Origin: SAR92 bacterium BACL16 MAG-120619-bin48
GTDB taxonomy: Bacteria; Pseudomonadota; Gammaproteobacteria; Pseudomonadales; Porticoccaceae
DNA: 64,000 bases
Assembly: GCA_001438605.1 (NCBI GenBank)
Contig: LIDE01000005.1
Coordinates: forward strand, 1 to 64,000
Reading direction: 5' to 3'
How positions within the stretch are numbered: position 1 is the first letter of the stretch; every line of letters begins with the position of its first letter. The position numbers and the translations under genes were made by a program. The notes below the pieces were generated by a model that had not been told where the DNA came from, did no database searches, and saw only the letters and a list, made by a program, of their open reading frames with translations. Shown here in pieces: positions 1-64,000 of the stretch.

Positions 1-716
1 AAAAAGAGATGGTTGAAGCCAACCTGCGACTGGTTATCTCTATCGCAAAAAAGTACACCAACCGCGGCCTGCAATTCCTCGATCTTATTCAGGAAGGCAA
101 CATCGGCCTCATGAAAGCCGTAGACAAATTTGAATACCGCCGCGGCTACAAGTTTTCGACCTATGCAACATGGTGGATTCGCCAGGCCATTACACGCTCT
201 ATTGCCGACCAAGCACGCACCATTCGTATCCCAGTGCATATGATTGAAACCATCAACAAGCTCAATCGCGTATCACGCCAAATGCTCCAAGAAATGGGTC
301 GCGAACCCACGCCCGAAGAACTGGCCGAACGCATGGAAATGCCAGAAGATAAAATTCGAAAAGTCCTGAAAATCGCCAAAGAGCCAATCTCCATGGAGAC
401 GCCTATTGGTGAAGACGAAGACGCCAGCATCGGCGATCTAATTGAAGACACCACCATCGCCCTGCCGCTAGACGAAGCCACCAAGCACAACCTCACCGAG
501 TCAACTCGCGGCGTGCTGAGCAGCCTCACCGCCCGCGAAGCCAAGGTCCTGCGCATGCGCTTTGGTATTGATATGAACACCGACCACACACTCGAAGAAG
601 TAGGCAAGCAGTTCGACGTAACCCGCGAACGCATCCGCCAGATCGAAGCAAAGGCACTGCGCAAACTGCGCCACCCAACGCGCTCCGATCACTTGCGCAG
701 CTTTATTGACGACTAA
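1..716 (+). CDS. rpoD: RNA polymerase sigma factor RpoD (sigma-70), C-terminal part
   Basis: This is the 3' part of the primary sigma factor gene, cut by the left window edge; the reading frame runs from base 3. The visible protein starts within region 2 ([17 protein letters not shown], then the promoter -10 recognition helix with [15 protein letters not shown]), continues through region 3 and ends in region 4 ([20 protein letters not shown], the -35-binding helix-turn-helix), with the typical end [10 protein letters not shown]. This is textbook RpoD, complete to its natural C-terminus. It directs core polymerase to housekeeping promoters. The tRNA-Ile2 gene follows within 50 bp, an association also seen in E. 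coli (rpoD near ileX). Only the part inside the window can be judged. Confidence 0.98.
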
Positions 717-763
717 CCCAACGGGTTCAGTTGACACAACGAACGAGTAGTAACACAAGTTAG

Positions 764-840
764 GGGCCCATAGCTCAGTTGGTTAGAGCAGTCGACTCAT
801 AATCGATTGGTCGCAGGTTCAAGTCCTGCTGGGCCCACCA
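764..840 (+). tRNA. ileX: tRNA-Ile2 (anticodon CAU, lysidine-modified type)
   Basis: A full cloverleaf of 77 nt can be folded: acceptor GGGCCCA pairs with TGGGCCC, the anticodon stem GTCGA/TCGAT holds the loop CTCATAA (anticodon CAT), and the T arm is GCAGG-TTCAAGT-CCTGC; discriminator A and CCA are encoded. A CAT anticodon fits Met or Ile2. The anticodon arm, variable loop and T loop match the E. coli ileX pattern as I recall it (ACTCATAATCG, TTGGTCGC, GGTTCAAGTCC) better than elongator Met, and the position after rpoD agrees. It would therefore be modified by TilS to read AUA. The 3' end is the likely attachment site for the integrase that follows. Confidence 0.9.
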
Positions 841-884
841 TTTTCGCCATATAAATCAATATCTTAGAGCCATCTCTCCACTCC

Positions 885-909
885 CCTGATATCACTTTCA
901 CTTATCAGG
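885..909. promoter_or_regulatory. Inverted repeat upstream of the integrase gene
   Basis: CCTGATA at 885-891 and TATCAGG at 903-909 form a perfect 7-bp inverted repeat with an 11-nt spacer, ending 20 bp before the integrase start. No T-run follows, so it is not a standard terminator. An operator, or an integrase/excisionase arm site, is possible. This is inference from position only. Confidence 0.4.
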
Positions 910-929
910 TACAGTAGAGGTAACAGTTG

Positions 930-1907
930 ATGGCTACATTTGTCTCCATAAACAACAAAACTAAAGTAATTGTTCGCAAACAGGGCTACCCAACGCACTG
1001 TAAAACCTTTCTGAAGAAGTCTGACGGCGTCATCTGGGCACGGAAAGTCGAATCAGAGATGGAAAGAGGTCTCTTTGAGGATACTTCTAAGGCAAAGACT
1101 ATATTATTTAGCACCGTACTGGATAAGTACTATGCCAGTTGTGTAGCCAGAAACCTCAAAGCTCTGCGCTTTATCAAAGCTCACTCCAACATAATCAAAG
1201 ACTCATTAGCGCAGTTAAGACTTATAGATTTGGATTCAGAGCGCCTTGCTAGCTATAGAAATCAGAGGCTGACAAGCGTCAGTCCAGCAACGACCAAGTT
1301 GGAACTGGGTATTATTATTCGTGCTTTAAAGTTTGCAGTAAGTGAGATGGGCGTCTACTTGCCCTCCTTCCCTCAAGTTAAATATCCAACTGTCTCTAAC
1401 GCACGACATAAAAGAGCATCAAGCACAGAGATTAATACGATTAAAGAAAACATATCCAACCCAGAAATCCGCATCATTATCGACCTTGCAGTCCACACTG
1501 CGATGCGTCGAGGTGAGATTCTAAACATACAGTGGCAACACATAGATTGGACTAAGAATACTCTGCTTATACCAGAGACTAAAACTGGGCAACCACGGAA
1601 AGTGCCATTAACGGCTAAAACAATTACCTCGCTTAAACAACTTGAGGTCAAAGACTTAGGATTAGTCTTCAGTATCAGAGCCGACTCTGTATCTCAGGCA
1701 TTTAAACGATCTTGTGCAATCGCACAAATAGATAATCTAAGATTTCACGACTTAAGGCACGAAGCGACCACACGATTCTTCGAGCTTGGGCTAAATGTAA
1801 TAGAAGTGGCAGCCATCACAGGGCACAAAGACCTAAAGATGCTTAATAGATATACACACTTAAAGGCGGAAAAGCTGGGAGAGAAACTGAGAAATCTGCA
1901 AGGATGA
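930..1907 (+). CDS. Tyrosine recombinase / phage-type integrase
   Basis: The protein of about 325 residues has the full catalytic set of tyrosine recombinases: Arg193 in TAMRRGEIL, Lys218 in the beta-hairpin (ETKTGQPRKVPL), His273-x-x-Arg276 in FHDLRHEA, His299 in TGHKDLKM and the nucleophile Tyr308 in LNRYTHL. An N-terminal SAM-like core-binding region precedes these. The ATG at 930 follows AGAGG (916-920) at 9 nt; a TTG at 927 is a possible alternative. It begins 90 bp after a tRNA 3' end, the classic arrangement for an element inserted at a tRNA gene. The coding region is visibly richer in A+T than rpoD, which suggests transfer. No excisionase or cargo genes are recognisable nearby, so the element looks like a remnant. 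Confidence 0.93.
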   Translation: MATFVSINNKTKVIVRKQGYPTHCKTFLKKSDGVIWARKVESEMERGLFEDTSKAKTILFSTVLDKYYASCVARNLKALRFIKAHSNIIKDSLAQLRLIDLDSERLASYRNQRLTSVSPATTKLELGIIIRALKFAVSEMGVYLPSFPQVKYPTVSNARHKRASSTEINTIKENISNPEIRIIIDLAVHTAMRRGEILNIQWQHIDWTKNTLLIPETKTGQPRKVPLTAKTITSLKQLEVKDLGLVFSIRADSVSQAFKRSCAIAQIDNLRFHDLRHEATTRFFELGLNVIEVAAITGHKDLKMLNRYTHLKAEKLGEKLRNLQG

Positions 1908-2194
1908 ATGTTCAAATAGGTGCTATTTACCCACTCCACAGCCTACCCAGCCAACCCTGCTTCATAGCACCCGTCAGAGCCCTCTACATTGCTCTTAAAG
2001 CACTGTTATTGCTGGGTTTATGGTGTTGAATAGGTATGCTGAGAATGGCTCTAAAACCGCCTGTATTGCGTTTTGAGAGGGTCTGTATATTGTTATTTAA
2101 CGGCCTTTATGGCACTGTTATGTACATATGAATATTAGGTGTTAAGTGCCCTTGTGACAATAATTTTACTTCTTACAACAGCAAGACTAGCGGC

Positions 2195-2347
2195 ATGAAA
2201 CCATTGTTCGCATTAGCGCTATCAGCATTAGCTGTTATTCCAGCACCACCTGTTGAAGACTACTCAGGGCCGTATGGTCTAGGCATCTCTCGTTTAATTT
2301 CAGGATCGTCATTATCTGACTATCGCTATATCTGGATTTACGCATAG
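2195..2347 (+). CDS. Possible small secreted peptide (50 aa), unknown function
   Basis: The ATG at 2195 opens 50 codons ending at TAG 2345-2347. The start MKPLFALALSALAVIPAPP looks like a signal peptide: a Lys, then a hydrophobic Ala/Leu run, then Ala-Pro. The remainder is short, with Tyr, Ser and Gly. No good Shine-Dalgarno is seen upstream, and I recognise no family. It lies in the accessory patch between the integrase and a decayed transposase. It may be real small cargo, or a chance ORF in A+T-rich DNA. Confidence 0.3.
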   Translation: MKPLFALALSALAVIPAPPVEDYSGPYGLGISRLISGSSLSDYRYIWIYA

Positions 2348-2404
2348 AAAACTCCTTTGCTTGATTTTAGAAGAATTTTCTACAAATAACCGTGTCGGAT
2401 TTGT

Positions 2405-2652
2405 GGGGGGATTACAAATGCATTTTGGTAGCAGTCATACTCATACGTCATCGAGGGACGATATTGTGTGGTTGCAATATCCCGTGGTAAATTCTAGAAC
2501 AGTCATGCGTTCTTCGATCAGAATGCTGGATCAGTGCCTGTTGGTTTAGCCTAACCGCCACTGCTCGTTTAACAGCTTTCACTGTATCGCCTGCGCGCAT
2601 CTCCGGACTCACTTCATGACCCAAAATTTCCGACTGCAAACATCGGTTACCA
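2405..2652 (-). pseudogene. Decayed IS3-family (rve-type) transposase OrfB fragment
   Basis: On the minus strand, the frame ending at 2448 reads EILGHEVSPEMRAGDTVKAV and then ALIQHSDRRTHDCSRIYHGI, which matches the retroviral-integrase-fold pattern of IS3/IS150 transposases (usual form LIxHSDRGSQYxS). After HNIVP the frame breaks; in the next frame the DNA continues as PSMTYEYDCYQNAF, matching the family's PSMSRxGxCYDNA motif, where the usual Asp is now Gln. Only the middle of the catalytic domain remains. No terminal repeats are visible. It is a dead relic of an insertion sequence. Confidence 0.65.
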
Positions 2653-2738
2653 AAGAAAGGTAATAAACCCCTCCTCCACTCAAATGAATTACAATTCTCC
2701 CCTCACTACCCTTTAAATAAAAAATAGTCTCTCGTTGT

Positions 2739-2767
2739 TTGTCTTAAAAAAGTATGGAATCTATCAA
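2739..2767 (+). promoter_or_regulatory. Possible sigma-70 promoter for the multihaem cytochrome gene
   Basis: TTGTCT (2739-2744) and TATCAA (2762-2767) are separated by 17 bp, 68 bp before the GTG start of the cytochrome. Both boxes differ from consensus, so support is modest. Confidence 0.35.
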
Positions 2768-2834
2768 ACCCAGCAGAGATTGAAGTCACGACCCAAACTA
2801 TTGGCGTGCCAAAAAATAATAAAAGAGATAGACG

Positions 2835-5126
2835 GTGAATAGTCTGCGCAACCCTACCCTGATCGTTTTAGCCATTGCCGTCGCTGTTGCATTAGGCTTC
2901 GCGGTGTATTTAGCTGACCAAGACACAGGGGCACTCGATAGCGTGAACGGAGCCGTTCACCGAGAGACCGACGGCAATATTGTTCGGCAAACTGACGAGT
3001 ACTTGGGCAGTGCTAGCTGCGGCGGCTGCCATGAGAAACAATACAGTGATTGGCGCGGGTCGCACCACGAGCAGGCTATGCAGCATGCCTCTGCGACAAC
3101 GGTGAAGGGGAATTTTGCTAACACCTCTTTTGTCAGTGACGCTGTGTCTGTCTCCTTTACCCAGAAAAAAGACGGCTTTTATGCGCGTCTGGCGGGCACA
3201 GACAGCGTTGAACATGACTATAAGGTGCTCTATACCTTTGGCACTGAGCCCTTGCAGCAATATCTGGTCGCGTTTCCCGACGGTCGGCTTCAGCAATTGC
3301 CGGTGGCGTGGGACACCCAATCACAGCAGTGGTTTGATCCGCAACCGACGCTGAAAGCTCGACCGGGGGAGTGGGTGCATTGGACTGAGGGTGGGAAAAA
3401 CTGGAACAGTATGTGCGCCGACTGTCACAGTACGGCTGTGGCGAAAAATTTTAGTGCCGTCGAGAATCGCTATGACACGGCGGTTGAAGAGATTAGCGTT
3501 GGCTGTGAGTCCTGTCATGGGCCCGGTCGTGATCATCAACAAGCGGTGCTCAATGGTGCTATAGCCGGGTTGGGCGATTTAAAAATTGATGCCATGAGTG
3601 CAGCCAATCCACAGCTCATGGTCGACAATTGCGGTCGCTGCCATGCGCGGCGTCAGGCAATTACCGAAAAATTTGAACATGGTAGCAATACCTTGCTCGA
3701 CCATTATTTGCCGAGCCTATTAAACCCTCCCCTCTACCACAGCGATGGCCAGATTCTGGATGAGGTATTTGTGTATGGTTCTTTTTTGCAAAGCAAAATG
3801 TATGCGGCGGGCGTGAGTTGCGTCAATTGTCATGAGCCTCATAGCGCGCGGTTAAAGGGAGAGGGCAATCAGCTTTGTACCGGCTGCCACAGCGCGGCCG
3901 AGTTCGACAGTCCCCAACACCATCATCACAGCGAGACGGCGGCTCTCGCTGCAGGTAATCAGTGCATTGATTGCCATATGCCGGGTCGCTTGTATATGGG
4001 TAACGATTTTCGTCGCGATCACAGCTTCCGTGTTCCGCGCCCTGACCTGAGCGTGGCTCACGCGACGCCAAATGCCTGCACGGGCTGCCACACAGATGAA
4101 ACTGATACATGGGCGGCGGACAATGTGGTGTCGTGGTTTGGCCTCGTTCGCGCGAGCCATTTTTCCGATGTTCTAACGGCGGCGCAAAGCCATCCCCGCG
4201 AGTCTTTGGGGCTGCTCGTTACGCTGCTCAAGGACCTGTCGCAGCCGGCGATTGCGAGGGCGACGGCAGCGTCTCAATTGGCGCCAGCGATCGCCGTTGA
4301 TGGTGTTGAAGAGGCTGTAACAAGCGCCCTACAAGATTTACACCCACTGGTGCGGGCGTCCGCTGCTTCAGCGCTAGCGCAAGCGTCACTGCCTCAGCGT
4401 CTAGCTCCGTTGGCACCATTATTGGATGATCCTGTGCGGGCGGTGCGCATTGCCGCGGCACAGGCTTTGATTAATGCACCCCCAATGCGCATACCAAACC
4501 AATTCCGCGAGAGTTTCCGCCTGGCCAATATTGAATACCAGTCATCATTGATGGCCAATAGTGACTTCCCCACGGGGCGTTTGCAGATGGCTATCGACGC
4601 TCACCGCGGAGGTGATGAACAGGCGGCGGAAGGACACTATCTGGCAGCCGTGGCAATTGATAATCACCTGAATGCCGCACGCATGAACTTGGCACAGCTC
4701 TACTACAATCAGGGTCGACTGGCGGATGCTGAGGCGCTGTATCGGACGACTATTACTCAGGAACCCAATGCCAGTGAGGCGTTTTACGCGCTGGGACTGC
4801 TTCTCGCAGAGCAGCGACACTTTGGCGAAGCTGCCCAGATGTTGCGAAGTGCTGCCACCCTCGGCAACAATCCGCGAGCGTGGTACAACCTTGCGGTGCT
4901 CTATCAACAAACGGGCAATCCCGAAATGGCTGAAAAAAGCTACTTGCAGGCACTGCAGTTAGCGCCGGGGAACAGTGATTTTACGGTCGGATTAGTCAGT
5001 CTCTATAGCCAACAAGGTCTGACAAAAAAGGCCCTGGCAACGGTTGCGCAGGGCCTTGTGTTTGCACCGCACGACAGCCGGTTACTGCAGGCGCGAGAAG
5101 CCCTGCAACGCGCCGCCGCAAACTGA
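2835..5126 (+). CDS. Octahaem c-type cytochrome with HEAT-like and TPR repeats
   Basis: A 763-residue protein starting with GTG. An N-terminal hydrophobic helix (residues about 8-26) anchors or exports it to the periplasm. Eight CxxCH haem-binding motifs follow, at Cys62, 194, 224, 266, 329, 348, 377 and 415, in a cytochrome c554-like layout (YLGSASCGGCHEKQYSDW). Residues about 440-560 form Ala/Leu-rich HEAT-like helical repeats (DDPVRAVRIAAAQALI), and about 575-760 form TPR repeats (LAQLYYNQGRLADAEALY, WYNLAVLYQQTGNPEMAEKSY). The haem part suggests periplasmic electron transfer, and the repeats suggest docking to a partner. The substrate is unknown. It lies next to the accessory patch and runs convergently into an alkaline phosphatase with a single base between the two stop codons, so no separate terminator exists. 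Confidence 0.9.
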   Translation: MNSLRNPTLIVLAIAVAVALGFAVYLADQDTGALDSVNGAVHRETDGNIVRQTDEYLGSASCGGCHEKQYSDWRGSHHEQAMQHASATTVKGNFANTSFVSDAVSVSFTQKKDGFYARLAGTDSVEHDYKVLYTFGTEPLQQYLVAFPDGRLQQLPVAWDTQSQQWFDPQPTLKARPGEWVHWTEGGKNWNSMCADCHSTAVAKNFSAVENRYDTAVEEISVGCESCHGPGRDHQQAVLNGAIAGLGDLKIDAMSAANPQLMVDNCGRCHARRQAITEKFEHGSNTLLDHYLPSLLNPPLYHSDGQILDEVFVYGSFLQSKMYAAGVSCVNCHEPHSARLKGEGNQLCTGCHSAAEFDSPQHHHHSETAALAAGNQCIDCHMPGRLYMGNDFRRDHSFRVPRPDLSVAHATPNACTGCHTDETDTWAADNVVSWFGLVRASHFSDVLTAAQSHPRESLGLLVTLLKDLSQPAIARATAASQLAPAIAVDGVEEAVTSALQDLHPLVRASAASALAQASLPQRLAPLAPLLDDPVRAVRIAAAQALINAPPMRIPNQFRESFRLANIEYQSSLMANSDFPTGRLQMAIDAHRGGDEQAAEGHYLAAVAIDNHLNAARMNLAQLYYNQGRLADAEALYRTTITQEPNASEAFYALGLLLAEQRHFGEAAQMLRSAATLGNNPRAWYNLAVLYQQTGNPEMAEKSYLQALQLAPGNSDFTVGLVSLYSQQGLTKKALATVAQGLVFAPHDSRLLQAREALQRAAAN

Positions 5127-5127
5127 G

Positions 5128-6780
5128 TTATTGCAGCGCGGCTGAGGCTCTCTCCAGCAGGTTTCCTGCGTAATTCATCACATGAAAAACGATGGTCTGC
5201 TCATGGCTGCCGGTCACCAGATGGGCGCCTGGGCCGGTGGCGTAAATGGCCACATCTTCACCCCCGTGGGTTTCTGCGACGCCCGGCACCAAGACTTCTT
5301 GATGAAAGCCCTGCGTTTCGGTATCGATATTTGTCAGATCCTGACGGCCAGGTGTTGGCTTGCTGTAATAGGTGCGATCGGCATCGGTCTCGTCACCCAA
5401 ATCGCGAAAACCAGAGCCATTGGCGTAACCGAGCGTGGTGTAGGGAAGTCCGTCTGCGGCAAGTTCAGGAGCCTCTGACCCGACGCTAATCACTTTACCC
5501 AAAATCGGATTACCGCGCTTTGGATAACCGGCCATGGTGAACGCGTGGCTGTGGTCTGCGGTAACAATAATCAGCGTCTCCGCTGGATTGGTCGCCTCCA
5601 GCGCCGCTTGAACGGCCCGCGAAAACTCGCTGGTTTCGGTCAATGCAGTCGCGGCGCTGCCAGCGTGATGGCCATGATCAATGCGCCCACTTTCGACCAT
5701 AAGAAAAAAGCCCGCGTCATTTTTATCAAGAATATCAATCGCCTTGACCGTCATTTCAGTCAGCGAAGGCTCGCCCGCGATATCCTTGGAACGGTCTGCC
5801 TCGTAGCGCATGTGGGATTCACTAAACAAACCGAACAACTGGGTTGTCGTGTCGCTGTTCACTGCATCAAAGGCCGCTTGATTGTCCACATAGACGCCTG
5901 TTGGATAAGCCGCCTTCCATTCTTGCACAAGATTGCGGCCGTCAGTGCGATCACCCTCAATCGGGCTGTCGGCATCGCGGCTGTTGGCCTCTGGTTGATT
6001 GGGCAGGAACTCGCGACGACCACCGCCTAGCACAACCTCTAGACCGTTACTGTTGAGACCCCCATAGCGCGCATCAAGATTGGCTTTAAAATTCACTAAC
6101 TGAGAGGCGATATCCTCACACCCTGACGCGACAGCCGCCGCCGGCAATTTTGAATTATTTTCCCAGTCGCGGTCTGCCGACTTAGCGTAGGTTGCTGCAG
6201 GGGTCGCATGGGTAATACGGGCTGTGGACACGATACCGGTAGCAAGACCGGCAATTTCGGCCAGCTCAAGTGCGGTAAATACCTGACTGCCGGCCACCGA
6301 TGAACAGTCACCGCGAACCACGTTTTCATCCACACCAATAGTTCCAGCATCTGTTTTAACACCGCTAATTAGCGCCGTCATGGTGCCCGCAGAGTCTGGC
6401 GTCTGAGCATCGACATTATAGGTTTTGGACAAACCCACAAACGGAAAACGGCCAAAGCTGAGACTATTTTCTTCCCCCAATAGGCCTTTCTTTTGGCCGT
6501 CGAAAATACGTGCGGCGGTCACCGTTGACACGCCCATGCCATCGCCCACAAACAGAATGATATTTTTAGCAGAACCGCGCTGTGTTGCAACGCGCTGCAC
6601 CTGTTCGTTGGTCTGCTGTACAGCAGCGGCTGTCTCGACAAACCATTGATTATCTGTAGTTTTAGCCAGCGCAGCCTGCGCCGCATTGGGCGCGGTGGTC
6701 GCAGATTGAGTGGCAAGCTGATCACAGCCGGTGACCGCGACGGACAAAGAGAGCAGGCAAACTGAAGCGACGTTATTCAT
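5128..6780 (-). CDS. Alkaline phosphatase (PhoA superfamily), probable lipoprotein
   Basis: A 550-residue phosphomonoesterase. Metal and catalytic motifs are present: FVGDGMG (Asp80), the nucleophile motif TPDSAGT (Ser130), THATPAATYA, VESGRIDHGHHAG, TADHSHAF and the late ETHGGEDV histidine. The N-terminus has a lipobox, AVTGC with Cys19, followed by Asp20; in E. coli an Asp at +2 acts as a Lol-avoidance signal that keeps lipoproteins in the inner membrane. It probably releases phosphate from organic esters in the periplasm. The upstream 96 bp holds a perfect 14-bp palindrome, but I could not see a convincing Pho box. It is convergent with the octahaem cytochrome. Confidence 0.93.
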   Translation of the reverse strand: MNNVASVCLLSLSVAVTGCDQLATQSATTAPNAAQAALAKTTDNQWFVETAAAVQQTNEQVQRVATQRGSAKNIILFVGDGMGVSTVTAARIFDGQKKGLLGEENSLSFGRFPFVGLSKTYNVDAQTPDSAGTMTALISGVKTDAGTIGVDENVVRGDCSSVAGSQVFTALELAEIAGLATGIVSTARITHATPAATYAKSADRDWENNSKLPAAAVASGCEDIASQLVNFKANLDARYGGLNSNGLEVVLGGGRREFLPNQPEANSRDADSPIEGDRTDGRNLVQEWKAAYPTGVYVDNQAAFDAVNSDTTTQLFGLFSESHMRYEADRSKDIAGEPSLTEMTVKAIDILDKNDAGFFLMVESGRIDHGHHAGSAATALTETSEFSRAVQAALEATNPAETLIIVTADHSHAFTMAGYPKRGNPILGKVISVGSEAPELAADGLPYTTLGYANGSGFRDLGDETDADRTYYSKPTPGRQDLTNIDTETQGFHQEVLVPGVAETHGGEDVAIYATGPGAHLVTGSHEQTIVFHVMNYAGNLLERASAALQ

Positions 6781-6842
6781 ACATAATCCTGAGTATTTTT
6801 ATTGTTATCTCAATGGGGAGTTACTGGCGCAGCAGATAGTAA

Positions 6843-6856
6843 GGCACGGCCGTGCC
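6843..6856. promoter_or_regulatory. Perfect 14-bp palindrome GGCACGGCCGTGCC
   Basis: This self-complementary 14-mer lies between the HTH gene (its 3' side) and the phosphatase start, about 60 bp before the phosphatase ATG. No T-run follows on the minus strand, so an operator is more likely than a terminator. Function is inferred from position only. Confidence 0.4.
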
Positions 6857-6876
6857 ACAAACAAGAAAGGTGTTGG

Positions 6877-7128
6877 TTAATCGAAATGAAGTAATTGATC
6901 AATGCTCAGATTGTGAGCTTTGGCGATTTTGAATAACTGCCAAAGAGAGACGATCGCTCTCGGATCCTGCTCCATGCGCTGATATTGACGCACCGAGAGT
7001 TCATAATCAGCCATATCCTCTTGCACGAGATGACGCTCATTTCGCAGCGCCACAATGCGCTTCTGCAAATTCTCTTGGAACTGCAAAAACTCGGCGTAAT
7101 AAATTGAGTCGGCATTTGGGCGCTGCAT
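6877..7128 (-). CDS. Small helix-turn-helix (XRE/Cro-like) DNA-binding protein
   Basis: An 83-residue protein. Residues about 18-80 fit the HTH_3 fold: RIVALRNERHLVQEDMADY as helices 1-2, SVRQYQRMEQDPRAIVS as recognition and following helix, and a final helix LWQLFKIAKAHNLSIDQLL. No sensor domain is present. The ATG at 7128 has no obvious Shine-Dalgarno. It is divergent from a Cys-rich lipoprotein gene whose promoter-like spacer carries a 12-bp palindrome, and a second palindrome lies on its other side, so local autoregulation is plausible. The fold call is fairly secure; the target sites are inference. Confidence 0.75.
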   Translation of the reverse strand: MQRPNADSIYYAEFLQFQENLQKRIVALRNERHLVQEDMADYELSVRQYQRMEQDPRAIVSLWQLFKIAKAHNLSIDQLLHFD

Positions 7129-7149
7129 AACGAATTGGCTAATTTCCTA

Positions 7150-7178
7150 TTGACCTAAGCCGCCAAGCTTGGCATATT
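7150..7178 (+). promoter_or_regulatory. Promoter with palindromic operator GCCAAGCTTGGC in the spacer
   Basis: TTGACC (7150-7155) and CATATT (7173-7178) are 17 bp apart, a good sigma-70 layout. A perfect 12-bp palindrome occupies 7162-7173, inside the spacer and touching the -10. That is the usual position for a repressor operator. It would serve the lipoprotein gene starting at 7272, and lies 22 bp upstream of the divergent HTH gene. Confidence 0.5.
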
Positions 7179-7271
7179 CAAAAACACCACAACACGCCAC
7201 GCTTGGCGCGAAAAAGTGGTGCGACAAGGAGTCGCTTAATCACGCCAATTAACCAGCAGGGAGCTCACAAA

Positions 7272-7688
7272 GTGACAGTAAAATCACCCGCGAAAAAAGC
7301 ATCGCCACATCTTCTAGTTATCAGTATTCTCTTTTCTACACTCTTACTTGGCTGCGCCACCACCGGCGATTCACCGAGCTATTACTTGGACTCCTACACG
7401 CAAATGCGTAGCGCCGTCTTTACACAGCGCGAGCTAATCAACACTGAATTATCAGAGCCCAGCAAGGTCAATCAAGCGTCTCGAACATCGCTGATCAACA
7501 GCTACTGCGACTTAGTTGACCGAGGCATCATTTATGTCTCCGCGGAGAATGTACCCCCTTCATGCCAAGGGGAAACCCACAAAACCCGAACCTGCGCGAT
7601 GAAATTTCATCAGTGTGCCAGCCGCTGCGCCCTGCGCAGCAACGACTGCCAGCCCTGCATTGAAAGTTCGAACACGTGCCTTAACTAG
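7272..7688 (+). CDS. Cysteine-rich lipoprotein, unknown function
   Basis: I chose the GTG at 7272 because AGGGAG lies 8 nt upstream; a longer TTG start at 7203 lacks a ribosome site and would bury the signal peptide. The 138-residue product has a basic N-terminus, a hydrophobic core (LLVISILFSTLLLGC) and lipobox Cys28 followed by Ala-Thr, consistent with an outer-membrane lipoprotein. The last 65 residues hold eight cysteines (for example KFHQCASRCALRSNDCQPC), suggesting disulfides or metal binding. I recognise no family. It is divergent from the small HTH gene and convergent with GST. Confidence 0.75.
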   Translation: MTVKSPAKKASPHLLVISILFSTLLLGCATTGDSPSYYLDSYTQMRSAVFTQRELINTELSEPSKVNQASRTSLINSYCDLVDRGIIYVSAENVPPSCQGETHKTRTCAMKFHQCASRCALRSNDCQPCIESSNTCLN

Positions 7689-7720
7689 CCAGCCAAATCC
7701 ACTGCCGCGTGGCCTCTGCC

Positions 7721-8350
7721 TTAAGCAGGACCGTAAGCGTAGAGGCCGCCTTTTTTCAGTGCCGCAAGATAAGCCGGTCGCTGCTGAAAGCGCGCGCGGT
7801 AGGCTGAGATATTGGGCAAGCTCAATTGGGCTCCGAGCAGCGGTGCTATTTCGGCAACAAAGGACATCTGTATATCCGCCCCAGTTAGTTGGTTGCCCAC
7901 CAACCAGTCAACATTGTGCAGAGCCTGTTCAACGAAACCGAGGTGGCGCTGCAATTCATCGGCAATACGCGGCTGCAGAGGGGCGCCGCCATCCGGCAGC
8001 TTGGAGGTGTACATTTTTAACATCAACGGCAGCATAGCACTGCCTTCAGCGTAGTGAAGCCACTGCAGGTACTGCTCGTACTCAGGAGTATCGCAGGCGG
8101 GCAACAGGCGGCCATTGCCGTAGTGACGGAGGATGTAGTCAATAATGGCGCCGGACTCGATCACAGTCTGCGCGCCATCAGTGAGCACCGGCGACTTACC
8201 CAACGGGTGAATCGCCTCCAGCGCTAAAGGCGCCAAATTCGTCACGGGGTCGCGCTGATAACTCTCTATTTTGTAATCAATGCCTAACTCTTCAAGCAAC
8301 CAGAGCACACGCTGTGAGCGCGAATTATTGAGGTGATGGACAGTCAACAT
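7721..8350 (-). CDS. gst: Glutathione S-transferase family protein
   Basis: A 209-residue protein with the N-terminal thioredoxin-like GST domain: NNSRSQRVLWLLEELGIDY at the start, cis-Pro loop GKSPVLTDG and the glutathione-contact ESGAIIDYIL at about residues 65-74. An all-helical C-terminal domain follows from about 90. It probably conjugates glutathione to electrophiles or reduces peroxides; the substrate cannot be predicted. It is a single gene, convergent with the Cys-rich lipoprotein and divergent from rlmA. Confidence 0.92.
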   Translation of the reverse strand: MLTVHHLNNSRSQRVLWLLEELGIDYKIESYQRDPVTNLAPLALEAIHPLGKSPVLTDGAQTVIESGAIIDYILRHYGNGRLLPACDTPEYEQYLQWLHYAEGSAMLPLMLKMYTSKLPDGGAPLQPRIADELQRHLGFVEQALHNVDWLVGNQLTGADIQMSFVAEIAPLLGAQLSLPNISAYRARFQQRPAYLAALKKGGLYAYGPA

Positions 8351-8546
8351 AGCCGAGTCTCTTATTATAGGATGATGGACAGCGCCTTCTTCTGTCGGCG
8401 CTTGCAGACAACAGTATACTTAGAATTAAAAAAAATGATGGTGCTGAAAACGCCTGCTTGTGACCCGTTGGTTCATTGTTCCAATACCCGTTCCACTGTA
8501 AGCTAGAGCCCCTAATTCATTCGCTATCGACGTTATTGAGAGCACT

Positions 8547-9449
8547 GTGACCACGCCTTTTACCTACCCAGCACCGCGCTCCACCCGCAATAATTTTAAA
8601 TGTCCAAATTGCAACCAAGCTCTGATTCCACAAACAGAAGCACGCACCTTTGCCTGTTCAAATAATCACAGTTTCGATAGCGCAAAAGAGGGTTATCTCA
8701 ACCTGCTTGTGGTGCAAAACAAACGCAGTCGCCAGCCAGGGGACAGTGATGAGATGATCCGCAGCCGTCAGCGTTTTTTGAGCGCAGGTTACTATCACGA
8801 CCTGACTGACGCCATTGCCCAATGCATCGAAAAAAGCGCGATAGGTTTTAACCAAACGCTGTTCGATATCGGCTGTGGCGAAGGCCACTACATGCAGCAA
8901 CTGCGAGAAGCCGCAACTCATGCCTCGACAGATCTGCAACTGGTTGGTATGGATATTTCAAAATTTGCGGTGCGGCTTGCTGCGAAACGCAATCTCAATG
9001 CGCGCCTCGTGGTCGACAGCGCCTTCAATATTCCCTTGTTTGAAAATCGTATCGATACTGCCCTCTCTGTATTTTCTCCGATCAGCCCGCAAGAGACTTC
9101 GCGCGTACTCAAGCCGAGTGGGCAACTGATTATGGTAGGGCCAGGAGAGCAGCATTTAAGCGGTCTGACCGAGTTAATCTACGAAAAAAACACGCCCCAT
9201 CGCGGCAACTATGACACCCTTGAAGCGACCGATTACTTTGCACTGCAACAGCAAATCGAAGTGAAAAAGACTATTACAGTGGAAGGAGCTGCGATTTTAG
9301 ATCTGCTGACCATGACTCCCTACTATTGGCACTGCACGCCTGAACAACAAATCGCGCTGCAGCAACTAGACCGGCTTGAAACACCGATTCACTTTTACCT
9401 CAATATTTACAAAAACATGAAGGGGAAAGCCCCTCAAACAGGCGCATAA
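8547..9449 (+). CDS. rlmA: 23S rRNA (guanine-N1) methyltransferase RlmA
   Basis: A 300-residue protein with the N-terminal zinc ribbon typical of RlmA: Cys19 and Cys22 (CPNC), Cys37 and His41 (ACSNNHSFD), followed by AKEGYLNLL and RSRQPGDSDEMIRSRQRFL, a family signature. The SAM-binding motif LFDIGCGEGHY lies at about 105-115. It methylates a guanine in 23S rRNA helix 35 (G745 in E. coli). The start is GTG, supported by TTGAGAG at 8535-8541. A kinase gene follows after 6 bp, so the two are probably cotranscribed. Confidence 0.93.
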   Translation: MTTPFTYPAPRSTRNNFKCPNCNQALIPQTEARTFACSNNHSFDSAKEGYLNLLVVQNKRSRQPGDSDEMIRSRQRFLSAGYYHDLTDAIAQCIEKSAIGFNQTLFDIGCGEGHYMQQLREAATHASTDLQLVGMDISKFAVRLAAKRNLNARLVVDSAFNIPLFENRIDTALSVFSPISPQETSRVLKPSGQLIMVGPGEQHLSGLTELIYEKNTPHRGNYDTLEATDYFALQQQIEVKKTITVEGAAILDLLTMTPYYWHCTPEQQIALQQLDRLETPIHFYLNIYKNMKGKAPQTGA

Positions 9450-9455
9450 ATAGCC

Positions 9456-10370
9456 ATGAGGACAGTCGCAGAAAGTCAGTTTTTACAGCGTCATAAACTG
9501 CCCGACCAGTATCTTGATAATGCCAAATGCTGGTTTGATCCTCTACTCCAACCGCTGTCAAACAAACGCCCGACCAAAATTGGCCGACCGCTTATTATTG
9601 GGCTTAGCGGCTGCCAAGGCTCGGGAAAATCGACCCTCGCCGATTATCTCTGCACCATGCTTGGCGAACAGTTTGGTCTGCACTGCCTCACCCTCTCTCT
9701 TGACGATTTTTATTTGACTCGCGTCGAACGCAGACAACTCGCAGACACCGTGCACCCCCTATTAACGACGCGCGGCGTACCCGGCACCCACGACATTGGA
9801 CTGGCCCTGCGCACATTTCAAAGCCTGATTGACGGGACCGGCAGCACGCCTATTCCACGATTTGATAAAGGCAAAGACGACCGCGTCCCACCAAACAACT
9901 GGGATCAGGTAGAGGGCCCACTGGACATTATTGTTTTAGAAGGCTGGTGCATTGGTGCTGGGCCCCAATCGAGCGCAGAGCTCGCGCATCCTGTTAACAG
10001 CCTCGAACAAAATAGCGACGACCAGGGGATTTGGCGCCGCTTTGTCAACCACGCGCTGGCCACTGACTATCAAACTCTCTTTGCCCTTATCGATACGCTA
10101 ATCCTGCTAGAGGCGCCCTCATTTGACAGCGTATTTGAGTGGCGTCTACAGCAAGAAGATAAGCTGAGAGCGAGTATCAAGGCACCGTTTGACGCAGGTT
10201 TATCAGGTCTAATGACGGCGACGGAGATCCGGAGATTTATCGCCCATTACCAACGCATCACCGAGCACTGCCTGCGGGAATTACCCGCACGAGCCAATTA
10301 TCTGTTCAAACTGAACGAAAAGCGGCAAATTATTGCATCTACCAATCCGCCGACCATCGCCATATACTGA
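9456..10370 (+). CDS. P-loop kinase, D-glycerate 3-kinase (plant GLYK)-like
   Basis: A 304-residue P-loop kinase with Walker A GLSGCQGSGKST at residues 49-60, then LSLDDFYLT and VHPLLTTRGVPGTHDIGLA, a pattern shared with plant glycerate 3-kinase and yeast Tda10 (PRK/PanK superfamily), and IIVLEGWCIGA as the Walker B-like strand. The likely reaction is ATP + D-glycerate to 3-phosphoglycerate, but substrates vary in this group. It follows rlmA by 6 bp. No other glycerate-pathway genes are nearby. Confidence 0.8.
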   Translation: MRTVAESQFLQRHKLPDQYLDNAKCWFDPLLQPLSNKRPTKIGRPLIIGLSGCQGSGKSTLADYLCTMLGEQFGLHCLTLSLDDFYLTRVERRQLADTVHPLLTTRGVPGTHDIGLALRTFQSLIDGTGSTPIPRFDKGKDDRVPPNNWDQVEGPLDIIVLEGWCIGAGPQSSAELAHPVNSLEQNSDDQGIWRRFVNHALATDYQTLFALIDTLILLEAPSFDSVFEWRLQQEDKLRASIKAPFDAGLSGLMTATEIRRFIAHYQRITEHCLRELPARANYLFKLNEKRQIIASTNPPTIAIY

Positions 10371-10382
10371 AGCAGTGCGAGT

Positions 10383-10420
10383 CGCCCAACAGGCCTGTCG
10401 GGCGGTCTCTTCTTATTTTT
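10383..10420 (+). terminator. Possible rho-independent terminator after the kinase
   Basis: CGCCC (10383-10387) pairs with GGGCG (10400-10404), with an inner CAGG/CCTG, followed by the T-rich run TCTCTTCTTATTTTT. It lies 12 bp after the kinase stop. The stem is short and interrupted. Confidence 0.45.
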
Positions 10421-10449
10421 AACTGTAATTTACAGTATCGGAGATAAAG

Positions 10450-10851
10450 ATGAATTTAGCTCAACTCGACAGCACCTTCGCGATTATTTTGATCGCACTA
10501 CTCCAGTTTATTTTCTTCACCGGCCGCACCGGTTTCAGCCGCAACAAATACGATATTCAAGCACCGAAAACCGTGGGCAACGACCATTGGGAGCGTATTT
10601 TTCGCGTCCAGCAAAACACCATGGAACAACTGGTGATTTTTATTCCCAGCATGATTATTTTCAGTTTGTATCTCAGCCCAACTTGGGTAATTTTACCGGG
10701 CGTGTTGTTTATCATAGGTCGACAAATTTTTTCACGGCTCTACATCCAGAATCCGCAAAGCCGCGGTCCGGGCATGATAGTAAGCTTTCTCAGCAATATT
10801 ATTTTGGTGGTTGGCAGCCTGATCGGGGTCTTTACACAGCTGGCGGGCTAA
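10450..10851 (+). CDS. MAPEG family membrane protein
   Basis: A 133-residue protein with four hydrophobic segments (about 8-28, 55-75, 76-93, 108-130) and MAPEG hallmarks: the conserved ERIFRVQQNTMEQLVIFIPS stretch near residues 50-69 and the helical hairpin after it. Eukaryotic relatives are microsomal glutathione transferases and leukotriene synthases; bacterial members are inner-membrane proteins of uncertain substrate. GAGAT (10441-10445) precedes the ATG at a usable distance. It is convergent with purA across a repeat-filled spacer. Confidence 0.88.
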   Translation: MNLAQLDSTFAIILIALLQFIFFTGRTGFSRNKYDIQAPKTVGNDHWERIFRVQQNTMEQLVIFIPSMIIFSLYLSPTWVILPGVLFIIGRQIFSRLYIQNPQSRGPGMIVSFLSNIILVVGSLIGVFTQLAG

Positions 10852-10903
10852 CCCGCGCAGCTTGCCAAACTGAAGAATGGACTCCATTACGGAGTTCCGC
10901 TAT

Positions 10904-10970
10904 GAATTCATGGCGGAATTCATGGCGGAATTCATAGCAGAGCTTGGCAGGCGGCGGAGCTTGGCTGGCG
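10904..10970. repeat. Two short tandem repeat arrays between the MAPEG gene and purA
   Basis: GAATTCATGGCG occurs at 10904-10915 and 10916-10927, followed by a partial GAATTCAT (10928-10935): a 12-bp unit, 2.7 copies. Directly after, GAGCTTGGCAGGCG (10940-10953) is repeated as GAGCTTGGCTGGCG (10957-10970) with a 17-bp period. The spacer has no other gene. A chance ORF reads through the repeats but has no supporting features. Confidence 0.85.
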
Positions 10971-10994
10971 ACCTAAAGCAGCGGTGTAAAATGA

Positions 10995-12299
<1,305 letters not shown>

Positions 12300-12329
12300 T
12301 CAAAAAAATTTGCCACTTAAACCGTTAGC

Positions 12330-13508
12330 TTAAGGCAGCTTTTGAATCACCAAATGACCATTCTCTTCCACTAGCAGACGATCACAACTCACTTCGTTAT
12401 AGTCAACCTGTTGACCTTGAAAACCCTGTACCACTCTATTTCCCTGACTGCGCAACAGCGCTATCTGCTCTGCCAACTGAGCATTGTTGGTGTAGGGAAC
12501 AAAAATTCCCAGACCCGCCCGATGGCTGTACTTGCTCTGAGTCACGAGTGATTTCAGATTGAAGGCAAATCCTGTTGCCGGACGCGGGCGACCAAAGGCT
12601 GCGCCCACGTGATCGTAGCGACCACCATTGCCAAGCGCTTTGCCGTGACCCTGCACATAGGCGGCAAAAACAATACCGGTGTGGTAGTGATACCCTGGCA
12701 TCTCACCGAGATCTAAATAAACAGTGATATTGCGAGTAGAAATGGCCGCCACAACATCTTCAAGCTGGGCAATGGCCTGCAGCACCTTGGCAGGAGCACC
12801 CGCCAGTTTGTGTTTCGCGGCTTTCAGAATTTCAGCGCTACCGGTCAAACTCGGCAGAATGGTGAGCCACTCGGCCAATTTGGGGTCGGTGATGTTCTGG
12901 CTCACCCACTGCCCCAGCTCTCGCGTTGCCTTGCGCTGGAGCAATTCAAACAATTCAGACTCAAGCTCTTGGCTCAAATCGGCATTGGCTAAAAGGCCGC
13001 GGAAGATATCTACGTGCCCCAAGTCCAAATGCACTTTTTCAACACCGGCCGTGGCCAGTGTCTGTAAAAATAGCTCTATTACTTCGATGTCCGCCGCAAG
13101 ACTTGCTTCCCCGAACAACTCGACGCCCAGAGAGATAGGTGTGCGCGATTCAAGAGGCCCGCGAGGGCGGGTGTGGAGAACAGTTCCTGCATAACAGAGT
13201 CGACTTGGGCCTTCACGGCGCAAACTGTGTGCATCCATCCGCGCGGTTTGCGGCGTGATATCGGCTCGAATACCCATCATGCGACCACTTAGTTGGTCTG
13301 TGATACGGAAGGTCATCAGATCAAGGTCAGATCCTGAGCCGCTAAGAAGAGAGTCGGTAAACTCAACCATCGGCGGTATCACGAGGTCGTAGCCCCAATT
13401 GTGATAGAGATCGAGCAGTTGGCGACGCATGTACTCGACAACATGAGCCTGCTCAGGGAGCACCTCATCGACGCCATCGGGTAATAACCAGCGGTCTGCA
13501 GTTGTCAT
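12330..13508 (-). CDS. hisZ: ATP phosphoribosyltransferase regulatory subunit HisZ
   Basis: A 392-residue histidyl-tRNA-synthetase paralogue. It begins RWLLPDGVDEVLPEQA and keeps class II motifs such as FRITDQLSGRMMGIRADITPQTARMDAH, but lacks the anticodon-binding C-terminal domain of HisRS, and its end (KYSHRAGLGIFVPYTNN) is short. HisZ pairs with the short form of HisG and provides histidine feedback control. This predicts a short HisG elsewhere in the genome. The gene lies between the DUF2065 gene and purA, a known synteny. Confidence 0.95.
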   Translation of the reverse strand: MTTADRWLLPDGVDEVLPEQAHVVEYMRRQLLDLYHNWGYDLVIPPMVEFTDSLLSGSGSDLDLMTFRITDQLSGRMMGIRADITPQTARMDAHSLRREGPSRLCYAGTVLHTRPRGPLESRTPISLGVELFGEASLAADIEVIELFLQTLATAGVEKVHLDLGHVDIFRGLLANADLSQELESELFELLQRKATRELGQWVSQNITDPKLAEWLTILPSLTGSAEILKAAKHKLAGAPAKVLQAIAQLEDVVAAISTRNITVYLDLGEMPGYHYHTGIVFAAYVQGHGKALGNGGRYDHVGAAFGRPRPATGFAFNLKSLVTQSKYSHRAGLGIFVPYTNNAQLAEQIALLRSQGNRVVQGFQGQQVDYNEVSCDRLLVEENGHLVIQKLP

Positions 13509-13586
13509 GAACGTTCTTTAAGCCTCTACTTTTAAACTCTTTTTTCGCCTGGAAATAGTGAGCACTGAGATGCTCAGCCAGCTATT

Positions 13587-13772
13587 TCAACGCAATAAAA
13601 ACAATAAACCAGCACCAATCAGCATGCTAGCGAAGCCAACTAACCGCATAGTGCGGTCATCGACTTGGGCGAGCACTTCCACCATGTTGCGCCATTTTGC
13701 CGGTGATAAAAAAGGGATAATCCCCTCTAACACTAGCAGCAAGCAGACAGCTGTACCAAAATCCTTCAGCAT
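13587..13772 (-). CDS. DUF2065 family small membrane protein (YjeT-like)
   Basis: I set the start at the ATG at 13772, preceded by a GGGGTGGGA ribosome site, giving 61 residues; the longer open frame upstream runs through the hflC terminator and is not credible as coding. The product has two hydrophobic helices (FGTAVCLLLVLEGIIPFL and MRLVGFASMLIGAGLLFLL) around a short polar loop with SPAKWR, as in DUF2065/YjeT. In E. coli yjeT lies between hflC and purA, exactly the position here. Function unknown; inner membrane. Confidence 0.88.
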   Translation of the reverse strand: MLKDFGTAVCLLLVLEGIIPFLSPAKWRNMVEVLAQVDDRTMRLVGFASMLIGAGLLFLLR

Positions 13773-13796
13773 GATGTCCCACCCCAAATTCGGCAT

Positions 13797-13823
13797 AAAA
13801 AAACCGGGGCTGGCCCGGTTTTT
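13797..13823 (-). terminator. Rho-independent terminator after hflC (bidirectional form)
   Basis: Stem CCGGG (13804-13808)/CCCGG (13814-13818) with loop GCTGG, flanked by A7 on one side and T5 on the other, so the A:T pairs extend the stem. On the minus strand it gives a G+C-rich hairpin and U-run 70-100 nt after the hflC stop. It separates the hfl operon from the DUF2065 gene. Confidence 0.85.
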
Positions 13824-13896
13824 AGATTTTAACAAAGTCGCTGTCAATGTGGCAGGAGTTTTTGCATTAATTATCCTATTGGCAACCCTGAAAAAC

Positions 13897-14766
13897 TTAT
13901 TTGCCACTCTGCTTGTTTAAATACTTAAAGAAGTCGCTATCAGGCGCCACTAACATCACGTCGCCCTTGCTGGAAAATGACTGCTTGTAAGCATTCAAGC
14001 TACGCATGAACGAATAGAACTCTGGATCTTTCTGATAGGCGCTGGCGTAGATACCCGCAGCCTCCGCATCGCCAGCGCCGCGCAATTGCTCGGCATCGCG
14101 ATAGGCATTGGCCAGTTCAATGGTTCTTTCACGGTCTGCTGATGCGCGAATTCGCTCAGCTTTTTCATTACCGGTTGAACGCAATTCACGGGCCTCTTTT
14201 TCACGCTCAGCGGTCATGCGTCGGAAAACCTGGCTGCTCACTTCTTCAGGCAGATCGATACGCTTGACTCTGACATCAACCACTTCAATACCCAAACTGC
14301 CCAAAACGGACGCGTTTAGCTCTGTCGTGATATTTTTCATCAATAGATCGCGCTCGCCAGAGACAACCTCGTGCAACGTGCGAGTACCAAACTGGTTGCG
14401 CAAGCCATTATTAACACGGTTAGCCAAACGGTTGTGGGCTACGGTTTCTACACCACCGGTGGCCTTGTAGTAGGTTTCGACATTGGCAATACGCCATTTT
14501 GCATAGGAGTCGACTATGAGACGCTTTTTCTCTGCCGTAAAGAAACTGGCAGACGGCGCATCGACAGTTAAGATGCGCGCATCAAACAATCGAACATCAT
14601 CAGCAAATGGGATCTTGACGTGCAGGCCTGGCTGAATATCGGCTTCAATTAGTCGTCCGAAGCGCAGCTTGACGCCGCGCTCAGTCTCGCTCACGACATA
14701 CAGAGTGCTGCTGGCCGCGACCACTAAAATCACCAGGGCGATCATTGACTTCAGTACATTGCTCAT
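13897..14766 (-). CDS. hflC: FtsH protease modulator HflC
   Basis: A 289-residue SPFH/prohibitin-family protein. One N-terminal membrane helix (MIALVILVVAASSTLYVV) is followed by the SPFH domain (ERGVKLRFGRLIEADIQPGLHVKIPFAD) and a charged helical region (RMTAEREKEARELRSTGNEKAERIRA). With HflK it forms a large periplasmic-facing cage around FtsH and tunes its protease activity. The start overlaps the hflK stop by 4 bp, so translation is coupled. A terminator follows. Confidence 0.97.
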   Translation of the reverse strand: MSNVLKSMIALVILVVAASSTLYVVSETERGVKLRFGRLIEADIQPGLHVKIPFADDVRLFDARILTVDAPSASFFTAEKKRLIVDSYAKWRIANVETYYKATGGVETVAHNRLANRVNNGLRNQFGTRTLHEVVSGERDLLMKNITTELNASVLGSLGIEVVDVRVKRIDLPEEVSSQVFRRMTAEREKEARELRSTGNEKAERIRASADRERTIELANAYRDAEQLRGAGDAEAAGIYASAYQKDPEFYSFMRSLNAYKQSFSSKGDVMLVAPDSDFFKYLNKQSGK

Positions 14767-15881
14767 CGTCTTCTCTCCGTCGGCGTCTGTTCAACATTGC
14801 GCTGTAGCTTTTCAATCACTTGGTTGGCAATGCGATCGATTAACTGTCCGCTCGTTATGTCTTCGTCTTTTGCTTGCCTGCCTTCTTGAATAAGCTTATC
14901 TAAGGGTAGGTAAAGCATATTGTTACCGCTCTCAGCATCCACCAAAATCTTGGTGCTGTTCATCATGACCTGCTCGACCGCGTCGATGTAGAGGCGCTCT
15001 CGCGTGACCACAGGGGCCTTTTTGTACTCCGTCAACAGATTGACGAAGCGTTGGGCTTCACCTTCTGCTTTCGACACGACCTGCGATTTGTAGCCTTCGG
15101 CCTCTTCTCGCATACGCTGTGCCGCACCGCGCGCTTCAGGAATGATGCCATTCGAGTAGGACTGTGCTTCGTTCACGAGGCGCTCGAGATCTTCCCGCGC
15201 TTTAATTACGTCATCGTATGCCGCTTTCACCTCGGTCGGTGGACGAGCATCTTCGATGTTGATCTTGACCACATTGATACCGCTGGAATAGCTGTCCAAA
15301 AGTGCTTGCAAGCGCTCTGCCGTGAGCAGGGCAATTTGCTCTCGACCTGTGGAGATAACATCATCCAACCCAGAGCTACCCACAACGTGGCGAAGAGCAC
15401 TGTCAGTGGCGTGTTTGAGGCTGATTTCAGGATCGCGAATATTCAAGACAAAAGCCTTGGCGTCTTGAATGTTGTATTGCACCGTGAGGGAGATTTCAAC
15501 AATATTTTCGTCTTGCGTTAGCATGAGACCGCGCGCAGAGTATTGACGCTCTTCCGTCACTCGAACAGTGTTGATCTGGTCGATAACTTTAGGATTCCAG
15601 TGCAGACCTGAACCGAGGGTATCGTGATACTTACCAAAACGAAGAACAACCACCTGCTCTTTTTCATCGATCTGGTAAAAGCCCAAAAGCCCCCAAACAA
15701 CTATAACGATAGCCAACAGCACTGGCGCAAGATTTTTGCCGCCGTCACTATTAGAACCGCCACCAAAACCACTGAATTTTTCTTTCAGACGATTAAGTGC
15801 TTCGTCCAAATCAGGCGGACCGTCATTTTTACGGTTGCCACCCCACGGGTCTTTACCACCTCCGGGTTCGTTCCAAGCCAT
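14763..15881 (-). CDS. hflK: FtsH protease modulator HflK
   Basis: A 372-residue partner of HflC. The Gly/Asp/Asn-rich N-terminal tail (MAWNEPGGGKDPWGG) is typical, followed by a membrane helix (about 52-70), the SPFH domain (EKEQVVVLRFGKYHDTLGSGLHW) and a helical region (GAAQRMREEAEGYKSQVVSKAEGEAQRF). It forms the HflKC complex that controls FtsH. It lies between hflX and hflC as in E. coli, overlapping hflC by 4 bp. Confidence 0.97.
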   Translation of the reverse strand: MAWNEPGGGKDPWGGNRKNDGPPDLDEALNRLKEKFSGFGGGSNSDGGKNLAPVLLAIVIVVWGLLGFYQIDEKEQVVVLRFGKYHDTLGSGLHWNPKVIDQINTVRVTEERQYSARGLMLTQDENIVEISLTVQYNIQDAKAFVLNIRDPEISLKHATDSALRHVVGSSGLDDVISTGREQIALLTAERLQALLDSYSSGINVVKINIEDARPPTEVKAAYDDVIKAREDLERLVNEAQSYSNGIIPEARGAAQRMREEAEGYKSQVVSKAEGEAQRFVNLLTEYKKAPVVTRERLYIDAVEQVMMNSTKILVDAESGNNMLYLPLDKLIQEGRQAKDEDITSGQLIDRIANQVIEKLQRNVEQTPTERRR

Positions 15882-15946
15882 ACTTTCTCTCCAAATTAAA
15901 AAATTCTAACGGGTTCTTGCCAAACAGTAATCACCCAATGCTCAAT

Positions 15947-17257
15947 CTATCTCGCAGCATTGTATAATGCAGCCAAATCCTCAGATTTCAACCCCGCGGC
16001 CTTGATAAGACGGAAATAATCCATCTCAGGCAGCTTAACCTCTAAATTAATACAACCACGGTCATCAACTTCTTCGTGAATAACCGCTTTGTGACTGTAC
16101 ATAGATGCACGCAGAGCGCCCTGTTCTGGCAGCAAATGCAGTGTTTTGTGCACCAGCCTGCCCGGCAGCCGCGCAGTCACAGCCTCGATCAACAGGGCCA
16201 TACCCTCCCTGTTCAGCGCCGATACCCATACGGCAACTGGCTGACCGTCAGCATCGTAATCAATACGTGCGGTGCTGTCCTCAAGTAAATCAATTTTGTT
16301 ATACACCATTAACGTGGGCAGCTCGTAGGCATCTATCTCTTTGAGCACCTCGTTTACTTGGTTGATGCTGTTTGCACGATCTTCCGACGCGGCATCAACC
16401 ACATGCAAGAGCAATGTTGAATTGGCCGCCTCTTCGAGAGTCGATCGAAAAGCATCCACCAATCGGTGTGGTAGATGACTAATAAAACCCACCGTGTCGG
16501 CAAAGATCACCACACCTTTTTCGTCGATCTCTATTTTGCGCATTGTTGGATCGAGGGTGGCAAAGAGTTGGTCGGCGACGAACACGTCCGATTGTGTGAC
16601 CGCATTGAACAGCGTCGATTTCCCTGCGTTGGTGTAGCCCACTAAGGAGACAGCGGGAATCTCAGCGCGCACTCTCGACTGGCGACTTTGCGCCCGTTGA
16701 TTGCGTACTTTCACTAGACGCGCCTGAATCGCTTTAATGCGATCGCGCACCATGCGACGGTCGGACTCCAACTGCGTTTCACCCGGGCCGCGCAAGCCGA
16801 TACCGCCTTTTTGACGTTCTAGGTGGGTCCAGCCGCGCACGAGCCGTGTGGACAGATGATGCAACTGAGCCAGCTCAACCTGCAATTTACCTTCATGGGT
16901 CCGCGCGCGCTGGGCGAAAATATCGAGGATAAGTCCGGTGCGGTCGAGCACACGACACTGCAACTCAGCTTCAATATTGCGCTCTTGGCTGGGGGAGAGG
17001 TTGTGGTTAAAAATAACCAACTCGGCGCCACTGCTTTTTACGGCGTTACCGATCTCTTCTAGCTTGCCGGTTCCCACAAAAAACTTGGCGTGAGGCGAAG
17101 AGCGGGAACCCGTCAGAAAATCGACTGGGTCCCCACCTGCAGATAAGACTAATTCTTCAAACTCCCGCGGGTCGTCGGGCTCTGACTCACTATTCAATTT
17201 CAAATGAACTAAAACTGCTTTTTCACCGAAATCGGGACGTTCGAAAAATAATGCCAC
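15947..17257 (-). CDS. hflX: Ribosome-associated GTPase HflX
   Basis: A 436-residue GTPase. The N-terminal HflX domain includes GTGKLEEIGNAV and FNHNLSPSQERNIE; a coiled segment (GIGLRGPGETQLESDRRMVRDR) leads to the G domain with G1 GYTNAGKSTLFNA (about residues 205-217), G3 DTVGFISHLP and G4 NKID. HflX binds the 50S subunit and splits stalled ribosomes under stress. The hfq stop lies 5 bp upstream of its start, so the two are cotranscribed. Confidence 0.97.
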   Translation of the reverse strand: MALFFERPDFGEKAVLVHLKLNSESEPDDPREFEELVLSAGGDPVDFLTGSRSSPHAKFFVGTGKLEEIGNAVKSSGAELVIFNHNLSPSQERNIEAELQCRVLDRTGLILDIFAQRARTHEGKLQVELAQLHHLSTRLVRGWTHLERQKGGIGLRGPGETQLESDRRMVRDRIKAIQARLVKVRNQRAQSRQSRVRAEIPAVSLVGYTNAGKSTLFNAVTQSDVFVADQLFATLDPTMRKIEIDEKGVVIFADTVGFISHLPHRLVDAFRSTLEEAANSTLLLHVVDAASEDRANSINQVNEVLKEIDAYELPTLMVYNKIDLLEDSTARIDYDADGQPVAVWVSALNREGMALLIEAVTARLPGRLVHKTLHLLPEQGALRASMYSHKAVIHEEVDDRGCINLEVKLPEMDYFRLIKAAGLKSEDLAALYNAAR

Positions 17258-17262
17258 TCTAA

Positions 17263-17550
17263 TTAAAAGTCATCGTCAGAAAAGTTACCATCGTCGTGGC
17301 CGTAGCCGCCCTGTGAATCACTGGACGAGCCAGCGGCAGGAAGCTTAACCGGACGAGACGGGACAATTGTCGATATAGCATGCTTGTAGACCATTTGACT
17401 GATCGTGTTTTTCAACAACACCACAAACTGATCAAATGACTCCACTTGGCCCTGTAACTTAATACCATTGACCAAAAAAATAGAAACTGGGATACGCTCT
17501 TTCCTTAACACGTTAAGAAAAGGGTCTTGTAAATTCTGCCCTTTCGACAT
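17263..17550 (-). CDS. hfq: RNA chaperone Hfq
   Basis: I use the ATG at 17550, which has the ribosome site AAAGGAGAA; the in-frame start 14 codons earlier adds a non-family extension. The 95-residue protein shows both Sm motifs: [28 protein letters not shown] and [30 protein letters not shown]. The C-terminal tail is Gly/Ser/Asp-rich, acidic and short compared with E. coli. It forms a hexamer that pairs small RNAs with mRNAs. It lies in the conserved miaA-hfq-hflX order. A 14-bp direct repeat lies directly upstream. Confidence 0.98.
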
Positions 17551-17568
17551 TTGTACTTCTCCTTTTAT

Positions 17569-17592
17569 AGTTTTCCAATTTAAGTTTTCCAA
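17569..17592. repeat. 14-bp direct repeat in the hfq leader
   Basis: AGTTTTCCAA occurs at 17569-17578 and again at 17583-17592 (period 14), only 19 bp upstream of the hfq ATG and next to its ribosome site. It may affect leader RNA structure or be a neutral duplication. Confidence 0.7.
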
Positions 17593-17648
17593 AAAAGCTG
17601 CAAATAGCGCAACTCAAAACGCAGACCAAGCAAAGTCCACAACGTACT

Positions 17649-18638
17649 TTAATGCTCCTTTTCACCCCTATAGATGGGCGCGTCAGGAAGGTTTTTCAAG
17701 GCCGTCTCGCACATTTTATCAACCGAAATAAATCCTGTCGCATTATCTATTTCTAAATTGACACTAAATGGCCAGTTGCGCAACCACGTAATCTGCCTTT
17801 TGGCCAACTGCCGTGTTGCAGCAATTCCTTTTTCAACGGCTTCATCCATACTGCATCGACCATCAAGGGCCTGCCACAACTGCCGGTAACCCACTGAGCG
17901 AATGGCCGGTAAATCCTCATGCAAATCACCGCGCCCATAGAGTGCGGCCACTTCTGTTTCAAAACCGGCGGCCATCATTTTATGGAATCGCTGTTCAATA
18001 CGTTCGTGAAGCAACTTTCGATTGCTTGGCAAGAGTGCAAACTGCTTAATCGCATAACTGTCTGCAATACCGCCAACACTCTCTGTGCGCCTTAGTGCCG
18101 ATATCGGCACCCCCGTAATTCTGTAAACTTCCAGCGCCCTCTGAATGCGGTGTGAATGATTTGGATGCAGTGCCGCAGCCGTCTCTGGATCAACCTGCTG
18201 CAGTTCTTGATGCAAACTGGCCCAACCCTCTGCATCAGCCTTTTCCTGCAATTCAGCGCGAATAGCTGGATTGGCGTGAGGCATTGAGGAGAGCCCCTCA
18301 AGTAATACTTTAAAATAAAGCATTGTGCCACCCACGAGCAGAGGTATTTTCCCTCGCGCAGTCATATCGTCCATCACGCGTCGCGCATCAGCCATAAACT
18401 CAGCGGCGGAATAGGACTCCGAAGGGTCGCGAATATCAATCAGTTGATGAGGGGCGCGCTGAAGAGTTTCCCGATCCGGCTTGGCGCTGCCAATATCGAG
18501 AAACCGGTAGATCTGCGCGGAATCGACATTGACCAACTCCACTGGCAGATGCTGCTGCAGGGCAATCGCCAAATCGGTTTTGCCGCTGGCGGTTGGGCCC
18601 ATGACGAAAAGTGCTGGGGGCTTGTTCTGCGCTGGCAC
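17649..18638 (-). CDS. miaA: tRNA dimethylallyltransferase MiaA
   Basis: The chosen start is the GTG at 18638, 4 bp after the mutL stop, giving 329 residues, near the family norm; the longer open frame is inside mutL. MiaA motifs: P-loop [35 protein letters not shown], the [19 protein letters not shown] loop and [17 protein letters not shown]; later [14 protein letters not shown] and [16 protein letters not shown]. It adds the isoprenyl group to A37 of tRNAs reading UNN codons. Conserved mutL-miaA-hfq order. The GTG start next to the mutL end suggests translational coupling. Confidence 0.96.
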
Positions 18639-18642
18639 CGGC

Positions 18643-20448
18643 TTATCGTCCCCGCAAGAATAACTTGTCGAGCTGGTCGAGGGAGAGCTGCGACCATGTT
18701 GGGCGACCGTGATTACACTGACCACTGCGTTCCGTGGCTTCCATGTCGCGCAACAGAGCATTCATTTCAGCAAGGCTTAGCTTGCGATTTGCTCGCACTG
18801 AGCCGTGGCAGGCCATGGTCGATAATATTTCGTTAATATGGTCGCGTATCCGCTCTGAGGCGCCGTACTCAAGCAGGTCCGACAGCACATCGCGAAGCAG
18901 CGCCTCAACCTCCGAGCCGCGCAAGATAGCGGGGATTTCACGCACGATTATACTTTCGGCAGCCGCGCGCTCAACGCTAAAACCGAGCTTACTAAAAACT
19001 TCACTATTCTGTTCGGCCGCGTCCGCTTCGCGCTGACTCACCGCCAAACTCTCTGGCACCAAAAGCGGTTGCGAAATCAATCCCTGATCGTCAAAGGCTG
19101 TTTTCATGCGCTCGTAGGTAATTCTTTCGTGGGCTGCATGCATATCAACGACGATGAGTCCCTGACTATTTTCCGCGAGAATATAAATACCTTTGAGCTG
19201 GGCAATCGCGTAACCGAGCGGCGGAATATGCTGGGGCTCTCCATCGACGATGGACTCGGGCAACTGGGTGCCTGCCGTCGAGTAAAGGGTCTGATAGGCG
19301 CTCATCGGCGCCGCAACGCCAGAGCTATGCGGTCGGTGATCCGCAAACTGCATCGACGGCTGTCGCTGCATCGCTGGCTGAGACACCCCCGTCAACCCTT
19401 GAGCTGCAGGCGGGCTGGTCTCTTGGTGGGTTTGTAAGTGGTCCTGCGGGCGGTCTTCCGCCAAGGCGCGCTTTAAGGTTTGCGAAATAAAACTGTGAAT
19501 AGAGCCGCTGTCGCGAAAGCGCACTTCATGTTTGGTTGGGTGAACATTGACATCGACATCTGCTGCTGCAATTTCCAGAAACAATACATAGGCGGGATGA
19601 CGGCCGTGATAGAGCACATCCTGGTAAGCCTGGCGCACGGCATGGGAGACAACCTTGTCGCGTATGCAGCGGCCATTGACAAAGAAATGCTGGAGATCGG
19701 CCTGACTGCGAGAAAAGGTGGGAAGACCTATCCAACCCCAGAGACGCAGCCCCATCCGCTGATTGTCCACATATAACGCCTCTTGCATAAAGGGCGCACC
19801 GCAAATTTCGGCCACGCGCCGCTCTTGCTCAAGCTGAGTTTTCGCTGGCCGCAAACTCAGTTGGGCGCGCTGATTGTGGCGCAGACTAAACGCTACATCA
19901 AAACGACTCAACGCGAGCTTTCGTATGCTTTCATCAATTTTGTTGTATTCGGTTTTTTCAGTACGCAAAAATTTGCGCCGAGCCGGGGTATTAAAAAAGA
20001 GGTCTCGAACTTCAACACTGGTGCCGAGAGGGTGTGATGCGGGCTGAATATCAACGGCCATATCGCGTCCCTCTGACACCGCCTGCCACGCTTTGCCCCC
20101 ACCGTTATTGGAGGTCAAACTAAGCCGTGACACGGAGGCAATACTGGCCAATGCTTCGCCCCGAAACCCCAGCGTACCCACCGCTTCAAGATCTTCTAAG
20201 CTGTCTATTTTACTGGTCGCGTGCCGACTCAGCGCCAGCGCCAAATCGTCCACGGCAATGCCGCAGCCGTCATCGCGAATACGCAGCAACTTCACACCGC
20301 CCTGCTCAACATCGACATCAATGCTTTGCGCACCTGCGTCGAGACTGTTTTCAATCAACTCTTTAAGCACAGAAGCGGGACGTTCAACCACTTCACCGGC
20401 GGCAATCTGATTGGCTAATTGTGGGCTGAGAACCTTAATAGAGGGCAT
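18643..20448 (-). CDS. mutL: DNA mismatch repair protein MutL
   Basis: 601 residues from the ATG at 20448, preceded by AAGG at 8 nt; a TTG five codons earlier is less likely. The GHKL ATPase domain is clear: [36 protein letters not shown] and [17 protein letters not shown] linker rich in Gln/Pro/Ser (about 335-395) leads to the C-terminal dimerisation domain ([36 protein letters not shown]). [20 protein letters not shown] near the end is usual for gammaproteobacterial MutL, without the endonuclease motif. It links MutS to MutH or UvrD-type partners. Confidence 0.97.
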
Positions 20449-20510
20449 AGCTGAGACCTTCAAACATGCGTTTCAGTGGATAGGTACATGGCGCTAACAT
20501 CAGCACTGCT

Positions 20511-20564
20511 AAAATACGCTCTGATAAAATAAGCTCTGATAAAATAAGCTCTAATAAGATAGGC
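20511..20564. repeat. 15-bp tandem repeat (3.6 copies) between amiB and mutL
   Basis: Units AAAATACGCTCTGAT (20511-20525), AAAATAAGCTCTGAT (20526-20540) and AAAATAAGCTCTAAT (20541-20555), then partial AAGATAGGC (20556-20564). The array fills most of the 123-bp spacer inside the amiB-mutL transcript. The units differ at one or two positions, so the array is not brand new. Confidence 0.9.
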
Positions 20565-20571
20565 ACCCTAA

Positions 20572-21891
20572 CTAGTAAGCAGGGATCAATAGCTTTTGAC
20601 CCACCCTGACTGAATTTGATTTCATTTTATTGTAGCTAACGAGTTTTTGTACCGACGTGTTGTGCCGCGCCGCTATCTGCGACAGTGTGTCGCCACGGGC
20701 GACTATATAGCTGCGCTCGCGTTTGTTTTTGTTGGCCGCCAACGAGCTGCCACTGGGCGGCTTCAACGTAAAATACTCCACCAATCCCGCGTAAATTGCT
20801 TCAGCCATTTTTTGCTGGTAGTCAGCATTGCTCAACTGCCGCGCTTCACCCGGATTGGAGATAAAACCGGTCTCGACTAACAGCGACGGAATATCCGGCG
20901 ATTTCAATACCAAGAAGCCCGCCTGCTCGACTTGCTTTTTGTGCAGTCGGGCGACCGACCCCATTTTGCGCAGAACATACTCTCCAGCATCTAGGCTACT
21001 GCTGAGTGTTGCTGTCATTGAGAGGTCCAGAAGTACTTCTGCCAAGGCCGCATCTTTGTCGTCTAAACTCAAGGAGCCGGAGCCACCAATTAAATCGGCA
21101 CTGTTTTCCTTGTTCGCTAAGTACCGAGCCGCCTCACTCGTAGCACCCTTGGTCGACAGCGCATAGACCGAGGCGCCGTGCGCTTTCGGGTTTGTAAAGG
21201 CATCGGCGTGAATTGAAACAAAGAAGTCTGCGCGGCTATTGCGCGCTATTGTTGTGCGCTTGCGATGCTCTAAATAATAATCACCCGTTCTCACTAACGC
21301 CCCAGTAAAATCTGGATCGTTATCAAATAATTTATCCAGCCGCTGAGCTATCTGAAACGCCACCACTTTTTCGCGAATTTTCTGAGGCCCGAGGGCACCA
21401 GGATCTTCACCACCATGGCCGGCATCGATGGCTATGACAATCTTTCTGTTGTCCTGAACAACTACTTTACTAACCGCTTTTTTCTCGACCGCAACTGCAT
21501 CGCGACCATATATGTCGATCACAAGTCGGTCGCCATACTGCTCGTAGGCCTTGAGTGCGAAGCTTTTAACCTCGGCGCGGCCGTTCAAGTCAAACACTAA
21601 GCGCAGGTCAGAGCCTCCGCGAACGCCGGAGCGAACACCCTTGATGGGAGTCCCTGAGAGATCAAGGTCCTTAAATGTTGTTTTCAGCGCTGCGTTTTTA
21701 ACATCGACCACTAAGCGATAAGGATTACTTAGCACAAAACTTTTATGCTCGACCGCGCCACTGAGGTCAAGCACGAGGCGTGTATTATCTGGCGCACGCC
21801 ACAAGCGCACGCTTTCTATATCCGCAGCAAAATTCTTGCCGGCGAATGTCAACGTCGTCACTACAAGCAATGTTGTTACTGCCAACCGCAT
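20572..21891 (-). CDS. amiB: N-acetylmuramoyl-L-alanine amidase (AmiB/AmiC type) with AMIN and LysM domains
   Basis: 439 residues from the ATG at 21891; a GTG eight codons upstream is an alternative. A cleavable signal peptide (MRLAVTTLLVVTTLTFAGKNFA) is followed by an AMIN domain (about 25-125), the Amidase_3 zinc hydrolase domain (IAIDAGHGGEDPGALG, DFFVSIHADAF, LLVETGFISN) at about 155-385, and a C-terminal LysM repeat (RSYIVARGDTLSQIAARHN). It cleaves the peptide stem from peptidoglycan during daughter-cell separation, after activation by EnvC/NlpD-type factors. It lies in the tsaE-amiB-mutL order, as in E. coli. Confidence 0.95.
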   Translation of the reverse strand: MRLAVTTLLVVTTLTFAGKNFAADIESVRLWRAPDNTRLVLDLSGAVEHKSFVLSNPYRLVVDVKNAALKTTFKDLDLSGTPIKGVRSGVRGGSDLRLVFDLNGRAEVKSFALKAYEQYGDRLVIDIYGRDAVAVEKKAVSKVVVQDNRKIVIAIDAGHGGEDPGALGPQKIREKVVAFQIAQRLDKLFDNDPDFTGALVRTGDYYLEHRKRTTIARNSRADFFVSIHADAFTNPKAHGASVYALSTKGATSEAARYLANKENSADLIGGSGSLSLDDKDAALAEVLLDLSMTATLSSSLDAGEYVLRKMGSVARLHKKQVEQAGFLVLKSPDIPSLLVETGFISNPGEARQLSNADYQQKMAEAIYAGLVEYFTLKPPSGSSLAANKNKRERSYIVARGDTLSQIAARHNTSVQKLVSYNKMKSNSVRVGQKLLIPAY

Positions 21892-21936
21892 TTTAAACTG
21901 CAACTCAAACCTCACTTTGCTTGCTGCTATCGCCCG

Positions 21937-22467
21937 CTATTTTAGTTGGCCATAGCCTTGATTAAGGGCCAAAAGAATCTGTCCACCTGCACTCGATCCC
22001 GCCTGCAGCGTCAGCATACGACCTTCACCCGCTTGGATAATGTCGATGGTGATATCAGGATCTGGCAAAAACCCACGACCGCGCTCTGGCCATTCTATCA
22101 AGCATAGACGCGCGTCGACCAGATAGTCGCGAAAGCCCATGTATTCGAGCTCTTCCGGATCCATTAGCCTATAAAAATCAAAATGGCAGACGGTGCCCAA
22201 CGCGAGTTGATACAACTCCACAAGGGTGTAGGTTGGACTTTTAACGGCACCGCTGTGACCCAGTCCGTGCAATATTCCGCGGCTCAGAGTGGTTTTTCCC
22301 ACCCCCAAGTTGCCCTGCAAAGCGATAATTGCGGCCTGCGCCACGGCACCATGACGCGTCTGCTCGGCCAGCGCTTGTTCAAGAACCGCCGCCAAGTCTG
22401 CCGCAAAGGCCAGCATGGCTGGTTCGCCCAGCAATTCAACGCTCAGCTGACTTGCGCTATCTGCCAT
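21937..22467 (-). CDS. tsaE: tRNA t6A synthesis ATPase TsaE
   Basis: A 176-residue P-loop ATPase with Walker A LQGNLGVGKTTLSRGILHGLG, then VKSPTYTLVELY and HFDFYRL, and IEWPERG, all TsaE/YjeE signatures. The product carries an N-terminal extension of roughly 20 residues relative to E. coli. With TsaB, TsaC and TsaD it makes the t6A37 modification of ANN-decoding tRNAs; TsaB is encoded at 54736-55434 in this window. It overlaps neither neighbour; the nnrDE stop lies 5 bp upstream. Confidence 0.95.
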   Translation of the reverse strand: MADSASQLSVELLGEPAMLAFAADLAAVLEQALAEQTRHGAVAQAAIIALQGNLGVGKTTLSRGILHGLGHSGAVKSPTYTLVELYQLALGTVCHFDFYRLMDPEELEYMGFRDYLVDARLCLIEWPERGRGFLPDPDITIDIIQAGEGRMLTLQAGSSAGGQILLALNQGYGQLK

Positions 22468-22472
22468 GTTGC

Positions 22473-23984
22473 TTAAAGTCCCTCTTTGTTCAAAAGCTTG
22501 CGTAAAAATGGTGCTATATCTGAAGCCACGAAACCGCGCACGCCCTGCTCTTGAGTGGCCATATCCGCCGCAGCTGAATGCAGACAGCAGCCTAGTTGCG
22601 CGGCAATCGAGGGCGTCAAACCTTGAGCTAAGAGCGCGCCAATAATTCCCGAGAGAACATCGCCCATTCCGCCGGACGCCATACCCGGATTGCCGTAGGG
22701 GCAGACAGCAATCTCCGCCTCGTCGGCGCTCGCAATCAATGTGCCAACGCCCTTCAATACTATGGTGGCATTGAATTTTTCTTGCAGTCGACGGGCCGCG
22801 GAAAATCGATCGGCCTGAACCTCAGCCACCGATATACCCAGCAGCCTCCCAGCTTCCGCAGGATGCGGCGTCATAACCCACTGACGGCCATCGGGTTGCG
22901 CAATCACTCTTCCCTCGGCAAGAATATTCAGCGCGTCAGCATCCATAACCATCGGCACGCCAGTGGCCACTGCTTTTTGCAACAATTGTTCTGACCAGGG
23001 CGATCGGCCCAACCCTGGGCCGACAACCAGCACCGTTGGTCTATCCAGCAATGGTTCCAACTCCTGCCCGGAGATGACGCCGCTTACCATAATTTCAGGC
23101 TGTCGCGCCAACAGTGCTGCGACGTGGATAGGTCGGGTCGCAACACTGACCAAACCAGACCCTGTTCGCAGCGCAGACTCGGCCGCCATCATCGCGGCGC
23201 CGCCGAAGCCGTTGTCCCCGCCAATCACCATGACATGCCCAAATTGGTTCTTGTAGGCATCAATCTCACGATCGGGAAAGTTATCCATCAGATCATCGAG
23301 ATCCATCAGCTTGGCGTCGGGGCTGAGATGCTCGAAAATTTCTTCGTTAATGTCCAGCGAGTGATAAATAATCTCACCACAAAGCGCCGGCCCTCGGCCG
23401 GTGAACATCCCTTGTTTGGCCGCGACAAACGTCACCGTGATATCCGCTTTAACCGCGACATCCGCTGCACTGCCGGTGTCCGCACAGAGACCTGAAGGTA
23501 AATCGAGTGCCAGCACCGGCAGCGCCGCGATATTGATCGCAGCGATTGCTTCGCCATACTGGGCGCGCATCGGGCCTGAATAGCCTATTCCCAGCAGGGC
23601 ATCAACAATCACGCCTTCCTGCACATCTAAGCCTGCCTCAAAAGCCTCAAATTGCGCACCCGCCTTCAGGCAAAACTCTCTCGCAGTGGCCGCATCTGCA
23701 GACAGCTTTTCAATCGCCGACAGCTCAACGACGCGTACTGGAATACCCTTATCTGCGGCCAGAGCAGCGACAATATAACCGTCTCCGGCATTGTTACCGG
23801 CTCCGCAAAAAACCGTCACATGCTCGGGCGTACCCCACTCCGCCAGTAATTCATTAAACGCAGCTCGGCCAGCGCGCTTCATCAGTGTGATGCTAGGAAT
23901 ATCCTGTGCTTGCAGGGCCAGAGCATCAAGCTGCCTGACAGATTTAGCGGTGTAGAGAGCGTCTTGAATAACAATGTGCGACAT
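22473..23984 (-). CDS. nnr: Bifunctional NAD(P)H-hydrate epimerase / ADP-dependent dehydratase
   Basis: A 503-residue fusion of the YjeF_N epimerase (about 1-220; VFCGAGNNAGDGYIVA, VDALLGIGYSGP, LDLPSGLCADTG) and the ribokinase-like dehydratase (about 225-500; VMVIGGDNGFGGAAMMAAES, LVVGPGLGRSPW, VMDADALNILA, TPHPAEAGRLLG, GNPGMASGGMGDVLSG). It repairs damaged hydrated NAD(P)H: the epimerase interconverts R and S forms and the dehydratase restores NAD(P)H using ADP. First gene of the minus-strand cluster nnr-tsaE-amiB-mutL-miaA-hfq-hflXKC, divergent from queG. Confidence 0.96.
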   Translation of the reverse strand: MSHIVIQDALYTAKSVRQLDALALQAQDIPSITLMKRAGRAAFNELLAEWGTPEHVTVFCGAGNNAGDGYIVAALAADKGIPVRVVELSAIEKLSADAATAREFCLKAGAQFEAFEAGLDVQEGVIVDALLGIGYSGPMRAQYGEAIAAINIAALPVLALDLPSGLCADTGSAADVAVKADITVTFVAAKQGMFTGRGPALCGEIIYHSLDINEEIFEHLSPDAKLMDLDDLMDNFPDREIDAYKNQFGHVMVIGGDNGFGGAAMMAAESALRTGSGLVSVATRPIHVAALLARQPEIMVSGVISGQELEPLLDRPTVLVVGPGLGRSPWSEQLLQKAVATGVPMVMDADALNILAEGRVIAQPDGRQWVMTPHPAEAGRLLGISVAEVQADRFSAARRLQEKFNATIVLKGVGTLIASADEAEIAVCPYGNPGMASGGMGDVLSGIIGALLAQGLTPSIAAQLGCCLHSAAADMATQEQGVRGFVASDIAPFLRKLLNKEGL

Positions 23985-24040
23985 AACTGCAAGTTCCCAG
24001 TAAGATTAACGGGATTATATGTCAGATTAGCCTTGAAACC

Positions 24041-25165
24041 ATGACTGAAACAGAGAAGCTTGCGGATCTAGCGAAAAATATTAAAGCCTGGGGGGAAACT
24101 CTGGGCTTTCAGCAGGTGGCTATTTCAAAACCTAACTTAGAGCAAGCGTCAGAGCGCTTGCTGCAGTGGCTGGAAAAAGGTTTTCAGGGTTCTATGCAGT
24201 GGATGGGCGCTCATGGCGACAAGCGTTATCATATTGACAAGTTGGTAGAGAAAACTGTCCGTGTGATATCCGTGCGCATGGATTACCTTACCGACAGCAA
24301 CATGATCGCAGTCCTTAAAGACAACAATAAAGCATACATATCAAGATATGCGCTCGGGCGCGATTACCATAAATTGATACGCCGCCGGTTGGCTGACCTA
24401 AGTCAAAAAATCGAAGCAGAGATTATGAAACTTGAACTCTGTGATCTTGAGGTATTCCAACGCCCCTTTGTCGATAGCGCGCCAGTTATGGAAAAACCGA
24501 TTGCCGAACAGGCGGGGCTAGGATGGATAGGGAAAAACACACTGCTACTTAATGACAAGGTTGGTTCGTGGTTCTTTCTGGGGGAAATTTATATTTCCCT
24601 TGAATTACCCGTCGATAAAAGCGACCAATCCAACAAATGCGGCAATTGCCGCGCCTGCCTAAAAATCTGTCCAACCGACGCATTTCCGGAGCCCTATGTG
24701 CTCGATGCGCGGCGATGCATTTCCTATTTGACCATTGAAAGTCAGGATCCTATTCCAGAAGCGTTGCGACCGTTGATGGGCAACCGCGTGTTTGGCTGCG
24801 ACGATTGCCAGATTATTTGCCCTTGGAACCGCTACCCGTCAACTACCCAGGAAATAGATTTCAGTCCGCGGCACAATTTAGACAACGCCGACTTATTAAC
24901 GCTGTTCGAGTGGACGGAGGAGACCTTTGAACGTAACACCCAAGGTTCACCGATTCGCAGAATTGGCTACCAGCGCTGGCTGCGCAATCTATCGGTAGGT
25001 CTTGGCAATGCGCCCGCTTCATTAGACATTATGGCGGCACTGACCAAGCAGCTGGATAATCCATCCGCCCTCGTGCGCGAACATGTTCAATGGGCACTGA
25101 ATGAACAGCAGCGCAACCACAGCTCCGCCAAACTGTGGCCGACGGAAGGTGTCAAGGGCGAATAA
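24041..25165 (+). CDS. queG: Epoxyqueuosine reductase QueG
   Basis: A 374-residue iron-sulfur/cobalamin enzyme that carries out the last step of queuosine synthesis in tRNA. Two 4Fe-4S motifs are visible: [16 protein letters not shown] (about 204-219) and the second set around [14 protein letters not shown] (about 254-267). [20 protein letters not shown] is a family signature. The start ATG at 24041 agrees with the usual N-terminus. Divergent from nnr, as in E. coli (yjeS next to yjeF). Its last 14 bp overlap the 3' end of orn on the other strand. Confidence 0.96.
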
Positions 25166-25712
25166 ACACGTCGCGGTAGTACTGCAATTCGCGAATGGAG
25201 TCGTGAATATCGTCCAGCGCTAAATGACTGCCTTTTTTGCTAAAACCAGCTGCAAGCTCTGGCTTCCAGCGCTGCACCAGCTCTTTTAAGGTGCTTACAT
25301 CGAGATTCCGATAGTGGAAGAAGGATTGCAATTCGGGCATGTAATTAGCTAAAAATCGACGGTCTTGGCAAATTGAATTGCCACACATGGGGGACTTTCC
25401 AGCAGGTACCCACTGGCTCAAAAACGTGAGGGTCTGGGCGGCGGCCTCAGCTTCACTGACAAGACTTTGTCGGACGCGTTCAGTCAACCCTGACCCCCCG
25501 TGCTGACGGGTATTCCACTCATCCATTCCCGCCAACAACTCATCACTTTGATGCACGGCCAACACCGGCCCTTCAGCGAGAATATTCAGCTCTTTGTCGG
25601 TGACAACGGTAGCAATCTCTATAATCCGATCTGTTTCCGGACTCAGCCCTGTCATTTCTAAATCAATCCAAATTAAGTTCATTGGATCAGGGTTGGGGGT
25701 AACATTGACCAT
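25152..25712 (-). CDS. orn: Oligoribonuclease
   Basis: A DEDD-type 3'-5' exoribonuclease that degrades di- to pentanucleotides, including pGpG from c-di-GMP turnover. I chose the ATG at 25712 because GGAG lies 6 nt upstream; it gives 186 residues. Motifs: [12 protein letters not shown] (ExoI, D and E), [29 protein letters not shown] (ExoII region) and the C-terminal [18 protein letters not shown] (ExoIII, H and D). Shorter starts at 25682 lack a ribosome site. Divergent from rsgA, as in E. coli; its tail overlaps queG by 14 bp. Confidence 0.96.
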
Positions 25713-25828
25713 TAATTGCTCCATCTGTTGTTAGCGAAATGTTCCTAAGAGCAGTTATGCTATATCCTTGCACCCCAGAACACCAGCGCGGGCAACCATG
25801 CAAAGCGCACTTAACCAATGAGACCTGA

Positions 25829-26857
25829 ATGGCCAAACGCAATCTTAGCCAACGACAAAAAAATCGCATCCAGTCAATTCAAGAGCAGCGTCGTGAGCGA
25901 GCCATCGTCAAAAAGTCGGTGTCTGATGAAGAGCTCGAAAATCTCACTCAGCTCGGCCCTGAAATTCGAGGAACTGTGATTACCAATTTCGGCGCCCAGG
26001 TCGATATTGAAGGCTTGGATGAAGGCTACAAACAGACTATTTACCGCTGTCATATTCGGGCCAATCTTGAACCCTTAATTACCGGCGATACCGTGATCTG
26101 GCGCTACGCCGAACCCCATGGTGTTATCGTCGCCCGCGAATCACGCCACTCTGAACTGCTGCGCCCCGATGCCCATGGCAAGCTGCGCCCAGTCGCCGCC
26201 AACGTTGACCGCATCGCCATTGTATTCGCCGCTAAGCCAACGCCATACAGCAACTTGATTGACCGCTATTTGGTGGCCGCTGAAGCGCAGCATATTCAGC
26301 CAATACTGGTGCTCAACAAAACCGATATGCTCGACAATGGTGCTCATCCCGAGGTTGAGCAACTTCTAAGCGACTACTCCTCCATTGGATACGATATTCT
26401 GATGGTGTCGGTCAAAACTGGCGCAGGCCTCGCCGAGCTAAAACAATACCTTGCCAAGTACACCTCTATTTTTGTCGGTCAATCCGGCGTGGGTAAATCA
26501 TCCCTCATCAATGAACTGCAGCCTGAGGCGCAAATTTTGGTGGGTGCGCTGTCAGTCGGCAAAGAAAAAGGCACGCACACCACAACGGCATCGCGTCTTT
26601 TTCACTTAGCCGATGGCGGTGACCTGATTGACTCGCCGGGTATCCGAGAATTTTCGTTGACTAACTTAACCCCTGAGCAAATTATTAACGGCTTTGTGGA
26701 GTTCAGACCCTTTCTCGGTCACTGCAAATTTCGCGACTGTCAGCACAGAGTTGAGCTTGGATGCGCTCTTTTGCAAGCCGCTAAAGAAGGAAAAATACTT
26801 GCGAGTAGACTCGAAAATTACCGCGGCATTCTTGCCAGCCTCGAGATAAAACAATGA
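25829..26857 (+). CDS. rsgA: Ribosome small-subunit biogenesis GTPase RsgA
   Basis: A 342-residue circularly permuted GTPase. The basic N-terminus (AKRNLSQRQKNRIQ) precedes an OB-fold (RGTVITNFGAQVDIEG), then the permuted G motifs: G4 VLNKTDML, G1 GQSGVGKSSLIN, G3 DSPGIREF. A C-terminal zinc knuckle CKFRDCQHRVELGCAL supplies Cys, Cys, His, Cys. It binds the 30S subunit late in maturation and checks the decoding site. psd follows after 41 bp on the same strand, as in E. coli. Confidence 0.97.
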   Translation: MAKRNLSQRQKNRIQSIQEQRRERAIVKKSVSDEELENLTQLGPEIRGTVITNFGAQVDIEGLDEGYKQTIYRCHIRANLEPLITGDTVIWRYAEPHGVIVARESRHSELLRPDAHGKLRPVAANVDRIAIVFAAKPTPYSNLIDRYLVAAEAQHIQPILVLNKTDMLDNGAHPEVEQLLSDYSSIGYDILMVSVKTGAGLAELKQYLAKYTSIFVGQSGVGKSSLINELQPEAQILVGALSVGKEKGTHTTTASRLFHLADGGDLIDSPGIREFSLTNLTPEQIINGFVEFRPFLGHCKFRDCQHRVELGCALLQAAKEGKILASRLENYRGILASLEIKQ

Positions 26858-26898
26858 TAAACTTACAGGCTTTATTAGACTTCCCTGAGTAACTCACT

Positions 26899-27759
26899 AT
26901 GAATCACAGCGCAGAAATCTTTGTCGCTCTTCAGCGCCTCCTGCCGCAACATGCTCTGTCACGATTAATCGCCAAGGCTGCAGAATCAAAAAAACCGTGG
27001 CTCAAAAACATCCTCATTAAAAAAGCTATTAGTGCGTTTGATATCAACATTGATGAAGCCTTCAGCAGTGATTTAAACGACTATGAAAGCTTTAATGCCT
27101 TTTTTACCCGTGCGTTAAAAGACGGCATGCGGCCAGTTGACCCAGCACAGACCAGCATTATTTCTCCTGCGGACGGCGCCGTTAGTCAGGCAGGGGCAAT
27201 TGATGCGCAGCGTATTATTCAGGCCAAAGGTAGTGACTATTCTGCCAGTCGCCTTGTGGGCTGCCCTGAACAGGCTGCGGGGTATGAAAACGGGTCTTTT
27301 ACGACTATCTATTTGTCGCCGCGCGACTACCATCGCGTGCATTTGCCGGTTGCCGGAAGGCTCCTTAACACGCGCTATATTCCAGGCGACTTGTTTTCTG
27401 TGAATGACAAAACAGCACAGGCCCTGCCTGGATTATTTGCTCGAAATGAACGTTTAGTCTGCGAATTTGAAACACATTTGGGTAATATGGTGGTGGTGTT
27501 TGTCGGTGCCATGCTGGTGGCTGGAATTGAAACGGTGTGGGGTGGTTTTGAAACACCGGGAAGAGGCGCTGTGCGCTTCACAGACTATTCTGCAGATGAC
27601 CTCAACTATGAAAAAGGCGCCGAGATTGGGCGTTTCAAGTTCGGCTCGACGGTAATACTATTGTTCCAAGAAGGCAAAATTACTTGGAGCGATTCCCTGT
27701 TGCCGGGTACAAAAGTGCAGATGGGTGAGAAGATAGCGGAAAGTAACAGAACGCAGTAG
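26899..27759 (+). CDS. psd: Phosphatidylserine decarboxylase proenzyme
   Basis: A 286-residue membrane enzyme that makes phosphatidylethanolamine. The self-cleavage motif is FGST (KFGSTVILL, Ser about 252) rather than the LGST of E. coli, a known variant position; Ser becomes the pyruvoyl group. Other signatures are ESFNAFFTRALKDGMRP, SPADGAVSQAG, YHRVHLPVAGRL and YIPGDLFSVN. Full length. The stop codon lies at the start of a 17-bp tandem duplication. It is convergent with the HD-GYP gene. Confidence 0.96.
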   Translation: MNHSAEIFVALQRLLPQHALSRLIAKAAESKKPWLKNILIKKAISAFDINIDEAFSSDLNDYESFNAFFTRALKDGMRPVDPAQTSIISPADGAVSQAGAIDAQRIIQAKGSDYSASRLVGCPEQAAGYENGSFTTIYLSPRDYHRVHLPVAGRLLNTRYIPGDLFSVNDKTAQALPGLFARNERLVCEFETHLGNMVVVFVGAMLVAGIETVWGGFETPGRGAVRFTDYSADDLNYEKGAEIGRFKFGSTVILLFQEGKITWSDSLLPGTKVQMGEKIAESNRTQ

Positions 27760-27789
27760 AGACCAGCATAAAGTAGAGACCAGCATAAA
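27756..27789. repeat. 17-bp tandem duplication at the psd stop codon
   Basis: GTAGAGACCAGCATAAA occurs at 27756-27772 and 27773-27789 without mismatch, followed by further GTAG-rich sequence. The first unit contains the psd stop TAG (27757-27759). The copies are identical, so the duplication may be recent. Confidence 0.9.
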
Positions 27790-27822
27790 GTAGTAGAGAG
27801 TAGCAGAAAGTATTAGCGCCAG

Positions 27823-29256
27823 TTAATGCACGAATCGCTCTTTGAGAGCAGCCATAAAACCTTGATGTCCCTTAGGCTGCGTTTTGTTCATTGCGAATTT
27901 TTCGTCAAAGGGCTTGGTGATAAGCAAGTTTAATAGCCTGTCGTCAACGGCCAAGGTATCAAACTCATTGTCTTTCACGATGGCGAGTTTGGTGACTTCG
28001 TAACCGCGTCGATTCCCGAATTTGTTCAGCTGGTTGCGCGCTTGGTCTTCATTTTTCAAGTCGACAAAAATATAGCTCGGCTCTTCAGCAGGCAGCTGTG
28101 CGTCCTCAAATACGGCTAAGCGCGGGGAGAGTCGCGACTTGGCATTTTGCTCAACCACCATGCCTTTATCACCTGTCGTCAAATCCACAACTGTGCCCGC
28201 GGGGTAAAGACCGATCGACTGAATAAACTCGATGACTAAGTCGTCAGCAAAAGCGCGCCCGCGCAATTCATAGAGCTTTCCTGTGGCCTTTGACGGTGTT
28301 AGTGCTTGAACCGCCTCGCGGGGATGGCAGAGTTCATCAAACTCTGTGGCTATGCCGGCAATTGCCGCCAAAAAGGGAATCCTCTGACCACCACAGCCCT
28401 TTGGGAACCCGCTGCCGTCATAGCGTTCGCAGTGAAATTTAATGATGTTCAAAGCACGTCGATTATCAAACCCAGATTGTCTGAGCTTTTCGACACTTAG
28501 GCTGACAAAATTACGGTATTCCGCTTCCTCGTCGGCATTGCGGTCCGATTTTCGCAACAATCCTTTGTCCATACCGATCTTACCGACATCTTTTAGCATG
28601 GTTGCAAGACAAAGGTCTTTTAGCTGATCAAGATCGAGGCCGATGTGACGGGCAAACTGCGTTGCCCATAGAGAGGCGCGAATACTGTGGTCATGGGTGT
28701 GAGAATCTTTGGCGCGCAGTCTCAACAGCCATGTGAAAGCGTCAGGACAGCGCACAACACTGTCAACCATGTGATCGACCGATTGCTGCAGTTGCTCAAT
28801 ATTGAAATGAGTGCCTTTGGCTATCTGGCGTGTAACAACACTTAGGCAGCCGACTAAGTTATTCATCACTCTGCGGGCTGCAGGAATCTCATTCGCGAAC
28901 TCGACGGTTTTGCTGTACATGTGAGGTCTAACATCAAAGGTTCGCGGCGTCATCAACTGCGCGACATTCGTTACGCTGCGGCTCATGAGCGCCCTATCAG
29001 CCCCCGAAGGCGCCTGAACACCGCGAGGGAGCGATGGGGCGGACTGACCGGATTTTACATCGAGGGGGGAGATGCCTTTGGTGACATCGACATAAACATA
29101 ATCGCAGTACGCCTTTACTCGAGAGGCATCTGCAGTGCTTTTAATCATAAAGCCCTGAATGGGGAATGGCGTCTCTGCCCACGGCTTGTCGAGGGCAGAA
29201 ACAAACATCCCGACCTGAAGCTCATGTATAAAAACTTTTAGCTGCTTTAACGACAT
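27823..29256 (-). CDS. DUF3391 + HD-GYP domain protein, probably degenerate
   Basis: 477 residues from the ATG at 29256; the longer frame begins with an unsupported TTG. The N-terminal DUF3391 domain (LKVFIHELQVGMFVSALDKPW) is followed by an HD-GYP domain at about 175-345. The HD pair is replaced by Lys222-Asp223 (MLKDVGKIG instead of LHDIGK), the later HHE is HCE (FHCERYDGSGFP) and GYP is GFP. These changes remove at least two metal ligands, so c-di-GMP phosphodiesterase activity is doubtful; a binding or scaffold role is possible. The C-terminal 120 residues look like the tail found on similar proteins. Convergent with psd. Confidence 0.88.
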   Translation of the reverse strand: MSLKQLKVFIHELQVGMFVSALDKPWAETPFPIQGFMIKSTADASRVKAYCDYVYVDVTKGISPLDVKSGQSAPSLPRGVQAPSGADRALMSRSVTNVAQLMTPRTFDVRPHMYSKTVEFANEIPAARRVMNNLVGCLSVVTRQIAKGTHFNIEQLQQSVDHMVDSVVRCPDAFTWLLRLRAKDSHTHDHSIRASLWATQFARHIGLDLDQLKDLCLATMLKDVGKIGMDKGLLRKSDRNADEEAEYRNFVSLSVEKLRQSGFDNRRALNIIKFHCERYDGSGFPKGCGGQRIPFLAAIAGIATEFDELCHPREAVQALTPSKATGKLYELRGRAFADDLVIEFIQSIGLYPAGTVVDLTTGDKGMVVEQNAKSRLSPRLAVFEDAQLPAEEPSYIFVDLKNEDQARNQLNKFGNRRGYEVTKLAIVKDNEFDTLAVDDRLLNLLITKPFDEKFAMNKTQPKGHQGFMAALKERFVH

Positions 29257-29386
29257 ACCTTGGCCACATCCCCTTGGGTATCTATTTAGAAACCAATACG
29301 GTTGCAATCTAGCGCTTTTAGCGGTTTAAAAGCGTGCATAGGTATTAGTTTTTACAAATATAGACCAAGAATGGAGGCGACTAAGG

Positions 29387-30442
29387 TCACTTTCCAGAAA
29401 ACTTGTGGACTGCGTCAATAAACACTTTGACGTGTTCAGGATCGATGTCCGGTGTAATACCGTGACCCAGATTAAATATGTGACCGCTGCCCTGCCCAAA
29501 ACCTCTGAGAATAGCCGCAACTTGCTGCTCAATGACCGCAGGATCTGCACGCAAAACCGCTGGATCCATATTGCCCTGCAAGGCTACTTTGTCGCCTACT
29601 CGCTCTCTCGCGCGCGCTATGTCCATGGTCCAATCAAGGCCGAGGCAGTGACAACCAGTGTCGGCCATCGCTTCAAGCCAGAGCCCACCGCCCTTGGTAA
29701 AAAGGATCACTGGAACATCGCGACCGTCGTGATGACGAATCAACCCAGCGACAATTTTTTGCATATAGGCGAGCGAAAACTCCTGATACGCCGCGTGGCT
29801 GAGTGCGCCACCCCAAGTATCAAAAATTTGCACCACCTGTGCGCCGGCAATAATTTGCGCATTGAGGTAGTCAATGACCGAGAGCGCCAGCTTATCCAGA
29901 AGCTGATGCATTAGCGCTGGCTGTGTGTAGAGCATGGTCTTGGCACGGGCAAAATCTCGGCTGCTCTGGCCTTCAATCATGTAGGTGGCGAGGGTCCAGG
30001 GACTGCCGGAAAAGCCAATCAGCGGCACGCGGCCATTAAGCTCACGACGAATCATGGTCACTGCGTCGGTGACATAGGGTAAATCTTTGGCGGTGTTGAT
30101 CACCTGCAAATTTTCGATATCGGCAGCCGTTCGGACTGGCTTGTGGAACTTTGGACCTTCGCCAGTTTCGAAATACAGCCCTAGACCCATTGCATCGGGA
30201 ATGGTCAAAATATCCGAGAATAAAATAGCCGCGTCCATTTCGTAGCGCTCGAGGGGCTGCAATGTCACTTCACAGGCGAGTTCGGTGTTTTTACACAGGC
30301 TCATAAAATCGCCCGCCTGAGACCGAACCGCGCGATATTCAGGCAGATAGCGTCCCGCTTGACGCATCATCCACACCGGCGTGCGGTCTACGGGCTGGCG
30401 CATTAACGCCTTCAGAAAACGATCATTTTTTAAATCAGACAC
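29387..30442 (-). CDS. hemE: Uroporphyrinogen decarboxylase
   Basis: A 351-residue haem-pathway enzyme converting uroporphyrinogen III to coproporphyrinogen III. Signatures: the N-terminal [18 protein letters not shown] (first family pattern), [15 protein letters not shown] with the catalytic Asp, [19 protein letters not shown] (second pattern) and [16 protein letters not shown]. Full length. It follows gltD by 42 bp on the same strand, as in Pseudomonas (gltB-gltD-hemE). Confidence 0.98.
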
Positions 30443-30484
30443 GCAGTTCCCTTTTTAACTTTCGACAACAATTTTTAATATGTT

Positions 30485-31915
<1,431 letters not shown>

Positions 31916-31932
31916 CTATTTCCCCATGGCCG

Positions 31933-34900
31933 TTATTGCGGGTTAGCGTGGGCTTGAGCCAAGAGGCCGCCCAAACTCGCCGCTTTTGGTTTAACCAGCC
32001 AAAAGCGCGACGCATAATCGGAAAAATTCGTAATAATATTTTGACCCCAAGCACTGCCTGTCTCGGCAACATGCTCACGCAAGAGCGTCTTGAGGAACAC
32101 CCTATGGGACTCGGTCGCTTCCGTAGTTATGCGCTGAATATCAACCAGCTCCATATTGTACCGATCAACAAACTCGCGTGTCATATCGAGTACATAGGCA
32201 AAACCGCCGGTCATCCCTGCACCAAAGTTGTAACCTGTGGCGCCGAGGCTAACCACAACACCCCCAGTCATATACTCACAACAGTGATCGCCTGCGCCCT
32301 CGACAACTGCGGTTGCGCCAGAATTGCGAACGGCAAAGCGCTCTCCAACTTTGCCCGCAGCATAGAGTCTTCCGCCGGTGGCACCATAGAGGCAGGTGTT
32401 GCCCATAATCGGCGTTTCATTGGCGGCAAAACTGCTCTCTGCTGGCGGACGCAGAACTAACTTGCCACCCGCCATGCCTTTGCCCACGTAGTCGTTGGCA
32501 TCGCCTTCAAGGTATATCTCTAAGCCGCCTGCGTTCCAAACACCGAGGGACTGACCTGCAACACCGCGCAAATTCAGGCGTATTGGTGTTTTCGACATAC
32601 CCATGTTGCCGTAGCGTTTGGCAATTTCACCGGACAGACGAGCGCCAATCGAGCGATCGCAATTGCTGACAGTGAAGTCAAAAGTGCCACCCGTCTGCGC
32701 TTCAATATTAGGCAGGGCGAGCTTAACCATTGTTTCTGCCAACGCGCCCTTGTCGAGAGGGTTATTCCGCGGCTGTGAGCAGGATTGCGGCTTACCTTCA
32801 AGCTCTGGACGCATTTCAATCAGCGGAGTCAGATCAAGGTGCCGATGTTTGCTGGTTTCCCCAGGCAATACTTCGAGCAAGTCGACACGACCAATCAGCT
32901 CCTCGAGTGAGCGCACGCCTAGAGACGCCATCCACTCGCGGGTTTCCATCGCAATAAACTTAAAAAAGTTCATCGCCATGGCGACCGTGCCACGGTAGTG
33001 ATCGTTGCGCAGTCGTTCATCTTGCGTGGCTACACCCGTCGCACAGTTGTTGAGGTGACAGATACGCAGGTACTTACAGCCTAGGGCAACCATAGGTCCG
33101 GTACCAAAAGCGAAACTCTCGGCACCCAGCATGGCGGCTTTAACCACATCCAACCCCGTTTTCAAGCCGCCGTCGGTCTGCACGCGGACCTTGTTGCGCA
33201 AATCATTCGCACGCAGGGTTTGGTGGGCTTCTGTGAGACCTAATTCCCACGGGGATCCCGCATAGCGAATTGAGCTTACAGGACTTGCAGCTGTGCCGCC
33301 GTCGTAGCCGGAAATGGTAATCAGATCCGCATAGGCCTTTGCCACACCCGCGGCAATGGTGCCAACCCCGGGCAGTGACACCAATTTTACTGAGACCAAG
33401 GCGGTTGGATTGACCTGCTTGAGATCAAAAATCAACTGTGCCAAATCTTCGATGGAATAAATATCGTGGTGCGGTGGCGGCGAAATCAGGGTGACACCGG
33501 GTACTGAGTATCGCAAACGAGCAATCAGCGCATTGACTTTCCCGCCGGGCAATTGCCCCCCTTCGCCGGGCTTGGCCCCCTGCGCAACTTTAATTTGCAG
33601 AACTTCCGCACTCGAGAGATAAGCTGGCGTGACGCCAAAGCGACCCGAGGCTATCTGCTTAATTTTGGATGATTTAATCGTGCCGTAGCGCACGGGGTCT
33701 TCACCGCCCTCGCCCGAGTTGGATCTGCCGCCCAGCGTGTTCATGGCTTCCGCGAGGGATTCGTGCGCTTCCGGCGACAATGCGCCAAGCGACATACCCG
33801 CTGAATCGAATCGCTTCAAAATAGACTCGATGGGTTCAACCAAGGAGATATCGATAGGTGTTGCCTTATCGCTCAACTTTAATAAATCACGCAGTGTCGC
33901 CACAGGGCGTTTATTAACCAAGTCGGCGTACTGGCCCCAGACCTTGTAGTCGCCTGTCTGCACGGCTTTATGAATGGTTTGAACAACATCAGGGTTGTAG
34001 GCGTGGTACTCCTGGCCATAAACATATTTGTGCAGGCCACCCGGCTCAATTGGCTTGCGCAACTTCCAGGCCATTTTTGCGAGCTCCGCCTGATCGGCTT
34101 GGATATCGTCAAACGTGGCACCTTGGATGCGGCTGGGAATGCCGGGGAAACAGAGATCGATAACTTCGCTGTGCAATCCGACGGCTTCAAACAACAATGC
34201 CCCGCGGTAGGATGCGACCGTTGAAATACCCATCTTCGACAGAATTTTCAGCAGGCCCTTATTGATGCCTTTGCGGTACTGCTTAAATGCGGTATCCACA
34301 TCGACCAGCAGCTCACCACTGTAAATCAGGTCGCACAGTACATGGTAGCTCAAATACGGGTAGACCAACGATGCACCGCAACCGATCAAGGCGGCTATCT
34401 GGTGGGCATCGCGGGCATAACCGGTACTGGCAACAAGATTGGCGTTGCAGCGCAAGCCTTGCTCAATTAAATAATTGTGGACGGCACCGACGGCTAGCAA
34501 AATATGGATTGGCTGTTGATCTTGGGTTATATCGTGGTCTGAAAGGATACACACCACGGCGCCTGCGCGCACAGCATCCGCCACTTCTCGACAGACGCGG
34601 CGTATTGCTTGTTGCAAATTTTCTTCAGCAGCGTTGTAGTTCAGCGCAAACTTCACCACAGGAAACTGCTCAAACTCATTGTGTTTTAGCGCATAGTATT
34701 TGCGCGGCGAGAGCACTGGGCTAGACAAGCCAATGCGCCGACCCAGATAGGGATCTTCCGCAAAAATACTCTCTTCACGGCCCAATTCCACACCCAGCGA
34801 CATGACAATTGCTTCGCGCAGGGGGTCGATGGGCGGATTGGTGACTTGGGCAAACTGCTGGCGGAAATAGTCAAACAGGTTGCGATGTTTTTTCGATAGT

Positions 34901-36390
34901 ACGGCCATGGGAATATCGTCGCCCATGGAACCGGTCGCTTCCTGGCCACCTTCTGCCAAAGGTCGCAAAATTTGGTCGCGCTCTTCAAACGACACCTGGA
35001 ACATTTTCATGTAACACTTTATTTGGTCGCGACTGAGGGTGCCCTCTAGCTCAATACTGTCCATGTCGAAGCTGGATTCAATCGCATGGCGGCCCTCGTT
35101 AAGCCACTTTTTATAGGGGTGACGAGCGGCCAGCTGATCCTCGATTTCGTCGCGGAACAGAATGCGTCCTTCCTGCGTATCGATGGAGAGGATATCGCCT
35201 GGGCCAAGGCGCCCTTTCGACACAACGTCTTCTGGGCGGTAGTCATAAACACCCACTTCAGACGCCACTGTAATCACATCATCGTTGGTGATAACCCAGC
35301 GCGATGGACGCAGCCCATTTCGATCGAGGGTGCAGACGGCAAAGCGACCGTCGGTGATCACGAGACCGGCAGGGCCGTCCCACGGCTCTTGATGCATCGA
35401 CAAATAGTCATAGAGGGCGCGGTGATTTGGGCTGCGATCTTCAACGTTCTGCCACGCAGGCGGCACTAGTGTGCGAATGGCCAGGTGTAAATCCATACCA
35501 CCGGTTACGAGCATTTCCAGCATGTTGTCGAGGCTAGATGAGTCCGAGCCTGTGCGATTTACCAGCGGGGCCGCTTCAAGGAGATCGGGCAGCAGGTCAG
35601 AGCGATACTTCGGTGTGCGTGCGACAGACCAGTTTCTGTTACCCATAATGGTGTTGATTTCACCGTTGTGGGCCAACATTCTGAACGGTTGTGCGAGCGG
35701 CCACTGCGGCATAGTGTTGGTTGAAAAGCGCTGGTGAAACACACAAATGGCCGTTTCTAAACGCTCATCTGCGAGATCAAGATAAAAACCAGGCAAATCG
35801 ACTGGCATCATCAAGCCTTTATAACTCAGGATATTCAGGCCCAAACTGGCGATATGGAAACGATTGTCATCGATAAGTTGTTTTTCAGCCTTGCGCCGCG
35901 CCATGTAGAGACGTGCACTGAAATGCTTTTCATCAACAATGGTGTCAGAGGCAACAAAAACCTGTTCAAAAGCGGGCAGCGACTCAATGGCAATTGGCCC
36001 TAAACAGCTGACGTCGGTCGGCACTTCGCGCCAACCTAAAACGTGCAGGCCCTGTGCGAGCATTTCCGTTTCAACGATCTTTTTGGCAAGGCTGCGCTTA
36101 GTATCATCCGTGTTGAGCATCACTGCGCCGACGGCATAGAGGTCAGGAAGCTCTTGCCCCAGAGTTTCGCGCGCCACAGTGCGCAAGAAACTGTCTGGCT
36201 TTTGCATCAATAGTCCGCAGCCATCGCCCGTCTTACCGTCTGCGGCAACACCGCCACGATGGGTCATGCAGGTCAATGCCTGAATAGCATTGCGCAACAA
36301 CTTGTGGCTCGCGTTGCCTTTAATATGGGCAATTAAGCCAAATCCACAGTTGTCTTTGAAATCGTCAAGCCGACATAAACTCTGAGCCAT
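31933..36390 (-). CDS. gltB: Glutamate synthase (NADPH) large subunit
   Basis: A 1485-residue subunit. A short propeptide of 14 residues precedes the N-terminal nucleophile Cys15 ([10 protein letters not shown]) of the class II glutamine amidotransferase domain (about 15-430). The central domain, the FMN-binding synthase domain (about 800-1180; [47 protein letters not shown]) and the 3Fe-4S cysteines ([16 protein letters not shown]) follow, ending with the GXGXG beta-helix domain (about 1230-1480). It forms glutamate from ammonia channelled to 2-oxoglutarate. A good promoter lies about 150 bp upstream, and an unusual 10-bp repeat touches its ribosome site. Confidence 0.98.
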
Positions 36391-36393
36391 AAA

Positions 36394-36436
36394 TAAACTC
36401 TATTAAACTCTGTTAAATTCTAATTTAAACTCTTAA
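36394..36436. repeat. 10-bp near-tandem repeat in the gltB leader
   Basis: TAAACTC recurs with a 10-bp period at 36394, 36404 and (as TAAATTC) 36414, with a shifted copy at 36425. On the gltB mRNA it reads as repeated GAGTTTA, and the copy nearest the ATG (36390) overlaps the ribosome-binding region. Confidence 0.75.
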
Positions 36437-36541
36437 GCAAGCACTTGAACCCTGCGCGGGAGTGGAGCAACACAGGCACTAGAGAGTGAGTGATGATAGC
36501 CGGGGACTGAAAAACTAGGCTAAATGATCAAAATGCGGTGC

Positions 36542-36570
36542 ATTCTACACGCTGAAAACGGTCCCGACAA
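36542..36570 (-). promoter_or_regulatory. Sigma-70 promoter for gltBD
   Basis: On the minus strand TTGTCG (36570-36565) and TAGAAT (36547-36542) are separated by exactly 17 bp, followed by about 150 nt of leader to the gltB ATG. A symmetric element TCACTG-N5-CAGTGA (36602-36618) lies about 30 bp upstream of the -35 and could bind a regulator. Confidence 0.6.
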
Positions 36571-36698
36571 TTCTCTTATACTGATTATCACTTGGCTGAG
36601 ATCACTGTTTTACAGTGAGTATAGAGGGCATAGCCGTATTTACGATGAGACATCCGTGGTCAGGCGAAAAAGCAAAGTACTCAAGTGCCGCTAGAGTG

Positions 36699-36726
36699 AA
36701 CAGCTGAGTAACAGCTGAGTAACAGC
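36699..36726. repeat. 11-bp tandem repeat (2.5 copies) downstream of aroB
   Basis: AACAGCTGAGT at 36699-36709 and 36710-36720, then partial AACAGC (36721-36726). It lies 33 bp after the aroB stop, in the 369-bp spacer before the gltB promoter. The spacer holds no ORF I can support. Confidence 0.9.
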
Positions 36727-36759
36727 GTCTGCTATCGTTGCTATGTTTGCGCAAGAAAA

Positions 36760-37839
36760 TTAGCGACTGACCAATGCTTGTAGGTTATCCAGCGAAAATG
36801 TATTGCTGATATAAGCCTCGCCGATACGCTTAAGCAGAACAAGCCGCAACTGCCCATCCAATACTTTCTTGTCCCTTACCATCAAGCGCATAAAATCGTC
36901 AGCACCCATGGCTTTTGGTGGCGCGATAGGCAGTGCACAGGCTGCAAGGAGACGCTTTACACGCTGCACGTCGTCGTCCTGCAAATGGCCTTCGAGCACA
37001 GAGAGCTCAGCCGCCATAACCATGCCAGCCGCCACCGCTTCACCATGCTTCCAATCTTGATACTGCTGAAATGTTTCAATCGCGTGACCAAACGTGTGCC
37101 CTAGATTGAGCACCGCTCTAATGCCCTGCTCTGTCTCATCGGCGGCGACAATATCGGCTTTATTACTACATGAACGCTCAATCGCGTAGGACAGCGCATG
37201 CTTATCACGCGCCAATATGACGTCAATATTCTCTTCTAGCCAGACGAAAAAATCAGGATCGATGATAAGGCCGTATTTAATCACTTCGGCAAGACCCGCA
37301 GAAAACTCGCGATCTGGCAGTGTCGATAAAGTGTCAGTATCAATAACAACGGCCTGAGGCTGGTAAAAGGCACCAATCATATTCTTGCCCAACGGATGGT
37401 TGACCGCTGTTTTCCCGCCTACGGAAGAGTCAACCTGCGCCAACAGCGTCGTTGGGACCTGAATAAACGGCACCCCACGCTGATAACAGGCCGCAGCAAA
37501 ACCCGTCATGTCGCCTATCACACCGCCACCCAAGGCGATCAATGTGGTTTTTCGGTCGTGGTGACCTGCAATAAGGCGATCGAAAATACTGTTTAGGGTC
37601 TCTAAGTTTTTAAACTGTTCGCCATCGGAGAGAATTACCGCTTCAACAAGTTTGCCGGGCAGCTGCTTTTTAAGTCGCTCAAGATAGAGAGGTGCGACCA
37701 CTTCATTGGTAACAATGAGCGCTTTTTGTCCTGCGACATAACCTGCAATAGGTGCCTGCTCTATTTCACCCGATCCTATATGAATCGGATAAGATCGATC
37801 ACCTAATTTAACCTGCACCATTTTGGATTTTGACATCAT
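36760..37839 (-). CDS. aroB: 3-dehydroquinate synthase
   Basis: A 359-residue NAD- and metal-dependent enzyme making 3-dehydroquinate from DAHP in the shikimate pathway. Motifs: [40 protein letters not shown] (NAD site), [30 protein letters not shown], and the metal ligands in [10 protein letters not shown] and [11 protein letters not shown]. It follows aroK by 66 bp, the usual aroK-aroB order. Confidence 0.98.
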
Positions 37840-37905
37840 GGGTAACGCGGACCTGAAGGATGAGGGCAGCCTGAAGCGGCTGCAAAAACTATTCGTGCGA
37901 GCTTA

Positions 37906-38424
37906 TCACAGCGCCGAGAGCGCTTCAGCCAGTTTTTTAGCGACCCTAGAAGGCTGCGCCGAGGCTGAGAGAAAAACCATATCGGCCACTTCGTCGTAGA
38001 GAGGACCCCGAGTTTCGATCAGCCGTTTAATCACTCCCTGGCGATCATCCACTTGCAGAAGTGGTCGCTTTTTGTCTCTGCGCGTTCGTTCATAGAGCTG
38101 TTCAGCTGTTGCAGACAAATAAACAACCTTGCCACTGCGCTTTAAAACGGCTCTATTATCTGCGCTCAAGACGATACCGCCGCCGGTGGCTATCACCTGA
38201 GGGTGCGAATTATTTGCGAGGTCTATCAGCATCCTCGTTTCACGCTCGCGAAATCCAGCCTCGCCTTCCATATCAAATATCCACTGGATATTGGCGCCTG
38301 CGCGAGTTTCGATTTCAGTGTCTACATCAACAAAAGGCAGATCTAAAAGATCTGCCAAGTGTTTGCCTATTGTGGATTTGCCGGCGCCCATGGGGCCAAC
38401 CAAGAAAATGTGGTGTGAAGTCAT
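37906..38424 (-). CDS. aroK: Shikimate kinase
   Basis: A 172-residue kinase: Walker A LVGPMGAGKSTIGKHLA (residues 9-17 core), VDVDTEIETRAGANIQWIFD with the shikimate-binding Asp, GEAGFRERE, and ATGGGIVL. It phosphorylates shikimate with ATP. Its ATG overlaps the pilQ stop by 4 bp, so it is translated at the end of the pil operon, the arrangement known in Pseudomonas. Confidence 0.97.
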   Translation of the reverse strand: MTSHHIFLVGPMGAGKSTIGKHLADLLDLPFVDVDTEIETRAGANIQWIFDMEGEAGFRERETRMLIDLANNSHPQVIATGGGIVLSADNRAVLKRSGKVVYLSATAEQLYERTRRDKKRPLLQVDDRQGVIKRLIETRGPLYDEVADMVFLSASAQPSRVAKKLAEALSAL

Positions 38425-40358
38425 CTATCAAGCAAATTATCGTCAATTATTTTTGGGGTAATGAAGATGAGTATTTCACGTTTTTCAACATTTCGCAGGT
38501 CATTTCTGAAAAGTCGGCCTAAAAAAGGGATATCGCCGAGCACTGGCACCTTGTCAACACCCTTCACTTCCTCAGTCTGGAATATTCCGCCCAACACGAG
38601 TGTCTGACCATTTCCAACCAACGCTTGGGTTTTGATTTGCGTAATATCAATCGATGGCTCGCCCGTTGGCGTGAAAGCGCCGACAGAGTCCTGCGACACC
38701 AGCAGATCCATAATTATACGATTGTCTGGCGTAATCTGCGGGGTCACCTCTAATTGCAGAACCGCCTCTTTAAACTCAATACTTGTGGCACCACTGGATG
38801 TTGCCTTTTGATAGGCGATTTCTGTGCCCGACTTAATGACGGCCTGTTGTTTGTCGCCAGTGAGGACTTTTGGCTGAGAGACAATTTCACCGAAACCGTC
38901 GGACTCGAGGGCGCTTAACTCCAAATCAATTAAAAAGTTATCGGTCAGGTAACCCAAACTAAACGAACCAGTTGGATTGCTTACCCCAAGGTCAACGGCC
39001 AAGCTGTCGCCCAAGCCAAAATCATAATTGCGCGTGTAGGTTGTCACATCATCAGCGGTGCCAGCAATGCCATCTATGCCGTCGTCGCGCTCTATCTCAT
39101 CGGCAGAGTAGGTGAAGCTCTCTTTGACACCAGAACCTGGAGTTAACCCTGAACGGCGCCCAGAAAAACCGAGGGTTCTATCGCCGAAAGCACTGCTGGT
39201 TGTATCGCCGGCCAGCTTGTCGATACCGGCAAGTCCCCAAGTCGCCCCGAGCTCCTTTTTGAAATCGGTATTCGCAATCACGATGCGCGCTTCAATCAGC
39301 ACCTGTTTAATAGGCACGTCAATTTCACCAATCAGACGCCGAAATTCATTAATTTTGTCTTCTGTGTCAGTCAAAATAATTGTATTTGTTCGCTCATCAA
39401 CAATGGCACTGCCGCGCTCCGACAGAATGGTGTTGGTGGCATTGCCGTCTCGCCCACCGCCCCCTGCTTGACCGGCTTCGGTGCGGGTGGCGGTGAACAG
39501 TTCAAACACCTCTCTGGCATCCGCATACTTGATTCGCACGAAGGCTGTCTCCAGAGGAGCCAGCTCCTGCAGTTGCTTGTTCGCTTCAACTTGCAGACGC
39601 TCCTGCTCTGCGATCTCGGCGGACGGAGCAACCATTAGCACATTGCCCTCTTGCCGCTTATCTAAACCCTTGGCCTTAAGAATTATTTCGAGCGCTTGAT
39701 CCCATGGCACATTATCCAAACGCAGCGTAATACTGCCGGTTACTGTGTCACTGGCAACTAGGTTGATCGATGTAAATTCAGCGATAATTTGCAGAACGGA
39801 ACGAACCTCAATGTTTTGGAAATTAAGGGTTAGTCGTTCACCATTAAAGGCGAATTTTTTGCTTTGCTCTGCGATTTCCGCATCGGAGAGCGGTTTAATA
39901 TTAACAACATACTGCCCATCCGCCTGATAGGCGAGATAGTCATACTGTCCAGAAGCCTCAATCGCAACAACTGTTTTAGACCCTTCTTGCTTGCTATCCA
40001 CGGTTTGCACCGGCGTGGCGAAATCGACAACGTCAAGCCGTCGATCTAACCGCTCAGGCAATGTGGTTTGATAAAACGAAAGTGTGATTTGACTGCTATT
40101 TCGGTCAATATCAACGTTTACCGAAGGCTGACTTAAATCAATACTAATAGTGCCCGACCCGTCTTTTCCGCGACGAAAATCAATCTCGGTGATAGCAGGT
40201 CCGCCAGTGGAAAAATCGCCACTCTCAGCAGCCGCTCTGGTTGCCTGTGCGCTCATATTGGCAATACCGGAAGAGTTATCAGCCCCTACCCGCAATGTCA
40301 CTGTGTTGCCGTCGGTCGCGCTGGCAAAGGGTGCCGACTCGGTTAAATTGACGATCAA
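38421..40358 (-). CDS. pilQ: Type IV pilus secretin PilQ, main (C-terminal) ORF
   Basis: This open frame holds nearly all of PilQ: a second AMIN domain (about 30-150), the secretin N0/STN-like region (RLTLNFQNIEVRSVLQIIAEF), N1 (ALVRIKYADAREVFELF-like) and the C-terminal secretin beta-barrel with the pattern VLIEARIVIANTDFKKELGATWG and VPVLGDIPFLGRLFRN. It has no credible start of its own; the frame is open upstream through YALGFENARD to an A7 run where it should join the N-terminal ORF. PilQ forms the outer-membrane pore for type IV pili. See the separate entries for the N-terminal part and the frame break. Confidence 0.93.
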   Translation of the reverse strand: MIVNLTESAPFASATDGNTVTLRVGADNSSGIANMSAQATRAAAESGDFSTGGPAITEIDFRRGKDGSGTISIDLSQPSVNVDIDRNSSQITLSFYQTTLPERLDRRLDVVDFATPVQTVDSKQEGSKTVVAIEASGQYDYLAYQADGQYVVNIKPLSDAEIAEQSKKFAFNGERLTLNFQNIEVRSVLQIIAEFTSINLVASDTVTGSITLRLDNVPWDQALEIILKAKGLDKRQEGNVLMVAPSAEIAEQERLQVEANKQLQELAPLETAFVRIKYADAREVFELFTATRTEAGQAGGGGRDGNATNTILSERGSAIVDERTNTIILTDTEDKINEFRRLIGEIDVPIKQVLIEARIVIANTDFKKELGATWGLAGIDKLAGDTTSSAFGDRTLGFSGRRSGLTPGSGVKESFTYSADEIERDDGIDGIAGTADDVTTYTRNYDFGLGDSLAVDLGVSNPTGSFSLGYLTDNFLIDLELSALESDGFGEIVSQPKVLTGDKQQAVIKSGTEIAYQKATSSGATSIEFKEAVLQLEVTPQITPDNRIIMDLLVSQDSVGAFTPTGEPSIDITQIKTQALVGNGQTLVLGGIFQTEEVKGVDKVPVLGDIPFLGRLFRNDLRNVEKREILIFITPKIIDDNLLDR

Positions 40359-40654
40359 GCGAGTGCGACTGCCATCGGCAATAACAACGGCATCGCGGGC
40401 ATTTTCAAAGCCGAGCGCATATTTTTTTGCGACAACGCACTGCCAACGCCAGGAAAATCCATGACGACCCGTGCGGGATTGCCGATCTCGTATGTTTTTG
40501 GGGCGGGCGGTGTGCCGGAAAACATTAACTTGATTTCAAACTGATCACCGGGAAGGGATGCAAATTGAATATCCTTTACCTGAACCTCTCCCCAAGCCAA
40601 TGTGGGCAAAATTGCCAACAATACGTATAGGTTGCGTTTGATTTTACTAATCAT
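40355..40654 (-). pseudogene. pilQ: PilQ N-terminal ORF (signal peptide and start of first AMIN domain), frame-broken
   Basis: From the ATG at 40654, with AAGGGA 8 nt upstream, the frame encodes a signal peptide (MISKIKRNLYVLLAILPTLAWG) and the start of an AMIN domain (VQVKDIQFASLPGDQFEIKL, ARVVMDFPGVGSALSQK). It then meets a run of seven A and leaves the PilQ frame; the last 20 or so residues are out of frame and end at 40355. A -1 shift at the run restores YALGFENARDAVVIADG and joins the long ORF. Taken together the two ORFs equal a full-length PilQ of about 744 residues. Mutation, homopolymer sequencing error and slippage are all possible. Confidence 0.85.
40422..40428 (-). other. A7 run at the pilQ frame break (possible slippage site)
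   Basis: On the coding strand the bases read CAA AAA AAT ATG in the upstream frame. Re-reading one base gives TAT GCG CTC (Tyr-Ala-Leu) and continues into the secretin frame, so the needed change is -1 (or one extra A). A7 runs are known sites of polymerase slippage and of sequencing indels. A pattern A-AAA-AAT also resembles a ribosomal slippery heptamer. Confidence 0.7.
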
Positions 40655-40680
40655 TTTAAGTTTCCCTTGCGAATCTTCCA

Positions 40681-41205
40681 CTATTCATCCATGGCCATTG
40701 TTCTAGGCCGATTAATCCATCCACTCTTGCCATCGGGAACGGTTTCCATGATCTCTATATCAAAGTCATTGACGGCGGTGATCACGCCAAAGTTCTTGCC
40801 GATGTAATTCCCCGTTTTGACACGATGCACTCTGCCATCTTCATCACTAATCAGAGCCCACACTCGGCCTTCTTTGGCCAGCGTTCCGACCATTGATAAT
40901 GCCGTGTAGTTAAATAACTCTAGGGGCTCTTTTTTGCGCTTCTGATCAGGCGCAGAAACTGCCGTGCCTGAAATTTTCTCATCGCCCGTGAGAATAATCG
41001 GCGGCTCAAATGGGCTGCGCAGGGCAAGAGCTGTGTAGGTAAATCGATCAGGCGCAGGATAAGTTGGGAGAGGCTCAATCGTTCCCTGCGGTCTATTTCT
41101 CGCATCGGCCATTTTTTGGTCCAGATCTGAATGCCGCTGGTCGCTAGAGCACCCGACCAAAATGAGCAAACTTAGGGCTGTTATCGCGAGCAGGTAAGGC
41201 TTCAT
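40681..41205 (-). CDS. pilP: Type IV pilus lipoprotein PilP
   Basis: A 174-residue inner-membrane lipoprotein. Lipobox LLILVGC with Cys19 then Ser-Ser. The C-terminal beta domain includes FNYTALSMVGTLAKEGRVWALISDEDGRVHRVKTGNYIGKN-type sequence at about 95-140, typical of PilP. It connects the PilN/PilO inner-membrane platform to the PilQ secretin. Start overlaps the pilO stop by one base; pilQ begins about 26 bp after its stop. Confidence 0.96.
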   Translation of the reverse strand: MKPYLLAITALSLLILVGCSSDQRHSDLDQKMADARNRPQGTIEPLPTYPAPDRFTYTALALRSPFEPPIILTGDEKISGTAVSAPDQKRKKEPLELFNYTALSMVGTLAKEGRVWALISDEDGRVHRVKTGNYIGKNFGVITAVNDFDIEIMETVPDGKSGWINRPRTMAMDE

Positions 41206-41813
41206 TATTCCACCTCCGTCTTGTAGCGATAGGTTTTTGCTTCAATGACCATATTGAGGAGGGCGCCTTCGGTTTCCTTTATGGTGTAGTCATGCAAGGT
41301 CACAATTCTTGGAAGAGAGGCGACGCCGCTGACAAATGAGCCAAAATCGTGGTAGTCGCCGATCACATCAATACGGATGGGCAACTCCACATAGTATTCG
41401 GTGGTTTTTTCGGGCTGCAGAGAGATTGATTTCATGCTTAAACCGCTGCCATAAGCCACTTCAGTAATATCTTCAAGCAAGCCTGGCACCTCTGTGTCCT
41501 TGGGCAGTTGTTGCAGCAGCGCCCCAAAGGTTTCATCGAGCTCGACCATTTGTGCTCTGTAGGCATCTAAGTTAGCGGCCAAAAACGCTTTATTTTCATA
41601 CTCGCGCAATAACTCTGCTTCTTGCCGCGCGGCAATTTGTGTTTGTTGGCTGACATCCTGCACTTTGAAAAAATAACCCAGTGCCAAAATGACCAACAGA
41701 ACCGTTAAAAGCAGAATCGCTTTTAGCGCGGCTGGCCAAACACCGATTTGCTGAATATCTAAGTCAGCAAAATCAACGTCTTTTAATTCTTTCAGGCTTT
41801 CAATAAATGCCAT
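41205..41813 (-). CDS. pilO: Type IV pilus assembly protein PilO
   Basis: A 202-residue protein with a cytoplasmic N-terminus (MAFIESLKELKDVDFADLD), one membrane helix (AILLLTVLLVILALGYFF, about 32-49), a coiled region and a ferredoxin-like periplasmic domain (KSISLQPEKTTEYYVELPIRIDV). It forms heterodimers with PilN. Unlike most relatives, there is a 72-bp gap, not an overlap, between pilN and pilO; the ATG at 41813 has a weak AGGGAC ribosome site. Confidence 0.95.
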   Translation of the reverse strand: MAFIESLKELKDVDFADLDIQQIGVWPAALKAILLLTVLLVILALGYFFKVQDVSQQTQIAARQEAELLREYENKAFLAANLDAYRAQMVELDETFGALLQQLPKDTEVPGLLEDITEVAYGSGLSMKSISLQPEKTTEYYVELPIRIDVIGDYHDFGSFVSGVASLPRIVTLHDYTIKETEGALLNMVIEAKTYRYKTEVE

Positions 41814-41885
41814 AACGTCCCTACTATGCTTGATTTTTCGTTGTTAACGCTCGTTTTCGTACACTCGGAGTCGCCATCGTCACGA

Positions 41886-42473
41886 TTACTGCCCCGACTG
41901 CTGCGCGGGGCTTTTTTCACCCGCGACATCAACTGGAGTCTCGATATTGACTTGTAGATCAAACACACTGCCCTGATCGCCGAGGGTCTGATCCTGCTGA
42001 ACCTTCGTCAGATTCGAATTTTCATACTTCGCTGAGGTGTCGAGATTTCGCATCAAGGTTGAAATTCGATTGTTGGATTCGGAATAACCTGAAAGCTTTA
42101 TCGCGCCCGCTTTCTGTTCTAGAGCCGCCAAATAGACACCGTCCGGAACAGCCCGGACGAGCTCATCAAATACCTTGACGACCTCGGAGCGATTGCCCTG
42201 TAGGTCTTGGATGACTTTCATACGCGAGATCATCTCTTGCTTTTTACTTTTCAGCTCGCTGATTTCAGCGACTTTTTTATCCATATCAGCAATATTTGAC
42301 TGCAGGTAACTGTTGCGGGATTGCTGATTTTCAAGGCGCGCATGCGCGAGTGAGATCCAGACAAAAACCAAAACAATAGCAATAAGCGTGGTGGCGAATA
42401 GTTTGCTAAGAAATACTTTTCGCTGATGCTCGCGCGCTTCTTCTCGCCATGGCAGTAAGTTAATTTTAGTCAT
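41886..42473 (-). CDS. pilN: Type IV pilus assembly protein PilN
   Basis: A 195-residue protein opening with TKINLLPWREEAREHQRK, where INLLPWR is the conserved peptide that docks into PilM. A membrane helix follows (LFATTLIAIVLVFVWISLA, about 25-43), then a coiled coil and periplasmic domain. It bridges cytoplasmic PilM to periplasmic PilO/PilP. It starts right after the pilM stop. Confidence 0.96.
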   Translation of the reverse strand: MTKINLLPWREEAREHQRKVFLSKLFATTLIAIVLVFVWISLAHARLENQQSRNSYLQSNIADMDKKVAEISELKSKKQEMISRMKVIQDLQGNRSEVVKVFDELVRAVPDGVYLAALEQKAGAIKLSGYSESNNRISTLMRNLDTSAKYENSNLTKVQQDQTLGDQGSVFDLQVNIETPVDVAGEKSPAQQSGQ

Positions 42474-43502
42474 TTATTCGAAACTCCTCATTGCCAAGCC
42501 GATTGCAAGTAATAGCGCGGGAGCATCATTGGCAAGCGCTGAGGCATTGATTGACTTGCTGATCTGCATATTGAGTAGAGGGTTAGCAACAACCGTTGGC
42601 AAGCCAATCGTCTGCTCCACCTCATCGACCAAGCCCTCAAGGGCGCATACGCCGCCGGCGAGGAAAAGTTGGTCGACGTAATTAAAGTGGCTCGATGAGT
42701 AGAAAAATTGTAACGACCGAGTGATATGCTGAATCAGGGCTTCTTTGAACGGCGCCAGCACTTCAGTCTCATAGTCCTCCGGAAGCCCGCCTTTTCGCTT
42801 GGCCTCTCCCGCTTCGTCCCATGAGAGTCCGTAGCGTCGCTGAATTTCTTCCGTTAGTTGCTTGCCGCCAAACAGTTGTTCGCGGGTGTAAATGGTTTTG
42901 CCGTCCACCAGAACCGTGAATGAAAACATCGTGGCGCCGATATCGGCAATCGCCACCACTTGATCGCCCACTTGATCGACCTGTCCCTCCAGTAATTTGT
43001 AGGCTCGTTCTATGGCAAAACCTTCAACGTCAATTACCTTGGGTTGCAGACCCGCCATTTCTAGCGCTTGGCGGCGGTGTTCAACATTTTCTTGTCGACA
43101 ATCCGCTAAAAGCACTCTGACAAGGTCGGGATTATTTTCCACTGGGCCAATGACATCAAAATCAAATGCAACTTCTTCCATGGGATAGGGAATGTATTGA
43201 TCAGCTTCTGCCTCAATTTGCATTTCCATCTGCAGATCGGTGAGGCCTGCAGGCAGTTCAATCTCTTTGGTGATGACCGAGGAATCGGAGACTGCTACCA
43301 CGGTATCTTTGAGCTTGGTGCCCGAGCGTTTGACGGTTGTTTGAATCGCTTCGGCAAGTGCGTCAATATCAGCTATATTCTTTTCAATAACTGTATTGGG
43401 TGGAAGTGGCAGAACTCTGTAGGCCTCAACTTTGTAACCATCGCCAGATCGACTCAACTCGATTAGTTTTACCGCCGACGACGAAATGTCGAGCCCGATC
43501 AT
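42474..43502 (-). CDS. pilM: Type IV pilus assembly protein PilM (N-terminus shortened)
   Basis: A 342-residue actin-like ATPase (FtsA/PilM fold): IGLDISSSAVKLIELSRSG at the start, EADQYIPYPMEEVAFDFDVIG, DIGATMFSFTVLVDGK (second phosphate loop) and LFLAGGVCALEGL (adenosine motif). It is the cytoplasmic platform for PilN. The present start ATG at 43502 has no clear ribosome site and lacks the usual 10-15 residue lead. In the same frame 13 codons upstream an ATG begins MEFFDFFANH, followed by TAA, then KPMIGLDIS, so the original N-terminus seems to have been cut by a stop. Confidence 0.94.
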   Translation of the reverse strand: MIGLDISSSAVKLIELSRSGDGYKVEAYRVLPLPPNTVIEKNIADIDALAEAIQTTVKRSGTKLKDTVVAVSDSSVITKEIELPAGLTDLQMEMQIEAEADQYIPYPMEEVAFDFDVIGPVENNPDLVRVLLADCRQENVEHRRQALEMAGLQPKVIDVEGFAIERAYKLLEGQVDQVGDQVVAIADIGATMFSFTVLVDGKTIYTREQLFGGKQLTEEIQRRYGLSWDEAGEAKRKGGLPEDYETEVLAPFKEALIQHITRSLQFFYSSSHFNYVDQLFLAGGVCALEGLVDEVEQTIGLPTVVANPLLNMQISKSINASALANDAPALLLAIGLAMRSFE

Positions 43503-43508
43503 CGGCTT

Positions 43509-43541
43509 TTAGTGATTTGCGAAGAAATCGAAAAATTCCAT
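43509..43541 (-). other. Ten-codon ORF in frame with pilM, interrupted by TAA (probable lost PilM N-terminus)
   Basis: ATG at 43541 reads MEFFDFFANH and stops at TAA (43511-43509), two codons before the pilM ATG. AAAGGA lies about 12 nt upstream. Phe-rich short leaders before IGLDISS are usual for PilM. Translation could reinitiate at 43502, six bases after the stop. Confidence 0.55.
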
Positions 43542-43617
43542 ATTCGAGCGAAGTCCTTTAGGTCATCTATCCTGAAAAAGAAACTACATTAACAATCGAC
43601 GGTAACCGTGCAAATGA

Positions 43618-43646
43618 TGCACTTCACATTCCCTACACTCTATAAT
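43618..43646 (+). promoter_or_regulatory. Probable promoter for mrcA
   Basis: A perfect -10 TATAAT (43641-43646) lies 30 bp before the mrcA start; 17 bp upstream is TGCACT (43618-43623), a weak -35. The intergenic region (174 bp) is shared with the divergent pilM gene. Confidence 0.5.
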
Positions 43647-43676
43647 AGACGCTGATTTTTTAAGTGCGGAAAAATA

Positions 43677-46202
43677 GTGCCCCCAATTATGCGTAAACTC
43701 ATTAAGCCATTTGCCCTGCTAGCACTTCTTGGAACCGGTGGCTTTCTAACCGTTACCGCCTGTTTGTACCTCTACCTTAGCCCAAAACTCCCATCAGTCG
43801 AGGAACTAAAGGAGATCGAGTTACAAATTCCACTGCGAATCTATTCACAAGATTTAAAAGTGATTGCTGAATTTGGTGAAAAGAAGCGTTCGCCGGTGTC
43901 GTTCAGTCAGATTCCCCAGCCGATGATTGATGCATTTCTCGCTGCCGAGGACGATAGCTTCTTCGAACATGGCGGCATTGTTGTCTCTGGATTGCTGCGA
44001 GCAGCCCTTGAACTGGTGACAACGGGACAGATTCGCAGTGGCGGCAGCACAATTACTATGCAGGTTGCGCGGAATTTCTTTTTAAGTAATCGCCAAGAGT
44101 TCACACGCAAATTTAATGAGATTTTGCTCGCCTTCAAAATCGAGGAAGGTTTGAGCAAGCAAGAGATTCTCTCCCTCTACACCAACAAAATTTATATGGG
44201 TAATCGCGCTTACGGCGTTGGCGCTGCGGCTCATGTCTATTACGGGAAAAGCCTCGATGAGCTGACTTTAGCGCAAATTGCGATGATTGCCGGTCTACCC
44301 AAAGCGCCGTCTACCTACAATCCGATTGCTAATCCGAAGCGCGCTCTGCAGCGGCGCGACTGGATACTCGGTCGCATGCTGCTGCTGAAAAATATCGACG
44401 AACAGCAATACCAAGCGGCAATCGCTGAGCCCGACAATGCTTTTTATCACGGTTCGATTTCCGAACTCGATGCTGCTTATGTTGCCGAAATGGCGCGTCA
44501 AGAAGTCGTCGATAAGTTTGGACTAAAAGCTTACACAGAAGGCTACTCTGCGATCACAACCATCGATGCAACCATGCAAAAGAAAGGAGTGGAAGCGCTG
44601 CAATCAGGTACCTTTGCCTATGACCAACGTCACGGATATCGCGGTGCAGAGCGCAATATTGACGATGAGGAAAAGTGGTCGAAAGCACTTCTCGACGCGT
44701 CTATCTACGGTAATCTTGAGGCGGCAATTGTTGCCGATGTGGCGGGAGACCATTTAATACTGTTCAATCGCAAAGGCGACACTGAGTCCTTAAATTGGAC
44801 TGACGGACTCAGCGACTTGCGGCTTTACAACAGCGTCAATGCGCGCAGCGCGCCGATTACCCAAGCCAGCGACGCCTTTAAGCGCGGCGATCTTATTCGT
44901 ATTCAGCGCGGTCAGAATAATGCGCTAAAACTGGGTCAATTACCTGAAGTGCAGGCGGCACTGGTGGCCTTGTCGCCAGAAGATGGTGCCATCAAAACAC
45001 TGGTGGGTGGATTCGATTTCCGTCAAAGCCGCTTTAATCGTGTCACGCAAGCCCTGCGCCAACCCGGGTCGAACTTTAAGCCGTTTATCTATGCCACGGC
45101 GCTGACCAACGGCTTCACCCCCGCGTCTGTGGTGAACGATGCGCCTGTGGTGTTCAATGACCGAAATCTCGAAGATATGTGGCGCCCTGAAAATGATGGC
45201 GGCAAATTCTACGGCCCTACCCGCCTGCGTGAAGCGCTCTACCGCTCCCGGAACATGATCTCAATCCGCCTGCTGCGTCGCATTGGTATTGATCGAACTC
45301 TGGAAGGACTTCAAAAATTTGGCTTTGAGACGGGCGAAATGCCCCTCGATCTCTCCCTGGCCCTCGGCAGCCATGCAATGACACCCCTGAAGGTTGCCAG
45401 CGCGTACAATATTCTTGCCAATGGCGGCTATCAGGTAAAACCGTACTTACTCTCTGCGGTGGTTGATCGAAAAGGCAACGTGATCTATCAGAGGCTGCCC
45501 GACACGGTCTGCGCGACCTGTGCGCCCGTGCTGGCCAAAACATCCAGCGACGACATCACCAGTGACGCGCAATCGCTGGCTTCTGACGTCGAGAATGTCG
45601 ACCTCCAGCTTGAGGAGTTACTCAATAGTCTTGCGCAGGAATCGCTGCAGGAAAACGAGCAGCAAAGTGTTGAACGAATCAAGCAAGCACTGAAAAAAGC
45701 GAGTTCGGCTCGCCCTCCCGCTGCGCGTGTTATTGATGCGCAAACGGCCTTCTTAATTGATTCAATGCTGAAAGATGTCATCCTGCGCGGCACCGGTGTC
45801 AAAGCAAAAGTCCTTAATCGCCCTGACTTAGCAGGTAAAACCGGTACCACTAATGGTCCACGCGATGCTTGGTTCTCGGGCTATTCGCCTCATTTGACGG
45901 TCAGCACTTGGGTCGGTTTTGACGATAATGCCCTGCTCGGCCGCAATGAGTATGGCGGCTCAGCGGCGCTACCTATTTGGATTGATTTTATGGGTGAAGC
46001 GCTCAAGGATAAAGCGGTGGCCCAGCGCCCGTTGCCCGACGGTATTGTGATGGTGAAGATTGACGCCAAGACCGGCGCTCGCATAAGCGCAGATCAAGAG
46101 GGTATTTTCGAGTATTTCCGAGCACAGGACGTCCCAGAATTAACGGGTGACGGCTTAATGCCGGGCAAGACGGAGAATGGTCTTCCCGATGATCTATTTT
46201 AG
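43677..46202 (+). CDS. mrcA: Penicillin-binding protein 1A (bifunctional transglycosylase/transpeptidase)
   Basis: An 841-residue class A PBP. Start GTG 43677 (weak site GCGGAAA) or ATG 43689. One N-terminal membrane helix (ALLALLGTGGFLTVTACLYLYL) anchors it. The GT51 domain (about 50-225) has the catalytic Glu91 in AAEDDSFFEHGG and GGSTITMQVARNFFL. The transpeptidase domain has Ser465 in RQPGSNFKPF, SRN near 525 and the KTG box AGKTGTTNGPRDAWFSGY near 717. It polymerises and crosslinks peptidoglycan in the periplasm. Divergent from pilM, as in Pseudomonas (ponA-pilMNOPQ). Confidence 0.97.
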   Translation: MPPIMRKLIKPFALLALLGTGGFLTVTACLYLYLSPKLPSVEELKEIELQIPLRIYSQDLKVIAEFGEKKRSPVSFSQIPQPMIDAFLAAEDDSFFEHGGIVVSGLLRAALELVTTGQIRSGGSTITMQVARNFFLSNRQEFTRKFNEILLAFKIEEGLSKQEILSLYTNKIYMGNRAYGVGAAAHVYYGKSLDELTLAQIAMIAGLPKAPSTYNPIANPKRALQRRDWILGRMLLLKNIDEQQYQAAIAEPDNAFYHGSISELDAAYVAEMARQEVVDKFGLKAYTEGYSAITTIDATMQKKGVEALQSGTFAYDQRHGYRGAERNIDDEEKWSKALLDASIYGNLEAAIVADVAGDHLILFNRKGDTESLNWTDGLSDLRLYNSVNARSAPITQASDAFKRGDLIRIQRGQNNALKLGQLPEVQAALVALSPEDGAIKTLVGGFDFRQSRFNRVTQALRQPGSNFKPFIYATALTNGFTPASVVNDAPVVFNDRNLEDMWRPENDGGKFYGPTRLREALYRSRNMISIRLLRRIGIDRTLEGLQKFGFETGEMPLDLSLALGSHAMTPLKVASAYNILANGGYQVKPYLLSAVVDRKGNVIYQRLPDTVCATCAPVLAKTSSDDITSDAQSLASDVENVDLQLEELLNSLAQESLQENEQQSVERIKQALKKASSARPPAARVIDAQTAFLIDSMLKDVILRGTGVKAKVLNRPDLAGKTGTTNGPRDAWFSGYSPHLTVSTWVGFDDNALLGRNEYGGSAALPIWIDFMGEALKDKAVAQRPLPDGIVMVKIDAKTGARISADQEGIFEYFRAQDVPELTGDGLMPGKTENGLPDDLF

Positions 46203-46241
46203 CGCTCAGGTGCGATGCTCTTGTGACAACGGCGGCCTATC

Positions 46242-46907
46242 ATGGTGAACTGGGGCCAAATCGACACTGTGCTATTGGACATGGATGGGACACTTCTCGA
46301 TCTGCATTTCGATAATTTTTTCTGGCTGCACCATCTTCCAAGGCGCTACGCCGAACAGCGGAATGTGCACGTAGACCAAGTCATCGCTGGGCTTTATCAG
46401 CGCATGCAAGCTAAACAGGGAACCTTGGATTGGTATTGCACTGACTTTTGGTCCCGTGAGTTTGATCTCGATATTATTCAGCTCAAAAATGAAATAGGCC
46501 ACTTAATAGACGAACGACCCCTCGCAAGAGTATTTCTTGAAACCCTCGGGCGATGTAACAAGCGGCGGATTTTGGTCACAAACGCGCACCGTAATAGTGT
46601 CGACATCAAATTTGCCCGCACCGGGATCGATACTCTTTTGGACTTGGTAGTGTCATCTCATGACTACGGGACGCCCAAAGAAGATCAGCAGTTTTGGCAT
46701 AAACTGCAAACCGCAACCCGCTTTGATCCTGCGCGAACACTGTTTATCGACGACTCTGAGGCGATTCTTGAATCAGCCCATCAATTCGGCATAGCCCATG
46801 TCCTCGGCATTGAAAAGCCTGACAGCCAAAAAGAAGCGCGCGTCTCGCAGGGCTTCACCATGCTCAACTCCTTCGCGCAAATTCTCGACCTTGAGCAGCC
46901 CCAATAA
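46242..46907 (+). CDS. yrfG: HAD-family GMP/IMP nucleotidase, YrfG type
   Basis: A 221-residue HAD hydrolase: motif I LLDMDGTLLDLHFD (Asp nucleophile), motif II ILVTNAHRNS, motif III Lys region YGTPKEDQQFW and motif IV TLFIDDSEAIL. The family removes phosphate from GMP and IMP. It lies between mrcA and hslR, with the hslR start 2 bp after its stop, as in E. coli (yrfG-hslR-hslO); nudE and igaA, present between mrcA and yrfG in E. coli, are absent here. Confidence 0.93.
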   Translation: MVNWGQIDTVLLDMDGTLLDLHFDNFFWLHHLPRRYAEQRNVHVDQVIAGLYQRMQAKQGTLDWYCTDFWSREFDLDIIQLKNEIGHLIDERPLARVFLETLGRCNKRRILVTNAHRNSVDIKFARTGIDTLLDLVVSSHDYGTPKEDQQFWHKLQTATRFDPARTLFIDDSEAILESAHQFGIAHVLGIEKPDSQKEARVSQGFTMLNSFAQILDLEQPQ

Positions 46908-46909
46908 AC

Positions 46910-47284
46910 ATGGACGCTGTGCGAATCGACAAATGGCTCTGGGCTGCGCGTTTTTTCAAGACTCGCTCACTCGCTAAAACCGCCATCGAAGGCGGCAAAA
47001 TACAAATTGACGGGGTGAAGGCAAAGTCCAGTCGTCAACTAGAGTTGGGCGCCATACTGACTATTCGCCAGGGACTTGACACAAAAACTGTCGTCGTTTC
47101 CGCGCTGTCTGATCAGCGGCGCGGCGCGCCAGAAGCTATGCTGCTCTGCAGCGAAACCGCCGAAAGCGTTGTTTTAAGAGAAGAAAATGCCGCCAAGCGC
47201 AAAGCCATCAATAACGCGTCAGTCAGCGACGGCAAACCCAATAAAAAGCAGCGACGACAAATTCATCGATTTTTACAGAATTAA
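46910..47284 (+). CDS. hslR: Heat shock protein 15 (ribosome-associated S4-domain protein HslR)
   Basis: A 124-residue RNA-binding protein with an S4 domain at the N-terminus (VRIDKWLWAARFFKTRSLAKTAIEGGKIQIDGVKAK). The C-terminal part is basic (KAINNASVSDGKPNKKQRRQIHRFLQ). HslR binds 50S subunits carrying nascent peptidyl-tRNA and assists recycling. It is tightly placed after yrfG and 39 bp before hslO. Confidence 0.95.
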   Translation: MDAVRIDKWLWAARFFKTRSLAKTAIEGGKIQIDGVKAKSSRQLELGAILTIRQGLDTKTVVVSALSDQRRGAPEAMLLCSETAESVVLREENAAKRKAINNASVSDGKPNKKQRRQIHRFLQN

Positions 47285-47323
47285 GATAGGCGCTGCGCAA
47301 AATTTGAGTACAATACGCGGCTT

Positions 47324-48193
47324 ATGACTGACAACGACACTCTGCAGCGCTTCCTCTTTGATAACAACGATATTCGCGGTGAAATCACCACGCTATCAAG
47401 CAGCTATCAAGAGCTTTTAGCCAACCAAAAATACCCTCCCCAAGTAGCTCTGTTATTTGGCGAATTCTTGGCTGCCGCCAGCCTTCTCAGTGCAACGCTC
47501 AAAAATAGCGGTGCTATCACTATCCAAGTAAAAGGCGACGGCCCTATAACGGCAATCATGGTCGAGTGCACCCAAGGCAATAAGCTGCGCGGTATTGTGC
47601 GCGGTGATTTTGATCACGTTGACGGCCTCAGCACGCTGAGCGAGCTGTTAGGTAAAGCGATCCTTGCCATCACTATCGAGCCTGAAGGGAAAGAGCGCTA
47701 TCAAGGCATAGTCCCGCTGGACGAAGAAAATCTTAGTAAATGCCTAGAATATTACTTCTATCAATCAGAGCAATTACCAACAAAAATTAAATTGGCCTCA
47801 AATGAGCAATCTGCCGTCGGCATGCTCGTTCAGCAGTTGCCGAACTCTGGTGACGAGACTAAAAATAGTGATGATTGGCAACACATTACCGCTCTTTTTG
47901 AAACGCTTTCTCGTGAAGAGCAACTGACGCTGTCGCATAATGATCAGTTATACCGGTTATTCCACGAACAAAATTTACGGCTGTTTGACCCGCAAGATAT
48001 GACGTTTTCATGTAGCTGTTCGCAGAAGAGAACGGCATCGGCGATTGTGTCATTAGGCCGCCAAGAGATCGCGGAAACCCTCGCAGAGCACGGTTTAGTT
48101 ATCATTACCTGCCAGTTTTGTTTCCAAGAATACCGATTTACACCAAGAGAGATAGACGAACTATTTGATCCACCGGAACCCATTTTACATTAA
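47324..48193 (+). CDS. hslO: Redox-regulated chaperone Hsp33
   Basis: A 289-residue holdase chaperone: N-terminal core (RFLFDNNDIRGEITTL, GPITAIMVECTQGNKLRGIV) and the C-terminal zinc switch with four cysteines, CSCSQKR (about 231-233) and CQFC (about 264-267). Under oxidative stress the cysteines form disulfides and the chaperone unfolds into its active form. Follows hslR as in E. coli. Its stop lies 126 bp before pckA. Confidence 0.97.
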   Translation: MTDNDTLQRFLFDNNDIRGEITTLSSSYQELLANQKYPPQVALLFGEFLAAASLLSATLKNSGAITIQVKGDGPITAIMVECTQGNKLRGIVRGDFDHVDGLSTLSELLGKAILAITIEPEGKERYQGIVPLDEENLSKCLEYYFYQSEQLPTKIKLASNEQSAVGMLVQQLPNSGDETKNSDDWQHITALFETLSREEQLTLSHNDQLYRLFHEQNLRLFDPQDMTFSCSCSQKRTASAIVSLGRQEIAETLAEHGLVIITCQFCFQEYRFTPREIDELFDPPEPILH

Positions 48194-48226
48194 CCTTTGC
48201 TACCCCCATAAAGACGTAGACCCGAC

Positions 48227-48255
48227 TTAGCTTAGAGAGGTTTATCTGTCATAAT
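48227..48255 (+). promoter_or_regulatory. Possible promoter for pckA
   Basis: TTAGCT (48227-48232) and CATAAT (48250-48255) are 17 bp apart, 65 bp before the pckA ATG. Both boxes deviate from consensus. Confidence 0.35.
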
Positions 48256-48303
48256 TGGCAACCTTTTGGACTAGCAAAATCCATTTGTTTTCATTCACCC
48301 TTT

Positions 48304-48319
48304 GGAAGAGAGGAAGAGA
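48304..48319 (+). repeat. Duplicated Shine-Dalgarno (GGAAGAGA twice) before pckA
   Basis: GGAAGAGA occurs at 48304-48311 and 48312-48319, ending directly at the pckA ATG (48320). The first copy is at a usable ribosome-binding distance, the second is too close. The duplication decides for the ATG at 48320 over the TTG at 48302. Confidence 0.75.
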
Positions 48320-49867
48320 ATGACCGAAGCAGCTGTATACACTGACTTAGGCTCCACTATACTTGTCGAAATGGCACTTACTCGCGGGGAGGGACGTCTC
48401 GCAGATACTGGCGCCTTCGTCGCCACAACCGGCCACCGCAGCGGCAGATCGCCTGCCGACCGCTTTATCGTCAACGAGCCGAGCTCTTCTGACGCTATCG
48501 ACTGGGGCTCCGTTAACCGCCCCTTCGACGCCGCTAAATTTGATGCTCTGTGGGATCGTGTTGCGAGCTATATCGCTGAGAAAGAGCGCTTCGTCTCACA
48601 TCTGCATGTAGGCCAGGATTCTGATCACTACATTCCAGTGAAAGTGACGACTGAAACCGCTTGGCACTCGCTGTTCGCCCGCAACATGTTTATCCGCACG
48701 AAAAAGTACAATCCTGGGAACAAAGAACCGTGGAAAATTCTCCACGCAGCAAACTTTGCCTGTGATCCAGAGCGCGATGGCACCAATAGCGACGGCGTGG
48801 TTCTTATTAACTTTGCTCAGCGCAAAGTCCTGCTCGCTGGCATGCGCTACGCCGGTGAAATGAAGAAAGCTATGTTCTCTGTGCAAAATTTCCTCTTACC
48901 CGAAAAAGACGTGATGCCAATGCACTGCGCCGCCAATGTCGGTGAAGATGGCGACACAGCGCTGTTTTTCGGGCTATCAGGCACCGGTAAAACAACCCTG
49001 TCGGCAGATCCAGACCGCTTCTTAATTGGCGATGATGAGCATGGATGGGGTAAAGGCACTGTCTTCAACGTTGAAGGTGGCTGCTACGCGAAAACCATCG
49101 ACTTAAGCCAAAAGAATGAACCCGTTATTTGGGATGCGATTCGCTTCGGCGCGATTGTTGAAAACGTAGTCATCTCTGAAGATGCGCGCACAGCCGATTA
49201 TTCCGACACCTCCATCAGCGAAAATGGCCGCTGCAGTTACCCGCTTGAACACGTTGCCAAACGCTGCGTGGAAAATCAGTCTGGCGAGCCCAAAAATATT
49301 ATCTTTTTGACCTGTGACGTCACCGGTGTTCTACCACCCGTTTCGCTGCTGAGCAAAGAAGCTGCCGCCTATCACTTCCTCAGCGGTTATACCGCTCGTG
49401 TTGGCTCCACAGAACTCGGCGCCGAAGCGGGCATCAACCCTACCTTTTCCACCTGTTTCGGCGCACCATTTATGCCCCGTCCGGCAAGCGTTTACGCAGA
49501 GTTATTAATGAAGCGTATCGACGACTTCGGTTCGAAGGTCTATCTGGTGAATACTGGCTGGACCGGTGGTTCAGGTGGTGCCGGTGGCAAAGGAAGCCGC
49601 TTCCCGATTCCTGTGACCAGAGCCGTCGTCGCGGCCATTACCAATGGCTCACTCGAAGGCTGCGCAACTGAGCACTTAGAAACACTGAATTTGGATATCC
49701 CCGCTGCCATTAATGGCGTGGATAGCAAATACATCAACCCGCGCAATGCATGGGATGACAAAGCAGCCTATGACCAGCAAGCGACAAAGTTGGCTCAGCT
49801 GTTTGTTAAGAACATTACCAAGTTTGAGCCCTCAGCCGATATTATCGCCGCAGGCCCTAAAGTTTAA
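48320..49867 (+). CDS. pckA: Phosphoenolpyruvate carboxykinase (ATP)
   Basis: 515 residues from the ATG at 48320. It catalyses oxaloacetate + ATP to phosphoenolpyruvate, the entry to gluconeogenesis. Signatures: [35 protein letters not shown] with the kinase-1a P-loop [23 protein letters not shown] (kinase-2 and metal Asp), [16 protein letters not shown], and [17 protein letters not shown]. Full length. A strong terminator follows within 30 bp. Position after hslO is conserved. Confidence 0.98.
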
Positions 49868-49891
49868 ACAGCAGTAACCAGTAAGATAGAG

Positions 49892-49923
49892 ATACCCGCA
49901 TTAACCAATGCGGGTATTTTTTT
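49892..49923 (+). terminator. Rho-independent terminator of pckA
   Basis: ATACCCGCATT (49892-49902) pairs with AATGCGGGTAT (49907-49917), loop AACC, followed by seven T in total. Strong. Confidence 0.93.
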
Positions 49924-49972
49924 GCCCATCGTTTATGACTGCCTTACTGCCATTAGCAAGCAAATTACGGGC

Positions 49973-50000
49973 AAAAAAAGCCCGCGGTAAAGCGGGCTTT
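49973..50000 (-). terminator. Rho-independent terminator of the cytochrome c5 gene
   Basis: AAAGCCCGC (49977-49985) pairs with GCGGGCTTT (49992-50000), loop GGTAAA, with a run of A on the low-coordinate side that gives a U-run on the minus-strand transcript. It lies 15 bp after the cytochrome stop. Confidence 0.9.
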
Positions 50001-50014
50001 CGTAAACTCTTGGA

Positions 50015-50461
50015 TTACTTGCTGTTATCAAGAATATGATCGATAGCGGCTTTCACCTCATCGTCGCTGCACGACATACAGGTGCCGCGTGCTGGCATGG
50101 CGCGAATACCGTTGATCGCGTTGGCGTATACAGTTTCCAAACCTTGCTCTAATCGCAAAGCCCACGCCGCTACGTCGCCTAATTTAGGCGCGCCGGCAAC
50201 ACCAGAGCTATGGCATGCCACACAATTCGTGCTGTAGATATCACTGCCAGAACGGGCAGCACCGGCACTGGTTGTCGCCGCGGCAACCACTTGACCCGCC
50301 ATGGCAACATGACCAACGGGGGCAATGCGCTCAGCAACCTGCTTCTCTTGCTGCGCGGTCAACTGAACTTTTTTATCGTCTGCGCCACATCCCCATAAAA
50401 GCGTGCTGACAGCAGCAATTATGGCAAAACTTTTCACTCGGCTATTTTTGGCAGTATTCAT
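50015..50461 (-). CDS. Cytochrome c5 family lipoprotein
   Basis: 148 residues from the ATG at 50461 (a longer frame overlaps trpS and lacks a signal). The N-terminus has a lipobox, STLLWGC. One haem site CVACH (in NCVACHSSGVAGAPKLGD) with the axial Met in RAMPARGTCMSCSDDEV; the extra CMSC pair and this layout are typical of cytochrome c5. Periplasmic, membrane-tethered electron carrier, probably donating to a terminal oxidase. A terminator follows. Confidence 0.92.
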   Translation of the reverse strand: MNTAKNSRVKSFAIIAAVSTLLWGCGADDKKVQLTAQQEKQVAERIAPVGHVAMAGQVVAAATTSAGAARSGSDIYSTNCVACHSSGVAGAPKLGDVAAWALRLEQGLETVYANAINGIRAMPARGTCMSCSDDEVKAAIDHILDNSK

Positions 50462-50561
50462 CGTGGGGTATCTCCAGTTTGGACGTGACAGTAAAATCTC
50501 GCGGCCATTATAGCCTGCAATTGTATATTTCTCATCCGCAATACACGGATATTTCAATTTC

Positions 50562-51569
50562 CTAAGCAAGCGGTCGAATGCCCACGGCATGGCGCAACGT
50601 CGCGAGGAACGCACTGCTTTCGCGGCGCGCTTTGACTGCGCCCTCCTGCAGTATTTGCTCTATCTCGCTGGGCGTTTGCATCAGCGCTTCGTAGCGCGCT
50701 CGCGCCTCCGACAGCTCACCATTAACTAGTTCAAACAGCTGTCGCTTTGCCTCGCCCCAGCCGATGCCATTGGCAAATTGCTCTCGCATTTCAAGGGTTT
50801 GCTGCTCAGTAGCGAAGGCCTGCCAAATCTGAAAAACCGCTGACGTGTCAGGGTCTTTCGGTTCACCTGGCTCAAGCAAATTAGTGTTAATTTTATTAAT
50901 GTGTTTCTTCAAAGCCTTTTCATTCAAAAACAGCGGAATGGTGTTGCCGTAACTTTTGCTCATTTTGCGACCGTCGAGCCCTTGCAGAACAGCGACTTTG
51001 TCGTCAACCAACGCCTTGGGTAAAACAAAGTGCTCACCAAAGTGATGGTTAAACCGCTGCGCTACATCACGGGCCATTTCCACATGCTGTATCTGATCGC
51101 GGCCGACTGGAATTTGGTGCGCATTGAACATAAGAATATCTGCGGCCATCAAGACTGGGTAACTGAAAAGACCCATAGTGATAGCAAAATCGGCATCTTC
51201 TCCAGCATCCTCGTTAGCCTGCACTGCGGCTTTGTAGGCATGGGCGCGATTCATCAGCCCTTTGGCTGTCATGCAGGTGAGAAACCAGGTCAGTTCTGTT
51301 ATCTCTGGAATATCGGACTGGCGATAAAACGTCACCTTATCTGTATCCAATCCCAACGCCAGCCATGTCGCTGCAATCTCCATGGTTGAACGGTGAATTA
51401 ATTCAGGATCTTGGGCTTTAATCAACGCGTGATAGTCTGCCAAAAAGAAAAATGACTCAACGTCGTTGGCGCGACTGGATTCAATGGCAGGACGAATTGC
51501 CCCCACATAGTTACCGAGGTGGGGTGTTCCCGATGTGGTAATACCCGTCAATACACGTTGTTTAGTCAT
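50562..51569 (-). CDS. trpS: Tryptophanyl-tRNA synthetase
   Basis: A 335-residue class I synthetase. HIGH-like motif in [21 protein letters not shown] motif in [15 protein letters not shown], plus [21 protein letters not shown]. It charges tRNA-Trp. Full length at the C-terminus (HAVGIRPLA). The start ATG at 51569 agrees with the family. Followed after 100 bp by the cytochrome c5 gene. Confidence 0.97.
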
Positions 51570-51624
51570 ATTTACTCTGTTGCGTCTGTAGGTTTAGATC
51601 AATCTTTCAGGTCACTACTGCCAA

Positions 51625-52941
51625 TTATCTCGGCTCAACCACTAATGCGCCGGGGCGATTATAAAAGGCCTTGAGGACACGTGCCAAGCGCTCAGGATCC
51701 AACGTGCCGGTTAGCTCGCGGCAGGAGTGCATAGCGAGTTGAGGAATTCCCACATCCAGGGTTGGAACGCCTAGTTTGGCGGACGTGACGGGGCCAATAG
51801 TGCTACCACAACCCATATCACCCCGCGCCACAAAGGTCTGCACCGGCACATTTTCATCGCTACACATCTGCCGGAAAAAGCTTGCTGTGACGCCGTTGGT
51901 GGCATAGCGCTGAGTCGAATTCACTTTAATCACGGGGCCGCCGTTCAATACTGGGCTGTGCTTTTCATCGTGCTTGAGTAAATAGTTGGGATGCACTGCG
52001 TGTGCATTGTCGCAGGAAATAAATAGTGAGCGGTCCAATATACGAGACTTGTTGGTCGCGCTTGCGTCGTGACTGCAGAGGCGGTCAAAGACTGACTCTA
52101 GGAAGGGTCCATTGGCGCCTGCCGATGAAACACTTCCCACTTCCTCGTGATCGTTGCACACCAGTAGCGCCGTATTTGTACCGTCTGCCGCCAGCAGGGC
52201 TTTGGCGCCAACAAAGCAACTCAACAGATTGTCTAGGCGTGCCGAAGCAAAAAATTCTTTTTTCAACCCCACCGTCGCAGCGCCCTGCACATCATAGAAA
52301 CAGAGTTCGTAGTCTAAAACCTTATCGCCATCGGACAGAAAACGTTGCGCGAGCATGACATGAAAATCTTCACCCTCTTCAGCCTGCATTAAAATGGGTG
52401 AAATATCTGTCTGTGGATTAATTGATCGCCCTTTGTTTGCCTCACGATCAAGGTGAATAGCTAAACTGGGTACCACGGCAATCGGATCATTGAAATTGAT
52501 GAGGGTCTGCTTTAACTGACCGTTTTTGTCGCTGTAAACCAACCGCCCAGCAAGAGAGAGATCGCGATCGAACCATGGGTTGAGAAGAGCGCCGCCATAC
52601 ACTTCCACGCCGAGTTGATAGTAGCCATTTCTCACTAACTCAGGATTCGGTTTAACCATTAGACAGGGGCTGTCAGTGTGAGCGCCGGCCATGCGAATAC
52701 CCGCTGTAGCGAGATCGTTTTGACCAACAACAAAGGCAATGATCGAGGAGCCATTGCGCGTCACAAAGTATTTTCCGCCGCGCTCAAGAGTCCAATCCTC
52801 TGCTTCATTCAAGCCTTGGAAACACGCCTTTCCCAGCATCTGACTGAGCGTCGCCACAGCGTGAAACGGCGTTGGTGAGCCGTCTAAAAAATCTGCCAAC
52901 TCTGCGTTAAAGAGCTCTACCTGCTGTTGCGCTGAAGTCAT
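51625..52941 (-). CDS. apeB: M18 family aminopeptidase
   Basis: A 438-residue zinc aminopeptidase. Metal-binding motifs: MAGAHTDSPCLMVKPN (His, Asp), CNDHEEVGSVSSAGANG (Asp/His and catalytic Glu pair) and GDMGCGSTIGPVTSAKLG near the end; LGVEVYGGALLNPWFDRDLSLAGR is also a family signature. It removes acidic or neutral N-terminal residues from peptides in the cytoplasm. Single gene with about 55 bp to trpS. Confidence 0.96.
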   Translation of the reverse strand: MTSAQQQVELFNAELADFLDGSPTPFHAVATLSQMLGKACFQGLNEAEDWTLERGGKYFVTRNGSSIIAFVVGQNDLATAGIRMAGAHTDSPCLMVKPNPELVRNGYYQLGVEVYGGALLNPWFDRDLSLAGRLVYSDKNGQLKQTLINFNDPIAVVPSLAIHLDREANKGRSINPQTDISPILMQAEEGEDFHVMLAQRFLSDGDKVLDYELCFYDVQGAATVGLKKEFFASARLDNLLSCFVGAKALLAADGTNTALLVCNDHEEVGSVSSAGANGPFLESVFDRLCSHDASATNKSRILDRSLFISCDNAHAVHPNYLLKHDEKHSPVLNGGPVIKVNSTQRYATNGVTASFFRQMCSDENVPVQTFVARGDMGCGSTIGPVTSAKLGVPTLDVGIPQLAMHSCRELTGTLDPERLARVLKAFYNRPGALVVEPR

Positions 52942-52974
52942 GCTATATCATCCGTTCGTCATCTAATTTTTTGG

Positions 52975-53862
52975 TTATTGCGCCGAGCTCTCGTCTGACT
53001 CAAGTCGAGCCAATAAACTCGACGTATCCCAACGATTTCCGCCCATATCTTGGACTTGTTTATAGAAACTATCGACCAACTCTGTCACCGGTAAGAGACT
53101 GCCATTGGCCCTCCCTTCCTCTAGCGCGAAGGCTAAATCTTTTCGCATCCACTGCACGGCAAAACCGTGATTATATTCGTTGGCAAGCATTGTTTTGTAG
53201 CGATTTTCCATTTGCCAAGACTGCGCTGCGCCTTTTGAAATCACATCGATAACTTGAGCGGCATCGAGTCCAGCGCGCTTGGCAAAGTTGATACCCTCAG
53301 CCAGCCCCTGCACAACGCCAGCAATACAGATCTGATTGACCATTTTACACAACTGGCCGCTGCCTGCTTCACCCATCAATTGGATTGATTTGGCATAACT
53401 TTTAATTGCCGCTTCAACCCGCTGAAAATCATCGCCATGGCCACCGCACATCACAGTGAGCTTACCATTCTCGGCACCCTGTTGGCCGCCGGATACCGGC
53501 GCATCAATAAAGCCACAGTTAACCGTCGCCGCGGCAGCAGCCAACTCGCGCGCCAAGGTTGCTGAAGTCGTGGTGTGATCAACGAGAACTGCGCCAGCCT
53601 GCATATAACTGAGAGCGCCCTGCTCACCCAGTAACACCGCTCTCACATCGTCATCATTGCCCACACAGGAAAAAACAATCTCGGCGTCGACTACCGCTTC
53701 AGCAGGACTGGCCGCACTCTGACCCTGATACTCCTGCAGCCAGCGAACGGCAACTGAATCGGTGCGGTTATAAACAACCACAGAGTAGCCGTGCTTACTC
53801 AACCAGCCGGCCATGGGATAACCCATAACACCCAGCCCTAAAAACGCTACTTTCTGCTTCAT
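52975..53862 (-). CDS. NAD(P)-dependent beta-hydroxyacid dehydrogenase (3-hydroxyisobutyrate/tartronate semialdehyde reductase type)
   Basis: 295 residues from the ATG at 53862, with GAGG 6 nt upstream; a TTG nine codons earlier is unlikely. The Rossmann site VAFLGLGVMGYPMAGWL opens the protein, then FIDAPVSGGQQGAENGKLTVMCGG (substrate loop) and GSGQLCKMVNQICIAG with the catalytic Lys. The family includes 3-hydroxyisobutyrate dehydrogenase, GarR/GlxR and succinic semialdehyde reductases, so the substrate is uncertain. It lies 43 bp upstream of apeB on the same strand. Confidence 0.9.
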   Translation of the reverse strand: MKQKVAFLGLGVMGYPMAGWLSKHGYSVVVYNRTDSVAVRWLQEYQGQSAASPAEAVVDAEIVFSCVGNDDDVRAVLLGEQGALSYMQAGAVLVDHTTTSATLARELAAAAATVNCGFIDAPVSGGQQGAENGKLTVMCGGHGDDFQRVEAAIKSYAKSIQLMGEAGSGQLCKMVNQICIAGVVQGLAEGINFAKRAGLDAAQVIDVISKGAAQSWQMENRYKTMLANEYNHGFAVQWMRKDLAFALEEGRANGSLLPVTELVDSFYKQVQDMGGNRWDTSSLLARLESDESSAQ

Positions 53863-53931
53863 TCGTGCCTCAATGTCACTCGACCCCAATTGGCCGCAGT
53901 CTTTTTAACCGTAAATTAGTGAATGGTTGGA

Positions 53932-54732
53932 TTACTGCTGGTAAATCAGATAGAGCAAAAACATCCCCAAAACCATTCGATAGACAACAAAGGGGAACAT
54001 ACCCACGCGCTTAATCACTGACAGAAACACGCGAATACAGAGATAGGCTGTGATACCGGACAGACTCGTGCCTACCAATATCATTATCCAATCAACCGCC
54101 TCGCTGTTGAGTAACTGCACCCCTTTATAGCCTCCACTGAGTACGATAATCGGGATGGCCAACAAGAACGAGAATCGTGCCGCCGTTTCACGATCGAACC
54201 CCAATGCGAGTGCCGCTGTAATCGTGATGCCAGAGCGCGATGTCCCAGGAATTAGTGCAATCGCTTGGGCAACACCAATTAAAAAAGCCGATTTTGCACT
54301 AAACTGCTGCATTTCCCGCGTGCGCTTTCCACGCCAGTCAGCCCACCCCAACAGCAAGCCAAATACAATGGTCGTGACAGCAATTACTAGCATGGAGCGC
54401 AAGTTCTGTTCAATAAAGTCACCGAGAAATAGCCCCGCCAGACCTGCCGGGATAGTAGCCAAAATGATATACCATGCCAGTCGACTCTCCGCAGTGTGCC
54501 GACGGACAAAAAGACTGTCCAGCCATGCTTGAGTGAGCGCGACAATGTCCTCGCGAAAATAGACGATCACGGCGATCAATGAGCCGACATGGACGGCAAC
54601 ATCAAAGGCTAGCCCTTGATCAGGCCACTCCAATACCTGCGAGGGCAAAATTAGATGCGCAGAGCTCGAAATGGGCAGAAACTCTGACAGCCCCTGAATA
54701 ACGGCTAGCCAAAAAGCCTGTAGATAGTCCAT
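53932..54732 (-). CDS. uppP: Undecaprenyl-diphosphate phosphatase
   Basis: A 266-residue membrane enzyme that recycles the lipid carrier for peptidoglycan. Signatures: the N-terminal AVIQGLSEFLPISSSAHLILPS (catalytic Glu and Ser/His region) and LIPGTSRSGITITAALALGFDRETAARFSFLLAIP; several membrane helices. Full length. It lies 4 bp after tsaB's stop on the same strand. Confidence 0.97.
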   Translation of the reverse strand: MDYLQAFWLAVIQGLSEFLPISSSAHLILPSQVLEWPDQGLAFDVAVHVGSLIAVIVYFREDIVALTQAWLDSLFVRRHTAESRLAWYIILATIPAGLAGLFLGDFIEQNLRSMLVIAVTTIVFGLLLGWADWRGKRTREMQQFSAKSAFLIGVAQAIALIPGTSRSGITITAALALGFDRETAARFSFLLAIPIIVLSGGYKGVQLLNSEAVDWIMILVGTSLSGITAYLCIRVFLSVIKRVGMFPFVVYRMVLGMFLLYLIYQQ

Positions 54733-54735
54733 AAA

Positions 54736-55434
54736 TTAAGTCGTCCCTACACGTGTGTGTTTTTTCCAAGCATCGGTGCCACGCAAGTAAACCAATTCAA
54801 CTTGTTCAATCGCCGTTGCTGCACCCATTTTATATAAGCCATTTGCCAGAGCGCCCAAATCTTCTGCCTCTGGATAGATATCCTGCATCACTTGCCCGTT
54901 TTCGATAGCCTCAAAAAATTGCGACGCCTCGCCAATCACTGCCGAGGGCTGCAACTGCGCATAGAGGTTGAGTGCGTCTTCACGACTCAATAATTGATCA
55001 TCGATCACCGAATAGCTCTGCCCCAAACTGTCTCGCTGGTAAGCGCCGCAATTGAACTCACCCATGCGCGCATCCAAAACCGTCATCACTGCCTCGGAAG
55101 ATGCAGCCAACGGATTTTTGCGCCAATAAGTCTGAGCTATCACTTGTAGCGTTGAAACTGGGATAACGGGTATGTCAGAGGAAAATGCCAACCCTTGAGC
55201 AACCGAGAAACCAATTCTCAATCCAGTAAAAGAGCCAGGGCCAACCGTCACCGCAAGCGCATCGAGGTCGCTCACGCTCAATTCAGCGTCAGACAAAACT
55301 GCGTCGATCATCTGCATAATCAGCCGCGTGTGCGAGCGTGGCTCAAAACAGCAACGGCTGAATACTTTTTGGCCAACAGCGAGCGAAACCGAACAGGCGG
55401 GTGTCGAGGTTTCAATGGCCAGTATTGCTGTCAT
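54736..55434 (-). CDS. tsaB: tRNA t6A synthesis protein TsaB
   Basis: A 232-residue ASKHA-fold protein: ILAIETSTPACSVSLAVG, then SRCCFEPRSHTRLIMQMID, and ALAVTVGPGSFTGLRIGFSVAQGLA, all TsaB signatures. It scaffolds TsaD and TsaE in making t6A37. Encoded just before uppP; TsaE is encoded at 21937-22467. Confidence 0.96.
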   Translation of the reverse strand: MTAILAIETSTPACSVSLAVGQKVFSRCCFEPRSHTRLIMQMIDAVLSDAELSVSDLDALAVTVGPGSFTGLRIGFSVAQGLAFSSDIPVIPVSTLQVIAQTYWRKNPLAASSEAVMTVLDARMGEFNCGAYQRDSLGQSYSVIDDQLLSREDALNLYAQLQPSAVIGEASQFFEAIENGQVMQDIYPEAEDLGALANGLYKMGAATAIEQVELVYLRGTDAWKKHTRVGTT

Positions 55435-55512
55435 CGTTAGCCCTTTCAGGAATGGGTTAGCATGGATTAGAGAAGATTAATCGTTACGCAAGGCTGAGTG
55501 TCCTACACAAAC

Positions 55513-55543
55513 AAAAATCCCCCACCAATGGGTGAGGGATTTT
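55513..55543 (-). terminator. Rho-independent terminator of the AlgP-like gene
   Basis: AAAATCCCCCACC pairs with GGTGAGGGATTTT (one internal mismatch), loop AATG, with five A on the low-coordinate side making the minus-strand U-run. It lies 25 bp after the stop of the Lys/Ala-rich protein. Confidence 0.88.
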
Positions 55544-55567
55544 ACAGGGCTAACGCTCATTACACTA

Positions 55568-56692
55568 TTAAGAATTTGTAACTTCGACGCTCTGCTCTGG
55601 CGCTTTCGCAGCGGCTACCACCTTTGCGGCTGACTTTTTCACTGACGGCTTTTTTACCGCAGCTTTTTTGGCCGCTGGCTTCTTAGCCACAACTTTTTTA
55701 ACCGCTGCTTTCTTAGCGGTAGGTGCTTTTTTCACTGCAGCTTTTTTAGCGGTAGCCGCTTTCTTCACTGCAGCTTTCTTCGCGGCTGGGGACTTTTTGG
55801 CTGCGGGTGCTTTTTTAGCTGCCGCTGCTTTCTTAGCCGCAGGTGCTTGTTTAGCTACTGCTGCTTTTTTAGCCTTGGCGGGTTTCTTCACTGCCGTCGC
55901 TTTCTTAACGGTCGCTTTTTTCACAGCGGCTTTTTTAGCTTTAGCGGGTTTCTTCACTGCAGGTGCTTTCTTAACAGCGGGTTTCTTAACAGCGGCTTTC
56001 TTAACAGCGGCTTTCTTAGCGACTGCTTTCTTAGCGACTACTTTTTTAGCGGCGGACTTCTTGACTGCTGCTTTCTTAGCCGGAGCTGCTTTTTTGGCCG
56101 CTGCCGGTTTTTCCATTGCGCTAGCCGCCTTCTTAACAACAGACTTTAGCTTTTTGGCAACAGCCTTTTCAGCCGATTTTATTTTCATCGCAGCTTTTTT
56201 CTCAGCTGCTTTCATTTTCTTCGAAGTTGCCTTGGCTCGCGACTTTAACCAACGCTTTTCAAATTTCTTTACGGCTGCGGCAAGATCTGCATCTTGCGCA
56301 GCTTGCAGCTTGGCTTCTACTTTCAAAATAGTCGCTTTTGCAGCTTTTTCGGCAGACGCCAACTTATCTTTGACGGCGGCAGCTCGGTAATCATTTTTAG
56401 CAGCCTTGAGAGCATCGCGCAACAAAGCCGCCAATTTACGGCCTTCGCTCGCTTGCGCGCGCAATGTCAGGAGAGCTTTTTTTGCAGCGGGTGTTGCCTT
56501 GGCTGCCACTTTCGCTTTAGCTGCAGTGACTTTTTTGACTACTGCGGCGTGTTTTTTATCGTGTGCGGCAATTTGCTTCTTTACAGAATCAACCACTTTT
56601 AGTGCATTTTGCAAAGGCGAAACTTGCGCCGTAACTTTTGCTTTTGCATTTACTTTTGCTTTCGTTACTCGTTTCTTTGCTGGACTTTTCAT
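55568..56692 (-). CDS. algP: AlgP-like Lys/Ala-rich histone H1-like protein
   Basis: A 374-residue, extremely basic, low-complexity protein. Residues 1-190 are Lys/Ala-rich but more varied and likely helical (ALKVVDSVKKQIAAHDKKH, LLTLRAQASEGRKLAALLRD). Residues about 191-360 are an array of KKAAVKKA/KPAAKK-type repeats like the tail of histone H1 and Pseudomonas AlgP (AlgR3). Expected to bind DNA through the basic tail and affect nucleoid structure or transcription. Good ribosome site GAGGA before the ATG and a clear terminator. The opposite strand shows a long ORF only because of the composition. The repeat DNA is prone to length change. Confidence 0.88.
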   Translation of the reverse strand: MKSPAKKRVTKAKVNAKAKVTAQVSPLQNALKVVDSVKKQIAAHDKKHAAVVKKVTAAKAKVAAKATPAAKKALLTLRAQASEGRKLAALLRDALKAAKNDYRAAAVKDKLASAEKAAKATILKVEAKLQAAQDADLAAAVKKFEKRWLKSRAKATSKKMKAAEKKAAMKIKSAEKAVAKKLKSVVKKAASAMEKPAAAKKAAPAKKAAVKKSAAKKVVAKKAVAKKAAVKKAAVKKPAVKKAPAVKKPAKAKKAAVKKATVKKATAVKKPAKAKKAAVAKQAPAAKKAAAAKKAPAAKKSPAAKKAAVKKAATAKKAAVKKAPTAKKAAVKKVVAKKPAAKKAAVKKPSVKKSAAKVVAAAKAPEQSVEVTNS

Positions 56693-56796
56693 TTACACGT
56701 TCCTCAGGTCAATAAACACTATTTTTAAATACAATGTAGAAAACACCACCGCCGTAAGGCTGTGAATTTTAAGCAACTAACAATAAGTTTATCAAT

Positions 56797-56829
56797 AAAA
56801 AACACCAATTTGACGAATAATTGGTGTTT
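56797..56829 (-). terminator. Second hairpin with A-run downstream of adk
   Basis: AAACACCAATT (56800-56810) pairs with AATTGGTGTTT (56819-56829), loop TGACGAAT, with extra A on the low side. It lies 90 bp beyond adk, after another terminator, so it is a backup terminator; it also sits upstream of the AlgP-like gene. Confidence 0.65.
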
Positions 56830-56875
56830 AAGTGAAATAAAAAGAATTTTTTATTTGAAAATTACGTTTTTTTGT

Positions 56876-56906
56876 AAAAAAACAGCACTTGGTTAAGTGC
56901 TGTTTT
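56876..56906 (-). terminator. Rho-independent terminator of adk
   Basis: AAAACAGCACTT (56879-56890) pairs with AAGTGCTGTTTT (56895-56906), loop GGTT, with A-run giving a minus-strand U-run. It lies 10 bp after the adk stop. Confidence 0.88.
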
Positions 56907-56915
56907 GAGATCGAA

Positions 56916-57566
56916 CTAACCCAGTATTTTAACAATTCGTCCCTGCACTTCTTCGAGGCGACCTAGACCATTTACGGTAGCGAACGTAGGGCCATTAGAA
57001 TCGCGAGTTGATAGCGATGTGTAAAACTCAACCAATGGCTTGGTCTGATTATGATAAATCGCCAGTCGATTGCGGATAGTGTCTTCTTGATCATCGGGGC
57101 GCTGTATTAGAGGCTCCTGAGTTTCATCATCCAACCCTTCCACGTTGGGCGGATTGTGCTCAATATGGTAAACGCGCCCTGAATCCTCGTGCACTCGGCG
57201 ACCACTTAACCGCGAGACAATTTGCTCGTCGTCGACCGATATTTCGACAACATACTCAATCAACACGCCCGCATCCACTAGAGCTTGAGCCTGTGGAATT
57301 GTTCGTGGAAAACCATCAAACAAAAACCCATTGGCGCAATCGGCCTGCTGAATACGCTCCTTTACTAATGCGATAATAATTTCATCAGAAACTAAACCAC
57401 CTGATGCCATGATGTCTTTTACTTTAAGCCCAAGGTCACTACCCGCTTTCACTGCGCTTCGGAGCATATCGCCAGTGGATATTTGCGGAATACCGTAGCG
57501 CTGCGTAATAAATTGCGCTTGAGTACCCTTACCTGCACCGGGTGGTCCTAATAAAATTACATTCAT
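56916..57566 (-). CDS. adk: Adenylate kinase
   Basis: 216 residues from the ATG at 57566, with AAGGA 9 nt upstream; an ATG three codons earlier touches the ribosome site. P-loop [19 protein letters not shown]-binding [27 protein letters not shown], and [15 protein letters not shown] (LID start). The LID lacks the four-Cys zinc site, as in E. coli. It equilibrates ATP, ADP and AMP. Confidence 0.97.
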
Positions 57567-57587
57567 CAATGACATTCCTTAAAAACA

Positions 57588-57615
57588 AAAATACGGGTTG
57601 GCCTGAAAACAGCAA
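57588..57615 (-). promoter_or_regulatory. Possible promoter for adk
   Basis: On the minus strand TTGCTG (57615-57610) and TATTTT (57593-57588) are 16 bp apart, ending about 20 bp before the adk ATG. The rest of the 300-bp spacer to mazG (57616-57881) is G+C-balanced and I see no gene, tRNA or repeat in it. Confidence 0.35.
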
Positions 57616-57881
57616 GTACAGAGCGGTCGGACACACAACGATCCTCAGACGATCTATCGCGAGTCACACCGACCAGCGGGCTGGGGTAGCGCGGCACATG
57701 CAGCGGCGAATTCGTCTGCAACCAGTCCGAAACTAGTGACTACCTTGAAAAAGCGGCTGACTCTAGGCAGTTACAAGCACCAAAAGGGCGCTCACAATAC
57801 ACGGATTGATTTTACCAGACAACCCTACCCTCACGCAGCCTTTGTCCCAACGCGTCAGTGCAGAGTGACTACAGCGTTGAA

Positions 57882-58709
57882 CTAGTCTGCGCGCTTAACC
57901 TCATTCCATAGAGATTCGAGCTGCTCGGCGGTATATAACGCAAGGCTGTTTTTGGGCCGTTTAGCCACAAGTGATTCCATCGCATCAAAGCGCGTTTTGA
58001 ATTTGTAATTGGCTCTGCGTGTGGCCTCTTCAGCATCCACCTGCAAATGACGCGCGAGATTGACGCAAGAAAAAATCAAATCACCCAGCTCGTCCTTGAT
58101 AGCAGCCTGATTATTGTTGTGTATTTCAACTTCAAGTTCGAGTAGTTCTTCTTTTACCTTGGCGATAACATCTGCCGTATTCTGCCAGTCAAAACCGACA
58201 CTGGCGGCTCGCTTTTGCAGCTTTTGAGCACGACTTAAGGCCGGTAGCGCGAGAGGAATGTCGTCTAAGATTTTACCGTCGCCTTTTGCTGAGCGCTCTT
58301 CTTGTTTCAGCTCTTCCCAGACTTTATGGATTTTAGCCTCTTCTAGGCGACCATCCGCGACGTTGGCGCTATCACGAACGCTGCGCAAAGTTCCTTCAGG
58401 AAAAACATGCGGATGACGGCGGACAAGTTTGCTGACAATTCCATCAACCACAACATCAAAATCGAATCGATCTTCTTCATCGGCCAACTGGCTATAAAAA
58501 ATAATCTGGAATAATAGATCACCCAACTCCCCTGCCAGATGTTCGAGGTCATTTCGCTCGATAGCGTCAATCACTTCATAAACTTCTTCGAGGGTGTGTT
58601 TTGCGACCGTTGCATAGGTCTGTTTTAAATCCCAAGGACAGCCGGTTTCCGGATTACGCAGTCGCGCCATTAAATAGCGCAGATCGTCGATAGTGTAATT
58701 GGCCACCAT
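57882..58709 (-). CDS. mazG: Nucleoside triphosphate pyrophosphohydrolase MazG
   Basis: 275 residues from the ATG at 58709, with AAGGA 6 nt upstream; longer frames are not family-like. Two MazG domains: NPETGCPWDLKQTYATVAKHTLEEVYEVIDAI, LAGELGDLLFQIIFYSQLA and HPHVFPE in the first; VKEELLELEVEI and DELGDLIFSCVNLARHL in the second (metal-binding EExxE/ExxD patterns). It hydrolyses NTPs and dNTPs, limiting abnormal nucleotides and (p)ppGpp effects. In related genomes relA and rlmD usually separate mazG from cysM; they are absent here. Confidence 0.95.
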   Translation of the reverse strand: MVANYTIDDLRYLMARLRNPETGCPWDLKQTYATVAKHTLEEVYEVIDAIERNDLEHLAGELGDLLFQIIFYSQLADEEDRFDFDVVVDGIVSKLVRRHPHVFPEGTLRSVRDSANVADGRLEEAKIHKVWEELKQEERSAKGDGKILDDIPLALPALSRAQKLQKRAASVGFDWQNTADVIAKVKEELLELEVEIHNNNQAAIKDELGDLIFSCVNLARHLQVDAEEATRRANYKFKTRFDAMESLVAKRPKNSLALYTAEQLESLWNEVKRAD

Positions 58710-58764
58710 TCTCATTCCTTTTTTTGTGCCGCATGGATTTGCCGCAGCTATGCATTTTTGCCGA

Positions 58765-59649
58765 TCAATAAATACCTGAAGAGAGGTAGCGATCGCCTCG
58801 ATCACAAATAATCGCGACGATAACTGCATTCTCAAGCTGCTCACTTAGTGTGAGCGCCGCCGATACCGCCCCTCCAGCAGACACACCGCAAAAAATGCCT
58901 TCTTCTTTGGCTAAGCGACGCATGGCATGCTCGGCATCAGCCTGCGAGATATCCATAAGTTGGTCAACTTTCGCCGCGTCAAAAATACTCGGCAGATACT
59001 CTTTTGGCCAACGCCGGATGCCCGGAATCGAGGCGCCATCAGCCGGCTGTAAGCCCACGATTTGGATGTTGGGATTCTGCTGTTTAAGAAAGGCTGAGAC
59101 ACCCATGATGGTGCCAGTTGTACCCATAGAGCTAACAAAGTGGGTCACTGCGCCCTGAGTGTCGCGCCAAATTTCTGGGCCGGTACCCTCGTAGTGGGCA
59201 AGAGGATTGTCTGGATTATTAAACTGGTCGAGAACTTTGCCGAGACCTTTGCGCTGCATGGCAAGCGCTAGGTCACGCGCCCCTTCCATGCCTTCCTCTC
59301 GACTTACTTCAACCAGCGTTGCACCGTAGGCGGTCATGGCAAGCTTGCGCTCTGCCGTGGCATTTGCTGGCATTATTAGTGTCATGCGATAACCCATCAT
59401 CGCGGCAGCCATGGCCAGCGCAATACCCGTATTGCCGCTGGTTGCTTCAATTAAATGGTCGCCAGGCGCTATCTCACCGCGCGCTTGCGCATGCTTGATC
59501 ATACTGACTGCGGGTCTATCTTTGACCGAGCCCGCCGGATTGTCGCCTTCGAGCTTCGCTAGAATGGTGTTTGAGGTGTTGCCCGGCATTCGCTGCAGGC
59601 GCACAAGTCGCGTGTTACCAATACATTGATCAATTGTCGGATAGTGCAT
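58765..59649 (-). CDS. cysM: Cysteine synthase B
   Basis: A 294-residue PLP enzyme making cysteine from O-acetylserine and sulfide or thiosulfate. PLP Lys in NPAGSVKDRPA, substrate loop EATSGNTGIALAMAAAMMGY, PLP phosphate loop SSMGTTGTIMGVSAFLK, and CGVSAGGAVSAAL near the end. The PADGASIPGIRRWP stretch is CysM-like rather than CysK-like. The 113 bp before it (59650-59762) hold no gene I can see. Confidence 0.96.
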   Translation of the reverse strand: MHYPTIDQCIGNTRLVRLQRMPGNTSNTILAKLEGDNPAGSVKDRPAVSMIKHAQARGEIAPGDHLIEATSGNTGIALAMAAAMMGYRMTLIMPANATAERKLAMTAYGATLVEVSREEGMEGARDLALAMQRKGLGKVLDQFNNPDNPLAHYEGTGPEIWRDTQGAVTHFVSSMGTTGTIMGVSAFLKQQNPNIQIVGLQPADGASIPGIRRWPKEYLPSIFDAAKVDQLMDISQADAEHAMRRLAKEEGIFCGVSAGGAVSAALTLSEQLENAVIVAIICDRGDRYLSSGIY

Positions 59650-59762
59650 TACTGACGCTCTTTTGATATTTCAGCGGGGTATTTTGCCTGAAGAGAAGAA
59701 GTTACGCCTCGGCAAGAGAGTTATAAGACATAATTCTTTTGCATAAGCAGGTGTCATAGCAC

Positions 59763-60137
59763 TTACTCGGTCAACACCGCGTAGGCCAACGCATAGTGCC
59801 GCTCGTCAGATAAACTAAGCAGCATGCGCGCGCCGCCAAGTTCACGCATTACATCTGCCGCCCCATTGCTCAGCTCAACGAGTGGCGCACCCTTCGCATT
59901 ATTGGAAATAACAATGTCCTGAAAACTCACACCACGACCAATGCCCGTACCCAAGGCTTTCGCCACGGCTTCTTTTGCAGCAAAACGCTTAGCGACAAAC
60001 GAAACACTTTTGCTCTGGTTATAGAGTGTTTTCTCACTGACGGTGAGGATACGATCGATAAACCGCTCGCCTTGACGCTCCAAAACCTCTGCGATTCGTG
60101 CTATCTCTACAATGTCTGTACCTATGGCAATAACCAT
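59763..60137 (-). CDS. acpS: Holo-[acyl-carrier-protein] synthase
   Basis: A 124-residue enzyme attaching 4'-phosphopantetheine from CoA to acyl carrier protein. Motifs IGTDIVEIARIAEVL (metal Asp) and FAAKEAVAKALGTGIG (Glu/Lys). Its ATG lies 28 bp after the recO stop; in most relatives pdxJ lies between recO and acpS, so pdxJ is missing from its usual place. Confidence 0.96.
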   Translation of the reverse strand: MVIAIGTDIVEIARIAEVLERQGERFIDRILTVSEKTLYNQSKSVSFVAKRFAAKEAVAKALGTGIGRGVSFQDIVISNNAKGAPLVELSNGAADVMRELGGARMLLSLSDERHYALAYAVLTE

Positions 60138-60165
60138 AATTTACTCTCCATCGAGGCGTTTCGTG

Positions 60166-60894
60166 TCACGAGGCTTGAGACAACAAGTGCTGGCGATACA
60201 ACTCACGACTATGCAAAGGCCTACCTGCCAGATAAAAGTCGATAACGCTGCGCAACAGCCGCTTTGCGGCCAGCCGAGAGGCTCCCTCGGAAAAATTGCC
60301 CTCAGCAATACTGAGAAGATCTGCGCCTGCATAAGTACCATCCACTTGCGCGCGCTGATTGGTGGATGGAATCAAGCCTTGCTGCGGAATATATTGATAG
60401 TAGCAAGAAGGAATCAGCGGCGCGCCAGAGAGCGCATCGCAGTCCAATACCAGCCCGTACCCGAGCTCTTCCAGCAAGGTCATCTCAAGCTGTCTTAGGA
60501 GAACTTCGTTGGCTGAGCCTTCAGCGCAGAGTGTGGCAATAAATTGTTGATATTGCTGATAGAGGTATTCATGTACATCTTGCTCTTGCAGCAGACGATA
60601 AAAAAGCTCGTTGATGTACAATCCAGTGAAAAGCGAGACGCCCTGCAGAAAAACCGGCGTGTGAAGCACATCTGCTTGAATCAGGGTTTTTAACTCGCCG
60701 CGACCCTGCCAGCTAAATTGATGTTCCGTGTAGGAAAATAGTGGGCGACTGACGCCCTGTTTATTGGGTTTGCGAAATCCTTTGGCGATGCAGCGCACTC
60801 GACCATGATTTTGTGTGTAGAGATCAACGAGTAAGCTGGTCTCTCGATACGCTGCTGTGTGCAACACAAAACCTGGCTCAGATTCAATACGCAC
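60166..60894 (-). CDS. recO: DNA repair protein RecO
   Basis: A 242-residue recombination mediator. N-terminal OB fold (GFVLHTAAYRETSLLVDLYTQNHGRVRCIAKGFRK), then helical region LFTGLYINELFYRLLQEQD. It helps RecR load RecA on SSB-coated DNA. The zinc-finger cysteines of some homologues are not present, as in many gammaproteobacteria. It starts 6 bp after the era stop. Confidence 0.95.
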   Translation of the reverse strand: MRIESEPGFVLHTAAYRETSLLVDLYTQNHGRVRCIAKGFRKPNKQGVSRPLFSYTEHQFSWQGRGELKTLIQADVLHTPVFLQGVSLFTGLYINELFYRLLQEQDVHEYLYQQYQQFIATLCAEGSANEVLLRQLEMTLLEELGYGLVLDCDALSGAPLIPSCYYQYIPQQGLIPSTNQRAQVDGTYAGADLLSIAEGNFSEGASRLAAKRLLRSVIDFYLAGRPLHSRELYRQHLLSQAS

Positions 60895-60900
60895 TGTGCC

Positions 60901-61800
60901 TTACTCGTCAATATAACCGAGACTGCGCAGTGCGCGCTCATCGTCGGACCAACCGCTGCGCACCTTCACCCAGGTCGTCAACATCACCTTGCAATCGAGA
61001 AGGCTCTCTATATCAGCACGCGCTTGCTGGCCGATACTTTTAATTCGCTCCCCTTTGTTGCCGATAATAATTTTTTTCTGGCCTTCTCTCTCCACCAAAA
61101 TTAACGCGCCGATATGAGTGACATTGCGCTCTACTCGAAACTCTTCGATTTCAACGGTGACCTGGTAGGGAACTTCTGCGCCCAGTTGACGCATAATTTT
61201 TTCCCTGACAATTTCAGCCGCTAAGAAACGCTCGCTGCGATCGGTAATTTGGTCTTCAGGGAAAACATGATCAGCCTCAGGAATAAAACTGTGAATTTTT
61301 TCTTCCAACTGATCGAAGTTAGTCTTGCGCAACGCCGAGAGAGGAATTAAATCGGCAGCCTTGAGCTTTTCTGAGAGAAATTGCAAATGGGGCAATAGAG
61401 CCTGTTTGTCATCAATAAGATCGACTTTATTGATGGCAATAATCACTGGCACATCGTAATTGCCGATATATTTCGCCACATACTCGTCCGCCTCACTCCA
61501 CTCAAAACGGTCGACAACAAACACAACCACATCAACATCAGCAATGACACTGGCAGCAGAACGATTCATTACACGATTGATCGCACGCTCTTGATTGGTG
61601 TGAATACCGGGCGTATCAACAAAGATAACCTGTAAATTTCCCTCGGTCTTTATACCAAGAAGTGTGTGCCGAGTGGTCTGCGGCTTACGCGATGTAATGC
61701 AGAGCTTTTGCCCTAGGATGTGATTGAGCAGTGTTGACTTACCCACATTGGGGCGGCCGACAATTGCCACGTAACCACAGCGGTTTGGCGCGTCTGTCAC
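60901..61800 (-). CDS. era: Ribosome biogenesis GTPase Era
   Basis: A 299-residue GTPase: G1 [18 protein letters not shown]3 [20 protein letters not shown]4 NKVDLI, and C-terminal KH domain ([28 protein letters not shown]). It binds the 3' end of 16S rRNA. Start overlaps the rnc stop by one base. Confidence 0.97.
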
Positions 61801-62477
61801 TACTTATTCTCCAATTCTTTTAATATTTTTTCGGCGACCAGTTGCTCTGCTCGACGACGACTGCTTGCAGTGGCCGTGGCCGCTGATTTTAGCTCATCAA
61901 TTATGCAGCTCATGGTGTAGAGACGACTATGATCTTCTCCTTCCGTTTTTACAAGCTGATACTCTGGTAGGGCTCGGCCGCGGCCTTGCAGCCACTCTTG
62001 TAGCGCAGTTTTTGGGTCTTTGACAGGTACGTCCAAAGCGACCGCGTTTAATTGCTCGCTAAACCAGCTCAAAATACAGCGCTCTGCGGAGAGGATACCG
62101 CCATCTAGATAAATAGCGCCAATTAAAGCCTCGACTGTATCACCAAGAATTGAATCACGACGCTGCCCACCACTTTTCATCTCGCCCTGTCCGAGCAACA
62201 ATTCTGGCCCCAACTCTAGACTGCGGGCAATCTCTGCAAGTGACTCAGCGCGCACGATCTGTGAGCGTATACGACTGAGATCACCCTCACTGGCATGGCT
62301 AAAGCGGCGATAGAGAAAGTTAGAGATAGTTAAGCCAAGGACAGCGTCACCTAGAAACTCAAGACGCTCATTATTTTGACTACCACGACTGCGATGAGAG
62401 AGCGCCAACACTAACAACTGTTGGTCGCTAAAGGTGTACTGCAAACGTTCCTGGAGTTGCTTAGCACTACTCGCCAC
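61800..62477 (-). CDS. rnc: Ribonuclease III
   Basis: A 225-residue double-strand RNase: catalytic signature [37 protein letters not shown], and a C-terminal dsRNA-binding domain ([38 protein letters not shown]). Processes rRNA precursors and some mRNAs. Overlaps era by one base. Confidence 0.97.
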
Positions 62478-62491
62478 GTATGATCCTCAGG

Positions 62492-62866
62492 TTAATACGT
62501 TTGCCGCTGGCCGTCGAATTGATTGCTAAATTTCAGCACTACATCAACATTACCAAACATAGCGAAACGTTTTTCATAGTTCAGTTCAAGATGGATTGCC
62601 GCTTTGTCTCGGTTAATCTCAATCTTACTTAAATCCACATCGTGAATATTATTAATAACAAAAAAATCAGCCAGTTTACGGCGTATTTCACTGTCAGTCT
62701 TATTCTCGATTCCAGACTGACCCACTTGGTCCATCGCGCCCTGAATAATTCGATTATCCATGTAGTGGGGAGCCAGTTTAAAAATAATGGTTAGAAAAAA
62801 ACCGACTATAAAGGCACCTATCAGTGCCGATGTGAATGTCATACCCTTTTGCATATCACTGCGCAT
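62492..62866 (-). CDS. DUF4845 membrane protein
   Basis: A 124-residue protein with a pseudopilin-like start (MRSDMQKGMTFTSALIGAFIVGFFLTIIFKLAPHYMDN), one membrane helix and a periplasmic remainder. Ribosome site AAGGAG 7 nt upstream. This conserved unknown lies between lepB and rnc in Pseudomonas and relatives, 14 bp before rnc here. Function unknown; the pilin-like N-terminus beside signal peptidase I is suggestive only. Confidence 0.9.
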   Translation of the reverse strand: MRSDMQKGMTFTSALIGAFIVGFFLTIIFKLAPHYMDNRIIQGAMDQVGQSGIENKTDSEIRRKLADFFVINNIHDVDLSKIEINRDKAAIHLELNYEKRFAMFGNVDVVLKFSNQFDGQRQTY

Positions 62867-62951
62867 TTCTCTCTCCTTGAACTGTTCGATAATTCCTTCT
62901 AAAACAACCCACTCTGTAAAGCAGCGGATATTGGCGCTCTAACTGACATCA

Positions 62952-63692
62952 CTACTCAATATTGCCGACGCGATCAAAACTTGGCAGGCTAAAAAACTTA
63001 TCCCAAAACATCCAGCGCGCAAATGCCTTACCCACAATACGCTCTTCCGGCACCGGGCCCCAGACACGACTATCACTGGAGTTGTCGCGATTATCACCCA
63101 TCATAAAGTAGTGGCCTTCCGGCACGACCGCGGTAAAGTTTTGACTCAGACGCGTGGGTAACACCCGCTTTTGGATAGCGTGCTCAACACCCATCAGATT
63201 TTCAGTCATGGCCACTGAGCGGTCATCAACAGCCTCTTCAAGAGACGCTGTCTGTGTCATTTTTTCGCCATTAATATATAGCACACCATTGAGAACATGA
63301 ATTTCGTCACCCGGCAAACCAACTACCCGCTTAATAAAGTAGCGGTCAACGTGTGGGGGGAAAAACACCATAACATCGCCGCGCTTGGGTGAGTCTACTT
63401 CAACGATCTTGCTGCGCAAAACGGGTAGACGCAGACCGTAGGTCCACTTGCTGACTAATATAAAGTCGCCTACTTTTAACGTGGGCACCATCGACGAGGA
63501 CGGTATCTGGAAGGGCTCAATAATAAATGACCGCAGTATTAAGACAAATCCGAGCACCGGAGCCAATGACCCCATAAACTCGGCCAGCCCTTCTGCTTGT
63601 TTCAGAACAAATTTGTTCAACAGCCAAAACAGTCCGGCGACTAAAAACAGTACCGTCAATATTAATTCAAAATTTAGGTCCATTGGGATCAT
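62952..63692 (-). CDS. lepB: Signal peptidase I
   Basis: A 246-residue membrane protease that removes signal peptides. Two N-terminal membrane helices (LILTVLFLVAGLFWLLNKFVL; LAPVLGFVLILRSFIIEPF), catalytic Ser67 in PSSSMVPTLKVGDF, catalytic Lys121 in YFIKRVVGLPGDEI, and GDNRDNSSDSRVWG. Full length. Start ATG 63692 or 63683. It lies between lepA and DUF4845, the conserved order. Confidence 0.97.
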   Translation of the reverse strand: MIPMDLNFELILTVLFLVAGLFWLLNKFVLKQAEGLAEFMGSLAPVLGFVLILRSFIIEPFQIPSSSMVPTLKVGDFILVSKWTYGLRLPVLRSKIVEVDSPKRGDVMVFFPPHVDRYFIKRVVGLPGDEIHVLNGVLYINGEKMTQTASLEEAVDDRSVAMTENLMGVEHAIQKRVLPTRLSQNFTAVVPEGHYFMMGDNRDNSSDSRVWGPVPEERIVGKAFARWMFWDKFFSLPSFDRVGNIE

Positions 63693-63723
63693 GCCCCCTT
63701 TAGGCTGACAAGCGTTATGCCTA

Positions 63724-64000
63724 TCATGCTTTTAACACGGCTAAGAATGCTTCCTGCGGAATTTCAACATTACCCACCTGCTTCATTCGCTTTTTACCCG
63801 CTTTCTGTTTTTCCAAAAGCTTTTTCTTTCGCGACACATCACCGCCATAACACTTTGCAATAACGTTTTTACGCAACGCTTTTACCGTTGTTCGAGCAAC
63901 CACTTGACCGCCAATGGCAGCTTGAATAGCCACATCGAACATCTGCCGCGGGATAAGTTCTTTCATCTTGTCGGCAAGTACTCGACCTTTCTGCTGAGAG
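63724..64000 (-). CDS. lepA: Elongation factor 4 (LepA), C-terminal part
   Basis: The last 91 or so codons of lepA, cut by the right window edge. The frame reads through [41 protein letters not shown] and [19 protein letters not shown], the LepA-specific C-terminal domain, ending [14 protein letters not shown] back-translocating ribosomal GTPase. Followed by lepB after 31 bp. Confidence 0.97.

Follow-up and report, generated by a model that had tools for sequence, protein, structure and literature searches.

A probable single-target switch in the SAR92 clade: a small XRE-type regulator with two putative operators, divergent from a cysteine-rich lipoprotein gene

The window, a stretch of 64,000 nucleotides from a genome of the SAR92/HTCC2207 group, contains a gene for an 83-aa helix-turn-helix (HTH) regulator (6877-7128, minus strand, from the ORF list) that is divergent from a gene for a cysteine-rich lipoprotein (7272-7688, plus strand), with two palindromic sites in the gap between them. 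The most likely start of the lipoprotein is GTG 7272, giving 138 aa, because its Shine-Dalgarno sequence is kept in relatives. A promoter scan places a sigma-70-type promoter for this gene at 7150-7178 on the plus strand (TTGACC, 17 bp, and CATATT with an extended -10 TG), one of three sigma-70-like matches in 6700-7800, where shuffled sequences give a mean of 0.7. Site 1, the candidate operator GCCAAGCTTGGC (7162-7173), is a perfect palindrome in the spacer between the -35 and -10 hexamers; it fills 11 bp of that spacer (7156-7172), its last C is common to the -10 hexamer, and its right arm supplies the extended -10 TG. Site 2, the candidate operator GCCACGCTTGGC (7196-7207), is a near-copy of site 1 whose center is 34 bp away, ∼12-23 nt downstream of the probable start of the lipoprotein transcript. 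These are the only matches at one mismatch or fewer in the 64 kb; by count alone the pair is only mildly unusual (shuffles give a mean of 0.32, and 4 of 100 reach two), and it is conservation and position, described below, that set it beyond chance. The first-pass annotation had correctly located the HTH ORF, the palindromes at 6843-6856 and 7162-7173, and the promoter with its 17-bp spacer, as well as a lipoprotein carrying eight cysteines beyond the lipobox, whose start we have moved to GTG 7272. Its inventory of palindromes was right to place 7162-7173 inside the promoter spacer, but overlooked the near-copy at 7196-7207.

The HTH protein is modeled by AlphaFold2 with a pLDDT of 93.6 as a compact five-helix XRE/Cro-type fold (helices 11-31, 36-42, 46-54, 62-71, and 76-80). 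Foldseek ranks DdrO first, with C.BclI, C.AhdI, C.Esp1396I, and SinR lower among the 50 matches listed; the matches, 434 Cro included, have probability 1.00, yet E of 0.01 or more. Family libraries do not name the protein: the Pfam family HTH_3 (PF01381) scores 18.6 bits (E 0.002) against a curated cut-off of 23, and the best NCBIfam match, NF041951 (RstR family), scores 32.1 bits against a cut-off of 80, with 32 of 33 HTH rows matching it at E up to 0.001. In the region of the recognition helix, S[VIL]RQYQR[MI]E is present in all 33 aligned HTH rows, and the HTH sequence of the window has no cysteine. Kinship with QseC, raised by a PDB profile match (E 7.9e-7), was set aside; the corresponding single-sequence alignment to 9xz9 starts in residues resembling a TEV tag. 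We also rejected a phage or plasmid origin of the unit, since HTH relatives were found neither in viral contigs, nor in 50,697 phage records, nor in plasmids, and the lipoprotein had no match in plasmids; nor is there a phage structural gene among the identified neighbors of the HTH gene. Separately, a gene of the tyrosine recombinase/phage-integrase family lies at 927-1907, shortly after the end of rpoD and 5 kb from the HTH gene, and may mark an island border.

The lipoprotein has the lipobox LLGC at Cys28 after a hydrophobic stretch, in agreement with the pattern [LVI]-x-[GAS]-C. In an alignment of 21 rows (A2, which leaves out the broken copy of G028 and the contig-cut copy of G012; a 19-row version restricted to named loci, A3, additionally leaves out G022 and G009), Cys28 is invariant (21/21), as are seven of the cysteines beyond it (21/21), while Cys136 is present in 20 of 21 rows; His113 is invariant too. 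The residue after Cys28 is never Asp, which under the +2 rule points to the outer membrane as the probable location. AlphaFold2 models the mature protein as four helices (pLDDT 90.4). The final six cysteines (C-x6-C-x3-C-x6-C-x2-C-x6-C) are located on or next to the last two helices, and their register is antiparallel, with paired positions summing to 190, 190, and 191 in mature numbering. This spacing, as distinct from coordinates, points to three nested disulfides plus one more linking Cys52 and Cys71 (mature numbering); the expected pairs are 108-136, 115-129, 119-126, and 79-98 when counted on the precursor. Such a pattern fits a disulfide-stapled helical hairpin, with the cysteines in a structural role. 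The fold has no match at E up to 0.001 in the PDB or BFVD (best Z 3.3), which does not show it to be new; the sequence has no PDB match at E up to 1, and a Pfam scan of 21 members gave just three unrelated one-member matches, at E 0.038 or more. Both genes evolve under constraint: among 13 chosen pairs, dN/dS is 0.10-0.31 for the lipoprotein in the 11 that were computable, and 0-0.06 for the HTH protein in 10 (the HTH of L118 is a distal copy, so that its pair is not orthologous; its value was not computable). The idea of positive selection on the lipoprotein was therefore dropped; it evolves faster than the HTH protein and still under purifying selection. As a guess, its looser constraint and lipid anchor would be in keeping with an exposed position in the envelope.

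We searched 143 genomes of relatives, the window genome included. The HTH gene occurs in 27 of them, 24 from the genus of the window genome and 3 from genus g11, and the lipoprotein in 23, all of the former genus and none in other genera. By profile, a full HTH orthologue is present in 24 of 50 genus genomes, while the profile matches of three more, to generic HTH proteins, all have E above 1e-5. Among the 23 loci found by the HTH profile are those of the SAR92-clade isolates HTCC2207, MOLA455, H231, and H921; the others belong to MAGs bearing the name Porticoccaceae, Pseudomonadales, or Gammaproteobacteria. The lipoprotein gene adjoins the HTH gene divergently in 22 of the 24 genus genomes that possess the latter (the window genome included), so that the adjacency predicted from the single locus holds in all 22 genomes showing both genes. 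The remaining two (G025 and G048) have the HTH gene without the lipoprotein; in G009 the lipoprotein gene stands at a contig end with the HTH side out of view, in G028 it is broken, and in G012 it is truncated by the contig end. A search for lipoprotein remnants beside the HTH genes of L123 and L125 gave nothing convincing (best E 0.04). Farther afield, among 369 genomes of the class, the HTH profile at E up to 1e-12 retrieves the window genome alone (1/369), and the lipoprotein profile retrieves, besides the window genome, a single 28-residue piece in G285. This piece (L128, 1-110) lies at a contig edge of a distant gammaproteobacterial genome, is perhaps misbinned, and is absent from four relatives of G285.

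The gene pair is found in two contexts, cytochrome-phoA-HTH/lipoprotein-(GST)-RlmA-like-kinase-purA and phoA-HTH(-HTH)/lipoprotein-soxG-soxA, with single genes absent in some genomes. The identified neighbors, which represent only part of the ORFs, are accordingly phoA, GST, an RlmA-like rRNA methyltransferase, a kinase, a multihaem cytochrome, and purA, or soxG and soxA. The cytochrome gene of the window (2835-5126), which adjoins phoA, encodes a large multihaem c554-like protein with HEAT and TPR repeats, in a neighborhood kept in many relatives.

Both sites are conserved beyond their surroundings. Site 1 is exact, as GCCAAG[C/G]TTGGC, in 17 of 22 lipoprotein-bearing gaps, and in G048, which lacks the lipoprotein. 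G013 has one change in the right arm, and the left arm has one change in G020 and G040 and two in G012 and G029; these last four retain the promoter hexamers. The expectation that the palindrome would be kept wherever the promoter is kept was thus borne out in most gaps and not in all. Across 20 rows, which stem from related genomes and are hence not independent, mean pairwise identity is 0.908 for site 1, 0.81 for site 2 (over 7194-7209), 0.919 for TTGACC, and 0.983 for CATATT. Lower values are seen in the HTH leader (0.566), in the left spacer (0.42), between the two sites (0.485), and immediately downstream (0.306); TTGAC is invariant at -35 (20/20). Four-fold codon sites of the HTH gene give 0.485 (17 rows, leaving out the broken copies L117, L120, and L124), so both sites are more conserved than these. 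The identity figures leave out row P_L125, which has an 18-bp insertion between the sites; two gaps that enter the count of 22, that of G022 (with an exact site 1) and the one on the lipoprotein side of G020 (degraded site 1), are likewise absent from the 20 proximal loci of the identity and spacing sets.

The 16-mer CCAAGSTTGGCATATT occurs once each in 16 of the 143 genomes, always in the HTH-lipoprotein gap, with no match to a reversed-pattern control among the rows listed. A scan of 48 genus genomes for a two-site pattern with up to one mismatch gives 30 matches, spread over 23 genomes, and each stands just upstream of an HTH copy (four of these copies, in G012, G020, G028, and G029, are broken). 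At two mismatches there are 13 matches, 1 at an HTH copy and 12 elsewhere; the latter do not exceed the 22 matches of the reversed control at up to two mismatches, and we accordingly rejected a genome-wide regulon. The window genome has three further single-site places, all inside ORFs. In the genomes scanned we thus see no evidence for further targets of the HTH protein.

The other palindrome, GGCACGGCCGTGCC at 6843-6856, is real, but its proposed membership in the regulator-operator unit did not survive comparison: the 13 HTH-phoA gaps that we looked at in relatives contain neither GGCACGGCCGTGCC nor GGCAC-N4-GTGCC (gaps with phoA ∼3 kb away were left out), and we discarded it as an operator. 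It was discarded as a terminator too, the sole terminator-like match of 6700-7800 lying elsewhere, where shuffles give 1.6. On the same side of the HTH gene, the HTH-phoA gaps of L104-L107 and L111 contain TGTCATAAT before phoA, which we take to resemble half a Pho box; by eye, the window has none.

HTH genes are duplicated in tandem in eight named loci, with one copy broken in some. Eleven HTH copies have no lipoprotein neighbor (8 distal duplicates and 3 solo copies), and all 11 keep site 2 upstream as ACACG[CT]C...TG[GA]C, which points to a role of site 2 at the HTH gene itself. Most of them also keep TTGNCATA of site 1; a complete site 1 is found only in L126, which has another divergent gene, and none has TTGAC at the -35 place (L126 has TTGATT). 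The two sites together may serve the HTH gene first. In four genomes (G012, G020, G028, and G029) the HTH copy nearest the lipoprotein is broken and a second copy stands behind it. Broken proximal HTH and degraded left arm of site 1 coincide in G012, G020, and G029, whereas in G040 the arm is degraded although the HTH is intact, and in G028 the HTH is frame-shifted although site 1 is exact; the coupling of regulator and operator decay is therefore not strict, and the G028 copy weakens one line of evidence for a switch.

We consider it probable that these elements form a local single-target switch, in which a self-regulating XRE-type repressor with two putative operators controls the divergent lipoprotein gene. 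The HTH protein, probably as a dimer, would bind both palindromes of the divergent gap, whose centers are separated by 34 bp. Bound to site 1, it would sit between the -35 and extended -10 elements of the lipoprotein promoter and obstruct RNA polymerase; because site 2 is situated shortly past the probable lipoprotein start and near the presumed HTH promoter, occupancy of both sites would also set the level of the HTH protein. When HTH activity falls, the lipid-anchored and presumably disulfide-stabilized helical protein would be made. Repression is pointed to by the placement of site 1 between the promoter hexamers, and an operator in a promoter spacer usually means repression; the opposite sign, activation of the lipoprotein promoter by the HTH protein from the spacer site, would be the less usual alternative. 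Autoregulation is pointed to by the presence of sites upstream of HTH copies in general. The regulator-operator-lipoprotein unit of the first-pass annotation is thus upheld by the conservation of the pair and of its sites, shorn of the palindrome at 6843-6856 and of the proposed role in metal or redox biology.

Several other readings bear on this switch. The likeliest of them, which we hold to be possible but distinctly less probable than simple repression, has the HTH protein behave like the C proteins of restriction-modification systems, activating its own gene from site 2 when scarce, and repressing both its own gene and the lipoprotein from site 1 when abundant, with a delayed or bistable output. 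C.BclI, C.AhdI, and C.Esp1396I are indeed among the fold matches, the geometry of the two sites is nearly that of C.Csp231I, and HTH copies still have site 2 upstream when site 1 has decayed; set against this, no restriction-modification gene is among the identified neighbors, and the HTH -10 that it needs, TATG[CA]C, is a guess, with a presumed HTH start ∼38 bp downstream of site 2. In another reading the palindromes serve HTH autoregulation alone, lipoprotein control being incidental through overlapping promoters; the sites do persist where no lipoprotein adjoins, both at the distal and solo copies of the HTH gene and in G048/L125. We judge this unlikely, since lipoprotein-bearing gaps mostly have a complete site 1, centered in the spacer of the lipoprotein promoter, while the 11 solo and distal copies lack TTGAC throughout and, L126 apart, a complete site 1.

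The two remaining readings seem weaker still. A metal-binding or copper-storage-like lipoprotein, with the HTH protein as a metal or redox sensor, could draw on the eight conserved cysteines, the invariant His, the four-helix model, and the copper-storage chains among the weak matches (Foldseek E 4.0-9.8; Z 2.0-2.3), but these fold matches are not significant, the cysteine pattern over the last two helices fits nested disulfides, the HTH protein of the window has no cysteine of its own, and the Pfam scan returned unrelated families; the surface metal or redox protein of the first-pass annotation is thus unsupported, and we regard this reading as quite improbable. That site 2 is an RNA hairpin in the lipoprotein leader we hold to be highly improbable: it lies within the probable transcript and its arms could pair (judged from the letters, unfolded), but HTH genes lacking a divergent lipoprotein keep it upstream as well, and site 1, which is similar, sits in the promoter, outside any such transcript.

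The distance between the sites is itself conserved. Of 32 HTH upstream regions, 31 show no indel between CATATT and site 2; the remaining one, L125, which has no lipoprotein, carries 18 extra bases there. In a paired-dyad scan over all distances of 16-69 bp, whose rows are related, 34 bp has the top mean score in the 21 proximal rows (11.3 versus 10.3 for the next) and in the three rows of g11 (14.0 versus 11.7; a mean as high as that of g11 came up in 0 of 2000 mononucleotide shuffles). Taken singly, 18 of 21 proximal rows and 3 of 3 g11 rows have 34 bp as their best or joint best distance; the other 3 proximal rows score higher at another. In the 11 solo and distal rows as a group, where site 1 is mostly incomplete, 34 bp is not first, and L126 alone is best at this distance.

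The g11 HTH protein (3 genomes) is ∼41% identical and its gene is divergent from that of a small protein of 99-114 aa; the sites of L084, for example, are CATGACATTAATGTCATG and ACGCCATTAATGGCGT, and the half-site ACG[CT]C of site 2 is common to the genus and g11. L126, from a gammaproteobacterial MAG, has the HTH gene and the two sites with the 34-bp spacing; its divergent gene encodes an 89-aa protein that is a weak relative of the g11 small protein (E 7e-4, in a single comparison). The divergent partner therefore differs while regulator and geometry stay. None of five g11 and L126 partners scanned reaches a Pfam cut-off; the L126 protein has two plasmid matches of 34 residues, and the g11 protein none in plasmids. 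As to gene content, L083, L084 (7147-8829), and L085 each have two HTH genes, every one of them paired divergently with a small protein that carries a DEL-AEL-like motif, and a further small gene between. In L126 (2305-5249), the HTH gene and both sites lie near a gene for an AAA_21/AbiEii-type ATPase and a DUF5677-like gene (below cut-off), and this locus is possibly a mobile or defense island. A bolder reading would make the HTH gene and two operators at a fixed 34 bp a portable switch cassette with exchanged output, a small helical protein in g11 and L126 and a fast-evolving, disulfide-rich lipoprotein with no fold match so far in SAR92, forming a C-protein-like, possibly bistable circuit that switches an envelope protein. 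We offer this as speculation, rather unlikely to hold in full.

If the proposed single-target switch holds, a widespread marine clade gains a clean regulon of one, with one regulator, two putative operators, and one lipoprotein family that has no Pfam or PDB match in the searches made; conserved spacing with different outputs would show reuse of a two-operator switch. Even an ordinary locus would leave the regulator, operators, promoter, and start codon firmly annotated for a pair that family libraries leave unnamed. A literature search found no account of divergent XRE/lipoprotein pairs with palindromic operators, or of cysteine-rich four-helix disulfide lipoproteins.

The unit and its parts were compared with several known systems. 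The DNA-binding domains of DdrO and SinR are among the closest solved folds to the HTH protein (50 Foldseek matches listed); DdrO and SinR carry an extra C-terminal domain, whereas the protein here is an HTH plus an N-terminal extension. The RstR phage repressors (NF041951) give its best NCBIfam match, but at 32.1 bits compared to the required 80, and with no match among phage records. On the lipoprotein side, chains of the copper storage proteins (Csp), which are four-helix bundles whose core is lined by cysteines, match only at non-significant E (Z 2.0-2.3), and no Csp family appears in the Pfam scan of 21 members. QseC/QseM of Mesorhizobium ICEs similarly pair a small HTH regulator with control of an adjacent gene, with the HTH often duplicated and decayed (PMC8627217); their partner is an antiactivator on an ICE, whereas here it is a lipoprotein, with no conjugation genes among the identified neighbors, and we do not assign the HTH protein to QseC. 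The unit as a whole looks like known two-operator XRE switches, the nearest being the restriction-modification C proteins (C.Csp231I, C.AhdI, C.Esp1396I, and C.BclI), which are likewise small single-domain XRE-fold regulators with two palindromic operators. C.Csp231I has two 15-bp repeats 18 nt apart, of which the left is needed for activation, and the protein both activates and represses (PMC4824078). By arithmetic its operator spacing is 33 bp, against 34 bp here, about three helical turns in each case. As in those systems, two palindromic operators, recognized here from sequence, lie upstream of the regulator gene; there the regulator is linked to endonuclease and methyltransferase genes, and here, with another operator sequence and a likeness at the level of fold, its partner is a lipoprotein.
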